A stretch of DNA of 52,805 nucleotides from Streptantibioticus rubrisoli. GTDB lineage: Bacteria; Actinomycetota; Actinomycetes; Streptomycetales; Streptomycetaceae. The position numbers and the translations under genes are program-made. The notes under the pieces were generated by a model. That model worked only from the letters and a program-made list of their open reading frames with translations, did not search any database and was not told the DNA's origin. Location of the stretch: contig NZ_JANFNH010000051.1 in NCBI RefSeq assembly GCF_024436055.1, forward strand, positions 1 to 52,805. Direction: 5' to 3'. Positions 1 to 52,805 of this stretch are shown piece by piece; position 1 is the first letter of the stretch, and every line of letters begins with the position of its first letter.

Positions 1-27
1 CCTGAGGGCTACGCCACCGGGCTGGCG

Positions 28-1782
28 TCAGCTCCGTTCGCGCCAGCGGTTGGTGATGGGGAGGCGCCGGTCCTTGCCGAAGCCCTTCGCCGTGATCTTC
101 GTGCCCGGCGGGTACTGCCGCCGCTTGTACTCGGCCGTGTCGACCAGCCGGACGATCCGCTCCACCAGCGCCTCGTCGAAGCCCGCGGCCACGATCTGCG
201 CGCGGCCCTGGTCCTGCTCCACATAGCGGTCCAGGACGCGGTCCAGCACCTCGTAGTCGGGCAGCGAGTCGGTGTCGACCTGACCCGGCCGCAGCTCCGC
301 GCTCGGCGGCTTGGCGATGGAGTTCTCCGGGATCGGCGGGACCTGACCGCGCTCGACGGCGGCCGCGTTCCGCCACCTCGCCAGCTCCCAGACCTTGGTC
401 TTGAAGACATCCTTGATCGGCGCGAAGCCGCCCACCGCGTCCCCGTAGAGGGTCGAATACCCGCACGCCAGCTCGGACTTGTTGCCCGGCGCCAGCACCA
501 GGTGGCCCTCCTGGTTGGAGATCCCCATCAGCGTCGTACCGCGCAGCCGCGCCTGCAGGTTCTCCTCGGCGAGCCCCGACAACCGCAGCGAGCCCATGTA
601 GGCGTCGAACATCGGGCCGATCGGCACGGTGCGGAAGTTCAGCCCGGTGCGCCGCGCCAACTCGGCCGCGTCGCCCTTGGAGTGCTCCGAGGAGTAGCGG
701 GACGGCATCGACACGCCGTACACATGCTGGGCGCCGATCGCATCACAGGCGATGGCCGCCACCAGCGCCGAGTCGATACCGCCGGAGAGCCCGATCAGTA
801 CGCTGCGGAACCCGTTCTTCGCCAGATACGCGCGCAGCCCCACGACCAGTGCCGTGTAGATCTCCTCGTCGTCGCCCAGCCGCGGCGCCTGCTCGCCGGG
901 CACCTGCGGCTCGTACGGAGCCAGCGGCTCCGCCGAGATCGTCCGGTGGTCGATGACCAGACCGTCGTCCGCCGTGCCGGACGGAACCGCACCGGCGGCG
1001 GGCAGCTCCAGGTCGACCAGTACACAGCCCTCCTCGAACTGCGGCGCGCGGGTGATGACCTCACCCTCCGCCGACACCACGATCGAGTCGCCGTCGAAGA
1101 CCAGCTCGTCCTGCCCGCCGGTCATCGCGAGGTACGCCAGCGTGCATCCCGCCTCCTGGGCGCGCTTGCGCACCAGGTCGAGCCGGGTGTCGTCCTTGGC
1201 GACCTCGTACGGCGAGGCGTTGATGGACAGCAGCAGCCCCGCCCCGGCGGTGCGGGTGGCGGGCACCCGGCCGCCGTCCTGCCACAGGTCCTCGCAGATC
1301 GCCAGCGCCACGTCGATGCCGCGCACCCGGACCATCGGCAGCGTGTTGCCCGGCACGAAGTAGCGGAACTCGTCGAACACGCCGTAGTTGGGCAGGTGGT
1401 GCTTGGCGAACGACAGCACCACACCACCGCGGTGCAGCACCGCCGCCGCGTTCTGCGGCGACCCGGCGGGCAGACCGTACCGCGGTTGCTCAACCTGCTC
1501 GCCGCGGTCCAGGTAGCCGACCACCACCGGCACCTCGCCGAGCCCCTCGGCGGCGAGCCGCGCCGCCAGCGCGGTCAGCGCGGAGCGCGACGCCTCGACG
1601 AAGGACGAGCGCAGCGCGAGGTCCTCGACCGGGTACCCGGTGAGCGCCATCTCGGGGAAGGCGACCAGATGCGCCCCCTGATCAGCCGCGTGCCGGGTCC
1701 AGCGCACGATCGTGTCGGCGTTGCCGGAGATGTCGCCGACGCAGGCGTCGATCTGATTGAGGGCGAGACGAAGTTGAGGCAC
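28..1782 (-). CDS. nadE: Glutamine-dependent NAD(+) synthetase
   Basis: This 584-residue protein converts deamido-NAD to NAD in the cytoplasm, taking ammonia from glutamine. The N-terminal nitrilase-fold glutaminase shows its catalytic set: Glu in FPEMALTGYP (about residue 45), Lys in FAKHHLPNYG (about 130) and Cys in LAICEDLW (about 165). The C-terminal synthetase carries the ATP pyrophosphatase P-loop GLSGGIDSALV (about 332) and the AxxPPSAELRPGQ region. The length is normal for the two-domain bacterial enzyme. The start is GTG at 1782 with only a weak purine stretch in front, so it could shift by a few codons. It lies downstream of the oxidase gene on the same strand, separated by a hairpin, so it is probably transcribed separately. 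The assignment is firm. Confidence 0.96.
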   Translation of the reverse strand: MPQLRLALNQIDACVGDISGNADTIVRWTRHAADQGAHLVAFPEMALTGYPVEDLALRSSFVEASRSALTALAARLAAEGLGEVPVVVGYLDRGEQVEQPRYGLPAGSPQNAAAVLHRGGVVLSFAKHHLPNYGVFDEFRYFVPGNTLPMVRVRGIDVALAICEDLWQDGGRVPATRTAGAGLLLSINASPYEVAKDDTRLDLVRKRAQEAGCTLAYLAMTGGQDELVFDGDSIVVSAEGEVITRAPQFEEGCVLVDLELPAAGAVPSGTADDGLVIDHRTISAEPLAPYEPQVPGEQAPRLGDDEEIYTALVVGLRAYLAKNGFRSVLIGLSGGIDSALVAAIACDAIGAQHVYGVSMPSRYSSEHSKGDAAELARRTGLNFRTVPIGPMFDAYMGSLRLSGLAEENLQARLRGTTLMGISNQEGHLVLAPGNKSELACGYSTLYGDAVGGFAPIKDVFKTKVWELARWRNAAAVERGQVPPIPENSIAKPPSAELRPGQVDTDSLPDYEVLDRVLDRYVEQDQGRAQIVAAGFDEALVERIVRLVDTAEYKRRQYPPGTKITAKGFGKDRRLPITNRWRERS

Positions 1783-1815
1783 GGCCCCAGCGTAATCGTC
1801 TGTTCGACGCTATGG

Positions 1816-1855
1816 GGCCCGCGGGGTGCGTCTGCTGGCTCACACCCCGCGGGCC
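1816..1855 (-). terminator. Hairpin between multicopper oxidase and nadE
   Basis: A 13 bp perfect inverted repeat (GGCCCGCGGGGTG and its complement) encloses a 14-nt loop, just past the stop of the oxidase gene. There is no U-tract, as is common for Streptomyces terminators. Confidence 0.65.
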
Positions 1856-1862
1856 GGGCCCG

Positions 1863-3473
1863 CTACCGCCGGTAGCCCAGCAGCGTCATCATGCCGCTCT
1901 CCGCGTGGTAGACGTTGTGGCAGTGGACCATCCACAGCCCCGGATTGTCCGCGTCGAAGTCGACGTCCAGGGTCCGCCGCGGCAGCACTATGGCGGTGTC
2001 CTTGCGCGGGCCGCCGTTCGGCAGGGCGAAGGCGTGTCCGTGCAGATGGACCGGATGCCACATCGCCGTGTCGTTGCGGAACGACAGCCGCACCCGGTCA
2101 CCGGAGCGCAGCGCGATCCGTCGCGCCGGGTCGTACTTCTCGCCGTTGAAGCCCCAGTCGTACCCCGCCATGCCGCCGGTCAGCCGGAGCGGGACGGTGG
2201 TGTCCGGCCGCCTGGCGGGCAGTGCCACCGAGGGCGCGGCTCGCAACCGGCCGGCGGTCAGCGGGGGCCGAGCCAGTTCCGCCGGGCGCACGTCCTTGCC
2301 CGGGGCCTCGCCCGTGGCGGTACGCAGCACCGCGCGGGCCACCGCGTTCTTCCCCTCCGCCAGCGCGACCAGCGGGTACGCGCCGTCGCCCGCGGTGACC
2401 AGCACGTCGTACCGCTCGCCCATGCCCAGCAGCAGCGAGTCCGCCGCGGTGTGCGCGACCGGCAGGCCGTCGGCGTGGGTGACGGTCATACGGTGGCCGC
2501 CGAGGGCGACGCGGAAGGCGGTGTCGCCGCCCGCGTTGATGATCCGGACGCGCAGCCGCTCGCCGGGCTTGGCGGTGAAGGTCTGGGGATCGTCCGCGGT
2601 ACGGCCGTTGACCAGGTAGTACGGGTAGGCCACATCGCCCGCGTCGCCGCCGAGCAGACCGCTCGCCGCGCCCATCAGCATGCGGCTCGGGCCGCGCGTG
2701 GCGGTCCCCATAGCGCCCATGCCGGGCATGTCTGTCATATCGGGTGCACCGCTCATGTCGGGCGTACCGCCGTCACTGCCGGAGTCGCCGTGCCTGGCGG
2801 AGCCGCGCCCTCCGGGTGCCCCCGATGGCATCCCGGCGGACAACTCACTGAGCACGGCATCCGGAGTGGAACCATCCACTCCGTCCAGCCAGTCGTCCAG
2901 TACGACCACCCATTCCCGGTCGTACCGGAGCGGCTCCTTCGGGTCCTCGACGATCAGCGGTGCGTACAGGCCCCGGTCCTGCTGTACGCCGGTGTGCGGG
3001 TGCAGCCAGTAGGTGCCCGGGTGCGGCACGGTGAAGCGGTAGGTGAACTGGGCGCCCGGCGCGATCGCGCGCTGGGTGACATCGGGGACGCCGTCCATGT
3101 CGTTGCGCAGCGTCAGGCCGTGCCAGTGCGCCGTTGTCGGCTCGGGGAGGTGGTTGACCAGTACGGCCTCAAGGGTGTCGCCAGCGGTGACGCGGAGCTC
3201 GCGGCCGGGCAGTCGGCCGTCGTAGCTCCAGCTGCGGACCTTCGGACCGCCCAGGTCAAGCGTCGACTCGGTTGCGGTGAGCCGGACTTGGCGCAGCGGC
3301 CCGCTGCCGCGCCGCCGCTCGGCGGCGGTGACCTCCGGCCCACCGGGGGAGACGAAGGGGCCGGTCGACGATCCGGGTCGCGCCGGTCCGGAGGACGAGC
3401 AGGCGGCGAGCAGTCCGGTTCCGGCCAGGCCGAGTCCCGCGCCGAGCACGGCGCGGCGGGTGTGAGTACGCAT
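1863..3473 (-). CDS. Tat-exported multicopper oxidase
   Basis: A secreted copper oxidase, probably a cuprous or phenol/metal oxidase, of about 536 residues. The N-terminus has a twin-arginine signal (RTHTRRAVLGAG) followed by a lipobox-like LLAAC, so the mature protein may be a lipoprotein. All four copper-ligand motifs are visible: HWHG and HPHTG in the first cupredoxin domain, HPVHLHGHAF and HCHNVYH in the last. A Met- and Gly-rich loop around residues 220-270 (MSGAPDMTDMPGMGAMG) resembles the Met-rich copper-binding inserts of CueO-type enzymes. I chose ATG at 3473 because the upstream extension to 3512 would place extra residues before the Tat motif. Its neighbour upstream is a DUF6153 membrane protein. 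The family is certain; the substrate is not. Confidence 0.92.
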   Translation of the reverse strand: MRTHTRRAVLGAGLGLAGTGLLAACSSSGPARPGSSTGPFVSPGGPEVTAAERRRGSGPLRQVRLTATESTLDLGGPKVRSWSYDGRLPGRELRVTAGDTLEAVLVNHLPEPTTAHWHGLTLRNDMDGVPDVTQRAIAPGAQFTYRFTVPHPGTYWLHPHTGVQQDRGLYAPLIVEDPKEPLRYDREWVVVLDDWLDGVDGSTPDAVLSELSAGMPSGAPGGRGSARHGDSGSDGGTPDMSGAPDMTDMPGMGAMGTATRGPSRMLMGAASGLLGGDAGDVAYPYYLVNGRTADDPQTFTAKPGERLRVRIINAGGDTAFRVALGGHRMTVTHADGLPVAHTAADSLLLGMGERYDVLVTAGDGAYPLVALAEGKNAVARAVLRTATGEAPGKDVRPAELARPPLTAGRLRAAPSVALPARRPDTTVPLRLTGGMAGYDWGFNGEKYDPARRIALRSGDRVRLSFRNDTAMWHPVHLHGHAFALPNGGPRKDTAIVLPRRTLDVDFDADNPGLWMVHCHNVYHAESGMMTLLGYRR

Positions 3474-3557
3474 CGGGAAGGCAACTCGTGGTGTCGGTGG
3501 ATGGTCGTGCATACGGGCGGTGGCGTGCGGCCGCGCGGGAGCGGCCGATGGCGGGGC

Positions 3558-4265
3558 CTATATGCGTGACACCGACAGTTGGGTGAGCGACAGCGGTATC
3601 CGTGGCGGCGACACCGGGGCGTGACGTGCGCGCAGCACGGCGAGGACGGCGGCGGCACGGGTCCCGGACCGGCTCAGCGCCAGTCCGAGGGCGGCAAGCA
3701 ACGCGGCTCCCCAGGCACCCAGCACGGCCAGGCAGACGGACAACGGGTCCATGGAATGCGCGGGTTGACGGTGCGCACCGCCTCCGGCGGTGGACGCGTG
3801 GGTGGACGCGGTGGCAGGCGCCGGCGCGGCGGCGGGCGCGGCGGGTGGGGTGAGTGGGGGTGCGGCGGTGGGCGGGGGTGCGGGGTGCGCGAGGTGGGCA
3901 TGGAACGCGGCCGATGCCGTCGCCGGGCGGGTGTTGGGCGCCAGGCGCTCGTGGGCCGCGCCTGGGCGCTCCGCTGGAAGTGCGGCGATGGGCATAGCGC
4001 CCCGAAGGGGCGCGGGGAACTGCGCGACCAGCCACAACGACGCCGCAGACGATCGACGGCAACCGCAGCGGACTGCGCCCGACCTGCCCAGCGGCGATCC
4101 CGGATGCGCGTGGGCCGCGCCCGCGCCCGCCTCCGCGCCCGCGCCCGCCTCCGCGCCCGCCGTCGCGGACATCCCCGGCCCCTCGGGCATCGCAGGATGC
4201 CCGAGGGTGTGCATGGTGAAGATCCCGAACAACAGGGCGGCGATCAGCAGCAGTCGGCGGACCAT
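3558..4265 (-). CDS. DUF6153-like membrane protein carrying a repeat-derived insert
   Basis: Predicted 235-residue protein of unknown function. The N-terminus (MVRRLLLIAALLFGIF, then MHTLGHP) is typical of actinobacterial DUF6153 proteins: one signal-anchor followed by a His-containing segment. A second hydrophobic stretch (VCLAVLGAWGAALLAALGLAL) lies near residue 180, with an Ala/Pro-rich linker between. DUF6153 proteins as I remember them are shorter, about 120-150 residues. Here residues 68-90 are encoded by a Streptomyces-type repeat (3996-4063) read in frame. The start is ATG at 4265; the open frame continues upstream without good codon use. The neighbouring copper oxidase suggests a link to metal or redox stress, which is inference. 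Confidence 0.7.
   Translation of the reverse strand: MVRRLLLIAALLFGIFTMHTLGHPAMPEGPGMSATAGAEAGAGAEAGAGAAHAHPGSPLGRSGAVRCGCRRSSAASLWLVAQFPAPLRGAMPIAALPAERPGAAHERLAPNTRPATASAAFHAHLAHPAPPPTAAPPLTPPAAPAAAPAPATASTHASTAGGGAHRQPAHSMDPLSVCLAVLGAWGAALLAALGLALSRSGTRAAAVLAVLRARHAPVSPPRIPLSLTQLSVSRI
3996..4063. repeat. Streptomyces dispersed GC-rich repeat element, copy 1
   Basis: The element starts with the small hairpin AGCGCCCCGAAGGGGCGC and continues GGGGAACTGCGCGACCAGCC, ACAACG and GACGATCGACGG. A related copy lies at 18277-18373. From memory, elements with this core are scattered in many Streptomyces genomes, usually between genes. This one lies inside the DUF6153 reading frame without stopping it. 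Confidence 0.8.
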
Positions 4266-4914
4266 CGCACACCCCCCTGGTGTCTCCTGCGCAACTCCTG
4301 CCACGCGCCCAGCACCTTCGACAAAGAACCCTACACACCGCCACTGACAACGCCTCATCCCCGCGGTGCGCCCCCCGCGCCACCGTCCGACGATGGAGCC
4401 AGAGCGCGACGAAACGGATCCCCATGGCGCCATCCCCGCACCCCCGTCGGCGGCCGGGCCGCGACCGTCCTGCCCCGCCCCTGGCCGCCACCGCGCCGGA
4501 CCCGCGGCCGCCGCCCCGCTGCGCACCGCCCCGGAACGGATCCCGCGCCGCCCGCCAGACCGCCGCACTAGTCGCGGCCGCCCTTCCCCCTGGCCTCAAG
4601 GGCAAGGCAGACGCCCCCTGCGCGCACCCGGTAACGCACGCGGCCAGCAGGACCGCCGCCCGCACCGCGCCGGTGACGCCCACCCACCCGGCACGCCGGT
4701 ACGGCTGGTGGCCCCGGCCGTGCACCACCGGCCCGCCGTCGCCCCGCGCCGAACTGGCCGCCCCCGCATGGGTGTTGGGTGCCACCGCCGCCTCCCAGAA
4801 CGCGCCCGGCACACGGTCGCCGGGGGCGGCGCAGCGCCCCCAGGCCACGCTGACCGCCGTCTGGACCCGCACACCGGCCGCCTCCCTCGCTCGCCCCCCG
4901 ACGCCCCCGCCGCC
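4266..4914. other. 650 bp without a confident gene
   Basis: All six frames are long and open because GC is so high, so openness means little here. On the minus strand a GTG at 4872 is preceded by GGAGG with an 8-base gap. The frame has about 95% GC at third positions down to about 4610 and contains a hydrophobic AVRAAVLLAACVTGC stretch. It then runs into rare codons (AGG, GGA, ACT, AGT) and meets no stop before the next gene. It may be a decayed or frameshifted small membrane protein divergent from the hydrolase. Confidence 0.3.
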
Positions 4915-5817
4915 ATGACCGCTCGCGCACACCCCGCGCCGGGCGCCGCGCCGCCCGGCCGGATCCTGCGCGTCGGCGGTGTGCCGCTGCACGTGCTGCG
5001 CGAGGGCGCGGGACCGGTGTGCGTGCTCAGCGGTGGGCTGGGGCTGAGCTGGTTCGACTGGGACTCGGTGATCCCGTTGCTCACCCCGTACCGCACGGTG
5101 GTGCGGTTCGACCGGCCCGGCTACGGGTTCAGCGCCCCGCCGGTCACGGCGCCCACCGCCACCGCCGAGGCGGAACGGATCCGCCAGGTGCTGGACGCGC
5201 TCGGGCTGCCCGGACCGTGCACCGTCGTCGGGCACGCACTGGCCGGTTTCCACGCCGAGGCGTTCGCCCGGCTCTACCCCGAGCGCACCGCCGCCCTGCT
5301 GCTGGTGGACGCCAGCGTCGAGGAGGCGCCCCGGCCGCCCATGGCCAGCGGGCCGCGCACCGCCGCCGCCTGGGCGCTGGCCAGCGTGCTGACCGCCGCC
5401 GCCGTACCGTACGCCCTCGGGCCGACCGGCCGCCGACTGCTGTGGACCGCCACCACCCTGGACGGCCGCGACCCGGCCCCCGCGGCACTGGTCCGGCGCA
5501 CCTACCGCACCGGGCGGATGCTGCGCGCCACCTTGCTGGAGAACATCCGCTACCAGGACATGGCGGCCGAGATCCTCGAGCTGCGCACCCGTCGTCCGCT
5601 TCCCGCGGTGCCGGTGACCGTGCTGGCCGCGTACGACGGCAGTGGCTCGCGCCGGGCGCTGTACTGGCTGCGGCGGCAGCTCGGGCTGGCCAACGCGCTG
5701 GGCGCCCGGTTCAAGATCGTCACCCCCGCAGGGCACCTGATCATGATCGACCGTCCGCGGGCGGTGGCGTCCGCGCTGCTCGACCTGGGAACTCCACTGG
5801 GGAGGGCGCGTACCTGA
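4915..5817 (+). CDS. Alpha/beta-fold hydrolase
   Basis: A 300-residue alpha/beta hydrolase, probably cytoplasmic, substrate unknown. The fold is marked by the oxyanion-region strand (VCVLSGGLGLSWFDW), the segment VVRFDRPGYGFSAPP, and a nucleophile elbow at VVGHALAGFHAEAF, where the usual GxSxG serine is replaced by alanine (G-H-A-L-A-G). The acid and His regions follow (VTVLAAYDGSGS and PAGHLIMIDRP). Without the nucleophilic Ser the protein may be non-hydrolytic, or use another residue as some ester/epoxide family members do. The ATG at 4915 precedes the conserved ILRVGGVPLHV strand; a longer frame extends upstream but has poor codon use. It lies just upstream of the glnA2 promoter region. 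Confidence 0.8.
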   Translation: MTARAHPAPGAAPPGRILRVGGVPLHVLREGAGPVCVLSGGLGLSWFDWDSVIPLLTPYRTVVRFDRPGYGFSAPPVTAPTATAEAERIRQVLDALGLPGPCTVVGHALAGFHAEAFARLYPERTAALLLVDASVEEAPRPPMASGPRTAAAWALASVLTAAAVPYALGPTGRRLLWTATTLDGRDPAPAALVRRTYRTGRMLRATLLENIRYQDMAAEILELRTRRPLPAVPVTVLAAYDGSGSRRALYWLRRQLGLANALGARFKIVTPAGHLIMIDRPRAVASALLDLGTPLGRART

Positions 5818-5852
5818 AGTGCGGTTGTGTGTTCCACAATGGCGGTGAGGGC

Positions 5853-5880
5853 GTGACGCTCGGTGTAACGCGTCGGAAAC
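5853..5880 (+). promoter_or_regulatory. GlnR-type box upstream of glnA2
   Basis: GTAAC (5865-5869), six bases, then GAAAC (5876-5880) exactly fits the GlnR half-site pattern gTnAC-n6-GaAAc. A further GTGAC lies at 5853-5857, but with a 7-base gap. The site is about 107 bp before the glnA2 start. Binding is inferred from pattern only. Confidence 0.5.
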
Positions 5881-5986
5881 CCTTCTTGGTGATACTGGTG
5901 TGCCCTGGGCAGCGCTCCGCTACAGTGCGCCGATCCCGGCGAGCAAGCCGTCTGACCTGCCCGTCCGACCTGCGAGGATAGAGCCC

Positions 5987-7348
5987 ATGGATAAGCAGCA
6001 GGAGTTCGTGCTCCGCACGCTGGAGGAGCGCGACATCCGGTTCGTCCGGCTGTGGTTCACCGATGTGCTGGGCTTCCTGAAGTCCGTCGCGGTGGCGCCG
6101 GCCGAGCTTGAGCAGGCGTTTGACGAGGGCATCGGATTCGACGGCTCCGCGATCGAGGGCTTCGCCCGGGTCTACGAGTCCGACATGCTGGCCAAGCCCG
6201 ATCCGGGGACCTTCCAGATCCTGCCGTGGCGCGCCGAGTCGCCCGGCACGGCCCGGATGTTCTGCGACATCCTGATGCCGGACGGCTCCCCGTCGTACGC
6301 GGACCCGCGCTACGTCCTCAAGCGCACCCTGTCCAAGACCTCCGACCTCGGGTTCACCTTCTACACCCACCCCGAGATCGAGTTCTTCCTGCTCAAGGAC
6401 AAGCCGTCGGACGGCACCCCGCCCACCCCCGCCGACTCCTCCGGCTACTTCGACCACACCCCGCAGCACGTCGGGCAGGACTTCCGGCGACAGGCCATCA
6501 CGATGCTGGAGTCCATGGGCATCTCGGTGGAGTTCTCCCACCACGAGGGCGCGCCCGGCCAGCAGGAGATCGACCTGCGGTACGCGGACGCGCTGTCCAC
6601 GGCGGACAACATCATGACGTTCCGCCTGGTGATGAAGCAGGTCGCGCTGGAGCAGGGCGTGCAGGCCACCTTCATGCCCAAGCCTTTCTCGGAGTACCCC
6701 GGTTCGGGGATGCACACGCACCTGTCGCTCTTCGAGGGCGACCGCAACGCCTTCCACGAGTCCGGCGCCGAGTACCAACTGTCCAAGGTGGGCCGCTCGT
6801 TCATCGCCGGACTGCTGCACCACGCCGGTGAGATCTCCGCGGTCACCAACCAGTGGGTCAACTCCTACAAGCGCATCTGGGGCGGCTCCCAGCGCACCGC
6901 GGGCGCGGGCGGCGAGGCCCCCTCGTACATCTGCTGGGGCCACAACAACCGCTCCGCGCTGATCCGGGTCCCGATGTACAAGCCCGGCAAGACCGTCTCC
7001 ACCCGGATCGAGGTCCGCTCCATCGACTCCGGCGCCAACCCCTACCTGGCCTACGCGGTACTGCTCGCCGCCGGCCTGAAGGGAATCGAGGAGGGCTACG
7101 AACTCCCCGCCGGCGCCGACGACGACGTCTGGGCCCTCTCCGACGCCGAACGCCGCGCCCTGGGCATCGAACCCCTCCCACAGAACCTCGGCGAAGCCAT
7201 CACCTTGATGGAACGCAGCGAACTCGTCGCCGAGACGCTAGGGGAGCACGTCTTCGACTTCTTCCTCCGCAACAAGCGCCAGGAGTGGGAGGAGTACCGC
7301 TCCCAGGTCACCCCGTTCGAGCTCCGCAAGAGCCTGCCGGTGCTGTAG
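5987..7348 (+). CDS. glnA2: Glutamine synthetase-like gamma-glutamylpolyamine synthetase GlnA2
   Basis: A 453-residue class I glutamine-synthetase fold enzyme. The beta-grasp N-domain (FVRLWFTDVLGFLKSVAV) is followed by the ATP/metal catalytic barrel, including HPEIEFFL, GMHTHLSLFEGD, ICWGHNNRSALIRVP and the RIEVRSIDSGANPYLAYA glutamate-site segment. The region that carries the adenylylated tyrosine in GlnA reads DDDVWALSDAERR here, so a GlnE target is missing. In S. coelicolor the orthologue is known as a gamma-glutamylpolyamine synthetase that helps cells use or detoxify polyamines rather than make glutamine. The start at 5987 has GAGG 9 bases upstream. A strong hairpin follows the gene. 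The orthology rests on sequence pattern and on neighbourhood with nadE. Confidence 0.9.
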   Translation: MDKQQEFVLRTLEERDIRFVRLWFTDVLGFLKSVAVAPAELEQAFDEGIGFDGSAIEGFARVYESDMLAKPDPGTFQILPWRAESPGTARMFCDILMPDGSPSYADPRYVLKRTLSKTSDLGFTFYTHPEIEFFLLKDKPSDGTPPTPADSSGYFDHTPQHVGQDFRRQAITMLESMGISVEFSHHEGAPGQQEIDLRYADALSTADNIMTFRLVMKQVALEQGVQATFMPKPFSEYPGSGMHTHLSLFEGDRNAFHESGAEYQLSKVGRSFIAGLLHHAGEISAVTNQWVNSYKRIWGGSQRTAGAGGEAPSYICWGHNNRSALIRVPMYKPGKTVSTRIEVRSIDSGANPYLAYAVLLAAGLKGIEEGYELPAGADDDVWALSDAERRALGIEPLPQNLGEAITLMERSELVAETLGEHVFDFFLRNKRQEWEEYRSQVTPFELRKSLPVL

Positions 7349-7382
7349 GCGCAGGTCAGCGCGGCTATCCGGCCGTACCGGC

Positions 7383-7419
7383 CATCCGGGCCAGCGGAGT
7401 CCATCCGCTGGCCCGGATG
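7383..7419 (+). terminator. glnA2 terminator hairpin
   Basis: A perfect 16 bp stem (CATCCGGGCCAGCGGA and its complement) with a 5-base GTCCA loop, 34 bp after the glnA2 stop. Confidence 0.85.
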
Positions 7420-7449
7420 CGTCTCAGCCTCCCTGGGCCGTCTGTGGGC

Positions 7450-7587
7450 CGTCCGGCGCGGAAGCCAGTGGTTCTCGTCCGAGCCGAGATCGTCCGCGAG
7501 TTCCTCTGCACGGGCCAACAGACGGGTCGCACTCGGCCGATCCTGGTGGCGCGCTGCCGCAACTGCGGCGCGCAGGTGGATCTCGTC
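7450..7587 (-). pseudogene. Fragment of an XRE/TPR-type regulator
   Basis: On the minus strand about 46 codons read DEIHLRAAVAAARHQDRP, then SATRLLARAEELADDLG, SDENHW. This closely resembles the C-terminal TPR part of Streptomyces helix-turn-helix regulators, where the motif continues tAFGPTnvalH. Here the frame degenerates immediately into LPRRTAHRR. No start, DNA-binding domain or clean stop is present, so I read it as a leftover marking an old rearrangement at the edge of the accessory block. Confidence 0.45.
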
Positions 7588-7766
7588 GTGCGCGCGGCCC
7601 GGCCGTCCGCCGGGCCGACGCTCCTGTCTTCGCCCCGCTCCGTCCCGGCCGCCGTCCGTGCCGCGCGCGACGAACGGCAACAGTCATCCTGTGCGCTGAC
7701 CTCACGACCAGGACTGCCTCAGTCTGCGTGGAAGAATCACGCGCACGTCGACCGCGAGGGAGTGTC

Positions 7767-8423
7767 GTGAAGGACGTAACAGAGTTGATCAAGGCCCTCA
7801 CCGGATTAGCCTGGCCGCTAATGGCAGGCGTGGTGATCTGGCGACTCTTTCCCATGGTTAAAGAAATCGCTCGATCCAGGGGATTTACAATCAAGGTCGG
7901 CGAGGCCGAGGTTACAGTTCAAGAATATTCAGAGAAGCTTATCCAGGCTACGGCTGACATTCAAGGTAGGCTCGCATCCGTAAGTGCAGCACAAGCAGAG
8001 CCTGGCGGATCGCGGCAGCCTCAAGCGCGGACGCTGGAGAGGGCTCTCTGGGTTGACGACTATCCGGAGAACAACGTCACAGAGGTAGCCCAATTGCGAG
8101 CACTCGGCGTTGAGGTCAGGCTGGCTACGGCTACCGACGAGGGCCTTCGAATCCTTTCCCGTGCAGCCCCTGAATTCGACGTCGTAATTTCAGACATGGG
8201 CCGAAAAGAGTCAGGGCGCAATAACGGTGATGCCGGGCTTGATCTAATCCGAGAAATTCGCGCCCGAGGTGAGGCAATTCCCATCTTCATCTATGCGGGT
8301 CCACGTACAACTTCTCGGCGGAGGGAAATCCTTGAAGCTGGCGGAGATGGTGTAACCGCCTCTCCGACAGAGCTGTTCGAGTTGCTGCGCGGCGTCGGGG
8401 AGTTCCCGGCCCAGCAGAGCTGA
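7767..8423 (+). CDS. Membrane-anchored receiver-domain protein
   Basis: A 218-residue protein with one predicted membrane helix (about residues 10-26, ending VVIWRLF), then a charged, probably helical linker. From about residue 92 there is a CheY-like receiver fold: ALWVDDYPENN for the acidic pocket, FDVVISDMG for the phospho-acceptor strand, and IPIFIYAG for the switch strand. No DNA-binding output domain is attached. The GTG start at 7767 has GAGGG 6 bases upstream. Codon use is clearly less GC-biased than in glnA2, which suggests transfer. Similar stand-alone receiver-like domains occur, as I recall, with accessory conflict or signalling genes in actinobacteria. The role here is unknown. 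Confidence 0.75.
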   Translation: MKDVTELIKALTGLAWPLMAGVVIWRLFPMVKEIARSRGFTIKVGEAEVTVQEYSEKLIQATADIQGRLASVSAAQAEPGGSRQPQARTLERALWVDDYPENNVTEVAQLRALGVEVRLATATDEGLRILSRAAPEFDVVISDMGRKESGRNNGDAGLDLIREIRARGEAIPIFIYAGPRTTSRRREILEAGGDGVTASPTELFELLRGVGEFPAQQS

Positions 8424-8875
8424 TCAATCAGGTACGCCGCGCGTGCTGGTGGCCGGTGAGGCGTGCATCGCCCCTTCGGGCCGATACCGGCAATGCCGCG
8501 CCTGGCTGGCACCCGCGCCGTGACAGCACGGTGTGCCTGTGCACCGCCGTACCCGCGCTGTGGCGCCGCCGTTTGGCGCTTCGCGCCGCGCGGAGACAGA
8601 GCGGGGGCTCCTCCGGACCCCGCCCCGCTTACAGGGCCTTCGTGGTTGCTGACTTGCCCGGCCACGGCAGTCCACGAAGGCCCCAGCCCCTACGTGCGGA
8701 GGCAAGTGGCTGACATCCACGGGTGACATCAACGAGGGCGGACGTAGGCGCATCCCGGCGGTTCACCACGGAACCGCCAACGCCAGCCAACCACCGGCGC
8801 GCAGGGCAGCAGCGGCCACCGGATCGAACTTGTAAAGTGGGGGTCAGCCTCCCTGTCGACCGTTATGGTGCGATC
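8424..8875. other. Non-coding gap with an inverted repeat
   Basis: No frame here shows believable codon use plus a ribosome site. The one structured element is a perfect 12 bp inverted repeat (GGGCCTTCGTGG at 8634-8645 and its complement at 8672-8683) with a 26-base spacer, possibly a weak terminator for the receiver gene. Confidence 0.5.
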
Positions 8876-9136
8876 ATGACGCGACCGCCAGAGCATCCAG
8901 CGAACAGAGTCGACAGCAGGGAGGCTCTGGTGGAGCACATCCTTAGCCTGCGTGCAGATCTGCTTGAGCGAGGCGACAAGTGGGAGAACCCCACCCTGGA
9001 GCGCTACCTGGAGGCACTAGCGTCGTGGCTCGCGGTCTCGCCTAACTGGTACCGAAACTTCGGCCAGGAGATGCCAACCGGCGGCGACTGGACCCTCTTC
9101 GCTCGCGCGCTGAGCGCGGCGGTCGTGTACGAGTGA
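8876..9136 (+). CDS. DUF7660-like small protein
   Basis: An 86-residue acidic protein of unknown function. The pattern WENPTLERYLEALASWL, followed by WYRNFGQEMPTGGDWTLFARAL, matches the short DUF7660 family as I remember it (a conserved W-N-x-L-x-x-Y-L-x-A-x-x-x-W core). Members occur scattered in accessory DNA of actinobacteria and other bacteria. ATG at 8876 is the most natural start, although the frame is open back to 8723 and no clear Shine-Dalgarno is seen. It sits alone on the plus strand between the receiver gene and the convergent DUF488 cassette. Confidence 0.55.
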   Translation: MTRPPEHPANRVDSREALVEHILSLRADLLERGDKWENPTLERYLEALASWLAVSPNWYRNFGQEMPTGGDWTLFARALSAAVVYE

Positions 9137-9344
9137 CGACTAGAGGCGCGGACGAGGTGGGGATGGAGGGGCGTGCTAGATCCGTGCCAGAAGGGGCGGT
9201 CAACCACGGTCAGTGAGGGCGCATCACGGGGCAGGCGTTGCCTCATCGGCCACAAGGTTCGGCGCCCTTGATGCCCAGCGAAGTCGTCCCGCAACCGACC
9301 GCCAGGCTTACAAAGCAGACCTCAGCATCTCTATGCGGCTGGTG

Positions 9345-10157
9345 TCAGAAGAGGCTTGTCTGCACCGGTTCCGTCAACACCTCCGCAGGCGGATAGAAGA
9401 GCCCAAGCAGCATGAACGTCTTGGGGTGGGCCGCGATGTTGCCGACGAAGAAGTGGACGGCCCGTTTCGCGTCGAGCATGGTGCCGAACCAGCGTTCGCG
9501 GAGCTTGGCTTGGAGCTGTGTGGCGGGGTAGCGGCGTTCGAAGTTGCGGTAGGACTGACCGGCCTCCCAGTCCTTCAACGCCATGTCGTGTCCCGTGCAC
9601 TCCTTGTCCGAGCAGCGGAATCGGTACCGGAACTCGTATGGCACCCACTCCAGGGGAGCGCGGTCCTGGTCAATGACGTCCACTTGGTTGGCGATGCCGA
9701 TCTGAGCATCGGTCCACGGGTCAGCGGGCTTGAGCCGGAAGTCGCTGATCTCTGCGGGGCGGAAGACGCCCAAGGACGTGCCGTTACGCTCCTGAGCTCT
9801 CTTGATGGCGCACAGAGAAGGGTCGATGAGCGGCTGTATGTGCTCCAGTCGGCGCCTCCAGCCGTCCGAAGAGGGTAAGTGGTCCACGACCTTGAGAGTG
9901 TTCAGGTTCGGGCGCAGACTCTCCGGCCGTCGGTCCGCGTCGTGTCGACGTACGTCGACCTCTATGACCGCGTACTTCTTGAACTGACTGTCGTGCTCCA
10001 TGAGGCGGTACGGCACCGGGAAGATCCGGACGTGCTGCGGGGCGTCCTGGTCGAGGCGGACGCCAGCCACGCAGCTAGTTTCTCTGTACTTCTTCGAGAG
10101 CTCGGGATAGGTCTTCACCGTGATCAGGATCCGTGCCCGCTGCCATGGCTGAGTCAT
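9345..10157 (-). CDS. Unnamed conserved protein with CxxxxCxGH and DWE motifs; partner of HTH-DUF488
   Basis: A 270-residue cytoplasmic protein that I cannot name. The N-terminal half has ARILITVKTYPELSKKY, then a beta-rich stretch (VRIFPVPYRLM, YAVIEVDVRR, DRRPESLRP). The C-terminal part holds a striking cluster: C182-SDKE-C187-TGH190 and D196-W-E198, then FFVGNIAAHPKTFMLLGLFY near 236-255. The Cys/His/acid set could bind zinc or form a nuclease-like site; this is inference. I chose ATG at 10157, just before the conserved strand, over the in-frame extension to 10319. It lies 92 bp downstream of the HTH-DUF488 gene on the same strand, so the two probably form one operon. Function unknown. Confidence 0.75.
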   Translation of the reverse strand: MTQPWQRARILITVKTYPELSKKYRETSCVAGVRLDQDAPQHVRIFPVPYRLMEHDSQFKKYAVIEVDVRRHDADRRPESLRPNLNTLKVVDHLPSSDGWRRRLEHIQPLIDPSLCAIKRAQERNGTSLGVFRPAEISDFRLKPADPWTDAQIGIANQVDVIDQDRAPLEWVPYEFRYRFRCSDKECTGHDMALKDWEAGQSYRNFERRYPATQLQAKLRERWFGTMLDAKRAVHFFVGNIAAHPKTFMLLGLFYPPAEVLTEPVQTSLF

Positions 10158-10249
10158 GCCTGCCCTCCCCGTGCGCCCCCAAGTCTGAGGACTGATTGCA
10201 CGGCAGGCATAGAAAGCAGCGCAAGGGCGCATCAGCGGCGCGGAGTTGC

Positions 10250-10936
10250 TCAGGGCAAGTTGGCCACCGGCACGTCGGCGCGTTCCCGCACGGCTTCCAA
10301 TACGACCTGACGGTGACAACGGTCTTCGTCCTGCTCGAAACAGAGCACCGCGACCCGTGAACGCTGGGCGAGCTCGACGAGCTCGTCCAGTTGCGTGTTG
10401 GCCTCAGCGGACTGAAGGACGCGTCGGAAGCCGGACCGTCCCTCGGCGAGGCGCCCCTCCCAAAACGGCGCGCGGTTGTCCTTGGGGTTACCGAGCTCGC
10501 GCAGGTGGCGATACGCGATGCCGACATCGGCCAGGGCGACGCTGAGTCGCGTCTTGCTGAACCCCGGCTTCCTGCTGATGGGAGTGAGGCGGACATCGAC
10601 GACCGCTTGGACTTCTGCCTCCACCAGGGCGGCAACGAAGGACTCGATCGTCCTGCCCTCGTATCCGGTTGACCACAGGCCAGGAAGCATCCGCGTTGCC
10701 GCGTACAGCTCGTCGAGGGTTGTGCCGAGAGCTTCGGCTAGTGCACCGACGGTGAAGAAGCCGGGCTGTACCGGTCCCTCGCTCTCCAGTCGGACAAGTG
10801 TCCGTGTGTGGATGTTGGCTTCCTTGGCCAGGCGTTCTCGCGTCCAGCCGCGTTCTTCCCGAAGTGCTCGAATCCGCCGGGCGAGAAGCTGTGCTCTGGC
10901 CTGCTCGGTAGGGTCTGCTGGAGGTCGACCTGCCAT
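10250..10936 (-). CDS. HTH (XRE)-DUF488 fusion protein
   Basis: A 228-residue fusion. Residues about 15-75 form a Cro/CI-type helix-turn-helix (RIRALREERGWTRERLAKEA). Residues 88-225 are a DUF488 domain with its hallmark points: STGYEGRTIESF, VVDVRLTPISRKPGFSK, an R-x-L-G-N segment and the terminal VLCFEQDEDRCHRQV, where CHR is near-invariant in the family. DUF488 has no settled biochemical role. I start at ATG 10936, which has AGGA 8 bases upstream. The other candidate at 10957 lies inside the palindrome 10949-10970, which fits better as an operator. The HTH suggests autoregulation of this two-gene cassette. Confidence 0.85.
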   Translation of the reverse strand: MAGRPPADPTEQARAQLLARRIRALREERGWTRERLAKEANIHTRTLVRLESEGPVQPGFFTVGALAEALGTTLDELYAATRMLPGLWSTGYEGRTIESFVAALVEAEVQAVVDVRLTPISRKPGFSKTRLSVALADVGIAYRHLRELGNPKDNRAPFWEGRLAEGRSGFRRVLQSAEANTQLDELVELAQRSRVAVLCFEQDEDRCHRQVVLEAVRERADVPVANLP

Positions 10937-10948
10937 GGGCTTGATCCT

Positions 10949-10970
10949 AACTTCCATTTAAATGGAAGTT
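10949..10970. promoter_or_regulatory. AT-rich perfect palindrome, candidate operator of the DUF488 cassette
   Basis: The half-site AACTTCCATTT is followed directly by its exact reverse complement, giving a 22 bp uninterrupted palindrome in DNA otherwise over 65% GC. Its near edge is 12 bp upstream of the chosen HTH-DUF488 start, a natural place for self-repression. Confidence 0.65.
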
Positions 10971-11074
10971 CCAGTGCGTGAGCTTGCGGCGGCGGAAGTG
11001 GCGATCTCTGTGCCCTCTGGACCGGCTGCGGGCCAAGGCACCGTCGTGCTGGCCCGGCGAGTCTGACAGGCCTC

Positions 11075-12178
11075 TTACAGGCGGCGCAGAACCTGTGCCT
11101 CCACCCGCTCGACGAGCGTACGCCCGTATGCGTGCACGAGGGAGAGATGGAAGAGGGACGGTGCCAACGGTGCCCAGCGGTGGATGCGGTTGGTCCGCAG
11201 CATGTACTTGACCACCGTTGCTGGCCGGAAGGGAACGTAGTCGATGGTGTGGTGCTCCCAGCGATCGGCGACACCCCGGCTCATTCGGGCTTGAAGGCCC
11301 GCGCTCGAGAGGTCCTTCAGCCTGGCGTGGAAGTGACCGCTCCAGTGGCGTTTGTCCACGTCCAGGACGAAGGCCAGGAGATCGAGGGAGTATTCGTGGG
11401 GCTCCAGGGACAGTTCCTCCCGCATCCCGCGACGGGCCACCGCGTGCAGGTCAGGTGCGCTCCTGCCCGAAGAGTCGATGTGCCTCGAAAGACCCTCGTT
11501 CATGGAGGAGTTCCAGACACCCGGTGCCATGCGCACCTGGTTGCTGCGCTGGCTCACGACGAGCATGTCGTCTGCGGTGACCACAGCGACGTTGACGGCG
11601 AGGCTGCACTGGAGGAAAGACGGAGCCGCCAGGGGGTCATCGGGATCGAGATAGCGGGTCCGGGGCGTGGTGCCGTCGGAGAGCCTGCGGTCCAGTTGCT
11701 GAGCGGCGAGGAACGTGTAGTAGTCAGTAGGGCGCAGCCTCAGATGGATCTCGGGCGTCTCGTCGAGAGGGGTACGGGAGATGTCGAATGACTCGACGGC
11801 GTAGCGCGGGCCGTTCCACAGCGGCGTGCGCCCCTCCGCCCGCAGTCGCTCGCCCTCTTCGACGATTTCGTCCCGCCAGTCGGCCATGTCCGGTGGCAGA
11901 ACTGCCTCATCGTCGAGCACCTGGATGTCGATGGCTTCTGGAGGCAGCGGAGACGTCCCGTCGCCCTCGACGATCAGTGCGGAAGTCCGCAGAGGCCCTA
12001 GAGAGAACGTCTGCCAGGCGGGCCCCGACTCCTCCTGCCGCCGCATGGTGCGAATCGCGGTCGTGGAGCGCTTTCGCAGCCGGTACCAGGCGTCCTGCAG
12101 CGGCTGCTGGAACAGCACGGCGCAGACCATGCCGAGCACGGCGCCCACCACTCCGTTGGCAATATCGATTCCGTCCAT
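11075..12178 (-). CDS. Membrane-anchored Nudix-like protein
   Basis: A 367-residue protein with an N-terminal membrane helix (about residues 6-24, VGAVLGMVCAVLF), a poorly characterised middle part (30-185) and a C-terminal Nudix-like domain. The domain opens at CSLAVNVAVVTADDMLVV (191-208). Its box is divergent: G220 and E228 in PGVWNSSMNEG are followed by an insert of about 20 residues before RRGMREELSLE (249-259), where R..REEL matches the metal-binding end of the Nudix helix. The substrate cannot be read. The next gene on the same strand (HTH-DUF488) starts about 140 bp downstream, but the palindrome between them suggests separate control. Membrane-tethered nucleotide hydrolases have been seen in anti-phage contexts; any such role here is speculation. 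Confidence 0.7.
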   Translation of the reverse strand: MDGIDIANGVVGAVLGMVCAVLFQQPLQDAWYRLRKRSTTAIRTMRRQEESGPAWQTFSLGPLRTSALIVEGDGTSPLPPEAIDIQVLDDEAVLPPDMADWRDEIVEEGERLRAEGRTPLWNGPRYAVESFDISRTPLDETPEIHLRLRPTDYYTFLAAQQLDRRLSDGTTPRTRYLDPDDPLAAPSFLQCSLAVNVAVVTADDMLVVSQRSNQVRMAPGVWNSSMNEGLSRHIDSSGRSAPDLHAVARRGMREELSLEPHEYSLDLLAFVLDVDKRHWSGHFHARLKDLSSAGLQARMSRGVADRWEHHTIDYVPFRPATVVKYMLRTNRIHRWAPLAPSLFHLSLVHAYGRTLVERVEAQVLRRL

Positions 12179-12440
12179 GCCAGAGACAGTAAGAACCTTG
12201 CCGCTGCCGGGTGCCGTCGTGCCTCATCCGTTACCCGGTGGTCCGGCCAACCGGTCGAGACTCTTGGGGGAGGTCGGTCGGCACACATCAATGCTGCGGT
12301 GCGTAGCGGATCCCACCACGGACCGGCTGTGCTGCCGTCCTGTGCGAGAGAGGAGCCCAGTGCTGACATACGCGATCTGCTGGCGGCGGAGAACATTGCG
12401 TTGGTAACGCAAACGGAGAGTGGGTTCGCGGGCTTCCCGC

Positions 12441-12465
12441 CCCCGCGGTAGCGCCTACCGCGGGG
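12441..12465 (-). terminator. Hairpin after the secreted phosphoesterase
   Basis: An 11 bp perfect stem (CCCCGCGGTAG and its complement) with a 3-base loop, 13 bp past the phosphoesterase stop. The preceding 12179-12440 holds no credible gene. Confidence 0.7.
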
Positions 12466-12477
12466 ACCGGGTTGGCC

Positions 12478-13353
12478 CTACTGCCAGATCCCCGTGATGT
12501 CCGTCGCGGACGACGCGTTGCCCGCGTACGGCAGGCCCTCCATGTCCTCGATCGTGCGGAGCAGGTCGTAGTGGCTGTACGTCGTGGAGGACGTGCTGCC
12601 GGGGGACACCGGCTGGCCGTACAGGACGGTGGGGATGTTGTTGGTGTCGGTGCCCTCGTCCTCGTCGAAGGTGATGGCGAGGACGCTGTTGTGGGTCTGC
12701 GCCCAACTCGCGTACGCGCCCAGGTTGTTCTGCAACCAGGTGTCGCCGGTCTGGACGTCGCAGTCGTGCATGTCGTCGCACAGGTTCGGGACCACGAACG
12801 ACACCCGCGGCAACTGCGTGTAGTCCGTGGGGAACTGGTCGAAGGTGTAGGCCGTCGACGTCGGGACGTTGCCGAAGCCGAACCACGGGTTGTGCTTCTG
12901 GGCGTACTCGCCGCTGCGGCAGACCGTGTCGCCCTGGCTGGGCAGCGACTCGTTGTAGCTGGCCCAGCTCTTGCCCGCGGCGATCAGCTCGGAGCCGAGG
13001 TTGTCCGCGGAGATGGAGCCGGGGTCGACGCAGGAGTCGTCGGTGATGCCCTGGGTGTCGCCGGAGAACAGCGCGTAGTAGTTGGGCTGGCTGGGATGGG
13101 TCTCGGCGTGCATGTCGGTCAGGTTCGCGCCGCCGCTCACCAGCGAGTTGATGTACGGGGCGTTGGAGCTGCCGATGACCTGGTCGTACCCGTGGTTCTC
13201 CAGCATCACCACGACGACGTGGTCGGGGGTGGGCACGCCGTTCGCCGCGTGCGCCGGGGTGGCGCCCATGCCCGCCCAGGCCGCGGCCAGTGCCGCGGCG
13301 GACGCGAGGGCGGTGAGGGCACGGCGGGACGTACGAGGATTGGTGCTGGGCAC
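12478..13353 (-). CDS. Secreted phosphoesterase (PF04185-type, acid phosphatase/phospholipase C-like)
   Basis: A 291-residue exported protein of the alkaline-phosphatase superfamily branch that includes AcpA and bacterial phospholipase C. A signal peptide with a twin-Arg pair (TSRRALTALASAAALAAAW), ending near AHA-A, suggests Tat or Sec export. Mature motifs include HVVVVMLENHGYDQVIG (metal and Asn site), ETHPSQPNYYALFSGDTQG, and a late FDEDEG acidic cluster with downstream YSHYDLLRTIEDM, which carries the conserved His. Together these form the expected metal-binding arrangement. The likely role is to release phosphate from extracellular phosphoesters; the substrate is not readable. It is divergent from glnE. 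Confidence 0.88.
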   Translation of the reverse strand: MPSTNPRTSRRALTALASAAALAAAWAGMGATPAHAANGVPTPDHVVVVMLENHGYDQVIGSSNAPYINSLVSGGANLTDMHAETHPSQPNYYALFSGDTQGITDDSCVDPGSISADNLGSELIAAGKSWASYNESLPSQGDTVCRSGEYAQKHNPWFGFGNVPTSTAYTFDQFPTDYTQLPRVSFVVPNLCDDMHDCDVQTGDTWLQNNLGAYASWAQTHNSVLAITFDEDEGTDTNNIPTVLYGQPVSPGSTSSTTYSHYDLLRTIEDMEGLPYAGNASSATDITGIWQ

Positions 13354-13587
13354 TGCTGGCCTCCGTGTCTGTGGGGAAGTACCGGGGCTGTGCGTGCGGA
13401 GCTCCGCCAGACTAGGAGCGGTGCCACCGTCCGGTCTGTGCTCGGACTGTGAAGATCTGGGGAACGCTATGGGTACGGCGGAGGCGGACGACCGACGACT
13501 GCTACGTACCAGCCGGCGCCCGCGCCGGATACGCTCGGCGGCGAGCGATCACGGCACCGCGTCCGGAGCCACCAGGAGGTAAGGCCC

Positions 13588-16587
13588 ATGCTGGAAGGGC
13601 GGCGCAGCAGTACGTTCAGCAGGCTGCTGCGGCACGGGTTCACCGACCCGGACGCGGCCGAGCGGCTGCTCGACGGCCCCGAGTTGTCAGCGGTGCGCGG
13701 CGATTCGGTGCTGCTCGACGCGCTGGGCGCGACCGCCGACCCCGATCTGGCGCTGCGCGGCCTGGTACGGCTGGCCGAGGCGCAGGAGCCCGAGGAACGG
13801 CAGGCCCTGCTGGACACCCTGACCGGCTCCAAGCCGCTGCGCGACCGGCTGCTCGGGGTACTGGGCGCCTCCGAGGCGCTCGGCGACCACCTGGCCCGGC
13901 ATCCGCACGACTGGCACGCGTTGGTGACCTATGAGTCCACCGATCTGCACCCGGGCGTCGAGGAGTTCGAAACCGGGCTGCGCAAGGGCATGGCGGACGT
14001 CGCCACCGCCACCCCGGAGGACGCGCTGCGCGCCGCGTACCGGCGCTGCCTGCTGGCCATCGCCGCCCGCGACGTGTGCGGCACCAGCGACCTCGCCGAG
14101 ACCGCCGCCGAACTCGCCGACCTGGCCACCGCCACCCTGCGCGCCGCCCTCGCCATCGCCGAGACCGACCAGCCCGCCGACGCCGCCGCCTGCCGCCTCG
14201 CGGTGATCGCCATGGGCAAGGCGGGCGGCCGGGAGCTGAACTACGAGTCCGACGTGGACGTGATCTTCGTCGCCGAGGCCCCGGACGGCGGCGACGAGGG
14301 CAAGGCGCTCCAGGCGGCCACTCGGCTCGCCGCCCGCATGATGCGGGTCTGCTCGGCGACCACCGCCGAGGGCACCATCTGGGAGGTCGACGCCAACCTG
14401 CGCCCCGAGGGAAAGAACGGCCCCCTGGTGCGCACCCTCAGCAGCCATCTCGCGTACTACCGCAGGTGGGCGAAGACCTGGGAGTTCCAGGCCCTGCTCA
14501 AGGCCCGCCCCGTCGCGGGCGACCAGGCCCTGGGCCAGGCGTACGTCGACGCGCTGGCACCGATGGTCTGGCAGGCCGCCGAGCGCGAGCACTTCGTCAC
14601 CGACGTACAGCAGATGCGCCGCCGCGTGGTGGACAACATCCCCGCCGCGCACCTGGACCGCGAACTCAAACTCGGCCCCGGCGGCCTGCGCGATGTCGAA
14701 TTCGCCGTGCAGCTACTGCAGTTGGTGCACGGCCGTACCGACCCGGCGCTGCGCAGCGGCACCACGCTGACCGCCCTCAGCCAGCTCGCCGAGGGCGGTT
14801 ACGTGGGCCGCGCGGACGCCGCCGCCCTGGACGCCGCGTACCGGTTCCTGCGCTCGATGGAACACCGCATACAGCTCCACAAGTTGCGCCGCACCCATCT
14901 GGTGCCCGAGGGCGAGGCCGATCTGCGCCGCCTCGGCCGGTCACTGGGTTTCCGCTCCGATCCGGTGGCCGAACTGCACCGCGAGTGGCGGCGGCACGCC
15001 GTTGAGGTACGGCGGCTGCACGAGAAGCTGTTCTACCGTCCGCTGCTGGACGCCTTCGCGCAACTCGAACCCGGCGCGGCCCGGCTCAGCCCGGACGCCG
15101 CCCGGCAGCGTCTGGAGGCGCTCGGCTACGCGGACCCGGCCTCCGCCTTGCGCCATCTGGAGGCGCTGGCCTCCGGCGTCAGCCGCAAGGCGGCGATCCA
15201 GCGCACCTTGCTGCCGCTGCTGCTCGGCTGGTTCGCCGACTCCGCCGACCCGGACGCCGGTCTGCTGAACTTCCGCAAGGTCTCCGACGCCCTCGGCCGC
15301 ACCCCCTGGTACCTGCGGCTGCTACGCGATGAGGGCGCCGCCGCGGAGAACCTGGCCCGGGTGCTGTCCGCCGGGCGGCTCGCCCCCGACCTGCTGCTGC
15401 GCGCCCCGGAGGCGGTCGCGCTGCTCGGCGACCCCGAGGGGCTGCGGCCACGCGCGCTGCCCGCCCTGGAGCAGGAGGTGCTGGCCGCCGCCAAGCGCGC
15501 CGACACCCCGGAGGCCGCCGTCACCGTGGTGCGCGGGGTGCGCCGCCGCGAGCTGTTCCGCACCGCCGCCGCCGACCTGACCGGTGGCTTCGGCGCCGAG
15601 GAGGATCCCGGTGCCGCCGTGGACGCGGTCGGCACCGCCATCTCCGACCTGACCACCGCCACCCTCACCGGCGCCCTGCGGGCCGCCGTGGACGCCGTCG
15701 GCGCGGGGGAGCCGCTGCCCACCCGGATCGCGGTGATCGGCATGGGCCGGTACGGCGGGCGCGAGCTGGGCTACGGCTCCGACGCGGACGTGCTCTTCGT
15801 CCACGAGCCGGAGCCGGGCGCCGAGGAGCACCAGGCCGCCAGGGCCGCGCTGAAGGTCGCCAACGAGCTGCGCAGGCTGCTGCAGATCCCCACCAGTGAT
15901 CCGCCGCTGGTGGTGGACGCGGATCTGCGCCCGGAGGGCAAGAGCGGCCCGCTGGTGCGCTCGCTGGCCTCCTACGCCGCGTACTACCGGCGCTGGGCGC
16001 TGGTGTGGGAGAGCCAGGCGCTGCTGCGCGCGGCACCGGCGGCCGGTGACGCCGACCTGGGCGCCCGGTTCATCGAGCTGGTCGACCCGCTGCGCTACCC
16101 CGCGGAGGGGCTGGGGGAGGAGGCGGTGCGCGAGATCCGGCGGTTGAAGGCCCGTATGGAGGCCGAACGGCTGCCTCGCGGCGCCGACCCCACCACCCAC
16201 ACCAAGCTCGGCCGCGGCGGGCTGTCCGACGTGGAGTGGACGGTCCAACTCCTCCAGTTGCGGCACGGCTGGGCCGAGCCGGGCCTGCGTACCACCCGCA
16301 CCCGTGAGGCGCTGGCCGCCGCCTGCGCGACCGGTCTGGTCGATGCCGAGGACGCCGCCGTGCTGGACGAGGCCTGGGTGCTGGCCACCCGGGTGCGCAA
16401 CGCGGTCATGCTGGTGCGCGGGCGCCCCGGCGACACCTTCCCCAACGACGGCCGGGAGCTGGCCGCGGTCGGCCGCTACCTCGGGTACGGGCCCGGCCAG
16501 GTGGGCGCCATGCTCGACGCCTACCGCCGGATCACCCGGCGGGCCAGGGCGGTGGTGGAGCGGCTGTTCTACGAGTACGAGGGATGA
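13588..16587 (+). CDS. glnE: Bifunctional glutamine-synthetase adenylyltransferase/deadenylylase
   Basis: A 999-residue GlnE with the duplicated architecture. An N-terminal nucleotidyltransferase half (deadenylylase) carries IAMGKAGGRELNYESDVDVI near residue 207 and LGPGGLRDVEFAVQLLQL near 364. A C-terminal half (adenylyltransferase) carries IGMGRYGGRELGYGSDADVL near 720 and LGRGGLSDVEWTVQLLQL near 875. The paired G-G-R-E-L-x-Y-x-S-D-x-D signatures are the catalytic metal sites. It attaches AMP to GlnA in response to nitrogen status; the target tyrosine is present in the GlnA at 23974. A strong AGGAGGT lies 7 bases before the ATG. The upstream region shows no obvious GlnR box. It ends 8 bp from the convergent PAP2 gene. 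Confidence 0.97.
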   Translation: MLEGRRSSTFSRLLRHGFTDPDAAERLLDGPELSAVRGDSVLLDALGATADPDLALRGLVRLAEAQEPEERQALLDTLTGSKPLRDRLLGVLGASEALGDHLARHPHDWHALVTYESTDLHPGVEEFETGLRKGMADVATATPEDALRAAYRRCLLAIAARDVCGTSDLAETAAELADLATATLRAALAIAETDQPADAAACRLAVIAMGKAGGRELNYESDVDVIFVAEAPDGGDEGKALQAATRLAARMMRVCSATTAEGTIWEVDANLRPEGKNGPLVRTLSSHLAYYRRWAKTWEFQALLKARPVAGDQALGQAYVDALAPMVWQAAEREHFVTDVQQMRRRVVDNIPAAHLDRELKLGPGGLRDVEFAVQLLQLVHGRTDPALRSGTTLTALSQLAEGGYVGRADAAALDAAYRFLRSMEHRIQLHKLRRTHLVPEGEADLRRLGRSLGFRSDPVAELHREWRRHAVEVRRLHEKLFYRPLLDAFAQLEPGAARLSPDAARQRLEALGYADPASALRHLEALASGVSRKAAIQRTLLPLLLGWFADSADPDAGLLNFRKVSDALGRTPWYLRLLRDEGAAAENLARVLSAGRLAPDLLLRAPEAVALLGDPEGLRPRALPALEQEVLAAAKRADTPEAAVTVVRGVRRRELFRTAAADLTGGFGAEEDPGAAVDAVGTAISDLTTATLTGALRAAVDAVGAGEPLPTRIAVIGMGRYGGRELGYGSDADVLFVHEPEPGAEEHQAARAALKVANELRRLLQIPTSDPPLVVDADLRPEGKSGPLVRSLASYAAYYRRWALVWESQALLRAAPAAGDADLGARFIELVDPLRYPAEGLGEEAVREIRRLKARMEAERLPRGADPTTHTKLGRGGLSDVEWTVQLLQLRHGWAEPGLRTTRTREALAAACATGLVDAEDAAVLDEAWVLATRVRNAVMLVRGRPGDTFPNDGRELAAVGRYLGYGPGQVGAMLDAYRRITRRARAVVERLFYEYEG

Positions 16588-16595
16588 GGCCCCGG

Positions 16596-17483
16596 TTATC
16601 CGACGGCCTTCACCGGTGCCGTCGCCACATACCGCGGCAGCCGGTAGGTCAGCCGTCCGTACACCGCGTAGGAGACGCTGAACCCTATGCCGAGGCAGGC
16701 GACCCCGCCCAGCGCGTCCAGCCAGAAGTGGTTAGCGGTGGAGATGATCACCACCAGCGTCGCCACCGGATACAGCACCCCCAGCGCCCGTACCCACAAC
16801 GGGCGGGCCAGTGTCGCGATGGTGATGCCGCACCACAGCGACCAGCCGATGTGCATCGACGGCATCGCCGCGAACTGGTTGGACACATGCGCCAGATCAC
16901 CCGACGCCATCGAACCCCAGGTGTGGTGCACCGCGACGGTGTCGACGAAACCGGGCCCGCCGTGCATCAGCCGTGGTGGCGCCAACGGGAAGAAGTAAAA
17001 GCCCACCAACGCGATTCCGGTCGTGGCGAAGATGGTGAGCCGGGCCGACGCGTACCGTCCCGGATGTCGGCGGAACAGCCAGACCAGCACCGCGATCGTC
17101 ATGATGAAGTGCAACGTCGCGTAGTAGTAGTTCATCCCCACGATCAGCCACGTCACCGAGTTGATGGCGTGGTTGATGTGCTGCTCCACCGCGACGCCGA
17201 GACTCTGCTCCAAGTGCCAGACCTGGAGCGCGTGATGCATCGCGGCCTTCTCCTGCTCGGGCACCGCGTTACGTACCAGCGAGTACACCCAGTAGCTGAC
17301 ACCGATCAGCAGGATCTCGAACCACAGCCGTGGTCTACGGGGTTTGCGGACCCTGGACATCAGCGTGTGCCGCACCTCCGTGCGGCGGTCCTCACGCGCT
17401 GCTCCATCGGCCTCGATGGAACCGGTGGAGCGCGGAGGGACGGCCGTACGGCCTTCCAGGATCTTCGCTGTCGGTTCCCCCAT
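16596..17483 (-). CDS. PAP2-family membrane phosphatase (AUR1/Ipt-like)
   Basis: A 295-residue polytopic membrane protein with about six helices. The acid-phosphatase signature is of the inositolphosphotransferase/AUR1 type: AAMPSMHIGWSLW provides the PSMH motif, and STANHFWLDALGG the second His and Asp. The first motif may lie around FYFFPLAPPRLM. It probably acts on lipid phosphates or transfers phosphoinositol at the membrane. The first 45 residues are hydrophilic. I start at ATG 17483 (MGEPTAKILEGR); an ORF start 33 bases further upstream is possible. The family is sound, the substrate unknown. Confidence 0.85.
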   Translation of the reverse strand: MGEPTAKILEGRTAVPPRSTGSIEADGAAREDRRTEVRHTLMSRVRKPRRPRLWFEILLIGVSYWVYSLVRNAVPEQEKAAMHHALQVWHLEQSLGVAVEQHINHAINSVTWLIVGMNYYYATLHFIMTIAVLVWLFRRHPGRYASARLTIFATTGIALVGFYFFPLAPPRLMHGGPGFVDTVAVHHTWGSMASGDLAHVSNQFAAMPSMHIGWSLWCGITIATLARPLWVRALGVLYPVATLVVIISTANHFWLDALGGVACLGIGFSVSYAVYGRLTYRLPRYVATAPVKAVG

Positions 17484-17704
17484 AGGCGGACAGTCTGCCA
17501 GATGCTCTGGAGTCACAGATCATCCCCTGGTCGGGTCTTCGACATCCCGAGTACGCCTCAGGTCCGACTGTGAGTACCGTTCAGCCCGTAGCGGCCAGAC
17601 GCGACAAAACGGAAACAGTGCGCCATCGTGGGAACCTACGAGGCGGGTTCGATCATGATCCCATACGCCTGAACGGGTGAAGAATCGCGCGCCATGAGCG
17701 TGCC

Positions 17705-18249
17705 TCACCCACCCCACCACACCGCCGTGTCATCAGGCAGCGCCACCCGCCCGCGCCCCGCCGCCGGGACGTCCGCGCTGGCCAGCAGCAGTCCACCCGG
17801 CACCGGCACGGGCACCCGGCGACCCGTCAGGTTGACGGCGCACACGAAGCCGCCCCCTCGCCGTCCCGGCGGAACGCCAGCACCCCTCTGGGCTTCCAGC
17901 CAGCACACCGCGTCCCCCGCGCCCAGCGCCGGATGCCGGGCGCGCAACGCCAGCGCCGCGCGGTAGAACTCCAGCGTGGAGCCGGGGATCACCGGTCTGC
18001 GCCTCGACGCTCAGCTTCGCCTAGGGCTCCGGCTGCGGCAACCAACTCGGCCCGCCCGGCGCCGGGCCGAAAGCCGTACGGCGCTGCGCTGCCGGACCAC
18101 GGGAGCGGCACCCGGCAGCCGTCCCTGGTGCCCTCCTGGCCGCTGCCGCGGAAAAAGGCCGGATCCCGTCGTACCTCGTCCGGCAGCCCGGTCACCTCCG
18201 CCAGCCCCAACTCCTCGCCCTGGTACAGGTACACGGTGCCGGGCAGTTT
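17705..18249 (-). pseudogene. 3' remnant of a GH13 alpha-glucosidase gene
   Basis: Only the last third of an AglA/oligo-1,6-glucosidase-type gene remains. From the broken 5' edge it reads KLPGTVYLYQGEELGLAEV, DEVRRDPAFFRGSGQEGTRD and GCRVPLPWSG, as in family 13 enzymes. Then a frameshift occurs near 18060. The next frame continues PSWLPQPEP, hits TAG where the family has Trp (TGG), and goes on AKLSVEAQTGDP. A second frameshift at a CCCC run (about 17983) leads to GSTLEFYRAALALRARHP and a normal end. Three independent lesions plus the missing N-terminus make it dead. In S. coelicolor the maltose genes (aglA, malEFG) lie in the corresponding interval, so this is probably the scar of their loss. 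Confidence 0.88.
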
Positions 18250-18276
18250 GTCGCAGTGGCGTGAGGCGCCTCCATT

Positions 18277-18373
18277 GCGCCCTGAAGGGGCGCGGGGCTG
18301 TGTTCATGTGCGGCTCCGCCGCGTGGGCGCGACCAGCCACAACGGCGCCGCGGACGAATCGACGGCACATCCC
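18277..18373. repeat. Streptomyces dispersed GC-rich repeat element, copy 2
   Basis: A GCGCCCTGAAGGGGCGC hairpin starts the element, followed by GGGGCTGTGTTCATGTGCGG, CTCCGCCGCGTGGGCGCGA, CCAGCCACAACGGCGCCGCG and GACGAATCGACGGCAC. It shares its hairpin, the CGACCAGCCACAACG core and the GA-CGACGGCA end with the copy at 3996-4063. It lies at the truncated edge of the glucosidase remnant. Confidence 0.85.
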
Positions 18374-18394
18374 CGCCCCCCCCCGGCGGAGCGC

Positions 18395-20353
18395 CTAGGT
18401 CAGTGCGGCGAGGGTGCTGCCGTCCGGTAGCCTGCCGCTCAACTCCGGGTGGCTGGTGGGCCTGGCGGGTACCGCCAGGGTATGGCCGTCCGAGGAGCCG
18501 CCCAGGCCACCGGCGGTGATCGAGGCGACCTCCGGGCTGCCCGCCGCCACCAGGTACCAGTGGCCGACGGGGGACTTCCACAGCACGCCCGACAGCACCC
18601 CCGGCGCCATCGGGCCGCAGGCCGCGGTGGACCGGCCGTGCGCCACCACGGTGGCCGGGGTGCCCGGCGCGGTGCCGGGCGGCACGAACTGCACCGAGAC
18701 ATGGTCGGCGCCGGACCAGGAGTCGGCCCTGGTGCACAGCCAGTTCGCGGTACCGGCGTCGTCCGGCAGCCGCTGCTCGGCGAACTGCCAGTTCCCCACG
18801 GTACGCACGCCCTGGCCGCGGTCCGCGGCGAGCCGACAGGCGGCGTGCGCCCAATCGCCCAGCGCCTGCCCGTCGTTGACCTCGCCCTGCCTGGCACCGG
18901 GGCCGGTGGCATGGGTCAGGTGCGCGGGGGTCAACTCGGCCAGGTCGGTCAGCAGGAACGGCTGCTGGTCGGGGGCGCCCGCCGCGGGGGTGAACTGCAT
19001 CGCGGTCCACGAGGAGTTGGCGGCGCCGCACGAGCCGCTGGCGGCGGGCACCGGCACCGGGTCGGTGACACCGTCCGCGGAGCGCCGCAGCGAGCGCGAC
19101 GCCGCGTCCGGCTTGAGCAGGTTGCGCAGTTGTACGCGGTCGATCCAAGGGGCGGTCAGATAGCGGGCGTTGCCGTCCGTGGACCTGGCGACCACCACCG
19201 CGGAGGCCGTCGCGGCCGCCGCCCCGTCGACCCGCGCGAAGTCCAGCACCGGCGCGCCGCCGCCGTCCGCGGGCTCGGCGTACCGCACCACCCGCAGCCC
19301 GTCGTAGAGCAGCACCACGCCCGCACCGTCCACGTCCCCCGCGAACAGCAGCTGCGGCGCGGTGACCGGCGGGGTCTGCGCGGTGCCGGGGGTGGCGGAG
19401 ACCCGCACCGCGGCGCTCGGCCGCGCCCACCCGTCGAGCGCGCGCTGGAGCAGGCCCCGGTCGTCCGTGCGGTCGCCGCGCGCGGGCCAGGAGGCGAAGT
19501 CCAGCCGGGAGGTGCGGGTCCAGGCGTCGGCGTCCGCGCGGACCACCACGGCCGGGTCCAACACCCGGTTGAGCGCGGCCTGTTGGGGCCCGAGGGGACC
19601 GGCCGCCCCGAAACCACCGTGGTCGCCGTCCCCCGGCACCCCGAGCAGCGCGGCGGCGACGGTGGCCGCCGCGGCGACCGCCGCACCGACCCGGGCGTGC
19701 TGCCGCCTGCGCATCAGGTCGGTCGGCCGGGCGTGCACCACGCAGGGGTCGAACCCGCTGCTGGCCAGGGTGCGGAAGGGCACCGTCTGGGCGGCGGTGG
19801 ACGCGTCGTGCACCGCCTTGCGCGGCCCGGACACCCCGACCGCGGCCAGCAGTGCCGTGGCACGCTCCTCGTCCATGCCCTCGACGGCGCGCAGCGCGTA
19901 CGCCGCCCGGGCCGGGGCGTCCAGCTCGGACAGGGCGCGGTCCAGGTCCAGGTCGTCCAGGTCCCCGGTGCGCGGGTACATCCGCAACCCGATCACCTGC
20001 GGCGGCAACGGTGCGGCCACCAGCGCGCTACGCGCCCAACGCCGCCATCCGGCCTGCCGTTTGCCGTAGGCCAGCGCGCCGCGCACCACCTCGGTGCGCA
20101 CCAGGACGTACGCCGGGTCCTCGTCCTCGGGCACCCCGTTCACCGGGCGCCGGGTACGCGGCAGCGCCCGCTGCGCCAGCCGGTGCGCGAGCAGCACCCG
20201 TCGGTGCCGCCCGAGCGCCGCGGGCAGCGTGACGTACGCGATCCGCACCAGCCGCGGATAGTGCTCGACCAGCGCCGCCTCGGCGTCATCCACCTCGACC
20301 GGCTCGGCTTCTACGGCATCGGTGTCGGCCACGGTGGCCTGCTGCGTATCCAC
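18395..20353 (-). CDS. Sigma-factor-like/transmembrane fusion protein
   Basis: A 652-residue protein conserved, I believe, in Streptomyces but without an assigned role. Residues about 25-190 resemble a degenerate ECF sigma factor: LVEHYPRLVRIAYVTLPAAL is like region 2, and LDAPARAAYALRAVEGMDEE plus ATALLAAVGVSGP like region 4. A TM helix follows (about 222-242, VGAAVAAAATVAAALLGVPG). The remaining 400 residues are predicted outside the cell and contain paired cysteines (SCGAAN, HAACRL, WLCTRA, AACGPM). The topology resembles a sigma domain tethered to an exported sensor. Whether the N-part still binds polymerase is open. The rhomboid-like gene lies 54 bp upstream on the same strand. Confidence 0.7.
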   Translation of the reverse strand: MDTQQATVADTDAVEAEPVEVDDAEAALVEHYPRLVRIAYVTLPAALGRHRRVLLAHRLAQRALPRTRRPVNGVPEDEDPAYVLVRTEVVRGALAYGKRQAGWRRWARSALVAAPLPPQVIGLRMYPRTGDLDDLDLDRALSELDAPARAAYALRAVEGMDEERATALLAAVGVSGPRKAVHDASTAAQTVPFRTLASSGFDPCVVHARPTDLMRRRQHARVGAAVAAAATVAAALLGVPGDGDHGGFGAAGPLGPQQAALNRVLDPAVVVRADADAWTRTSRLDFASWPARGDRTDDRGLLQRALDGWARPSAAVRVSATPGTAQTPPVTAPQLLFAGDVDGAGVVLLYDGLRVVRYAEPADGGGAPVLDFARVDGAAAATASAVVVARSTDGNARYLTAPWIDRVQLRNLLKPDAASRSLRRSADGVTDPVPVPAASGSCGAANSSWTAMQFTPAAGAPDQQPFLLTDLAELTPAHLTHATGPGARQGEVNDGQALGDWAHAACRLAADRGQGVRTVGNWQFAEQRLPDDAGTANWLCTRADSWSGADHVSVQFVPPGTAPGTPATVVAHGRSTAACGPMAPGVLSGVLWKSPVGHWYLVAAGSPEVASITAGGLGGSSDGHTLAVPARPTSHPELSGRLPDGSTLAALT

Positions 20354-20407
20354 GCCCCGTCAAACGAGCCGTCCAGACGTTGGTCACCGTGATCACTTAC
20401 CGGAGGA

Positions 20408-21004
20408 TCACCTTCCGGCCAGTGCCGGTACGCGGGATTCGCGCCGGTTTCGCACCGGGTTCGCGCTGGCGAAGCCGAGGGCCAGCGCCGCCAGGTGGCC
20501 GACGTCGGTGAAACCGGGCCGCCGCCGCAGCAACGGCCTTACGCCGATGGCCAACAGGACCGTGCTGGCGGCGGTACGCAGCGCGGGGTGCGCGAGGGCC
20601 GCGGCCTCGTGCGCCAGCACCGCACCCAGGCCGTAGCTCGGCCCCACGTCGATCGCCCGTGCGGTGCCCGGCGAGGCGCCGACCGCCCGCAGACCGCCGT
20701 ACACCAGCAGGCTCGCGCCGACGTGGCCGACCGCGAAGACCCCCGCCGTGCGGCGCGCGCCCCAGACGGTCTCCGCCCCGCCCAGTGCCGCGACCAGCAG
20801 CCCGGTGTACGCCGGGCTGGGGACCTCCTCGGTCAGGAAGGCGCTGGTGGCGAGGGTGTACCAGCGTCCGGCGCGCAGGTTGTCGACATTGGTGGAGCAG
20901 GCACGCAGCAGCCGCTCGCGCCGCGCGGGGGACAGTCGCCCCACTGCGTGGGCACCGAGCCCCAGCGCGCCCGTGTACACCGCCGCGGCCCAGGGAAACC
21001 TCAT
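20408..21004 (-). CDS. Rhomboid-like integral membrane protein
   Basis: A 198-residue, about six-helix membrane protein. The segment NLRAGRWYTLATSAFLTEE, then VGHVGASLLVYGGLR and DVGPSYGLGAVLAHEAAALA, and a late DVGHLAALALGFA with an in-helix His follow the rhomboid fold. The serine of the usual GxSG is replaced in context by GPSYGLGA, which keeps G-x-S but changes what follows, so it is like the actinobacterial 'rhomboid-like' group, whose protease activity is unproven. The start is ATG at 21004, 60 bp from the divergent MurJ-like gene, so the two share a short promoter region. Confidence 0.78.
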   Translation of the reverse strand: MRFPWAAAVYTGALGLGAHAVGRLSPARRERLLRACSTNVDNLRAGRWYTLATSAFLTEEVPSPAYTGLLVAALGGAETVWGARRTAGVFAVGHVGASLLVYGGLRAVGASPGTARAIDVGPSYGLGAVLAHEAAALAHPALRTAASTVLLAIGVRPLLRRRPGFTDVGHLAALALGFASANPVRNRRESRVPALAGR

Positions 21005-21064
21005 GGGTCCATCATCGGCGATCTTCACGGAACCGTTTCGCCCGCGGTCGCACTCCCTACGATC

Positions 21065-22648
21065 ATGCGACTGCGCCCCAGTTCCTCCGCGCTCATGATG
21101 CTGGGCACGGTGGTGTCCCGCGCCACCGGCCTGATCAGGCTGTCGTTGCAGGGCGCGGCCCTTCACACCGGGCTGCTGGCCACCACGTACAACACCGCCA
21201 ACAACGTGCCGAACAGTGTGTACTTCCTGCTGATCGGCGGCGCCCTCAACTCCGTGCTGGTACCGCAACTGGTGCGCGCCCGTGTTGAACAGCCCGACGG
21301 CGGCAAGTCGTTCGAGCAGCGCCTGGTCACCCTGGTGCTGTGCGTGCTCGCCTGCGGATCCGCGCTCGCCGTGTGGGCCGCGCCGCAGATCGTCAGCGTC
21401 TACATCCGCGACACCCCGCACGACCACGCGGCCTTCCAACTCACCGTCGTCTTCGCCCGTTTCCTCCTCCCGCAGATCTTCTTCTACGGGATGTTCTTCA
21501 TGCTCGGCCAAGTCCTCAACGCGCGCGGCAGGTTCGGGGCGATGATGTGGACGCCCATCCTCAACAACGTCGTGCTGATCACGATGTTCGGCCTCTACCT
21601 GGCCATGCTCACCGTCCCCGACGACGTCCGGGACATCACCCCCGCCGAGGTGCGGCTGCTCGGGATCGGGACCACGATCGGCATCGTCCTGCAGGCGGTA
21701 TCCCTCGTGCCGTACGTACGGGAGTCGGGGTTCCGGTTCCGGCCGCGGTTCGACTGGCGGGGCGCGGGACTGCGCAAGAGCGTGGCCGCCGCCCGTTGGA
21801 CGTTGCTGTACCTGCTGGCCAACCAGGTGGCGATGGTCATCGTCAACCGCTACGCCATCGCCGCCGACAGCCAGGCGCCCAACGGCGGGGTGGGCAGCAC
21901 CGCGTACACCTACGCGCAGAACATCTGGTCCATGCCGCAGTCGGTCGTCACCGTCTCCATCGTCACCGCGCTCCTGCCGCACATGAGCCGTGCGGTGGCC
22001 GAGCGGCGCCTGGACGACGTACGGGACGGACTGTCCCACGCCCTGCGGGTCACCGGCGTGGCCATCGTCCCCACCGCCTTCTTCTTCCTGGCGTTCGGTC
22101 CGCAGCTCGCCGCGCTGCTGTTCGCGCACGGCAGTGCCAGCGCCGCCGCGACGCTGCCGTGCGGCCAGATGCTGCAGGCGCTCGGCCTGGGGCTGATCCC
22201 GTTCTCCGCCCAGTACCTGCTGCTGCGCGGCTTCTACGCCTTCGAGGACACTCGTACCCCCTTCTGGACCGCGGCGCTGATCTGCGCGGTGAACATCGCG
22301 CTGGCCACCGCCTGCCACTGGCTGCTGCCGGTGCGCTGGGCGGTGACCGGGATGGCGGCCGGGTACGCCGTCTCCTACGGCGTCGGGCTCCTGGTCACCG
22401 CCGCGCTGCTGCGCCGCCGCCTGGCGGGACGGCTGGACGGCCAGCGGCTGCTGCGCACATACGGCAAGCTGGGCGCCGCCGCGCTGGTCGCGTCCGCCGC
22501 CGGATGGGCGGCCGGGCACGCCGCGTCCGCCACCTCCCCGGTGCTCGAACTGGCCGCGGGCGGTGGGGTGATGGCGGCGCTGTTCCTGCTGGCCGCCCGG
22601 GTGCTGCGGGTCGGGGAGTTGAACAGCTTGAAGAACGCGGTGTGTTGA
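21065..22648 (+). CDS. MurJ/MviN-like lipid flippase paralogue
   Basis: A 527-residue protein with about 14 predicted helices in the MOP exporter superfamily. The N-terminal MLGTVVSRATGLIRLSLQGA is the characteristic MurJ start (S-R-x-x-G-x-x-R), and the ALLPHMSRAVAERRLDDVR loop and FYAFEDTRTPFWTA near residue 400 are also typical. The family moves lipid-linked precursors such as lipid II across the membrane. Streptomyces normally keep a larger MurJ near the origin, so this is likely a second copy of uncertain substrate. I chose ATG at 21065; the frame is open further upstream, but that stretch overlaps the divergent rhomboid-like gene. It stops 4 bp from the convergent monooxygenase-like gene. 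Confidence 0.88.
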   Translation: MRLRPSSSALMMLGTVVSRATGLIRLSLQGAALHTGLLATTYNTANNVPNSVYFLLIGGALNSVLVPQLVRARVEQPDGGKSFEQRLVTLVLCVLACGSALAVWAAPQIVSVYIRDTPHDHAAFQLTVVFARFLLPQIFFYGMFFMLGQVLNARGRFGAMMWTPILNNVVLITMFGLYLAMLTVPDDVRDITPAEVRLLGIGTTIGIVLQAVSLVPYVRESGFRFRPRFDWRGAGLRKSVAAARWTLLYLLANQVAMVIVNRYAIAADSQAPNGGVGSTAYTYAQNIWSMPQSVVTVSIVTALLPHMSRAVAERRLDDVRDGLSHALRVTGVAIVPTAFFFLAFGPQLAALLFAHGSASAAATLPCGQMLQALGLGLIPFSAQYLLLRGFYAFEDTRTPFWTAALICAVNIALATACHWLLPVRWAVTGMAAGYAVSYGVGLLVTAALLRRRLAGRLDGQRLLRTYGKLGAAALVASAAGWAAGHAASATSPVLELAAGGGVMAALFLLAARVLRVGELNSLKNAVC

Positions 22649-22652
22649 GCCG

Positions 22653-22967
22653 CTACCGTAGGCTGCGGGAGACCACGGCGGTTCGCTGGTAGTGCTGCAT
22701 CTCCTCGATGTCGCCGATGTACGGGCGGATCTCCGCCAGTAACCCGCGGAAGTACGGACCGCCGCGGAACCCCCGTTGGTGGTCCTCCACCGAGGCCCAC
22801 TCGATGCGCAGCACATAGCGCTCGGGCTCCTCCACGCCCTGCATCAGCTCGTAGCCCAGGCACTGCGGGGCGAGATCGAGCTGTTCGGCCGCCGCCGCGT
22901 ACGCCTTCTCGAACGCGATGCGGCGCTCGTGGTCCACGATGCGGTAGCGGATGTACTCGACGATCAT
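22653..22967 (-). CDS. ABM (antibiotic biosynthesis monooxygenase)-type small protein
   Basis: A 104-residue ferredoxin-like dimeric alpha/beta-barrel protein. IVEYIRYRIVDHERRIAFEK, then APQCLGYELMQGVEEPERYV and LRIEWASVEDHQRGF, give the strand-helix-strand pattern of the ABM superfamily. Members include quinone-forming monooxygenases and heme-degrading enzymes, but many are uncharacterised. The ATG at 22965-22967 has AAGGGGA upstream; the ORF extends 18 codons further without support. It converges with the MurJ-like gene. Confidence 0.8.
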   Translation of the reverse strand: MIVEYIRYRIVDHERRIAFEKAYAAAAEQLDLAPQCLGYELMQGVEEPERYVLRIEWASVEDHQRGFRGGPYFRGLLAEIRPYIGDIEEMQHYQRTAVVSRSLR

Positions 22968-23311
22968 CGAGATTCCCCTTCTCGCTGAGTCATCGGGGTC
23001 GGCCGGCGGGTCCGCGAACACCCCCTCATCAGGACGTTACGGCCATCCGCCGCCGCCGTCGCCCGGGCGCGCGGTCCTTTTTGCGGCTGGCACACCGAAT
23101 AGGCCAGTAAGCACCGGCGCACGCCCTTCGGGCGGGTGACCCGGTACCGTCCCGCCACTGCCCCGCCGACCAGGCAGAACGGGTGGCCCGCTGGGGAAGA
23201 ACCCAGGAACGCTCCATTCCGCTAAAGCGGCGAAAGGGAGCACAATGGACGTGCGGCCCCCGCGTCGTCAGGCGCGGTGCAGTTGTGTGCGCAGTGAAGG
23301 AGATGAGTCGT

Positions 23312-23764
23312 ATGGCCGACGTCTCACGCCACGCAGGTGATCTTTCGCAGCACCCCGACGTGCACGAGATGCGGGAGCGCTACGCGCGCTTGGAAGCCGG
23401 GCGGAGGGAGATCGCCGTCGACGGACTGGTGCTCCTGGCCGGTCTGTGGTGTGCCATCTCGGCGTGGACGGTCCACTTCAACACGACCCGTCCGGATCTC
23501 ATGATCAACAACCTCATCATCGGCCTGACCGTCGCCGTGATCGGCCTCGGCCTCACCATGGCACCGGCCAGGATGGCGGGCCTGAGCTGGGCCGCTGCCG
23601 CGATGGGGGTCTGGCTGATCATCTCGCCCTGGGTGGTCACCCGCGCGCCCGACGCCGGCATGATCGCGAGCAACGTCGCCGTCGGCGCGGTCATCTGCCT
23701 GCTGGGCCTGGCAGCCGCGGGGATGGTGATGCGGGGCGGCAGGGCACCAACGGCCGCACGATAG
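23312..23764 (+). CDS. SPW-repeat membrane protein
   Basis: A 150-residue integral membrane protein with about four helices. Two SPW-type repeats are visible: LVLLAGLWCAISAWTVHF and AAAMGVWLIISPWVVT. The family (PF03779) has no known biochemical role and is common in actinobacteria. The hydrophilic N-terminus (DVSRHAGDLSQHPDVHEMRE) is probably cytoplasmic. AAGGAG lies 9 bases before the ATG at 23312, which I prefer to the ATG at 23303 because that one would sit directly against the ribosome site. The 345 bp upstream hold no other gene. Confidence 0.85.
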   Translation: MADVSRHAGDLSQHPDVHEMRERYARLEAGRREIAVDGLVLLAGLWCAISAWTVHFNTTRPDLMINNLIIGLTVAVIGLGLTMAPARMAGLSWAAAAMGVWLIISPWVVTRAPDAGMIASNVAVGAVICLLGLAAAGMVMRGGRAPTAAR

Positions 23765-23769
23765 CCCAC

Positions 23770-23795
23770 GGCCGCCCCCTGGGTCGGGGGCGGCC
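23770..23795 (+). terminator. Terminator of the SPW gene
   Basis: A 10 bp perfect stem (GGCCGCCCCC and its complement) with a 6-base loop, 5 bp past the stop. Confidence 0.75.
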
Positions 23796-23897
23796 CCTCC
23801 CGGGGCAAGCCGCAACGGGCGCAGCACACTTGGTGCGAGCCCGCGCGGTGGCCGACCTCAGTGCCGGTAGCCCCGGGCACACGTCCCCAGACATACG

Positions 23898-23933
23898 CGA
23901 GGGCCGCCGCCCGGGTACGGGCGGCGGCCCTCG
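23898..23933 (-). terminator. glnA terminator hairpin
   Basis: A 16 bp perfect stem (CGAGGGCCGCCGCCCG and its complement) with a GGTA loop, about 40 bp downstream of the glnA stop. It could also back up the SPW terminator. Confidence 0.8.
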
Positions 23934-23973
23934 ACGTCATGGATGACGCTGATGCTGCGTCAGTCCGCGCGGC

Positions 23974-25383
23974 TTAGATGTCGAAGTACAGCTCGAACTC
24001 GTGCGGGTGCGGGCGCAGTTGCATCGGGGCGATCTCGTTGGTGCGCTTGTAGTCGATCCAGGTCTCGATCAGGTCAGAGGTGAACACGCCGCCTTGGAGC
24101 AGGTATTCGTGGTCGGCCTCCAGGGCGTCGAGGACCGCGGGGAGGGAGGTCGGGACCTGGGGGACGTTGGCGTGCTCCTCCGGAGCCAGCTCGTAGAGGT
24201 CCTTGTCGACCGGCTCGGCGGGCTCGATCTTGTTCTTGATGCCGTCCAGACCGGCCAGCAGCAGGGCCGAGAAGGCCAGGTACGGGTTGCTGGACGGGTC
24301 GGGGGCGCGGAACTCGATGCGCTTGGCCTTGGGGTTGGCGCCGGTGATCGGGATGCGGATCGCGGCGGAGCGGTTGCGCTGCGAGTAGACCAGGTTGACC
24401 GGGGCCTCGAAGCCGGGGACCAGGCGGTGGTAGGAGTTCACCGTCGGGTTGGTGAAGGCCAGCAGCGACGGGGCGTGCTTGAGGATGCCGCCGATGTAGT
24501 AGCGGGCGGTGTCCGACAGGCCCGCGTAGCCCTGCTCGTCGTAGAACAGCGGCTCGCCCGCGTTCCACAGCGACTGGTGGCAGTGCATGCCCGAACCGTT
24601 GTCACCGAAGATCGGCTTCGGCATGAAGGTCGCGGTCTTGCCGTTGCGCCAGGCCACGTTCTTCACGATGTACTTGAACAGCATGAGGTCGTCGGCGGCG
24701 GCCAGCAGCGTGTTGAACTTGTAGTTGATCTCCGCCTGGCCCGCGGTGCCCACCTCGTGGTGCTGGCGCTCGACCTTCAGACCCGCCTTGTTCAGCTCCA
24801 GGCTGATCTCGGCGCGCAGGTCGGCGAAGTGGTCGACCGGCGGGGCCGGGAAGTAGCCGCCCTTGTAGCGGACCTTGTAACCGCGGTTGTCCTCCAGCGC
24901 GCCGGTGTTCCAGGCGCCCGCCTCGGAGTCGATGTGGTAGAAGGACTCGTTCGACTTGGTCTCGAAGCGCACGTTGTCGAAGACGTAGAACTCCGCCTCG
25001 GGGCCGAAGTACGCGGTGTCCGCGATACCGGTGGAGGCCAGGTAGGCCTCGGCCTTCTTCGCCACGTTCCGCGGGTCACGGCTGTACTGCTCGCCGGTGA
25101 TCGGGTCGTGGATGAAGAAGTTGATGTTGAGCGTCTTGTCCTTGCGGAACGGGTCGAGGCGTGCGGTGGCCAGGTCGGCGCGGAGCGCCATGTCCGACTC
25201 GTGGATCGCCTGGAAACCCCGGATCGAGGAGCCGTCGAACATCAGGTCCTCGGCGGGGTCGAACGCCTCCACCGGCACCGTGAAGTGCTGCATGATGCCG
25301 GGCAGGTCGCAGAACCGGACATCGACGAACTTGACGTCCTCGTCCTGCAGGAACTTCTTGGCCTCGTCGGCGTTCTGGAACAT
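23974..25383 (-). CDS. glnA: Glutamine synthetase type I (GlnA)
   Basis: A 469-residue GSI-beta enzyme that makes glutamine from glutamate, ammonia and ATP; a dodecamer in the cytoplasm. Motifs in order: the [17 protein letters not shown] beta-grasp, [28 protein letters not shown] (metal Glu), [11 protein letters not shown] (His for ammonia/ATP), [14 protein letters not shown] and [19 protein letters not shown]. Counting from the C-terminus, the tyrosine in [11 protein letters not shown] is residue 397, the classical adenylylation site, matching the glnE gene in this window. The ATG at 25383 has GGAG just upstream. The promoter region carries a full two-box GlnR operator. The hairpin downstream isolates it. 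Confidence 0.97.
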
Positions 25384-25480
25384 CCAACTCCTCCTCGGCC
25401 CGGCCTGGCGTGGCTCGGGGCTTGCTGGTCCGTGCGACCAGTGCGGTGGCGCACGCTGGTCCCGACCATATGGATCCGGC

Positions 25481-25518
25481 ATTTCTCAAGGATGACCCAT
25501 TTGTTTCGCAGACGTTAA
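25481..25518 (-). promoter_or_regulatory. Two-box GlnR operator of glnA
   Basis: Read on the minus strand: TTAAC, six bases, GAAAC, six bases, GTCAT, six bases, GAAAT. This is the complete gTnAc-n6-GaAAc-n6-gTnAc-n6-GaAAc arrangement known for GlnR at Streptomyces glnA promoters, about 100 bp before the start codon. Confidence 0.8.
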
Positions 25519-25583
25519 CCGCCGCATGCTCAGGTCGATGGGGCCGACACTTGGCGCCTGGCCGGGGGCAGTACCTTGGACGG

Positions 25584-26051
25584 GTGGACAAACGGGAAGC
25601 TTTGGGATCGTGGATCTCCGGCCCGCGTGCGGCGGCCGAGCAGATGGGCGCCGACTTCGGCTACCGGGGCAAGCGCCTGGGGCTGCCCCAGGAGGGGCCC
25701 GGCTCCATCGCGCCGGTCGGTCGGCGGATCGCGGCGCTGTGTGTCGACTGGGCGCTGTGCCTGCTGATCGCATACGGCCTGCTGGCCCACGGCAACACGC
25801 AGGCGGCCAGCAACTGGACCTTCGCCCTGTTCGGGGTGGTCAGTCTGCTCACCGTCGGAACGGTGGGCTGCACCCCCGGCAAGCGACTGCTGGGCCTGCG
25901 AGTGGTCCGGGAGGACGGCGGACGGCTGGGCGTCGGGGCGGTGGTGCTGCGCACCGTGCTGCTGCTCCTGGTCGTACCGGCGGCCGTTTGGGACCGGGAC
26001 AGCCGGGGGCTGCACGACAAGGCGGCGCGCGCCGTACAGGTGCGGATCTAG
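25584..26051 (+). CDS. RDD-family membrane protein
   Basis: A 155-residue protein with an RDD domain. After a soluble 45-residue N-terminus come IAPVGRRIAALCVDWALCLL (the R...D pair in helix 1), a second helix (FALFGVVSLLTVGTVG), then TPGKRLLGLRVVREDGG and a final helix, ending in WDRDSRGLHDKAARAVQV, the characteristic closing segment. The family is poorly defined functionally; some members act in ion exchange. The GTG at 25584 is chosen because the region upstream is the glnA promoter. Next to glnA and the DUF4191 gene this order is conserved in Streptomyces. Confidence 0.88.
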   Translation: MDKREALGSWISGPRAAAEQMGADFGYRGKRLGLPQEGPGSIAPVGRRIAALCVDWALCLLIAYGLLAHGNTQAASNWTFALFGVVSLLTVGTVGCTPGKRLLGLRVVREDGGRLGVGAVVLRTVLLLLVVPAAVWDRDSRGLHDKAARAVQVRI

Positions 26052-26062
26052 CGCCGATGACA

Positions 26063-26104
26063 CGCGAAAGGGGTTCGGGGCGGATGCCCCGAACCCCTTT
26101 CGCG
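26063..26104. terminator. Bidirectional terminator between RDD and DUF4191 genes
   Basis: A 19 bp perfect stem (CGCGAAAGGGGTTCGGGGC and its complement) with a GGAT loop, between two converging genes. Confidence 0.9.
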
Positions 26105-26113
26105 TCCGCTGTG

Positions 26114-26800
26114 TCAGCGCATCTTGCCGTTCCTCGGCATCCGCGCGCTCTTCGGCATCGGCCCCTTCGGGACCGGCATGTTGCTCATCAGGTCGCCGAG
26201 CGCCTTGAGCCGGTCGTTGATCTCGGTGACCTTCTGACCGGGCAGCACCCGCGGCAGCTTCAGCAGCGTGGTGCGGATCTTCTTCAGCGACACCTCGCCC
26301 TCGCCGTTGCCGACGATGATGTCGGTGACCGGGGCTTCCACGGCGATCCGCGCCATCTTCTTCTTCTCCGCGGCCAGCAGGGCCTTCACCCGGTTCGGGT
26401 TGCCCTCGCCGACCAGCACGATCCCGGCCCGGCCGACCGCGCGGTGCACCAGGTCCTGGTTGCGGTTCATCGCCACCGCGGGCGTGACCGTCCAGCCGCG
26501 CCCGACGTTCTCCAGCACCGCCGCCGCGGCGCCCGGCTGGTCCTCCATCTGACCGAAGGCGGCCCGCTCGGCCCGGCGGCCGAAGACGATCGCCATCGCG
26601 AGGAAGGCCAGCAGGAAGCCCAGGATGCCCGCGTAAACGGGGTGACCGATCAAGAAGCCGATGGCGAGGAGCACACCGAAGGTCACGATGCCCACACCGG
26701 CCACGATGAGGCCGACCTTGGGGTCGACCCGCCGGGTCATCTTGTAGGTCAGACCGATCTGCTTCAGCCGACCGGGGTTCTCAGATTTCTCCCTCGCCAT
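26114..26800 (-). CDS. DUF4191 membrane protein
   Basis: A 228-residue actinobacterial protein of unknown function. A short basic N-terminus (REKSENPGRLKQIGLTYKM) precedes two membrane helices (LIVAGVGIVTFGVLLAIGF and VYAGILGFLLAFLAMAIVF). A soluble C-domain then contains RGWTVTPAVAMNRNQDLVHR and GIVLVGEGNPNRVKALLAAE and ends with basic RMPRNGKMR. The pattern and the position between lipA and glnA are conserved in actinobacteria. I chose ATG at 26800 over the earlier ORF start because the conserved sequence begins there. A 22 bp tandem array lies 55 bp upstream of the start, in its promoter region. Confidence 0.85.
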   Translation of the reverse strand: MAREKSENPGRLKQIGLTYKMTRRVDPKVGLIVAGVGIVTFGVLLAIGFLIGHPVYAGILGFLLAFLAMAIVFGRRAERAAFGQMEDQPGAAAAVLENVGRGWTVTPAVAMNRNQDLVHRAVGRAGIVLVGEGNPNRVKALLAAEKKKMARIAVEAPVTDIIVGNGEGEVSLKKIRTTLLKLPRVLPGQKVTEINDRLKALGDLMSNMPVPKGPMPKSARMPRNGKMR

Positions 26801-26854
26801 GCCGCACAGGATACGTGGCTCGAACGGTTGAGGCGCCACCGGATGGTGACGCCC

Positions 26855-26964
26855 CAATCGACTCAACCGTCGGCGCCAACCGACTCAACCGTCGGCGCCA
26901 ACCGACTCAACCGTCGGCGCCAACCGACTCAACCGTCGGCGCCAACCGACTCAACCGTCGGCGC
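26855..26964. repeat. Five tandem copies of a 22 bp repeat
   Basis: Five head-to-tail units of 22 bp (for example CAACCGACTCAACCGTCGG followed by CGC), all identical except T for C at position 4 of the first. Each unit contains the inverted repeat CCGAC-tcaacc-GTCGG. The last unit covers the Ala-Asp-Gly-stop end of the small gene at 26951, whose 3' sequence seems to be the source of the unit. Confidence 0.95.
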
Positions 26965-27172
26965 CGTCCCGCCCGAGGGCGTCCAGGACGTGCTGAGCCT
27001 CGCGGCGGTCCTTGGCGCGCCTTCGGTCCTCCAGGACAGCCGTCCAGGCGTTGCGCCGGGCGGTCTGCTGGCCGCCGCGCAACAGGAACGCCTCCACGGC
27101 GCGCAGCGCGCCGGTGACGGATGCGGTGGTGGCGGTAGAGCTCGCATGTGCATGCGCGGGGTGCGCCTGCAT
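26951..27172 (-). CDS. Small conserved actinobacterial protein
   Basis: A 73-residue hydrophilic protein with a His/Ala-rich start (MQAHPAHAHASS), a central helix VTGALRAVEAFLLRGGQQTA and a charged end (LEDRRRAKDRREAQHVLDAL). Streptomyces have a small gene in the same place between lipA and the DUF4191 gene. I recall the S. coelicolor counterpart (SCO2195) being listed as GlnR-controlled, which should be checked. GGGAGA lies about 6 bases before the ATG. The stop codon falls in the last copy of the 22 bp tandem array. A GlnR-like sequence lies 100 bp upstream. Function unknown; a role in nitrogen control is inference. Confidence 0.75.
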   Translation of the reverse strand: MQAHPAHAHASSTATTASVTGALRAVEAFLLRGGQQTARRNAWTAVLEDRRRAKDRREAQHVLDALGRDGADG

Positions 27173-27270
27173 GGTCGGTCTCCCTCGGGCCGGAGAAACG
27201 GCAGGACTGTGCTCGTACCTCAAGGACTCGTGCCTGGGTTCGGGGCTCGTACCCAGGATCACCACATTGT

Positions 27271-27286
27271 GTTACCAGCCGGTGAC
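27271..27286 (-). promoter_or_regulatory. Possible GlnR half-operator before the small gene
   Basis: On the minus strand GTCAC, six bases, GTAAC resembles gTnAC-n6-GaAAC with one mismatch. The next expected box is not convincing, so this is weaker than the sites at glnA and glnA2. Confidence 0.35.
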
Positions 27287-27405
27287 GGACCGGTCAAACG
27301 GTCGTGAATCCCTAGCACGGTCTTTGCGCCCGAGCGCCGCGCCCTTTACGCGTCCTACGCCCGTGGCGCGCACCACACCCGCGCGCCCTGCGTCCGCAAC
27401 TCGCC

Positions 27406-28359
27406 CTACGCCGCGGCCCGGCTGCGGCGCTCGATCGCCTGCTGGTAGAGCCGCCCCGCGCGGTACGAGGAGCGCACCAGCGGGCCGGACATGACGCCCG
27501 CGTAACCGATCTCCTCGGCCTCTTCCCTGAGCTCGACGAACTCGGCGGGCTTCACCCAGCGCTCGACGGGGTGGTGCCGCAGGCTCGGCCGCAGGTACTG
27601 GGTGATGGTGATCAGTTCGCACCCGGCGTCGTACAGGTCCTGAAGTGCCCCGCTGATCTCCTCGCGGGTCTCGCCCATGCCGAGGATCAGGTTGGACTTG
27701 GTCACCAGGCCCGCCTCACGCGCCTTGGTGATGACCTCCAGGGAGCGCTCGTAGCGGAAGCCGGGCCGGATCCGCTTGAAGATCCGCGGCACCGTCTCCA
27801 CGTTGTGCGCCAGCACCTCGGGGCGCGCCGAGAAGACCTCGGCGAGCTGCTCGGGGACCGCGTTGAAGTCCGGGATCAGCAGCTCGACCTTGGTGCGGCC
27901 GCTCTCGCGGTCCGCGGTCATCGCGTGGATCTGGCGCACCGTCTCGGCGTACAGCCAGGCGCCGCCGTCCTCCAGGTCGTCCCGGGCGACACCGGTGATG
28001 GTGGCGTAGTTGAGGTCCATGGTGACCACCGACTCGCCCACCCGACGCGGCTCGTCGCGGTCCAGCGCCTGCGGCTTGCCGGTGTCGATCTGGCAGAAGT
28101 CACAGCGCCGGGTGCACTGGTCGCCGCCGATGAGGAAGGTCGCCTCGCGGTCCTCCCAGCACTCGTAGATGTTCGGGCAGCCCGCCTCCTGGCACACGGT
28201 GTGCAGGCCCTCGCGCTTCACCAGGCTGTGCAGCTCGGTGTACTCGGGGCCCATCTTCGCCCGGGTCTTGATCCACTCGGGCTTGCGCTCGATGGGGGTC
28301 TGGCTGTTGCGGACCTCCAGGCGCAGCAGCTTGCGTCCGTCGGGTGCGACTGCGGACAC
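27406..28359 (-). CDS. lipA: Lipoyl synthase
   Basis: A 317-residue radical-SAM enzyme that inserts two sulfurs into protein-bound octanoate to make the lipoyl cofactor. Both iron-sulfur clusters are readable: the auxiliary [12 protein letters not shown] (C-x4-C-x5-C) and the SAM-binding CTRRCDFC (C-x3-C-x2-C). [14 protein letters not shown] and [16 protein letters not shown] complete the family pattern, and the C-terminal [11 protein letters not shown] contains the conserved R-S-S-Y. The GTG start at 28359 is preceded by AGGGAG. lipB lies 117 bp upstream on the same strand, so the two may be co-transcribed. Confidence 0.97.
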
Positions 28360-28476
28360 GGCGGGCTCCCTGTGACTTCGATTCTTCGGCGTACACCAGG
28401 GTACGCCCGTTGTTTACACGCCTTCCGCCCTAGGGAACCCGCGACCTGGCGGGGGCATTCCCTTGGGTGGAAGGGC

Positions 28477-29259
28477 TCATACGGCGCGCGGCAGCGGTAC
28501 CGCCGAGGTCAGCACCTCGCGCAGGTGCTTCTCCACCACCGGCAGTACCTCGGTCACCGCCACGTCACGGCCCAGCTCGTTGGAGAGCGAGGTGACCCCG
28601 GCGTCCCGGATGCCGCAGGGCACGATCCGGTCGAACCAGGTGTTGTCCGGATTGCAGTTGAGGGCGAAGCCGTGCATCGTCACGCCCTTGGCGACCCGGA
28701 TGCCGATGGCGGCCAGCTTGCGGTCCTCCCGGCGCTGGCCCGCGTTGGACGGGGCGTACTCGGGACCGCTGAGCCGGGGGTCGAACTCCTCGTCGTGCAG
28801 CCGGGGGTCGAAGTCCAACGTCAGCCCCGAAACCGCCGGGCGCTCGTCCAGCGGGTCTCCGAGCACCCACACCCCGCTGCGCCCCTCGACACGGGTGGTC
28901 TCCAGACCGAACTCCGCGCAGGCCCGGATCAGCGCCTCCTCAAGCCGCCGTACGTGGGCGACCACGTCGACCGGGCGCGGGAGCTTCAGGATCGGGTAGC
29001 CCACCAGCTGGCCCGGACCGTGCCAGGTGATCTTGCCACCGCGGTCCACGTCCACCACCGGAGTGCCGTCCAGCGGGCGCTCGCTCGGCTCCGTGCGGCG
29101 ACCCGCCGTGTAGACCGGCGGGTGCTCCAGCAGCAGGCAGGTGTCCGGGAGTTCGTCCGCGAAACGGGCGGCGTGCACCCGGCGCTGCTCCTGCCAGGCC
29201 TCCTGGTACTCGACTGCGTCCGGCCCGAATCCCAGGTGGACGAAGCGCAGGTCACTCAC
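28477..29259 (-). CDS. lipB: Lipoyl(octanoyl) transferase
   Basis: A 260-residue enzyme that moves octanoate from acyl carrier protein to lipoyl domains, the step before LipA. Visible features are [15 protein letters not shown], the [20 protein letters not shown] active-site loop, the catalytic Lys in [17 protein letters not shown], and the acyl-accepting Cys in FDRIVPCGI. The GTG at 29259 is the start: AAGGAG lies 5 bases upstream and the conserved LRFVHLGFG strand follows at once. The ORF could extend to 29400, but that DNA contains short direct repeats and poor coding signal. Probable substrates in this window are the two lipoyl domains of SucB. Confidence 0.96.
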
Positions 29260-29395
29260 GCTGTCTCCTTGTTCGCTTCTCCGCCCGCGCGGCGTTGGTG
29301 CGGCGTTCGCGGTCGTGTGCGGCTGGTCGGCCGGGCGTGCGTCGCTCACGCTGTCTCCGCGCGTGCGTCGCTCACAGCGGCTCCCCAGGTTTTGC

Positions 29396-29438
29396 CTCAA
29401 AGCGCCGTAAGCCGTTTTGGCTCAAAGCGCCGTAAGCC
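29396..29438. repeat. Short direct repeat upstream of lipB
   Basis: CTCAAAGCGCCGTAAGCC occurs twice (29396-29413 and 29421-29438), a 25 bp period, in the 516 bp intergenic region between lipB and the TPR regulator. Just beside it GTCGCTCACGCTGTCTCC echoes the lipB start region. No gene is seen in 29260-29775. Confidence 0.8.
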
Positions 29439-29775
29439 ACTCTACGGCCGAGCCTCGCGTGGCCGAGAGGCGGCTGCGCTTTTACCACGCCAACCCGGGC
29501 GGACGGATGGATTCCGGGGCGGTGCACCGGAGTGGTTCACCCATTTCGGCGAATGCGGGGCAGGTGCGGCGAAGTGGGCGGTGCGGACAGTTACATTCGC
29601 GCCGATCCCGGCGCTCGACGACCGACCGAGCGCCGGGCTCAAGCACCGCCTGAGCACCGCACGACACCACCCGCGCAGCACCGTCCAGCACGCCACACAA
29701 CGCCACACCACGCAGCACCCAGACCCACCGCCGACCGCGTACCGCCATCCCTCCGAGGAGGGGACCGCACTGCAC

Positions 29776-31263
29776 ATGACGGATCGAACCTCGCAGCGTC
29801 CACCGAACCGCCAGCTCGCCCAACTCATCGCCGAGGCGGGATTCTCCAACGCGGGCCTGGCCCGCCGGGTCGACCAGCTCGGCGTCGAGCACGGCCTCGA
29901 CCTGCGTTACGACAAGACCTCGGTCACCCGCTGGCTACGCGGCCAACAGCCGCGCGGTACCACCCCGGCACTGATCGCCGAGGTCTTCACCCGCCGCCTG
30001 GGCCGTCGGCTGTCCGCCCAGGACCTCGGCCTGGACGCCTGTGCGCCGGTGTACGCCGGGCTTGAGTTCGCCGCCACCCCGGAAGAGGCGGTGGACATCG
30101 TCAGCGGCCTGTGGCGCAAGGACACCGGCAGCCAGGCCGAACTCCGCAGGATCGCCTTCACCCCGGCCGGACTCGTCGTACCCAGCCGGGACTGGCTGAT
30201 CGGCCGCCCCGACGACCGGGTCGCCCGCGGCCCCGGCAGCGGGCAGGACACCGCGTCCGACGGCCCGCAGCTGGCCGCCCGGGTCCCCGCCCAGACCCGT
30301 GGCCGACAGGGCCCGGGCGGACGTGGCGGACCGGCCCGTGAGCCGGGGCGCAGGGTGAGCGCGGGGGACATCCACGCGCTGCGCTCGGTGGGCGAGCTGT
30401 TCCGCTCGCTGGACCACGCGTACGGCGGCGGCCACGCCCGGCAGGCCCTGGTGCGCTACCTGGAGCACGAGGCCGAGCCGATGCTGCGCGGCACGTACGG
30501 GGCGGCGCTCGGCCGTCGGCTGTTCGCCGCCGCCGCCGACCTGACCCGGCTGGCCGGGTGGACGTCCTACGACATCGGCGCGCACGGGCTCGCCCAGCGG
30601 TACTTCGTGCAGTCGCTGCGGCTCGCGCAGGCCGCCGCCGACCGAGTCTACGGCGGATACGTGCTGGTCACCATGAGCCGCCAGGCGGTCTACCTCGGCC
30701 ACGGCCGGGAGGCCGTCCAACTCGCCCGGGTCGCCCAGCAGGGCGTGGGTACCGGCGCGCCCGCGGTCGTCCAGGCGCTGCTGCACGCGGCCGAGGCGCG
30801 CGGCCACGGGCTGCTGGGCGACGCGCGGGCCTGCGCCGCCTCGCTGGCCCGCGCCGAACGGGCGCTGGAGGCGGCCCGGCCGGGGGACGAGACGCCGTAC
30901 TGGGCGCGGTTCTTCGACGAGGCGCAACTCGCCGACGAGTTCGCCCACTGCCACCGCGACCTGCAGCAGTACCGGGCCGCCGCCCAGCACGCCGAGCGCT
31001 CGCTGCAACTGCGCGCGACGGCCTACGCGCGCAGCCGGGTGTTCTGCCGTACCGTGCTGGCCACCGCCCGGCTCGGCCTCGGCGAGCTGGAGCAGGCCTG
31101 CGCCCTCGCCTCGGAAGCGCTGCAACAGGCCTCCGAGATGCGGTCGGTACGGGCGCTGGAGTACCTACGGGACTTCGGCCGCCGGGTCGAGCCGTACCGG
31201 GACGCACCCCCGGTACGGGCCTTCCACGAGCGCGCCGCGTCGCTCGGCGTCCCGATGGGCTGA
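29776..31263 (+). CDS. NsdA-like regulator with HTH and TPR region
   Basis: A 495-residue cytoplasmic regulator. The N-terminal 70 residues look like a helix-turn-helix (LAQLIAEAGFSNAGLARRVD, then YDKTSVTRWLRGQQPRGTTP). A Gly/Arg-rich linker follows around 165-195, and from about 210 on there are TPR-like helical repeats (YGGYVLVTMSRQAVYLGHGR, YRAAAQHAERSLQL, LGELEQACALASEALQQA). The architecture matches Streptomyces regulators related to NsdA, which influence sporulation and antibiotic production; this is family resemblance, not orthology. AGGAGGGG lies 13 bases before the ATG at 29776, rather far, so a start at the nearby CTG cannot be excluded. It ends at a strong bidirectional hairpin. 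Confidence 0.82.
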   Translation: MTDRTSQRPPNRQLAQLIAEAGFSNAGLARRVDQLGVEHGLDLRYDKTSVTRWLRGQQPRGTTPALIAEVFTRRLGRRLSAQDLGLDACAPVYAGLEFAATPEEAVDIVSGLWRKDTGSQAELRRIAFTPAGLVVPSRDWLIGRPDDRVARGPGSGQDTASDGPQLAARVPAQTRGRQGPGGRGGPAREPGRRVSAGDIHALRSVGELFRSLDHAYGGGHARQALVRYLEHEAEPMLRGTYGAALGRRLFAAAADLTRLAGWTSYDIGAHGLAQRYFVQSLRLAQAAADRVYGGYVLVTMSRQAVYLGHGREAVQLARVAQQGVGTGAPAVVQALLHAAEARGHGLLGDARACAASLARAERALEAARPGDETPYWARFFDEAQLADEFAHCHRDLQQYRAAAQHAERSLQLRATAYARSRVFCRTVLATARLGLGELEQACALASEALQQASEMRSVRALEYLRDFGRRVEPYRDAPPVRAFHERAASLGVPMG

Positions 31264-31268
31264 CCCAA

Positions 31269-31299
31269 GGGCGGGCCGTATACGACGTACGGCCCGCCC
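31269..31299. terminator. Bidirectional terminator
   Basis: A 12 bp perfect stem (GGGCGGGCCGTA and its complement) with a 7-base loop between the converging TPR regulator and FAD oxidoreductase genes. Confidence 0.85.
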
Positions 31300-31305
31300 G
31301 CGTCG

Positions 31306-32565
31306 TCAGGCCACCGCGGGCAGATCGCGCGCGGTGTCGCCGTACCCGGGGCGGATCCCGAAGTCCCGCAGCACGTGGTGTGCGGCGCGGCGGCCGGAGA
31401 ACAGCGCGCCCTGCACCGTGCTGGTGTCACGGTGGTCACCGCACACGTACAGCCCGCACAACACCCGCACCGGCCGCCGTACGTCATGCGGCGGCGGCAT
31501 GGCGGGAACCGCGTCCGGGTCGTGGTGCACGGCGAGCAGTTCCCAGCGCCGGGTGTCCGTGCCGTACAGCTCGGCCAGATGTGGGCGGACGGCGGCGTCC
31601 ACGTCGGACGGCGGCGGGCCGAGCACCGTAGAGGTGATCAGGGTGCGCCCGAGGGGCGCCCGGGAGGGGTCGACGGCGCTGGCGACCATGGTGTGCGCCA
31701 CGGGTCCGCGCCGCTCGGTGTCCAGCACCAGCAGCGGCTCGCGGGCGGGAGCCCGGTCGGTGCCGTGGTGCACCACCGTCACCGGATGGAACCCGGGCAG
31801 CCGCAGACCCGGCAGCAGCGCCGCCGCGTCCCGTGCCCCGGTGGCCACCACGGCGGCCCGGCACGGCAGTTCACCGTCGTCCGCGGTGCTCACGGCGTTC
31901 GCCGCGACGGCGGTGGCGCGCACCCCGAGCCGTACGGTGCCGGGCGGCAACGCGGCCGCGAGCAGTTCCGGAACCGTCGCCGCGCCCCCGGCGGGCAGTC
32001 CGAGCCGGCCACGTGCGTAACCGCGCAGCACCAGGTCCGCGCAGTGGCTGGAGGTGATCAGCCGCGGGTCGTGCAGCAGCGCGGTCAGTAGCGGCCGCAG
32101 GAAGCCGTGCACCACCCGGGGCGGCAGGCCGCGGGCGGCCATCGCGGTGGCCGTGGTGGTCTCCGGCCGGGCCAGCAGCCGCTCGACGGGGGTCAGTGCG
32201 AGCCTGCTCAGCGCCGCGTTCAGCCGCGCCTTGTCCAGGGCGCCACGCGGATGCACGGTGCGGTGGCCGCGCCCCGCCGGTGGCCGGGTGCCCGGTGGGC
32301 CGACGGTTGGGGTGAGCGGTAGCAGCCGCAGCGCGCTCAGTCCGGGTGTACGGCGCAGTTCGGGATAGGAGGTGTTCAGCAGATGGCTGCTGCGGTCGAG
32401 GCGGAAGCCGCCGACGTTCTCGGTCGCCATCCGCCCGCCGACGCGGGTGGTGGCTTCCAGCACGGTGACGGTGACTCCGGCGCTGATCAGATGGTGTGCG
32501 GCGGACAGGCCCGCCAGGCCTGCGCCCACGATGACAACGTCCGTGTGGGGTGCGTGGAACGGCAC
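31306..32565 (-). CDS. FAD-dependent amine-oxidase-like oxidoreductase
   Basis: A 419-residue flavoprotein. The N-terminal dinucleotide fold reads VVIVGAGLAGLSAAHHL (G-x-G-x-x-G) and continues VTVLEATTRVGGRMATEN, the flavin-amine-oxidase/phytoene-desaturase signature. The C-terminal FAD-contact region reads RVLCGLYVCGDHRDTSTVQG, then ALFSGRRAAHHVL. The substrate cannot be told; relatives act on amines, carotenoids or protoporphyrinogen. No carotenoid genes are near. The start is ATG at 32565. The gene stands alone, convergent with the TPR regulator. Confidence 0.85.
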   Translation of the reverse strand: MPFHAPHTDVVIVGAGLAGLSAAHHLISAGVTVTVLEATTRVGGRMATENVGGFRLDRSSHLLNTSYPELRRTPGLSALRLLPLTPTVGPPGTRPPAGRGHRTVHPRGALDKARLNAALSRLALTPVERLLARPETTTATAMAARGLPPRVVHGFLRPLLTALLHDPRLITSSHCADLVLRGYARGRLGLPAGGAATVPELLAAALPPGTVRLGVRATAVAANAVSTADDGELPCRAAVVATGARDAAALLPGLRLPGFHPVTVVHHGTDRAPAREPLLVLDTERRGPVAHTMVASAVDPSRAPLGRTLITSTVLGPPPSDVDAAVRPHLAELYGTDTRRWELLAVHHDPDAVPAMPPPHDVRRPVRVLCGLYVCGDHRDTSTVQGALFSGRRAAHHVLRDFGIRPGYGDTARDLPAVA

Positions 32566-32903
32566 GGTGCCCCTCCATGGGGTCGGATTAGGCTCCCCGC
32601 TGACGCGGCGGCGCGTGCCGCGCGCCGCGCTGGAGGGGTCATGCCCGGATCCGGGCGGTCCAATACCGGGGGTTACCCCGGGAGTTCGCGACTTTCGCCG
32701 ACAGAAAGTGTCGCAAAACCGTCAACTCCGCTCAGATTTGCGGTCAGTTGGTTGCGACGGGCTCGACACCGCCGCCTCCCGGGGGTTTGGCGGCTTGACT
32801 CAGGAAGAACTGGCCTCAAGAAGAACTGGCCTCAAGAAGAAACCGCCGCGACGGCGAGCGACGACGACGGTGGAGTCCGGTGCTGCCGAACCCACCACAC
32901 CCC
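32566..32903. other. Intergenic region with a 16 bp tandem duplication
   Basis: No credible gene. AAGAACTGGCCTCAAG occurs twice in tandem (32805-32836) and the start of a third copy follows. The preceding 100 bases are relatively AT-rich with several TTGCG/TTGGTTGCG motifs, and may be promoter sequence for the FAD gene. Confidence 0.6.
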
Positions 32904-33797
32904 CTAGTCGGCGAGTGCCGCCCGGATCGACTGCTCGATTTCGGGGTGCTCGAAGGCGAAGCCCGCGTCCAACAGGCGCCGGGGAACGACGCGTTGACTG
33001 CCCAGGACGTCTGAGGCGAACTCGCCGAGCGCGATCCGCAGCGCGGGCGCCGGCACCGCGGCCAGCGTCGGGCGGTGCAGTACGCGGCCCATGGCCGCCG
33101 TGACCTCGCGGTTGGTGACCGGCTCCGGGGCCGTGAGGTTCACCGGCCCGGACAGCCCGGGGTTGTCGATCAGGAACCGCAGCGCCGCGATCTCGTCGTG
33201 CAGTGCGATGAAGCTCCAGTACTGCCGACCGCTCCCCAGCCGCCCACCGAGCCCGGCCCTGAACAGCGGGAACAGCTTGCCCCACGCCCCGCCGCCGCGT
33301 GCCACCACAAGTCCGGTACGGGCGAGAACGGTCCGTACCCCCGCCGCGGCCGTCACCGCGGCGGCCCGCTCCCACTCCTGGCAGACCTCGGCCAGGAACC
33401 CCCGGCCCGGCGGCGCCGACTCGTCCACCACACGGTCCCCTGTGTCCCCGTAGATCCCGATCGCCGAGCCGCTGACCAGTACCTTCGGTGGCGGGTCCAG
33501 CTTGGCCACGGCATCGGCGACCGCCTCGGTGCCGAGCACCCGACTGTCCCGGATCTCCTTCTTGTACGCCTCCGTCCAGCGCCGGTCGGCCACTCCGGCG
33601 CCCGCGAGATGGACCACCGCCTCGCATCCGGCCAGCCCCTTGATGTCCACGTACCGCCGCATGGGATCCCAGCGCACCTCGCGCGGTGCGGTGGGCTCAC
33701 GGCGCACCAGCCGGTGCACCTGGTGCCCGTCGGCCAGCAGCGAGCGGACGAGCGCTGAGCCGATCAGTCCGGAAGCGCCGGTGACTGCGATGCGCAT
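32904..33797 (-). CDS. TIGR01777-family NAD(P)-binding epimerase-like protein
   Basis: A 297-residue extended short-chain dehydrogenase/epimerase homologue (SDR39U1/YfcH type). MRIAVTGASGLIGSALVRSL gives the Rossmann G-x-x-G-x-x-G; VVHLAGAGVADRRWTEAYKK and SGSAIGIYGDTGDRVVDE are hallmark segments of this family. The C-terminal DUF1731 part is VNLTAPEPVTNREVTAAMGR through QRVVPRRLLDAGFAFEHPEI. The true substrate of the family is unknown; a link to cell division or cofactor chemistry has been suggested. The start is ATG at 33797. It is 23 bp downstream of the DUF4240 gene, probably one operon. Confidence 0.9.
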   Translation of the reverse strand: MRIAVTGASGLIGSALVRSLLADGHQVHRLVRREPTAPREVRWDPMRRYVDIKGLAGCEAVVHLAGAGVADRRWTEAYKKEIRDSRVLGTEAVADAVAKLDPPPKVLVSGSAIGIYGDTGDRVVDESAPPGRGFLAEVCQEWERAAAVTAAAGVRTVLARTGLVVARGGGAWGKLFPLFRAGLGGRLGSGRQYWSFIALHDEIAALRFLIDNPGLSGPVNLTAPEPVTNREVTAAMGRVLHRPTLAAVPAPALRIALGEFASDVLGSQRVVPRRLLDAGFAFEHPEIEQSIRAALAD

Positions 33798-33820
33798 GGG
33801 AACATCCTGCCTTGGTCCGA

Positions 33821-34339
33821 CTAGCCGTTGAAGCGCTGCCACAACTTGGGGAAGCGCTCCGCCATCTGGTCCGGGTCGTCGAAGTCGAGTTGCTCGCCCT
33901 CGGGTTTGATGGGCTGCTCCAGATCCAGGTCCGGCAGCCGTACCCCGGTCAACTGCTCGTACGCCTCGTCGGCGGCGTACCCCAGGTCCTCGGCGTAGCC
34001 GTCCACGTCCTCGTCGAAGTCCTCCAGCAGCGTCGCGAGGTCGTCCGGGTCACTGTGCAGCGCGCCCTCGAAGACCCGCCGCCCCTGTCCGATCAGCCAG
34101 CAGCGCCAGGCGGAGAAGGCGTCCTCGTCGGCGCCGCCGAGCATGATGTCCGCCGCACCCCACATGTCCCAGCGGTACGCGCGGTGGAAGCGGGCGTCGA
34201 AATGCCGGGCGAAGTCCTGCACGGCCTCGGGGTCGAGCTGGGCCAGCCGCTCGACAACCACTTCCGCCTGCTCGTCGGGGTCGCCACCGGCGCTCTCCCG
34301 GGCACCGTCGATGATCTCCCAGAACTCCGTTTCGTCCAT
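33821..34339 (-). CDS. DUF4240 protein
   Basis: A 172-residue acidic cytoplasmic protein. DETEFWEIIDGARESAGGDP at the N-terminus and FDARFHRAYRWDMWGAADIM, then DDAFSAWRCWLIGQGR-like text in the middle, are the DUF4240 pattern. Function unknown. GGAG lies 5 bases before the ATG at 34339; a GTG one codon earlier is too close to it. Upstream of and probably co-transcribed with the epimerase-like gene. Confidence 0.85.
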   Translation of the reverse strand: MDETEFWEIIDGARESAGGDPDEQAEVVVERLAQLDPEAVQDFARHFDARFHRAYRWDMWGAADIMLGGADEDAFSAWRCWLIGQGRRVFEGALHSDPDDLATLLEDFDEDVDGYAEDLGYAADEAYEQLTGVRLPDLDLEQPIKPEGEQLDFDDPDQMAERFPKLWQRFNG

Positions 34340-34508
34340 CACCGCTCCAGCATCCTGGCTGCCGCCCCGGCACGCACGCGGAGTACCCCGGATGCGCCCG
34401 TGTCGTTACGCGCGACCGAACTCGTAGGAAAACCCGACAGTAGACGTCGGGTATCGCTGCGAGGGTCGGTGACGCGTTCACGACGACGAGAAGGCAGGAG
34501 GCCGACGG

Positions 34509-35423
34509 ATGGACGACGGTCCGCTGAGTGGCAAGGTGGCGCTGGTGGCGGGGGCGACCCGCGGCGCGAGCCGGGCGACGGCGGTGGAACTCGGCCGGTG
34601 CGGGGCGACGGTGTACGTGACCGGCCGCACCACACGGGAGCGGCGCAGCGAGGTGAACCGCCCGGAGAGCATCGAGGAGACGGCCGAGTTGGTGACCGCC
34701 GCGGGCGGCACCGGGATCGCGGTGCCCACCGACCACCTCCAGCCGGATGCGGTACGGGCGCTGGTGGAGCGGGTGGACCGGGCGCACGGGCGGCTGGACG
34801 TACTGGTGAACGGAGTGTGGGGCGGCGACCATCTGCTGGAGTTCGGCAAGAAGGTCTGGGAGCTCCGACTGGCCGACGGGCTGCGGATGCTGCGGCTCGG
34901 GGTGGAGGCGCATCTGGTCACCAGCCACCTCGCGCTGCCGTTGCTGATCCGCAGGCCCGGTGGGCTGGTGGTCGAAGTGACCGACGGTACGGCGGAGTTC
35001 AACCGCAGGTACCGGGAGAACCTCTTCTTCGACCTGGCGAAGAACGCGCCGCACCGGATGGCCTTCGGCCTCTCACAGGAGCTGGCGCGGTACGGCGGTA
35101 CGGCGGTCTCCCTCACGCCCGGGTTCCTGCGGTCGGAGGAGATGCTGGACCACTTCGGCGTGAGCGAGGGGAACTGGCGCGACGCGGTCGCCGTGGATCC
35201 GCACTTCGCTATCGCCGAGTCCCCGACGTACGCCGGGCGGGCCGTCGCGGCCCTGGCGACGGATCCGGCCGTGGCCCGTTGGGCGGGCCGGTCGCTGTCG
35301 ACCGGCCAGCTCGCCAGGGCGTACGGCTTCACCGACGCGGACGGCTCCCGCCCCGACGCCTTCGGCTATTTCCGGGACGTGGTCTTCGGGGGCAAGGCGG
35401 GCTCGGCGCGGGACTACCGGTAG
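34509..35423 (+). CDS. SDR-family protein lacking the catalytic tyrosine
   Basis: A 304-residue short-chain dehydrogenase fold. The cofactor loop VALVAGATRGASRATAVELG keeps G-x3-G but loses the final G of TGxxxGIG. NGVWGGDHLLEF occupies the NNAG-like region. In related Streptomyces proteins the active site reads FYDLxK; here it reads FFDLAK (F174, K178), so the catalytic Tyr is replaced by Phe. VSLTPGFLRSEEMLDHFGVS and LARAYGFTDADGSRP complete the family pattern. It may bind NAD(P) without normal oxidoreductase chemistry. The ATG at 34509 follows a GGAGG. Divergent from DUF4240. Confidence 0.8.
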   Translation: MDDGPLSGKVALVAGATRGASRATAVELGRCGATVYVTGRTTRERRSEVNRPESIEETAELVTAAGGTGIAVPTDHLQPDAVRALVERVDRAHGRLDVLVNGVWGGDHLLEFGKKVWELRLADGLRMLRLGVEAHLVTSHLALPLLIRRPGGLVVEVTDGTAEFNRRYRENLFFDLAKNAPHRMAFGLSQELARYGGTAVSLTPGFLRSEEMLDHFGVSEGNWRDAVAVDPHFAIAESPTYAGRAVAALATDPAVARWAGRSLSTGQLARAYGFTDADGSRPDAFGYFRDVVFGGKAGSARDYR

Positions 35424-35471
35424 CGGCTCGCCGACGCGGTCCCGGCCTCGTCGGCCCGCGCCGCTTGAGCC

Positions 35472-35553
35472 CGTGCCGCTTGGGCCTCCGCCGCCTTGGC
35501 CCGCGCCGCTTGGGCTCGTGCCGCTTGGGCCTCCGCCGCCTTGGCCCGCGCCG
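35472..35553. repeat. Two copies of a 45 bp direct repeat
   Basis: CGTGCCGCTTGGGCCTCCGC through TTGGCCCGCGCCG occurs at 35472-35508 and again at 35517-35553, a 45 bp period. In one minus-strand frame it would encode an Ala-rich KAAEAQAARA stretch, but no gene uses it. It lies between the SDR and WYL stop codons. Confidence 0.8.
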
Positions 35554-35583
35554 ACCGCGACCGACCGGAGAACCGGCCGCGTC

Positions 35584-36549
35584 TCAGGGCCGGTAGAGGC
35601 TGGCCGCCCGCGCGGCCGCCCGGGCGAACCGTTGCCGCAGCGCCTGCGGGGCCACGACCTCCGCCTCGGGCCCGAGGGCGAGCAACTGCTCGTACGCCAC
35701 CTCAAGGCTCTCCACCGGCAACTGCACCCGCACCCACCCGCGCTCCGGCGGCCCGGCCGCCGCCAGTGCCGAGCGGGCCGCCGCCCGGTCGGTCACGTAC
35801 GGAAGCCTGCGCACCCCGTCCGGCGACAGCCGCAGCACCACCTCGTCCCGCAGGATCGAGCGGGCGAACTCGGCCGCCCGGCGGTCCCAGAACTCCGGCA
35901 GGTCGAACTCCACGTCCCGCTCGAAGCGCCCGGCACCGGGGGAGACCGAGAGCACGCGGTCCACCCGGTACATCCGGAACTGCTCCGACGAGCGCGCCAC
36001 CAAGTACCACACGCCAGCCTTGAGTACCAGCCCGTACGGCTCCAACTCCCGTACCACGTCGGCGTCTTGACGCCGGTACGTGACGCGGATCCGCCGGTCG
36101 TCCCAGACCGCCTGCGCTATGGGCGGCAACTCGTCCGGGGTCCGAGGCTCCTGGTACCAGGCGGGCGCGTCGAGGTGGAAGCGCTGGGCCGCCGAGCGCG
36201 AAGCGTCCCGCAGCTCGGGCTGCAGCGCCGCCGACACCTTCAGCCGGGCGGCCGAGGCGGTGTCCGCCAGCCCCATGGCGCGCAGCGCGCTCGGCACCCC
36301 GGACAGGAACAGCGCCTCCGCCTCGTCCCGGTCGAGTCCGGTCAGCCGGGTGCGGTAGCCGCCCACCAGGCGGTAGCCGCCCGTTCTGCCACGGTCGGCG
36401 TAGACCGGGACGCCCGCCTCGGACAGCGCGAGCACGTCCCGTCCGATCGTCCGCTCCGAGACCTCCAGCGCCGCCGCCAGCTCGGCCGCCGTCATCGACT
36501 CGCGCGACTGCAACAGCAGCACCAGATGGATCAGACGTGCCGCGCGCAT
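35584..36549 (-). CDS. WYL-domain transcriptional regulator (YafY/DeoR-type)
   Basis: A 321-residue regulator. The winged HTH at the N-terminus reads LIHLVLLLQSRESMTAAELA, then LEVSERTIGRDVLALSEAGV. The WYL domain spans about 140-220 (IRVTYRRQDADVVRELEPYG, LVLKAGVWYLVARSS, RMYRVDRVLSVSPG), with the conserved W-Y-L in 'VWYLVA' and R-x-Y-R-V-D. A WCX-like C-domain follows. Such proteins sense ligands or nucleic acids through the WYL fold; several control DNA-damage or defence genes. Adjacent genes suggest no obvious target other than the convergent SDR gene. The start is ATG at 36549. Confidence 0.9.
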   Translation of the reverse strand: MRAARLIHLVLLLQSRESMTAAELAAALEVSERTIGRDVLALSEAGVPVYADRGRTGGYRLVGGYRTRLTGLDRDEAEALFLSGVPSALRAMGLADTASAARLKVSAALQPELRDASRSAAQRFHLDAPAWYQEPRTPDELPPIAQAVWDDRRIRVTYRRQDADVVRELEPYGLVLKAGVWYLVARSSEQFRMYRVDRVLSVSPGAGRFERDVEFDLPEFWDRRAAEFARSILRDEVVLRLSPDGVRRLPYVTDRAAARSALAAAGPPERGWVRVQLPVESLEVAYEQLLALGPEAEVVAPQALRQRFARAAARAASLYRP

Positions 36550-36581
36550 GTGTTCCTCCCCCTGAACCGCCTACCGGCAAG

Positions 36582-36623
36582 GGTGTGCCCCCGACCCCAC
36601 ACGACGGGGATCGGGGGCACACC
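36582..36623 (-). terminator. Second terminator after sucB
   Basis: A 13 bp outer stem (GGTGTGCCCCCGA and its complement) with an inner CCCC/GGGG pairing and a single A bulge, downstream of sucB. Confidence 0.8.
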
Positions 36624-36655
36624 GGTCGACCTACCGGTACTTCGTCGAGATCCTC

Positions 36656-36680
36656 GTGTGCCCCGCGGCACGGGGCACAC
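36656..36680 (-). terminator. First terminator after sucB
   Basis: A 10 bp perfect stem (GTGTGCCCCG and its complement) with a 5-base loop, 5 bp past the sucB stop. Confidence 0.8.
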
Positions 36681-36685
36681 GCGAC

Positions 36686-38428
36686 TCAGAGCCCGAGGTC
36701 GCCCTCGAACTCACCGGCCTCCAGGCGGGCCTTGACGTCCGACAGGTAGCGGGCGGCGTCCGCGCCGTCGACCAGCTGGTGGTCGTACGACAGGGTCAGG
36801 TAGACCATGTCGCGGATGGCGATGGTCTCGCCCAGCTCCGGGTGGTCGATCACGACCGGGCGGCGCACGGTGGCACCGATGCCCAGCATGGCGACCTGCG
36901 GGTAGTTCACGATCACCGTGTCGAACAGCGCACCGCGCGAACCGGTGTTGCTGATCGTGAACGTGCCGCCGGACATGTCGTCCGGGCTGAGGCCGCCCTC
37001 GCGGACCTTCTTGGCCAACTCGGCGGTCTTCTTGGCGATACCGGCGATGTTGAGGTCACCGGCGCCCTTGATGACCGGGACCATCAGGCCCTTCTCCGAG
37101 TCCACCGCGATGCCGATGTTCTCGACGTCGTGGTAGGTGACGGTGCCGTCCTCGTTGATCTTGGCGTTGATCGACGGGTGGGCCTTCAGGGCCTCGGCCG
37201 CCGCCTTGACGAAGAACGGCATCGGGGAGAGCTTGACGCCCTCGCGCGCCAGGAAGGACTCCTTGGCCCGACCCCGCAGCTTCATGATCCTGGTGACATC
37301 GACCTCGACCATGGTGGACAGCTGCGCCTGGCTGTGCAGCGCCTTCATCATGTTCTCGGCGATGACCTTGCGGATCCGCGACATCTTGACCGTCTGGCCA
37401 CGCAGCGGTGAGACGGCGGCGGGAGCCGCGGCCTTGGGGGCCGGGGCGGCCTGAGCGGCGGCCTTGGCGGTCTCCGCGGCGGACAGCACGTCCTGCTTGC
37501 GGATCCGGCCACCGACGCCGGTGCCCTTCAGCGTGGACAGGTCCACACCGTGCTCGGCGGCGAGCTTCCGGACCAGCGGGGTCACGTACGCACCCTCGGC
37601 CTCGGCGGTCACCGCGGCGGCCGGAGCCGGAGCGGCGGGCGCGGCCGGTGCGGCGGGAGCGGCCGGTGCGGCAGGCGCCGGAGCCGGGGCAGAGGGCGCG
37701 GCCGGAGCCGGAGCCGGAGCCGGGGTCGGCGCGGGGGCCGGGGCCTCCTGGACCGGAGCGGCAGCCGGGGCCGGGGCGGCCGGGGCGGGTGCGGCGGCCG
37801 GAGCGGCGCCCGCGGCACCGATCACGGCGAGCTTGGCGCCGACCTCGGCGGTCTCGTCCTCGCCGACCACGATCTCCAGCAGGGTGCCGGAGACCGGCGC
37901 CGGGATCTCGGTGTCGACCTTGTCGGTGGAGACCTCGAGCAGCGGCTCGTCGGCCTCGACCTCCTCGCCGACCTGCTTCAGCCAGCGGGTGACGGTGCCC
38001 TCGGTCACCGACTCGCCGAGCGCGGGCAGGACGACGTCGGTGCCCTGGGCGCCGCCCGCGGGGGCGGCTGCCGGGGCGGCCGCGGCCGGAGCGGGCGCGG
38101 CCGGGGCCTCGGCGGCGGGTGCCGGGGCGGCCGGGGCCGGGGTGGGCTCGGGCTGGGCGGCCGGAGCCGGGGCAGCGGCGGGCGCGCCGGTGCCGTCGTC
38201 GATCACGGCCAGCTCGGCGCCGACCTCGACCGTCTCGTCCTCGGCCACCTTGATGGAGGTGAGGATGCCAGCCGCGGGGGCCGGGATCTCGGTGTCGACC
38301 TTGTCCGTCGAGACTTCGAGCAGCGGCTCGTCGGCCTCGACACGCTCACCCTCGGCCTTCAGCCAGCGGGTGACGGTGCCCTCGGTCACGCTCTCACCGA
38401 GCGCCGGCAGGGTTACGGAAACCGCCAT
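36686..38428 (-). CDS. sucB: Dihydrolipoamide succinyl/acyltransferase, E2 component
   Basis: A 580-residue E2 subunit of a 2-oxo acid dehydrogenase. It has two nearly identical lipoyl domains, each with [12 protein letters not shown] (lipoyl lysines K43 and K170), joined by long Ala/Pro linkers. A peripheral subunit-binding domain follows ([20 protein letters not shown], then [12 protein letters not shown] near residue 290). The catalytic acyltransferase ends with [17 protein letters not shown], where His and Asp form the active site. In actinobacteria this protein is shared with pyruvate dehydrogenase, so sucB is the usual label but its partners may include AceE. It sits 50 bp downstream of lpdA; the ATG at 38428 has AGGAG 11 bases upstream. 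Confidence 0.95.
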
Positions 38429-38478
38429 GGTTTCGGTTGCTCCTAACGATCTGTGCGGATTGCGGGCGTGTCGAGGGG

Positions 38479-39867
38479 TTAGTCGTGCGAGTGCAGCGGC
38501 TTGCCCGCGAGCGCCAGGTGGGCCTCACCGAGCGCCTCGTTCTGTGTCGGGTGCGCGTGGATGAGCTGCGCGACCTCGGCGGGCAGCGCCTCCCAGTTGT
38601 AGATCAGCTGTGCCTCGCCGACCTGCTCACCCATGCGGTCACCGACCATGTGGACGCCGACCACGGCACCGTCGCGGACCTGGACGAGCTTGATCTCGCC
38701 GGCGGTCTTGAGGATCTTGCTCTTGCCGTTGCCTGCCAGGTTGTACTTCAGGGTGACGACCTTGTCCGCCCCGTACAGCTCCTTGGCCTTGGCCTCGGAA
38801 AGGCCCATCGAGGCGACCTCGGGGTGGCAGTACGTGACGCGGGGCACGCCGTCGTAGTCGATCGGCACGACCTTGAGACCGGCCAGCCGCTCAGCCACCA
38901 GCATGCCCTCGGCGAAGCCGACGTGCGCGAGCTGGAGGGTCGGGACGAGGTCACCGACGGCCGAGATGGTCGGCACGTTGGTACGCATGTACTCGTCCAC
39001 CAGGACGTAGCCGCGGTCCATCGCGACCCCGGCCTCCTCGTAGCCCAGGCCCTGCGAGACCGGGCCGCGGCCGACGGCGACCAGCAGCAGCTCGGCCTCG
39101 AAGGTCTTGCCGTTCTCCAGCGAGACCTTCACACCGTCGGCGGTGTACTCCACGCCCGAGAAGCGGGAGCCCAGGGAGAAGTTGATGCCGCGCTTGCGGA
39201 AGGCGCGCTCCAGCAGCTTGGAGCTGTTCTCGTCCTCGACCGGGACCAGGTGGGGGAGGGCCTCGACGATGGTGACGTCGGAGCCGAACGACTTCCACGC
39301 GGAGGCGAACTCCACGCCGATGACGCCGCCGCCCAGGATGATCGCGGACTTCGGCACGCGGTCCAGGACCAGCGCGTGGTCCGAGGAGATGACGCGCTCG
39401 CCGTCGATGTTCAGCCCCGGCAACGACTTGGGCACCGAGCCGGTCGCCAGCAGGACGTGCCGACCGGTGTAGCGCTGGCCGTTGACGTCGACGGAGGTCG
39501 GGGAGGACAGGCGGCCCTCGCCGGTCACATACGTGACCTTGCGGCTGGCCACCAGGCCCTGCAGGCCCTTGTAGAGGCCGGAGATCACGTCGTCCTTGTA
39601 CTTGTGCACACCCGCGATGTCGATGCCCTCGAAAGTGGCCTTGACACCGAACTGGGCGCTCTCCCGAGCCTGGTCGGCGATCTCACCGGCGTGCAGCAGA
39701 GCCTTCGTGGGGATGCAGCCGCGGTGCAGACAAGTGCCGCCGAGCTTGTCCTTCTCGATCAGGGCGACGTCCAGGCCCAGCTGAGCCGCTCGCAGCGCCG
39801 CGGCGTAGCCGCCGCTTCCACCGCCGAGGATCACTAGGTCGAAAACGGTGCTGGCGTCGTTCGCCAC
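38479..39867 (-). CDS. lpdA: Dihydrolipoyl dehydrogenase, E3 component
   Basis: A 462-residue flavoprotein disulfide reductase that reoxidises the lipoyl groups of E2. The FAD fold [20 protein letters not shown] is followed by the redox pair [11 protein letters not shown] (C46, C51), the NAD fold [20 protein letters not shown], the second FAD contact [20 protein letters not shown], and the C-terminal active-site His in [20 protein letters not shown]. The GTG at 39867 has GGAGG 7 bases upstream; the ORF extends 6 codons further without support. It forms an operon with sucB. The 447 bp upstream contain a 54 bp tandem repeat. Confidence 0.97.
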
Positions 39868-40104
39868 GTCACGTCCTCCATGCATGGGTACGCCGGAGCC
39901 GGTCTACGTGACCGGGCGGCGGCTATATGTTCGGCCGCTTGTTTAAACGCTTGTTCAAAATGGGCCCTGTCGTGCCGGTACAACATCTTCGCACTTGTTG
40001 ACGGCTGCTGGGACGCGGGGCCGGTGTGTACGACCGCTGTACGTGCAGCGGCCACGTGTTACTGGTGAGTAGGGGGAATGGATTCCGCCCGCCCGCCGCC
40101 CGCC

Positions 40105-40255
40105 ACCGCCCTCAGCGGAGGCGCTGCGCGCCACGGCTCTGCCCTCCCGTCGCCCACCACCACCCTCAGCGGAGGCGCTGCGCGCCACGGCTCTGCCCTC
40201 CCGTCGCCCACCACCACCCTCAACCGAGGCGCTGCGCGCCACTGCTCTGCTTGGG
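40105..40255. repeat. 54 bp tandem repeat, nearly three copies
   Basis: Units starting CTCAGCGGAGGCGCTGCGCG lie at 40111, 40165 and (diverged, CTCAACCGAGG) 40219. The rest of the unit reads CCACGGCTCTGCCCTCCCG, TCGCCCACCACCACC. The period is 54 bp, 18 codons, so a frame would stay open, but no start with a ribosome site or plausible gene uses it. It lies between the lpdA promoter and the end of pepA. Confidence 0.9.
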
Positions 40256-40267
40256 GCGAACGGGAAC

Positions 40268-40291
40268 GGCCCCGGGCGACTGCCCGGGGCC
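40268..40291 (-). terminator. pepA terminator hairpin
   Basis: A 10 bp perfect stem (GGCCCCGGGC and its complement) with a GACT loop, 23 bp after the pepA stop. Confidence 0.8.
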
Positions 40292-40313
40292 TTGGCTGAG
40301 CGTTGCCGATCCG

Positions 40314-41837
40314 TTAGAGGATCGTTCCCTCGGCCGCCTGCTCGGCGATCCGCACCAAGGTCCGCACGCCGGTGCCGGTACCGCCCTTGGGGGTGTAGCC
40401 GAACGGCGCGCCCTCGTGGAACGCGGGACCCGCGATGTCCAGGTGCGCCCAGGTGATGCCGTCGCCCACGAACTCCTTCAGGAACAGCCCGGCCACCAGG
40501 CCGCCGCCCATCCGGTCACCCATGTTGGCGATGTCCGCGACCGGCGAGTCCATACCCCTGCGCAGCTCGGCGGGGAGCGGCATGGGCCAGGACGGCTCGC
40601 CCACCTCCTCGGCGATGCCGTGGACGGCGGTGCGGAAGTCGTCGTCGTTGGCCATGATCCCGAAGTGCCGGTGGCCGAGCGCCAGCACCATCGCGCCGGT
40701 CAGCGTCGCCACGTCGATGATCGCGTCGGGGTTCTCCTGGGAGGCGCGGGTGATCGCGTCGGCGAGCACCAGGCGGCCCTCGGCGTCGGTGTTGAGCACC
40801 TCGACGGTCTTGCCGGAGTACATCCGCAGCACATCACCCGGCCGGGTGGCGCTGCCGGACGGCATGTTCTCGGCGAGCGCCAGCCAGCCGGTGACGTTGG
40901 TCTCGACACCCAGCTTCGCGGCGGCGACCACCGCGGCGAACACGGCCGCCGCGCCGGACATGTCGCACTTCATGGTCTCGTTGTGACCGGCGGGCTTGAG
41001 CGAGATGCCGCCCGAGTCGTACGTGATGCCCTTGCCGACGAAGGCGAGGTGCTTCTTCGCCTTGGGGTTGGTGTACGCGACCTTCACCAGGCGCGGCGGA
41101 TTGGCGGACCCCTGGCCGACGCCCATGATGCCGCCGTAGCCGCCCTTGGCCAGCGCCTTCTCATCCAGCACCTCGACCTTGAGGCCGTGCTCCTTGGCGG
41201 CCTGCTGGACGATGGTGGCGAACGACTTCGGGAACAGGTCGTTCGACGGCATGTTGATCAGGTCACGCGCCCGGTTGACCTCTTCGGCCAGCGCGACGGC
41301 GCGGGCGGCGGCGGCCTTGAACGCCTTGTCCCGCGGCTTGCCACCGACCAGGGCGACCTCGGCGAGCGGCTCCTTGACGCCGTTGCCGTTCTTGTCGCCG
41401 TTGCCCCGGTAGGCGTTGTACGCGTACGCGCCGAGCAGCGCGCCCTGGGCCACCGCCTCGGCGTCCGCGACCTCGGCGGCCGGGAGCGCGAACGCGGCCT
41501 TCTTCGAGCCCGCCAGCGCACGGGCGGCGGCGCCCGCGGCCTTGCGCAGCGCCTCGGCGGCGTAGCCGTCTCCCTTGGCGGGCACGTCCCCCAGGCCGAC
41601 CGCCAGCACGACCGGGGCCTTGACACCACTCGGCGCCGGCAGCTTCGTCACCTCGCCCTCGGCGCCGGTGGCGCCCAGGGTCTCCAGGGTGGCGGCCAGC
41701 TTGCCGCTGAAGGCCTCGTCCACCGCCTCCGCGCCGGGAGCGACCACGGGGCCCTTGGGTCCCTTGGCCACGCCCACCACGACGGCGTCCGCACGCAGCG
41801 CCGCGGCGGAGGAGGTGCTGAGAGTCAGTGCAGTCAC
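40314..41837 (-). CDS. pepA: Leucyl aminopeptidase (M17)
   Basis: A 507-residue cytosolic aminopeptidase that removes N-terminal residues using two metal ions. The signature NTDAEGRLVLADA lies near residue 345, and the metal ligands in VGKGITYDSGGISLKP (Lys, Asp) and MKCDMSGAAAV (Lys, Asp) are present. The N-terminal macro-like domain (1-170) is typical for the family. The GTG start at 41837 has AGGAA 11 bases upstream. The gene is alone on this strand, with hairpins on both sides. Confidence 0.96.
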   Translation of the reverse strand: MTALTLSTSSAAALRADAVVVGVAKGPKGPVVAPGAEAVDEAFSGKLAATLETLGATGAEGEVTKLPAPSGVKAPVVLAVGLGDVPAKGDGYAAEALRKAAGAAARALAGSKKAAFALPAAEVADAEAVAQGALLGAYAYNAYRGNGDKNGNGVKEPLAEVALVGGKPRDKAFKAAAARAVALAEEVNRARDLINMPSNDLFPKSFATIVQQAAKEHGLKVEVLDEKALAKGGYGGIMGVGQGSANPPRLVKVAYTNPKAKKHLAFVGKGITYDSGGISLKPAGHNETMKCDMSGAAAVFAAVVAAAKLGVETNVTGWLALAENMPSGSATRPGDVLRMYSGKTVEVLNTDAEGRLVLADAITRASQENPDAIIDVATLTGAMVLALGHRHFGIMANDDDFRTAVHGIAEEVGEPSWPMPLPAELRRGMDSPVADIANMGDRMGGGLVAGLFLKEFVGDGITWAHLDIAGPAFHEGAPFGYTPKGGTGTGVRTLVRIAEQAAEGTIL

Positions 41838-41898
41838 GGTGTTGAAGTTCCTCTTCCGTCGAGGTCCGTTGCCTCAACGGCGTCGTTGCCGGTGAGGT

Positions 41899-41926
41899 GC
41901 CGTACGGGGCTCGCGCCCCGTACGGC
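41899..41926 (-). terminator. Terminator of the XRE-DUF397 pair
   Basis: A 12 bp perfect stem (GCCGTACGGGGC and its complement) with a TCGC loop, between the DUF397 stop and the pepA start. Confidence 0.8.
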
Positions 41927-41977
41927 TTCTCGTGAGCCTACGCCCGTGATACGGCGCTGGTCCGCTTCGCCCCGTTC

Positions 41978-42178
41978 CTACGCTTGGACGCTGCGCGGCG
42001 GGTGGTCGTACCGCCCGGACTTGATCTCCCGGAGGAGGTCTTGGAGCCGGGCGGGGGTGGTACTCACGGTCACGCCGGGGGCGGTGCTCTCGCGGAGGTG
42101 TATGTGGTGGGGGGTGGCGGTGAGTTCTATGCAGTTGTTGCCTCCGCCGCCGCAGAATGACGCCTTCTGCCAGGACAT
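41978..42178 (-). CDS. DUF397 protein
   Basis: A 66-residue protein typical of the Streptomyces DUF397 family: WQKASFCGGGGNNCIELTA at the start, then HIHLRESTAPG and a LQDLLREIKSGRYD end. Such proteins almost always follow an XRE/DUF5753 regulator and are paired with an anti-sigma-type ATPase, as here. The founding case is the BldB/WhiJ-type developmental system. It lies 11 bp downstream of the XRE gene, so translation is likely coupled. Confidence 0.9.
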   Translation of the reverse strand: MSWQKASFCGGGGNNCIELTATPHHIHLRESTAPGVTVSTTPARLQDLLREIKSGRYDHPPRSVQA

Positions 42179-42189
42179 GTCCGTTCCTC

Positions 42190-43044
42190 TCAGAGGTGGC
42201 GAGCGATGGACCAGATGAAATCCCGGGACTCGTCGGGAGGCAGTGCGGAGCGTTCCATCAGGTCCAGTAGCGACCGGTAGTTGGCGAGTGGGGTGGGGGA
42301 GTCCGCGAAGTACGGTCCGTACGGTGTATCGAGGTGCACGGTGTCCAACTGTGGAACTGGGCCTTCCGCGTAAAGGATCGATTGCCCGGAACCGTGGAAC
42401 CCACCCGCGCTGAACGGAATGACCAGCAGCGTGATGTGGTCGCGCTCGCAGGCGGCCGCCAGGTACTCGAGCTGCGTGCGAGCGACCTCTCGACCACCGA
42501 ACTGCATGCGCAGCGCGGCTTCGTGAATGATCCCGAGGTACGGAGTCGGTCTCTCGCCGTCGAGGATCCGCTGCCGACCGAGCCGGTGGGCAACGCGCAA
42601 CTCGACTTCCAGACGCGGGAGTTTCGGGACTACGAGGTCAAAGATCGCTCTGGCGTGGTCCTCGGTCTGCAACAGCCCTGGTAGGTGGACGCTCTGCGCG
42701 GTGCGGATGCGGGTGGCGTGGTACTCGATCTCCGACACGTCGAGGAAACCGTCCGGTAGTTTGCCGCGGTACTCCTCCCACCAGAACGTGTTGCGTCGTC
42801 CTCCGGTCATAGCGGCAAGCGCGTCAACGAGAGCTTGATCAGGACACCTGTAGTGACAGGCGAGTTGACGCACGCGCTCCTCGCTGAGCCCAGTACGTGC
42901 CGCCTCGATGTTGGACACCATCGTCCGGTCCGCGCCGAGCATGGCGGCCGCCTCCTGCACGGAGATCCCGGCCTGTTCACGCAGTCGCCGAACTTCCTTC
43001 GCCAGGCGGCGCTGACGCCCCGTGGGTGTGCTCCTTGGTGCCAT
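42190..43044 (-). CDS. XRE-family regulator with DUF5753 (WhiJ-like)
   Basis: A 284-residue regulator. A Cro/CI helix-turn-helix occupies residues about 17-70 (EVRRLREQAGISVQEAAAML, then GADRTMVSNIEAARTG). The DUF5753 domain follows from about residue 100 (EIEYHATRIRTAQSVHLPGL, LGIIHEAALRMQFG, DHITLLVIPFSAGGFHG). This is the WhiJ-like class that works with DUF397 proteins in controlling development or secondary metabolism in Streptomyces. The start is ATG at 43044. The divergent ATPase gene starts 163 bp away and a 26 bp palindrome lies between, a good candidate for the binding site of this protein. Confidence 0.9.
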   Translation of the reverse strand: MAPRSTPTGRQRRLAKEVRRLREQAGISVQEAAAMLGADRTMVSNIEAARTGLSEERVRQLACHYRCPDQALVDALAAMTGGRRNTFWWEEYRGKLPDGFLDVSEIEYHATRIRTAQSVHLPGLLQTEDHARAIFDLVVPKLPRLEVELRVAHRLGRQRILDGERPTPYLGIIHEAALRMQFGGREVARTQLEYLAAACERDHITLLVIPFSAGGFHGSGQSILYAEGPVPQLDTVHLDTPYGPYFADSPTPLANYRSLLDLMERSALPPDESRDFIWSIARHL

Positions 43045-43129
43045 GAGTCCTCTCTCGCTGCGCGCGCCAGTCTCCCAGCGATGCCAGCGACGGTCCAGTG
43101 AGTCAAAATGCGGTTCACCCTTTACGGGC

Positions 43130-43155
43130 AGTTGGACTCACATGTGAGTCCAACT
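43130..43155. promoter_or_regulatory. 26 bp perfect palindrome between divergent XRE and ATPase genes
   Basis: The half-site AGTTGGACTCACA is followed directly by its reverse complement. Extra GTGAGTC-like words occur at 43098 and 43165. The position between the divergent pair suggests an operator for the XRE protein. Confidence 0.65.
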
Positions 43156-43207
43156 GAGCTAGCGTGTGAGCCACACCACTCGCGAACTCGCCACTCAGGA
43201 GCCGCAC

Positions 43208-43642
43208 ATGAGTCTCGTGCCGCGATCAACCCCACTCCCGTCGGAAACCTGGGAGTACCGCCTCCACATCCCCCGCGACCCCCGCGCACCGGGGATCGCA
43301 AGGGACACCCTGCGATCCGTCCTGACCCGCCACGGGTTGCCGCAACTGATCGACAAAGCAACCCTGTTGACCTCCGAGCTGACAACAAACGCGTTCCGCT
43401 ATGCCGAGGGCCCCGTCTCAGTAACCCTGGACTGGCGCCACCCCGCCCTACGCGTCAGCGTCTGCGATACCAACCCGGAACTCCCAACCCCCTTCTCCGC
43501 CACCCCGGAGGAGGACATGCTCGGCGGCCGAGGCCTACTGATCCTCGACCTCCTCTCCGACAACTGGGGCGGCTACGTCATCGACAAGGAACCCTTCGGG
43601 TTGGGCGGAAAGCTGATCTGGTTCGAGCTGTTGACTGGTTGA
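43208..43642 (+). CDS. Anti-sigma-type ATP-binding protein (HATPase_c_2)
   Basis: A 144-residue RsbW/SpoIIAB-like GHKL ATPase domain. The N-box reads LTSELTTNAFRYAEGPVSV (E and N for Mg-ATP), the G1 box VSVCDTNPELP, where the usual D-x-G has become DTN, and the G2 region EEDMLGGRGLLILDLLSDNW. Such small proteins are frequent partners of XRE/DUF397 modules in Streptomyces. AGGAG lies 7 bases before the ATG at 43208. Its last 108 bp overlap the convergent gene at 43535. Confidence 0.85.
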   Translation: MSLVPRSTPLPSETWEYRLHIPRDPRAPGIARDTLRSVLTRHGLPQLIDKATLLTSELTTNAFRYAEGPVSVTLDWRHPALRVSVCDTNPELPTPFSATPEEDMLGGRGLLILDLLSDNWGGYVIDKEPFGLGGKLIWFELLTG

Positions 43643-44083
43643 GATTTGTTTGAAGCTCACGATCGGCCCGTCGTCGGACTCGAAGGCGGCCACGTGAAAC
43701 CGCTCTTCTGTGAACTCACGGGTCAGTGCCGCTTCCCACCCCAGGGCGAGGGTCTGCGCGATGTCCCGCAGCGCGCGGTCGTCTTCCGGAGCGTCGCCGC
43801 ACCGGATCACATCCGCCACGACGAGCCGGTTGAGGAAGAACTCGACCCTGCTGCGGTCCCCGTCGAACTTTCGATACCAGATCTCAAAGTTCCGCGGCTC
43901 ATATACGTGCTCCCGAAGCACACACCCGCGTACCACAACGAGCTTTGGCGCTATGAGATGACACATGGCGAGCCACATGCCGACGGTACAGTGGGCGGTG
44001 AGAAAGTCAACGGAGTTGAGCTTTCCGGTGTAGCTCTTGATCCATGTTTCAATCTCTGGGTGCGTGCCAGGACTCATGGGCAT
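43535..44083 (-). CDS. Hypothetical protein, 3' end overlapping the ATPase gene
   Basis: A 182-residue soluble protein that I do not recognise. Visible text includes HPEIETWIKSYTGKLNSVDF, LTAHCTVGMWLAMCHLIAPK, VEFFLNRLVVADVIRCGDAP and REFTEERFHVAAFESDDGPI. About the last 35 residues (after SFKQIS) are simply the complement of the ATPase gene, so the natural stop codon was probably lost and the frame reads through. Two starts (44083 and 44077) are possible; no strong ribosome site. It lies 125 bp downstream of the putative immunity gene on the same strand, so it could be another member of the toxin-associated cluster. Confidence 0.65.
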   Translation of the reverse strand: MPMSPGTHPEIETWIKSYTGKLNSVDFLTAHCTVGMWLAMCHLIAPKLVVVRGCVLREHVYEPRNFEIWYRKFDGDRSRVEFFLNRLVVADVIRCGDAPEDDRALRDIAQTLALGWEAALTREFTEERFHVAAFESDDGPIVSFKQISTSQQLEPDQLSAQPEGFLVDDVAAPVVGEEVEDQ

Positions 44084-44208
44084 CAGTCCGATCCGTAATA
44101 CTCACTGTGCTGTTGGGTTGGGGTCGAATCCCACGTGTAGCACGCATTCCGAGGGCAACCTCGCTAACACAGTCCCTGCTAGTCGGACCCGGGCGATATG
44201 GGGAAGGT

Positions 44209-44787
44209 TCACTTCTGGCTGCCCAGCCAACGTTCAAGGGCGGCGCGGGTAAACTCATCAGTGCGAGGTCGGGAAGCCATCCACTCGCCACGGCGTCGGA
44301 GCGTCTGATTGCGATGAGGATCGCGTACCAGGGTGAAGTCTAGCGAGGTCTCCCCTTCGTCCCCTCGGACGATCACGTTGCCATCGAGGGACAACATAAC
44401 AAACGCTGGGTGACACGCCCCATTCCCGAGAACGCCTGAGGCTGCACCGGCGCCGACGATGTCCCAGTCGTCCGACAGCCTCACTTTCGCCCACTGCCAA
44501 ATTTTAGGTGAGTTCGCGTCCGCGCAATTTACTGCCACTAGAAAATCTGCATTATCCTCTCCGAAGAGACCGCCCTCGCGGGAGAGGCGATGCCACTCGA
44601 AGTTCGCCACTTCAGGCAATCGCGGTTCAGCGGAGCTCACCGTGACGAAGGAGACGCCGCCCTCTTCTGGGCAACTGCTGGCAAAAGTGGCGAGCGTTGG
44701 CGGAATGAGCGGCGTTGCCGGATCGATCATGCCGAGAAGGGTGAGCCCAGCATCAGCGAGAGAGGCGGACAACTCGACTTCTTTCAT
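44209..44787 (-). CDS. Putative immunity protein for the Rhs toxin
   Basis: A 192-residue soluble protein of no family I can name. It contains SFVTVSSAEPRLPEVANFEW, DNADFLVAVNCADANSPKIW, KVRLSDDWDIVGAG and LDFTLVRDPHRNQTLRRRGEW. GC is lower than in the core genes, similar to the toxin tail. It starts 97 bp after the end of the Rhs gene on the same strand, with GGAG 8 bases before the ATG. In polymorphic toxin loci this position is normally held by the immunity gene that protects the producer, which is why I propose the role; there is no sequence proof. SUKH-type or other immunity folds cannot be excluded or confirmed by eye. Confidence 0.6.
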   Translation of the reverse strand: MKEVELSASLADAGLTLLGMIDPATPLIPPTLATFASSCPEEGGVSFVTVSSAEPRLPEVANFEWHRLSREGGLFGEDNADFLVAVNCADANSPKIWQWAKVRLSDDWDIVGAGAASGVLGNGACHPAFVMLSLDGNVIVRGDEGETSLDFTLVRDPHRNQTLRRRGEWMASRPRTDEFTRAALERWLGSQK

Positions 44788-44883
44788 CGTGAGGCTCCAA
44801 GGGTTAAATTCGTGCCGTTGTGGCCCGATGCGCGTGAGGGGACCGCTTCGCTGTGTCAGCGGAATAAGTTTCCCCTGCCACGG

Positions 44884-47800
44884 CTATGGCCGCTTAGCCC
44901 ACGGATAAGGGATGATCTGATTGTAGTTATGCGCGCCGGTCTTGGTTCTCCCGACGTAGGCGATGTTCCCATCCCTATCAACAAGAATCCGTGCTTGACT
45001 CAACGGGTCTCCGTTATCATAAATCGCCGACCCCCTCCACCTTTGGGCGCCTCGGGGAGCGCCTATCGCGCCATACACGTCGGGTCGTCGATTTCCTGCA
45101 GGGCCTGTCATCCGCTGTGGGTAGTTCGGATCGCCGACCACGTCATTCACGAGATCATGAATATCCTGCGGTGTCTCATAATACGCCTTGTTCGCTGCGC
45201 TTCGTTTAGCAATGGCCTCCGGTGAGTAATTTTCGTCGGGAGTCCACTGACTTGGACAGGGGGTGAGACCGAGCGGGTCGATCCATGCTGTCGGGTTGTG
45301 GACGTATGTGGCAGGGTTCGGGGTCGGCCTGAGGCCCAGGGGGTCGAGTGACAGATAGTGCGCTGTCTGCGGGTCGTAGTAGCGGAAGTAGTTGTAGTTC
45401 AGGTCCGTTTCGGCGTCGTGGTACTGGCCGGGGAACCGTAGAGGGCAGTCGACGTTGGTGTCGGCTGTTGGGGCTGGAAGTGGTGTGCCCCACAGGGTTG
45501 TGCGGATTTGCCAGATGACTGTTCCGTCAGCCGTGATCAATTCCGTCGGGTTGCCCGTCAAGTCCGTTACCGCTGCATGGAATTGGGCAGGTTCACCCAG
45601 ACGCGCGATCAGGGAGTTTGGGTCTGTGGGGGCTTCGCGGTCGGTTTGGGCGATTGGGCGGTGGGTGCCCGGAGCATAGTCCCAGGTTGTTGTGGGGCCG
45701 TCGTTTAGCGTTTGTTCGGCTATGCGGGTGTCGTCCCAGACGAATGTGGTTGTCTCGGCTGCCGAGCCGTCCGCCGCCAAGCGTCGTTTCGCGATGCGGC
45801 GGCCCAGTGGGTCATACGAGTAGTGCCAGCGTTCGCCGTCCGGCGTTACGGCGTCTGTCAGACGGTCCTCGGCGTTCCACGAGAACAGCCATGTGCGTGT
45901 CTGGCCGTTGAGGAGTTTGCGGGTTTTGCGGACCAGGCGGCCTTGCGGGTCGTGTTCGTATGTGGTGCGGCCTGCCTTGCGGATCAGTGTTCCGGTGAAC
46001 TCGCGATTGCCTGCGGCTGGGTGGGCGGGGGCCTCTGCGTTAGTGAGGTTGCCTGCTTCGTCGTAGGCGTAGGTCTCGGTCCAGCCGTGGGCCGTTACGG
46101 CCGTTACCCGGCCGGTTCGGTTGAGGGTGAAGTGCCTTGTGCCAGAGGTCAGTTCGCGGATCTCGGTTAGTAGGCCGTCGGGGCGGTAGGCGTATGTTCG
46201 GTGCTGAAGGAGTACGTCTTCGCCTTGCGCCTGGGCCGTGAGGGATTGGGTGGTGAGGCGGTTGGCGGCATCCCATGCCTGGGTGAGGTGGACGTCGTCG
46301 CCGATGCGGCGTTGGACCTCTCTGCCTGCCGCGTCGTAGACGAAGGCCAGCTTTCCGGCGTCGGTGCGCAACTCCGTCGGCCGCCCCGCCGCGTCGTACG
46401 TCCAGTGGGAGACGGCTCCGCCGGGCGTCGTGCGCTCCGTGCGGCGCCCCGCCGCGTCGTACGCGTACCGGATCGTGCGGCCGTTCGTGGTTTCCGTCAG
46501 GACGCGGCCCAACGCGTCGCGCTGCCAGACAACCTCCGCGTCGGGGTTGACGGCACGCGTCAGACGACCCGACGCGTCATACGCGAATGTCGTCTCCGTA
46601 CCGTCGTCCGCACGGCTGGCCGTTGTCCGGCCCAGCGTGTCCCGGGTGAACGTCAACGTCTCGCACGCACCGTTGGTGCGTGACACCAACTGCCCCGCCG
46701 CGTCATGGGCGTACGACAGCCTGCGGCCGTTGAAGTCGGTCTCCGCGACCAGGCGGCCCGCCGCGTCGTACTCGTATGACCAGGTCAGGCCCTGCGGGTT
46801 GGTGACGCCGGTGAGCCGGAGGTCCGTGTCGTACGCGAAGTCGTAGACCGTGCCGTCAGGGTCGGTGCGCGACGTGGGCAGGTCGAAGTGGGTGGTGGTG
46901 TGCCGGGTGGTGTTGCCCGCTGGGTCGGTGTGGGCGAGGAGGTTGCCTTCGCCGTCCCACTTCCACTCCTCACGCGCGCCGTCCGGTTGTTCGCGCCATG
47001 CGGGCTTGCCCTCGGTGGTCCATCCCATGCGGGTGGTGTGGCCCAGCGGATCGGTGACTTCGATGACCCGGCCGAATGAGTCTCGACGCAGTGTTGTGCT
47101 GTGGCCCAGCGGATCGGTGATGGAGATGGGCAGCCCCGCGGCGTCGCATGTGATGCGCTGGGTGTTGCCGAGGGCGTCCGTGACAGAAGCCAGATGGCCG
47201 TGGGCGTCGTAGGTGTAGCGGGTCTCGGCGCCTGTCGGGTCGGTGGTGGTGAGGCGGTTGCCGACTTCGTCGTAAGTGTGGCGCCATACCGCGCCGTCGG
47301 GCTCGGTGACCTCGACGGGCTGGCCCAGCGCGTTGTAGGTGGCGTGTGCCTCGCTGCCATCGGGGAGTTGGATGGTGGTGAGGTTGTCGTCGGCGTCGTA
47401 GGTGTAACGGGTGGTGTGGCCGAGGGGATCGGTCTCGGCCAACAGCAGGCGGCCATCCGTGTCCCACTCCCGGTACGAGGTGTGCCCCAGCGGGTTCGTC
47501 TCGGCGACGAGCTTGTAGGCCGCGTTGTAGCGGTATGTAGTGGTCTGGCCGAGCGAGTTGGTGTAGACGGTCGTACGGCTCTGCTCGTCATAGGCCATCT
47601 CGCCGGACATGAAGCCGTCCGAGCCGTCGGTGCGCCCGCACCGGCCCTGCTCGTCGTAGGTGTAGCTGTACGCCGTGCCGTTGCGGTCCTGCCATGACGT
47701 CAGACGGCCGTCGCGGTCATAGCCGAAACGCAGTGGCGTGTCACTGGAGTTGAACACCTCGACCAGGTCACCGGCCGCGTCGTAGCCGTAGCGCATCAGC

Positions 47801-49614
47801 ACCGTGTCCGTGCCGTCGCCGTGCAGCAGGCGCAGCGCGGTGACGCGACCAGCCTCAGTGTCGGTCGCGATGCGGTAGCCACCGCTGTGGACGATCTCCC
47901 GTGGTGTGCCGTCCTCGTTGTAGCCGAAGTCAATGCGGTGGCCGTTGCGGTCATCGATGGCCCGCACCGGCAGTCGGACGTAAGACCCGGTGCCTGCTGG
48001 CGCCGCGCTGAGTGGGGCGAATTCCAGGGTCTGGCCGCGTTCCGGCACGGATATGCGCATCGCGCCGCCCGAGCCGCCGTCCCAGGTCAGCGGCCAGCGA
48101 GGGCCGGTGATCGGCAGGGTGGCAACGCCCGGTTGCGGTACGGGGTAGGGCACCAGCCTGCCGTCCGGGGCGGCATAGACCACGCCCTCCCCATCGATCT
48201 CCAGCCGCTGGTCGAGGGTGGAGGCCCAGGAAGTGCCGAACCAGCCGCCAGCGCGGTATGACGACAGATGCGTCCGGTTGATCAACAGCGGTAGGGCGCC
48301 GGGGAGTTCGACATCGGTCTGCCGCATCGACACCACACCGGTCGCGATGTCGACCGGGTCGTTGCACTCGGTGATGTCCTTCGAGCCGCGCGTCGTCTCG
48401 GCGGGGTTGTGTGCACCGTTACGCGCGGACTCGGCGGCACGTTGCTCGGCCTCGGTCAGGTCCCGGGTCATGTTTTCCGCGACATCGGGGACGACGGACT
48501 CCGGTGCGCTGGCGCCGTCGGTGGCGACGGCGCTGGTCAGGTTGAACAGCAGATTGCCGGACGCGTCTCCCGGGTCGGTACCCCAGCCGGAGCCGACCAC
48601 CGACTTCACCAGGTCCATCGGATGGTTGCCCGCGTGCAGCAGCCCCGCAGCGACCGCGTTCGTGTGGTCGAGCCACATGGCCGGATGGGTGAGGTTGTAC
48701 GGGTCCGTCGGATTCACGCTGCGGACGAACTTCAGGAAGTCCGCACCCGCGCCCAGGAATCCCATGCCGACGTGCTCGTAGGTCAACCCACCAGCGAGCA
48801 TCACATCTTCGTAGTCACCGGCCATCCGACGGGCGAACGTCGGTGTTCTGGGGGCCAGTTCGGCCGCCGAGTTCACCTTGGCCATCGCCGCGTCGCCTTC
48901 GGCGTCGCGCTGGCGCCTTGCCTCGTCGAGGATCTCCTGGGCCGCCTTCATCCCCGCTTCGCCGGGATCATGGAACGTGCCGGGTTTGGCCGGTGTGTGC
49001 GCGGCATCGACGTGGGATCCCAGGCTGGCGTTGTACGCGTCGACCTGCTTGTTGTACGCGGCCCGCGCGTCCTCGGACTTCTTCTTGGCCGCCGCGTACG
49101 TCTCCAGCGCCTGACGGGCCTTTTCCTGGGCCCACTCCACTGTTTGCGCGAAGCCCAGCAGGGTCTTGCTCGCCGTCTCACACGCTTCCGCGGCCGTCAG
49201 CCACTGTTTCGGATGCGGGGTGAACGACTTGCGGAACTCGTCGGCCGCCTGGCCCTTCCAGTGCTGCGGATCCAGCCGTTGCAAGCCGTTACCGGTCTCC
49301 CGGAACGCACCGGCGAACGTCTCCAGCGCTTCCGCGGAATCACGGATGGCCTTGGGATCGCCGTGGATCAAGTCCCTTGGGTCCTTGGTCTGCCCCAGCT
49401 CCATCTCCGGCACATCAGCGCCCAGGCCATCGGCGAACTGGTCGCCGAGGCGGTCCACATCCCGAGCCGCCGAATGCAGACCCACCGCGTTGAGCCCATC
49501 GCCCACGCCGTGGGCGGCTCCGTCGACCACATTGCCGACGAGCTTCTTTCCCTTGTCGAGGAGATGCTCCGCCTTGTCGCCCCAGTGATTGAGGTCGTCC
49601 ATGAAACCGCTCAC
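44884..49614 (-). CDS. Rhs-repeat polymorphic toxin with WXG-like N-terminus
   Basis: A 1576-residue toxin. Residues 1-230 are a helical type VII-like signal module (DDLNHWGDKAEHLLDKGKKL, then LDPQHWKGQAADEFRKSF, a WxG). A DUF6531 domain lies near 417-490 (NDPVDIATGVVSMRQTDVEL). From about 590 to 1330 there are over 20 YD/Rhs repeats (YDAAGRLT-type), then the Rhs core end RYYDPQTAHYLSLDPLGL and a second DPLGL. The last 126 residues (1451-1576) are the variable toxin: PEAIAKRSAANKAYYETPQD, VYGAIGAPRGAQRWRGSAIY, ILVDRDGNIAYVGRTKTGAH. Its DNA (44884-45263) is AT-richer than the rest. I cannot assign the toxic activity. The start is GTG at 49614; ATG at 49602 is possible. A helical partner gene lies 52 bp upstream and a putative immunity gene 97 bp downstream. 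Confidence 0.93.
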   Translation of the reverse strand: MSGFMDDLNHWGDKAEHLLDKGKKLVGNVVDGAAHGVGDGLNAVGLHSAARDVDRLGDQFADGLGADVPEMELGQTKDPRDLIHGDPKAIRDSAEALETFAGAFRETGNGLQRLDPQHWKGQAADEFRKSFTPHPKQWLTAAEACETASKTLLGFAQTVEWAQEKARQALETYAAAKKKSEDARAAYNKQVDAYNASLGSHVDAAHTPAKPGTFHDPGEAGMKAAQEILDEARRQRDAEGDAAMAKVNSAAELAPRTPTFARRMAGDYEDVMLAGGLTYEHVGMGFLGAGADFLKFVRSVNPTDPYNLTHPAMWLDHTNAVAAGLLHAGNHPMDLVKSVVGSGWGTDPGDASGNLLFNLTSAVATDGASAPESVVPDVAENMTRDLTEAEQRAAESARNGAHNPAETTRGSKDITECNDPVDIATGVVSMRQTDVELPGALPLLINRTHLSSYRAGGWFGTSWASTLDQRLEIDGEGVVYAAPDGRLVPYPVPQPGVATLPITGPRWPLTWDGGSGGAMRISVPERGQTLEFAPLSAAPAGTGSYVRLPVRAIDDRNGHRIDFGYNEDGTPREIVHSGGYRIATDTEAGRVTALRLLHGDGTDTVLMRYGYDAAGDLVEVFNSSDTPLRFGYDRDGRLTSWQDRNGTAYSYTYDEQGRCGRTDGSDGFMSGEMAYDEQSRTTVYTNSLGQTTTYRYNAAYKLVAETNPLGHTSYREWDTDGRLLLAETDPLGHTTRYTYDADDNLTTIQLPDGSEAHATYNALGQPVEVTEPDGAVWRHTYDEVGNRLTTTDPTGAETRYTYDAHGHLASVTDALGNTQRITCDAAGLPISITDPLGHSTTLRRDSFGRVIEVTDPLGHTTRMGWTTEGKPAWREQPDGAREEWKWDGEGNLLAHTDPAGNTTRHTTTHFDLPTSRTDPDGTVYDFAYDTDLRLTGVTNPQGLTWSYEYDAAGRLVAETDFNGRRLSYAHDAAGQLVSRTNGACETLTFTRDTLGRTTASRADDGTETTFAYDASGRLTRAVNPDAEVVWQRDALGRVLTETTNGRTIRYAYDAAGRRTERTTPGGAVSHWTYDAAGRPTELRTDAGKLAFVYDAAGREVQRRIGDDVHLTQAWDAANRLTTQSLTAQAQGEDVLLQHRTYAYRPDGLLTEIRELTSGTRHFTLNRTGRVTAVTAHGWTETYAYDEAGNLTNAEAPAHPAAGNREFTGTLIRKAGRTTYEHDPQGRLVRKTRKLLNGQTRTWLFSWNAEDRLTDAVTPDGERWHYSYDPLGRRIAKRRLAADGSAAETTTFVWDDTRIAEQTLNDGPTTTWDYAPGTHRPIAQTDREAPTDPNSLIARLGEPAQFHAAVTDLTGNPTELITADGTVIWQIRTTLWGTPLPAPTADTNVDCPLRFPGQYHDAETDLNYNYFRYYDPQTAHYLSLDPLGLRPTPNPATYVHNPTAWIDPLGLTPCPSQWTPDENYSPEAIAKRSAANKAYYETPQDIHDLVNDVVGDPNYPQRMTGPAGNRRPDVYGAIGAPRGAQRWRGSAIYDNGDPLSQARILVDRDGNIAYVGRTKTGAHNYNQIIPYPWAKRP

Positions 49615-49666
49615 GGGCGGTCATCACCCCCGTTGTCGAACATCCGGGCCATCCACGTACCAGCGC

Positions 49667-50248
49667 TTACCTGGAGCCGGAGTCATCAGAGGTGAGGTCG
49701 GCAATCGTGCGCGTCGTGACGGCTGCGGGGTTCGACTGCAGCCAGTCCTTGCTTTCCGCCTTCCAGGTCTTCTCGACGTCCGTGTTCGCCTTCAGCAAGG
49801 ACTGCTCGCTGTAGTCGGCGTGCCGGATCTGGTTGATGGGGTTGTCCGCCCACACCTGGCCCCACGACTCCTTCGACACCTGCTCATCGGAGGCGTCCGG
49901 GTTGCCCACCGCGGCGGCCACCACGTTCTTGAACTTGCCCTGGACGTACTGGTCCTCCTCGTGGAAGCTCCCAGCCGCGAGGCCCAACCGCGCCGCGAAC
50001 TCGTTCCCGTCATGGACCAGCGTCCGCACACCCCACTCCCAGCGGTCACCGAACCCCTTCAGTGCCGAGGTCAGCCCGGCGTGCCCCAACTTCAGCCCGG
50101 TCAGTTCAATGCCGGAGAAGCCCCGGCCGACCTCGGCCGACTCCACGATCCCCAGCTTCTTCAACTCCCCGAGCGTGGCTGTCAGGCCCTCCGCGGTCAT
50201 CCGCAGCGCCTCGGGATCCACATGAAGATCCTTGTCCTTACCACCCAT
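49667..50248 (-). CDS. Helical WXG-like partner of the Rhs toxin
   Basis: A 193-residue protein with mostly helical text: DLHVDPEALRMTAEGLTATL, then GELKKLGIVESAEVGRGF, ISGLKLGHAGLTSAL-like segments and DRWEWGVRTLVHDGNEFAAR. The last helix region ends in an acidic tail (TIADLTSDDSGSR). Layout and position, 52 bp before a large toxin with a WxG N-terminus, match the small helical partners needed for type VII export of LXG or Rhs toxins. The family itself is not named with confidence. The start is ATG at 50248 with GGGG 5-8 bases upstream. Confidence 0.75.
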   Translation of the reverse strand: MGGKDKDLHVDPEALRMTAEGLTATLGELKKLGIVESAEVGRGFSGIELTGLKLGHAGLTSALKGFGDRWEWGVRTLVHDGNEFAARLGLAAGSFHEEDQYVQGKFKNVVAAAVGNPDASDEQVSKESWGQVWADNPINQIRHADYSEQSLLKANTDVEKTWKAESKDWLQSNPAAVTTRTIADLTSDDSGSR

Positions 50249-50356
50249 GACACCCCCTGGTACCGGTCACCACATGCGCCTCGGACGTCATCTGACCTTA
50301 CTGGCAAGGGAATTCGCGGCGTGCGGCGGAGCCGCGCCCGCCTTCCGTGAGGCGTT

Positions 50357-50995
50357 TCAGCCGTCCGCACCGACCCTTTGCCGGATGTGCTCCGGAAGTG
50401 GGTAGTGCCGCTCGGCCGGAAGTTTCCGGGTCGCTTCGTCGGTGAGGCCGTGCCGTACGTCGGAGTGGATCGAGTGGGCGAGTTCGGTCACGTCAGTGAT
50501 GCTGACGATCCAGTCGCGCACGTAGCGTTCCACCGCTTCGCCGGAGAGGCCGATCTGGATCGCTCTGATGGGGAGTTGGGCGAGGGAGAGTGAACGCTCG
50601 GGATCCCACTGGATGCGTACGGGGCTTTCGCTGATCTCCCGCCGCCAGGCGTCCGCGTCCGGATGCACCGCACGGTCGAAGTGGCTCAACGCCGAGTGGG
50701 CCAGCGCCCATTCGAAGCCCCCTCGGGTGATCTCGACGGCGAGCACGTGCTCCTGATTCGGTTTGGTCGCCCACCCCGACCGGTACATCATCCAAAGGAA
50801 GGACGGTTTGATCCAGGTCATCCGCTCGACCTTGAACGGCGCCACAAAGGTCCCGGCCCGCACGGCCCGCGCCGCGATCTCCTGCGGGTATGCCTGGTAG
50901 ACCGTGACGCTGCATTCGCCGTAGACAGCCCTCACAGTACGCGTGGGAGTTTCCGCTCCGGCCTCAGGAATCCCCCGCCGACTTGTGCCCATCAT
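50357..50995 (-). CDS. DUF4291 protein
   Basis: A 212-residue protein of unknown function. The DUF4291 hallmark is clear: RAVYGECSVTVYQAYPQEIA, then FKVERMTWIKPSFLWMMYRS, GWATKPNQEHVLAVEI. GAGGGA lies 9 bases before the first of two ATGs at 50995; the frame is open to 51070, but the conserved part begins after residue 15. Members occur scattered across bacteria and fungi, often singly, so no context helps. It stands alone, 108 bp upstream of the Rhs partner gene on the same strand. Confidence 0.88.
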   Translation of the reverse strand: MMGTSRRGIPEAGAETPTRTVRAVYGECSVTVYQAYPQEIAARAVRAGTFVAPFKVERMTWIKPSFLWMMYRSGWATKPNQEHVLAVEITRGGFEWALAHSALSHFDRAVHPDADAWRREISESPVRIQWDPERSLSLAQLPIRAIQIGLSGEAVERYVRDWIVSITDVTELAHSIHSDVRHGLTDEATRKLPAERHYPLPEHIRQRVGADG

Positions 50996-51519
50996 TACTC
51001 GTAGTCCCTCGATCAGCGGCTCACGGCCCGGTGTAGAACTCCGCGCGACGGCGGTGACGTTGCGGTTCACGATATCGTCGCGCTCCCCGCCCCAACCGGC
51101 CGCGTCTTGCGGGGAGTTCGGTCGTCACGGCCTCGATCGGCGTCGCCGTCGCGGGCTCGGCCCAGGGGTAGTTGAAAGTGGATCGAACTGTCGACTCGGC
51201 GAGCCCGAGCGGTACCCGGATCGACGATGGCGACGCAGGCCGCCTCCGTCGGCAGTCCATGCGGCATCTGCGGTGCTCCGGGTCGTTCCGGCACGGGGGT
51301 GCCCGTACCCTGGAGGTATACGTCTGCTCCCGCATGAGGGAGCCGCCCACGTCGGCCCCGCCGGGTGTGGGGACGCTGGGTCATCCCCGGTAGCCCGGGT
51401 GGCCCGGTACTGGAGTCCCACCGGGTGGGGAGTTCGACGCCGCCGGGGTGTCTGCCCACGTGCGAGCTTTGCTTCCGCGGTAACTCAAGCCGGTTTCGGA
51501 ATGAGAAAAGGAGCGGTCC
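50996..51519. other. Intergenic region without a supported gene
   Basis: Several frames are open on the minus strand (for example 51021-51350) but none shows a ribosome site, normal codon use or recognisable text. It presumably contains the promoters of DUF4291 and of the small secreted gene. Confidence 0.5.
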
Positions 51520-51807
51520 ATGCGTACGCATCTCACAAGAGCAGCCGTCGCGGCGGCCGCGCTACCCGCCATGCTCCTCGGCTCGGGCGCGGGAATCGCC
51601 TCTGCCACCCCCCGGGCGCCCGTCGTCCACCAGGTCGTACGGATCCAGCACCAGCCACCCCGTCAGCTCGTATGCCTGCCAGCGCCCGGTCACTGGGTGC
51701 GGAGGGTGTGGTACGGCAACAACCCGGGGTTCCTCTGGGTCTGGATTCCAACCCGTCCGATCTGCTTCGTTGGCGGACCGATAGGCCCGTTCACCGTTGG
51801 TTACTGA
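51520..51807 (+). CDS. Small secreted protein
   Basis: A 95-residue exported protein. The signal peptide (RTHLTRAAVAAAALPAMLLG, ending about GIASA-TP) leaves about 65 mature residues with two cysteines (LVCLPAPG and PICFVGG) that may form a disulfide around a Trp/Tyr-rich core (HWVRRVWYGNNPGFLWVWI). I do not recognise a family. AAAAGGAG lies 6 bases before the ATG. Like the next gene it is on the plus strand and exported, in an accessory end of the window. Confidence 0.75.
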   Translation: MRTHLTRAAVAAAALPAMLLGSGAGIASATPRAPVVHQVVRIQHQPPRQLVCLPAPGHWVRRVWYGNNPGFLWVWIPTRPICFVGGPIGPFTVGY

Positions 51808-52165
51808 CGGCGATGTCATGGAGAGCGGCTTGACCTGGGCCTTCGTTTCCCATGTGCTGACTGGCACTTGTGTTACGGGGACGCCTCGCCAGAAAGGGGT
51901 GACTCCCCGTCAGCTCGTGTACCGTTCTAATTGTGGACGCTTCAATCTCCACCCCACAAACTGCGGGCCGTTCGGCCCACTTGACATGCGCCAGGCATGG
52001 AGCGAGTGTCGAAGTAAGGGAACATGCGTGTAGTTACCCGGGGATGTGCGGTGCGCATCCAAGAGGGGTGTGCGGTGCGCATCCAGCGGCGGTGATGTCA
52101 TCGCCCAACGCGAAATGAGTTTCTGAGTATCCAGAACTCCACCCCCATCCCCTCAGGGGAGAACC
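51808..52165. other. Intergenic region with a short direct repeat
   Basis: No well-supported gene; an ORF at 51797-52033 is Cys-rich but lacks a ribosome site. TGTGCGGTGCGCATCCA occurs at 52045-52061 and 52069-52085 (24 bp period). ACGGGGA/TCCCCGT near 51877-51912 may form a hairpin after the secreted gene. Confidence 0.5.
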
Positions 52166-52805
52166 ATGAAGAAGATTCTGGCACGAAGTGTCTGTGTTGC
52201 TGCGGCCTCGTGCGCGATATCGGGTTTGTATGGTGTTTCGGCGGGGGTAGCCGGTGCTACTCCTCACGACACCCGCGCAACGATCAGCCGTTCGGTTCCG
52301 AAAGTGCACACCGCCTTCTGCTTCAACAGGTTTGGTCGCAGGATTCCGTGTGTGAGGCCTGTAGTCCTGCTAACCGGCCCGGCGCCCGCCGTTGCTGCCG
52401 CAGCGCCAGCCATTATCCAAAAGATCACCAACACTGCTATTAGCGGTACTGGCGGTGCTGGTGGTCCTGGTGGCACGGGCGTCAAGGTCCCCGCTGGGAC
52501 TCCTGTACCTACCGGTCCGGTGACCGGTACTGGTGGCGCTGGTGGCGCTGGTGGTACGGGCGTGCAGGTTACTCCCGGGGCTCCCGCGCCTACTGGTCCG
52601 GTGACCGGTACTGGTGGCGCTGGTGGCGCTGGTGGTACGGGCGTGCAGGTTACTCCCGGGGCTCCCGCGCCTACTGGTCCGGTGACCGGTACTGGTGGCG
52701 CTGGTGGCGCTGGTGGTACGGGCGTGCAGCTTGCTCCTGGGGCCGGTGCGCCTGCTGCTGGGCCGGTGACCGGTACTGGTGGCGCTGGTGGCGCTGGTGG
52801 TACGG
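52166..52805 (+). CDS. Exported glycine-rich 27-residue-repeat protein (partial, runs off the window)
   Basis: The frame is open from ATG 52166 to the end, 213 codons so far. A signal peptide (MKKILARSVCVAAASCAISG, cleavage near GVAGA-TP) is followed by a 60-residue head with two cysteines (AFCFNRFGRRIPCVRPVVL) and a hydrophobic AAAAPAIIQKI stretch. The rest is a near-perfect repeat of 27 residues: TGPVTGTGGAGGAGGTGVQ, then VTPGAPAP, four copies to the edge. The Gly-Gly-Ala runs resemble mycobacterial PGRS regions, and the Pro-rich joints resemble linker repeats. GGGGAGA lies 4 bases before the ATG. Third positions are rich in T (GGT, GCT, ACT), unusual in this genome. It may be a surface or matrix protein; function unknown. 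Confidence 0.8.
   Translation, partial: MKKILARSVCVAAASCAISGLYGVSAGVAGATPHDTRATISRSVPKVHTAFCFNRFGRRIPCVRPVVLLTGPAPAVAAAAPAIIQKITNTAISGTGGAGGPGGTGVKVPAGTPVPTGPVTGTGGAGGAGGTGVQVTPGAPAPTGPVTGTGGAGGAGGTGVQVTPGAPAPTGPVTGTGGAGGAGGTGVQLAPGAGAPAAGPVTGTGGAGGAGGT
52514..52805 (+). repeat. 81 bp tandem repeats in the glycine-rich gene
   Basis: GGTCCGGTGACCGGTACTGG recurs at 52514, 52595 and 52676 (81 bp period). A variant (GGGCCGGTGACC) lies at 52760 after one extra codon. Units 1-3 are almost identical at the DNA level, which suggests recent expansion; the array continues beyond the window. Confidence 0.95.

Follow-up and report, generated by a model that had tools for sequence, protein, structure and literature searches.

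The window, that is, the whole 52,805-nt stretch of DNA that was analysed, carries an accessory insert of about 5.1 kb (7403-12483). On one side of it is glnA, on the other a phosphoesterase-like gene and then glnE; these flanking gene names are presumed from the protein sequences. The insert is marked by a break in homology to relatives and by a G+C content of 64.8%, against 69.9% for the whole window. Alignments of the window to relatives jump from the end of glnA (~7402) to ~12484, and the corresponding position holds 448 bp in one genome of the same genus (L177), about 500 bp in L178, 64 bp in L179 and about 4 to 5 kb of other sequence in L180 and L181. In L176, also of the same genus, the alignment resumes at 13103 after ~1.1 kb of other sequence, and there the phosphoesterase gene is degraded. 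Two genes of the insert, which we call A (10250-10936) and B (9345-10157), lie 92 bp apart on the reverse strand and have no match at all in the genomes of these six relatives (L176-L181). The A-B pair is accessory and sits in an insert missing from relatives, the kind of location that a sequence-only reading of this DNA had proposed.

Three further genes share the insert. The first encodes a receiver-like protein (7728-8423, forward strand) whose Response_reg match (5.4e-6) falls below the Pfam cut-off, the second a DUF7660 protein (8876-9136, forward strand; PF24693, 5.5e-20), and the third a putative membrane Nudix-like protein (11075-12178, reverse strand) that belongs to no Pfam family and for which the sole hint is an NCBIfam match to isopentenyl-diphosphate isomerase at an E-value of 0.05. 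The open reading frames of the receiver and Nudix-like proteins are as first described. Homologues of the three genes were found in none of 100 other pair loci, each searched together with as much as 10 kb of flank; in these loci the B query was found in 100 and A in 93. The Nudix-like gene has a patchy spread of its own: it occurs in 19 of 249 family genomes, only two of which (G000 and G021) also have a B match, and a 97% identical copy is present in G191. Judged by these distributions, the receiver-like, DUF7660 and Nudix-like genes are passengers outside the A-B unit, and the larger set with receiver and Nudix-like proteins that had been suggested is not upheld.

Gene A encodes a 228-aa protein (MAGRPP...) in which a Cro/CI helix-turn-helix (HTH) is fused to DUF488, as had been recognised from the sequence; the Pfam matches are DUF488 (PF04343; 6.5e-31, 107.9 bits against a gathering threshold of 22.2) and HTH_3 (5.2e-12), and the AlphaFold2 model has a pLDDT of 93.1. 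Numbered in a 229-residue alignment frame that starts one residue ahead of the Met, the DUF488 part has 20 positions that are the same in all 25 aligned members, among them G92, Y93, D115, R117, C200, E202, C208, H209 and R210. We take C200 and C208-H209-R210 to be catalytic residues. Because the DUF488 residues, including C200, E202, C208, H209 and R210, are invariant, A looks catalytic and the window copy looks intact. Foldseek places the HTH near 2ofy, DdrO, C proteins and CapH, and nearly all of the best 50 matches listed are HTH proteins. A PDB sequence search with A gave no match for the DUF488 domain; HslU, which came up at an E-value of 0.15, was judged a chance match.

The HTH is seen in only some of the A proteins. 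None was seen in A of 12 of the 16 convergent loci whose translations were inspected, nor in that of Gordonia phage Nymphadora, and A has about 150 or more additional N-terminal residues in six viral contigs and in L096 and L103. In L127 and L133 the extension weakly resembles the SocA_Panacea, DarG and type I specificity models (for the viral contig L127, SocA_Panacea at 0.0045, below the cut-off). Since other A proteins are without an HTH or have other N-terminal extensions, the HTH of the Streptomyces form is, by these comparisons, the occupant of a replaceable N-terminal position. Burroughs and Aravind are said to have placed DUF488, in 2023, in a RapZ-C-DUF488-DUF4326 clade of the rhodanese-phosphatase superfamily and to have predicted DNA-end processing in biological conflicts. 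A resembles this clade as a DUF488 protein with a conserved cysteine. In a 2025 PNAS paper, an archaeal ParB-CTPase fold fused to DUF488-HTH is reported to bind CTP.

Gene B encodes a 270-aa protein with no Pfam, NCBIfam or PDB match by sequence. Its AlphaFold2 model (pLDDT 90.5, pTM 0.88) suggests two OB barrels, the strand pattern being judged by eye from DSSP. In a Foldseek search of the PDB, archaeal RPA is the best match (4.5e-5), followed by HIN-200 domains (IFI16, p204, p205) and baculovirus LEF-3, with E-values from 4.5e-5 to 1e-3, and every match at 0.001 or better is an RPA, HIN-200 or LEF-3 chain; against a viral library, the top matches are nine LEF-3 proteins. The TM-scores are low (at most 0.45 among the best 50 PDB matches listed), and so the claim for B is limited to the OB-fold class and does not extend to homology with a particular family. 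B also differs from these best fold matches in having no sequence match to them and in its own near-invariant D-W-E and D-x-R-x-E-S motifs. B matches the PADLOC model PDC-M19B (4.6e-57). From the structural results we predict that it is a tandem OB-fold protein, which is new here, and that it probably binds nucleic acid.

Conservation in B was assessed in 30 proteins less than 60% identical to each other. P18, C29, R44, P47, D75, R77, E79, S80, R103, D196 and G239 are constant in all 30, and K15, S21, K61, W100, S128, Y178, W197 and E198 are nearly so, which makes D-W-E (D196, W197, E198) near-invariant. The residues first pointed out in this protein, C182, C187, H190, D196, W197 and E198, are numbered exactly so in the 270-aa reading frame. 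The metal or nuclease-like centre that they had been thought to form finds no support: the model of the protein shows a tandem OB fold, and the C-x4-C-x2-H knuckle (C182, C187, H190) is found by pattern in 13 of the 30 diverged proteins, altered in two (L107, with longer spacing and D-W-G in place of D-W-E, and L115, with different spacing) and absent in 15. The alignment indicates that the knuckle is lineage-specific. Because the polar residues K15, R44, R51, K61, D75, R77, E79, R103, D196 and E198 are strongly conserved, beyond what a generic ssDNA binder needs, B could itself be enzymatic.

A perfect 22-bp palindrome, AACTTCCATTTAAATGGAAGTT (10949-10970), covers the first possible start codon of A (ATG 10957), as originally described. 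Its 16-bp core is found once in the 7.26-Mb assembly, with up to one mismatch allowed, and the window holds two perfect palindromes of at least 22 bp against a mean of 0.12 and a maximum of 1 in 60 Markov-1 simulations. The other one, AGTTGGACTCACATGTGAGTCCAACT, is 26 bp long (43130-43155), lies apparently between divergent genes and is possibly another autoregulatory operator. Abutting the 22-bp palindrome, with one base common to both, is a putative promoter element, the -10-like box TAGGAT (10944-10949, reverse strand), 7 nt ahead of the ATG at 10936. The upstream regions of HTH-type A genes were compared in 52 loci, of which seven were dropped for want of a start or helix that the script could locate, leaving 45 readable ones. 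In 37 of these 45, the window included, and in 15 of 20 once similar ones are collapsed, TAGGA[AT] precedes the ATG by 7-9 nt; in 100 shuffles the mean at that spacing is 0.02 and the maximum 1. This recurrent spacing makes ATG 10936, rather than the upstream ATG 10957, the likely start of A, and the placement of the box 7 nt from that ATG suggests that the transcript of A may be leaderless.

A strong palindrome is found in only 2 of the 45 readable upstream regions, and conservation of the palindrome across the family is rejected. The second case is L070, in which a near-identical site, CTTCCATTCAAATGGAAG, occupies the same place relative to the -10-like box. The A protein of L070 is 68% identical overall to that of the window, and its recognition helix, HTRTLVRLE, is identical; the sequences farther upstream of the two palindromes are not alike. 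The promoter-proximal half-site GGAAGT is kept in six of the 45 upstream regions and absent from the rest. In L077 there is a different, weaker palindrome, CCGATTGTAATCGG, the strength of which is reached by 14 of 200 shuffles. The single matching pair, window and L070, with the same helix, is suggestive of an operator and not proof of one. An autoregulatory operator for A, as first proposed, remains plausible even though the palindrome is poorly conserved; what is kept instead is the -10-like box and, in six upstream regions, the half-site.

To what extent A and B belong together can be read from their distribution. Of the 297 family genomes, 25 contain a B match and 17 an HTH-DUF488 match. 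Seventeen of the B matches are close to full length, including one that has an in-frame stop, and eight are fragments. A accompanies a near-full-length B in 16 genomes and a B fragment in one, a near-full-length B without A occurs in one, and 279 have neither A nor a near-full-length B (Fisher p 2.5e-24). The patchiness of B, with 8 of 25 copies fragmentary, is as would be expected under fast turnover. At the level of the phylum, the PDC-M19B model matches five of 296 genomes, and, among 14 control genomes, it matches those of Synechococcus elongatus and Methanosarcina acetivorans. Such a distribution, together with the empty sites, is not that of a near-universal housekeeping family in a fixed position.

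A scan of one genome per species in 84,980 species gave 74 loci, 73 with a B profile match. When loci from all collections were pooled, leaving out the window and two duplicates and retaining near-copies, 105 B loci other than the window were obtained, and A is present in 97 of them; the proposed two-gene unit is thereby supported, both here and by the 16 of 17 near-full-length B genes with A in the family. The order is A then B, co-directional, in 60 loci, convergent in 36 and B then A in one; eight have no A, and none is divergent. The eight are L073, five shortened B matches (L080, L081, L086, L090 and L097), L108, where the flank covered is 1.5 kb, and L113, on the Sulfolobus islandicus plasmid pSOG2. 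On pSOG2 the B homologue lies beside an integrase with no DUF488 neighbour in the stretch covered, and the next gene encodes a different protein of about 168 aa. L080 and L081 are partial B genes with equal scores, one close to each end of the linear Streptomyces cyaneochromogenes chromosome, and presumably belong to its terminal inverted repeats. The distance between coding ends runs from a 41-nt overlap to a 36-nt gap in 32 of the 36 convergent pairs, the exceptions being L099, L100 (A and B 1.9 kb apart), L102 and L116. In convergent loci such as L116, L123 and L125 the 3' ends of the two frames run into each other, by as much as 41 nt or, in L116, about 228 nt, and each mRNA would then be antisense to the end of the other. 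A third gene order is seen on a Calothrix plasmid (L204), where B is followed co-directionally by a weak A-like gene.

The pair is also found on mobile elements. B is present on 23 plasmid records, 11 of them typed conjugative, and in seven Gordonia phage records, and both A and B are on 21 of 21 viral contigs, where eight of ten neighbouring genes scanned match phage families. In two of these contigs (L118 and L126) the pair is among head genes, not in an immunity region. In 24 of 70 loci scanned for it, a tRNA-Pro(CGG) gene stands upstream of A at a distance of no more than a few hundred bp. In Gordonia phage Nymphadora, the pair comes directly after the repressor, in the immunity region; the integrase follows a few genes later, and past it lies a DNA helicase. 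Its genes 42 and 43 are a DUF488 gene (150 aa) and a B homologue (39.7% identity); gene 42 (L109, 8825-9277) is named a HipA toxin in the public record, yet it encodes a DUF488 protein (1.2e-29). These observations show that A and B form a real, conserved, mobile two-gene unit.

Both proteins match, and are adjacent like, the components of a candidate defence system of PADLOC-DB 2.0, PDC-M19. B matches PDC-M19B over positions 3-264 of 269, and A matches PDC-M19A (2.9e-31) over positions 149-286 of 294, the DUF488 part only: where PDC-M19A has another N-terminal domain (model positions 1-148, unmatched here), the window protein has the Cro/CI HTH. The 294 positions of the PDC-M19A model are filled by the A proteins of L121, L127, L119, L133 and L096 at 283-422 bits, against 107 bits for the window protein; for PDC-M19B, the window protein scores 191 bits and three other B proteins 198-421. 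By these matches the window pair appears to be a divergent, HTH-bearing variant of PDC-M19. In a 2026 archaeal survey (PMC12988326), PDCs are described as putative candidate defence systems, mostly without validation, and are traced to a preprint by Payne et al. 2024; the main text does not name PDC-M19. We found no mention of PDC-M19, and no function or antiphage test for it, in the literature searched, and no description of the A-B pair in the DUF488 literature searched. The Nymphadora genes 42 and 43, which lie beside the immunity repressor, are called a candidate toxin-antitoxin (TA) system by Pope et al. 2017 (PMC5559632); they differ from the window pair in being convergent and in having a DUF488 protein without an HTH. 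A prophage defence of another Gordonia phage, CarolAnn 43/44 (PMC6426606), resembles the pair as two genes coexpressed with a repressor. It is described, however, as a membrane protein together with a second protein whose DUF4747 match is weak, a system compared with RexAB; since these are other proteins, it was rejected as a tested relative.

The surroundings of other loci were also compared with PADLOC models. In L070, the locus that shares the putative operator, GajA (1.1e-161) and GajB (2e-138) of Gabija directly adjoin the pair (2553-6940). Elsewhere the pair is flanked by PDC-S28 (L091), PDC-S11 (L064) and PDC-M51A (L032); single-gene scans gave no match at L086 and L097 and an HNH model alone at L078. 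These scans covered ten genes of seven hand-picked loci, with known or candidate defence genes at four of the seven. In the window, neither of the two scanned neighbours of A-B matches a PADLOC model. A flank set of 140 genes, from 35 of 51 usable loci, gave matches to 165 PADLOC models, and a control set of 133 genes (of 142, from 20 stretches in seven genomes) to six. This comparison is qualitative, since the alignment reports families and not genes, and the two Gabija genes of L070 account for up to 94 of the 165. The mad3 model was matched in the flank set and the control alike. The commonest Pfam match among the flank genes is metallophosphoesterase (10 of 140), which at least in L061 is part of the tRNA-Pro site. 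As to the suggestion that the cassette is a defence unit, both proteins do match the candidate PDC-M19, but defence stays a candidate label.

Taking into consideration the gene pairing, the mobility, the conserved residues, the predicted folds and the geometry of the proposed operator, we favour, with middling confidence, a mobile PDC-M19 variant, HTH-bearing and autoregulated, that would act against foreign DNA: the OB protein would deliver such DNA to the DUF488 enzyme, and autorepression would control the unit. B, through its two OB folds, would bind the invader's nucleic acid, as single strand or at ends, and present it to the cysteine-centred DUF488 active site of A; DUF488 would then modify or process the nucleic acid, leaving the element unable to replicate. 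With its HTH on the palindrome, next to the -10 box of its own gene, A would keep the levels of A and B low, and the promoter would be freed once A engages B and foreign DNA. Weighing against this reading are the low TM-scores of B, its strongly conserved polar residues, the rarity of a strong palindrome, the lack of PADLOC matches beside the pair in the window, L086 and L097, and the place among head genes in L118 and L126. DNA as the target, the DUF488 chemistry, repression, induction and phage protection are what we infer here, and our confidence in the chemistry is lower than in the statement as a whole. A bolder version, which we regard as speculative and quite unlikely, would make B a prokaryotic foreign-DNA sensor of two OB folds, like the animal HIN-200 receptors, that hands DNA ends to a cysteine-based DUF488 enzyme capping or modifying them; in the Streptomyces form an HTH that binds the promoter would have replaced the N-terminal control domain, and the enzyme would act as its own sensor and repressor.

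Other functions would account for part of these data. The pair might be a toxin-antitoxin system, the HTH-DUF488 protein being an autoregulating antitoxin and B, or the DUF488 domain, the toxin, that stabilises mobile elements or aborts infection. The label given to the Nymphadora genes by Pope et al. 2017, the antitoxin-style HTH of the window A and the weak SocA_Panacea-like domain of the L127 A, and the carriage on plasmids and phages would all fit, but we consider this reading fairly unlikely. The genes are co-directional in the window, but 36 of 105 loci are convergent, which is unusual among TA operons, and the 12 of 16 convergent A proteins in which no HTH was seen argue that A is not a dedicated antitoxin; moreover, A looks catalytic by its invariant DUF488 residues and B, in its predicted fold, resembles DNA-binding proteins and no known toxin. 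Rather unlikely, in our estimate, is an accessory role in the nucleic-acid metabolism or repair of mobile elements, for example end processing in transfer or replication, and not in defence. The predicted tandem OB fold, the 11 of 23 plasmid records typed conjugative, and the phage carriage, with a DNA helicase gene just past the integrase in Nymphadora, are consistent with such a role, but the pair adjoins known or candidate defence genes in four of the seven singly scanned loci and comes directly after the repressor in Nymphadora.

The patchy distribution speaks against a redox or stress regulator, in which DUF488 would be a rhodanese-like sulfur sensor controlling the HTH and B an accessory, and so does the persistence of the DUF488-B link where no HTH is seen; we consider this reading very unlikely, even with DdrO and CapH among the Foldseek neighbours of the HTH and the placement of DUF488 in the rhodanese-phosphatase superfamily. 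It is hardly credible that the receiver, DUF7660, A, B and Nudix-like genes make up one five-gene stress or defence unit: all are in one 5.1-kb insert, but the three additional genes are without homologue in the 100 other pair loci and the Nudix-like gene is distributed independently of the pair.

For the anti-foreign-DNA module that we favour, the OB prediction for B, the residues constant from archaeal plasmids to phages and the two main orientations provide a concrete, testable hypothesis, with DNA as the target and DUF488 as the enzyme. The Streptomyces form adds to it a natural candidate operator and recognition helix, and Nymphadora lysogens of Gordonia terrae offer a ready laboratory handle on the pair. 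If the bolder version were true, a HIN-200-like sensor coupled to end modification by DUF488 would be a new chemistry of immunity.
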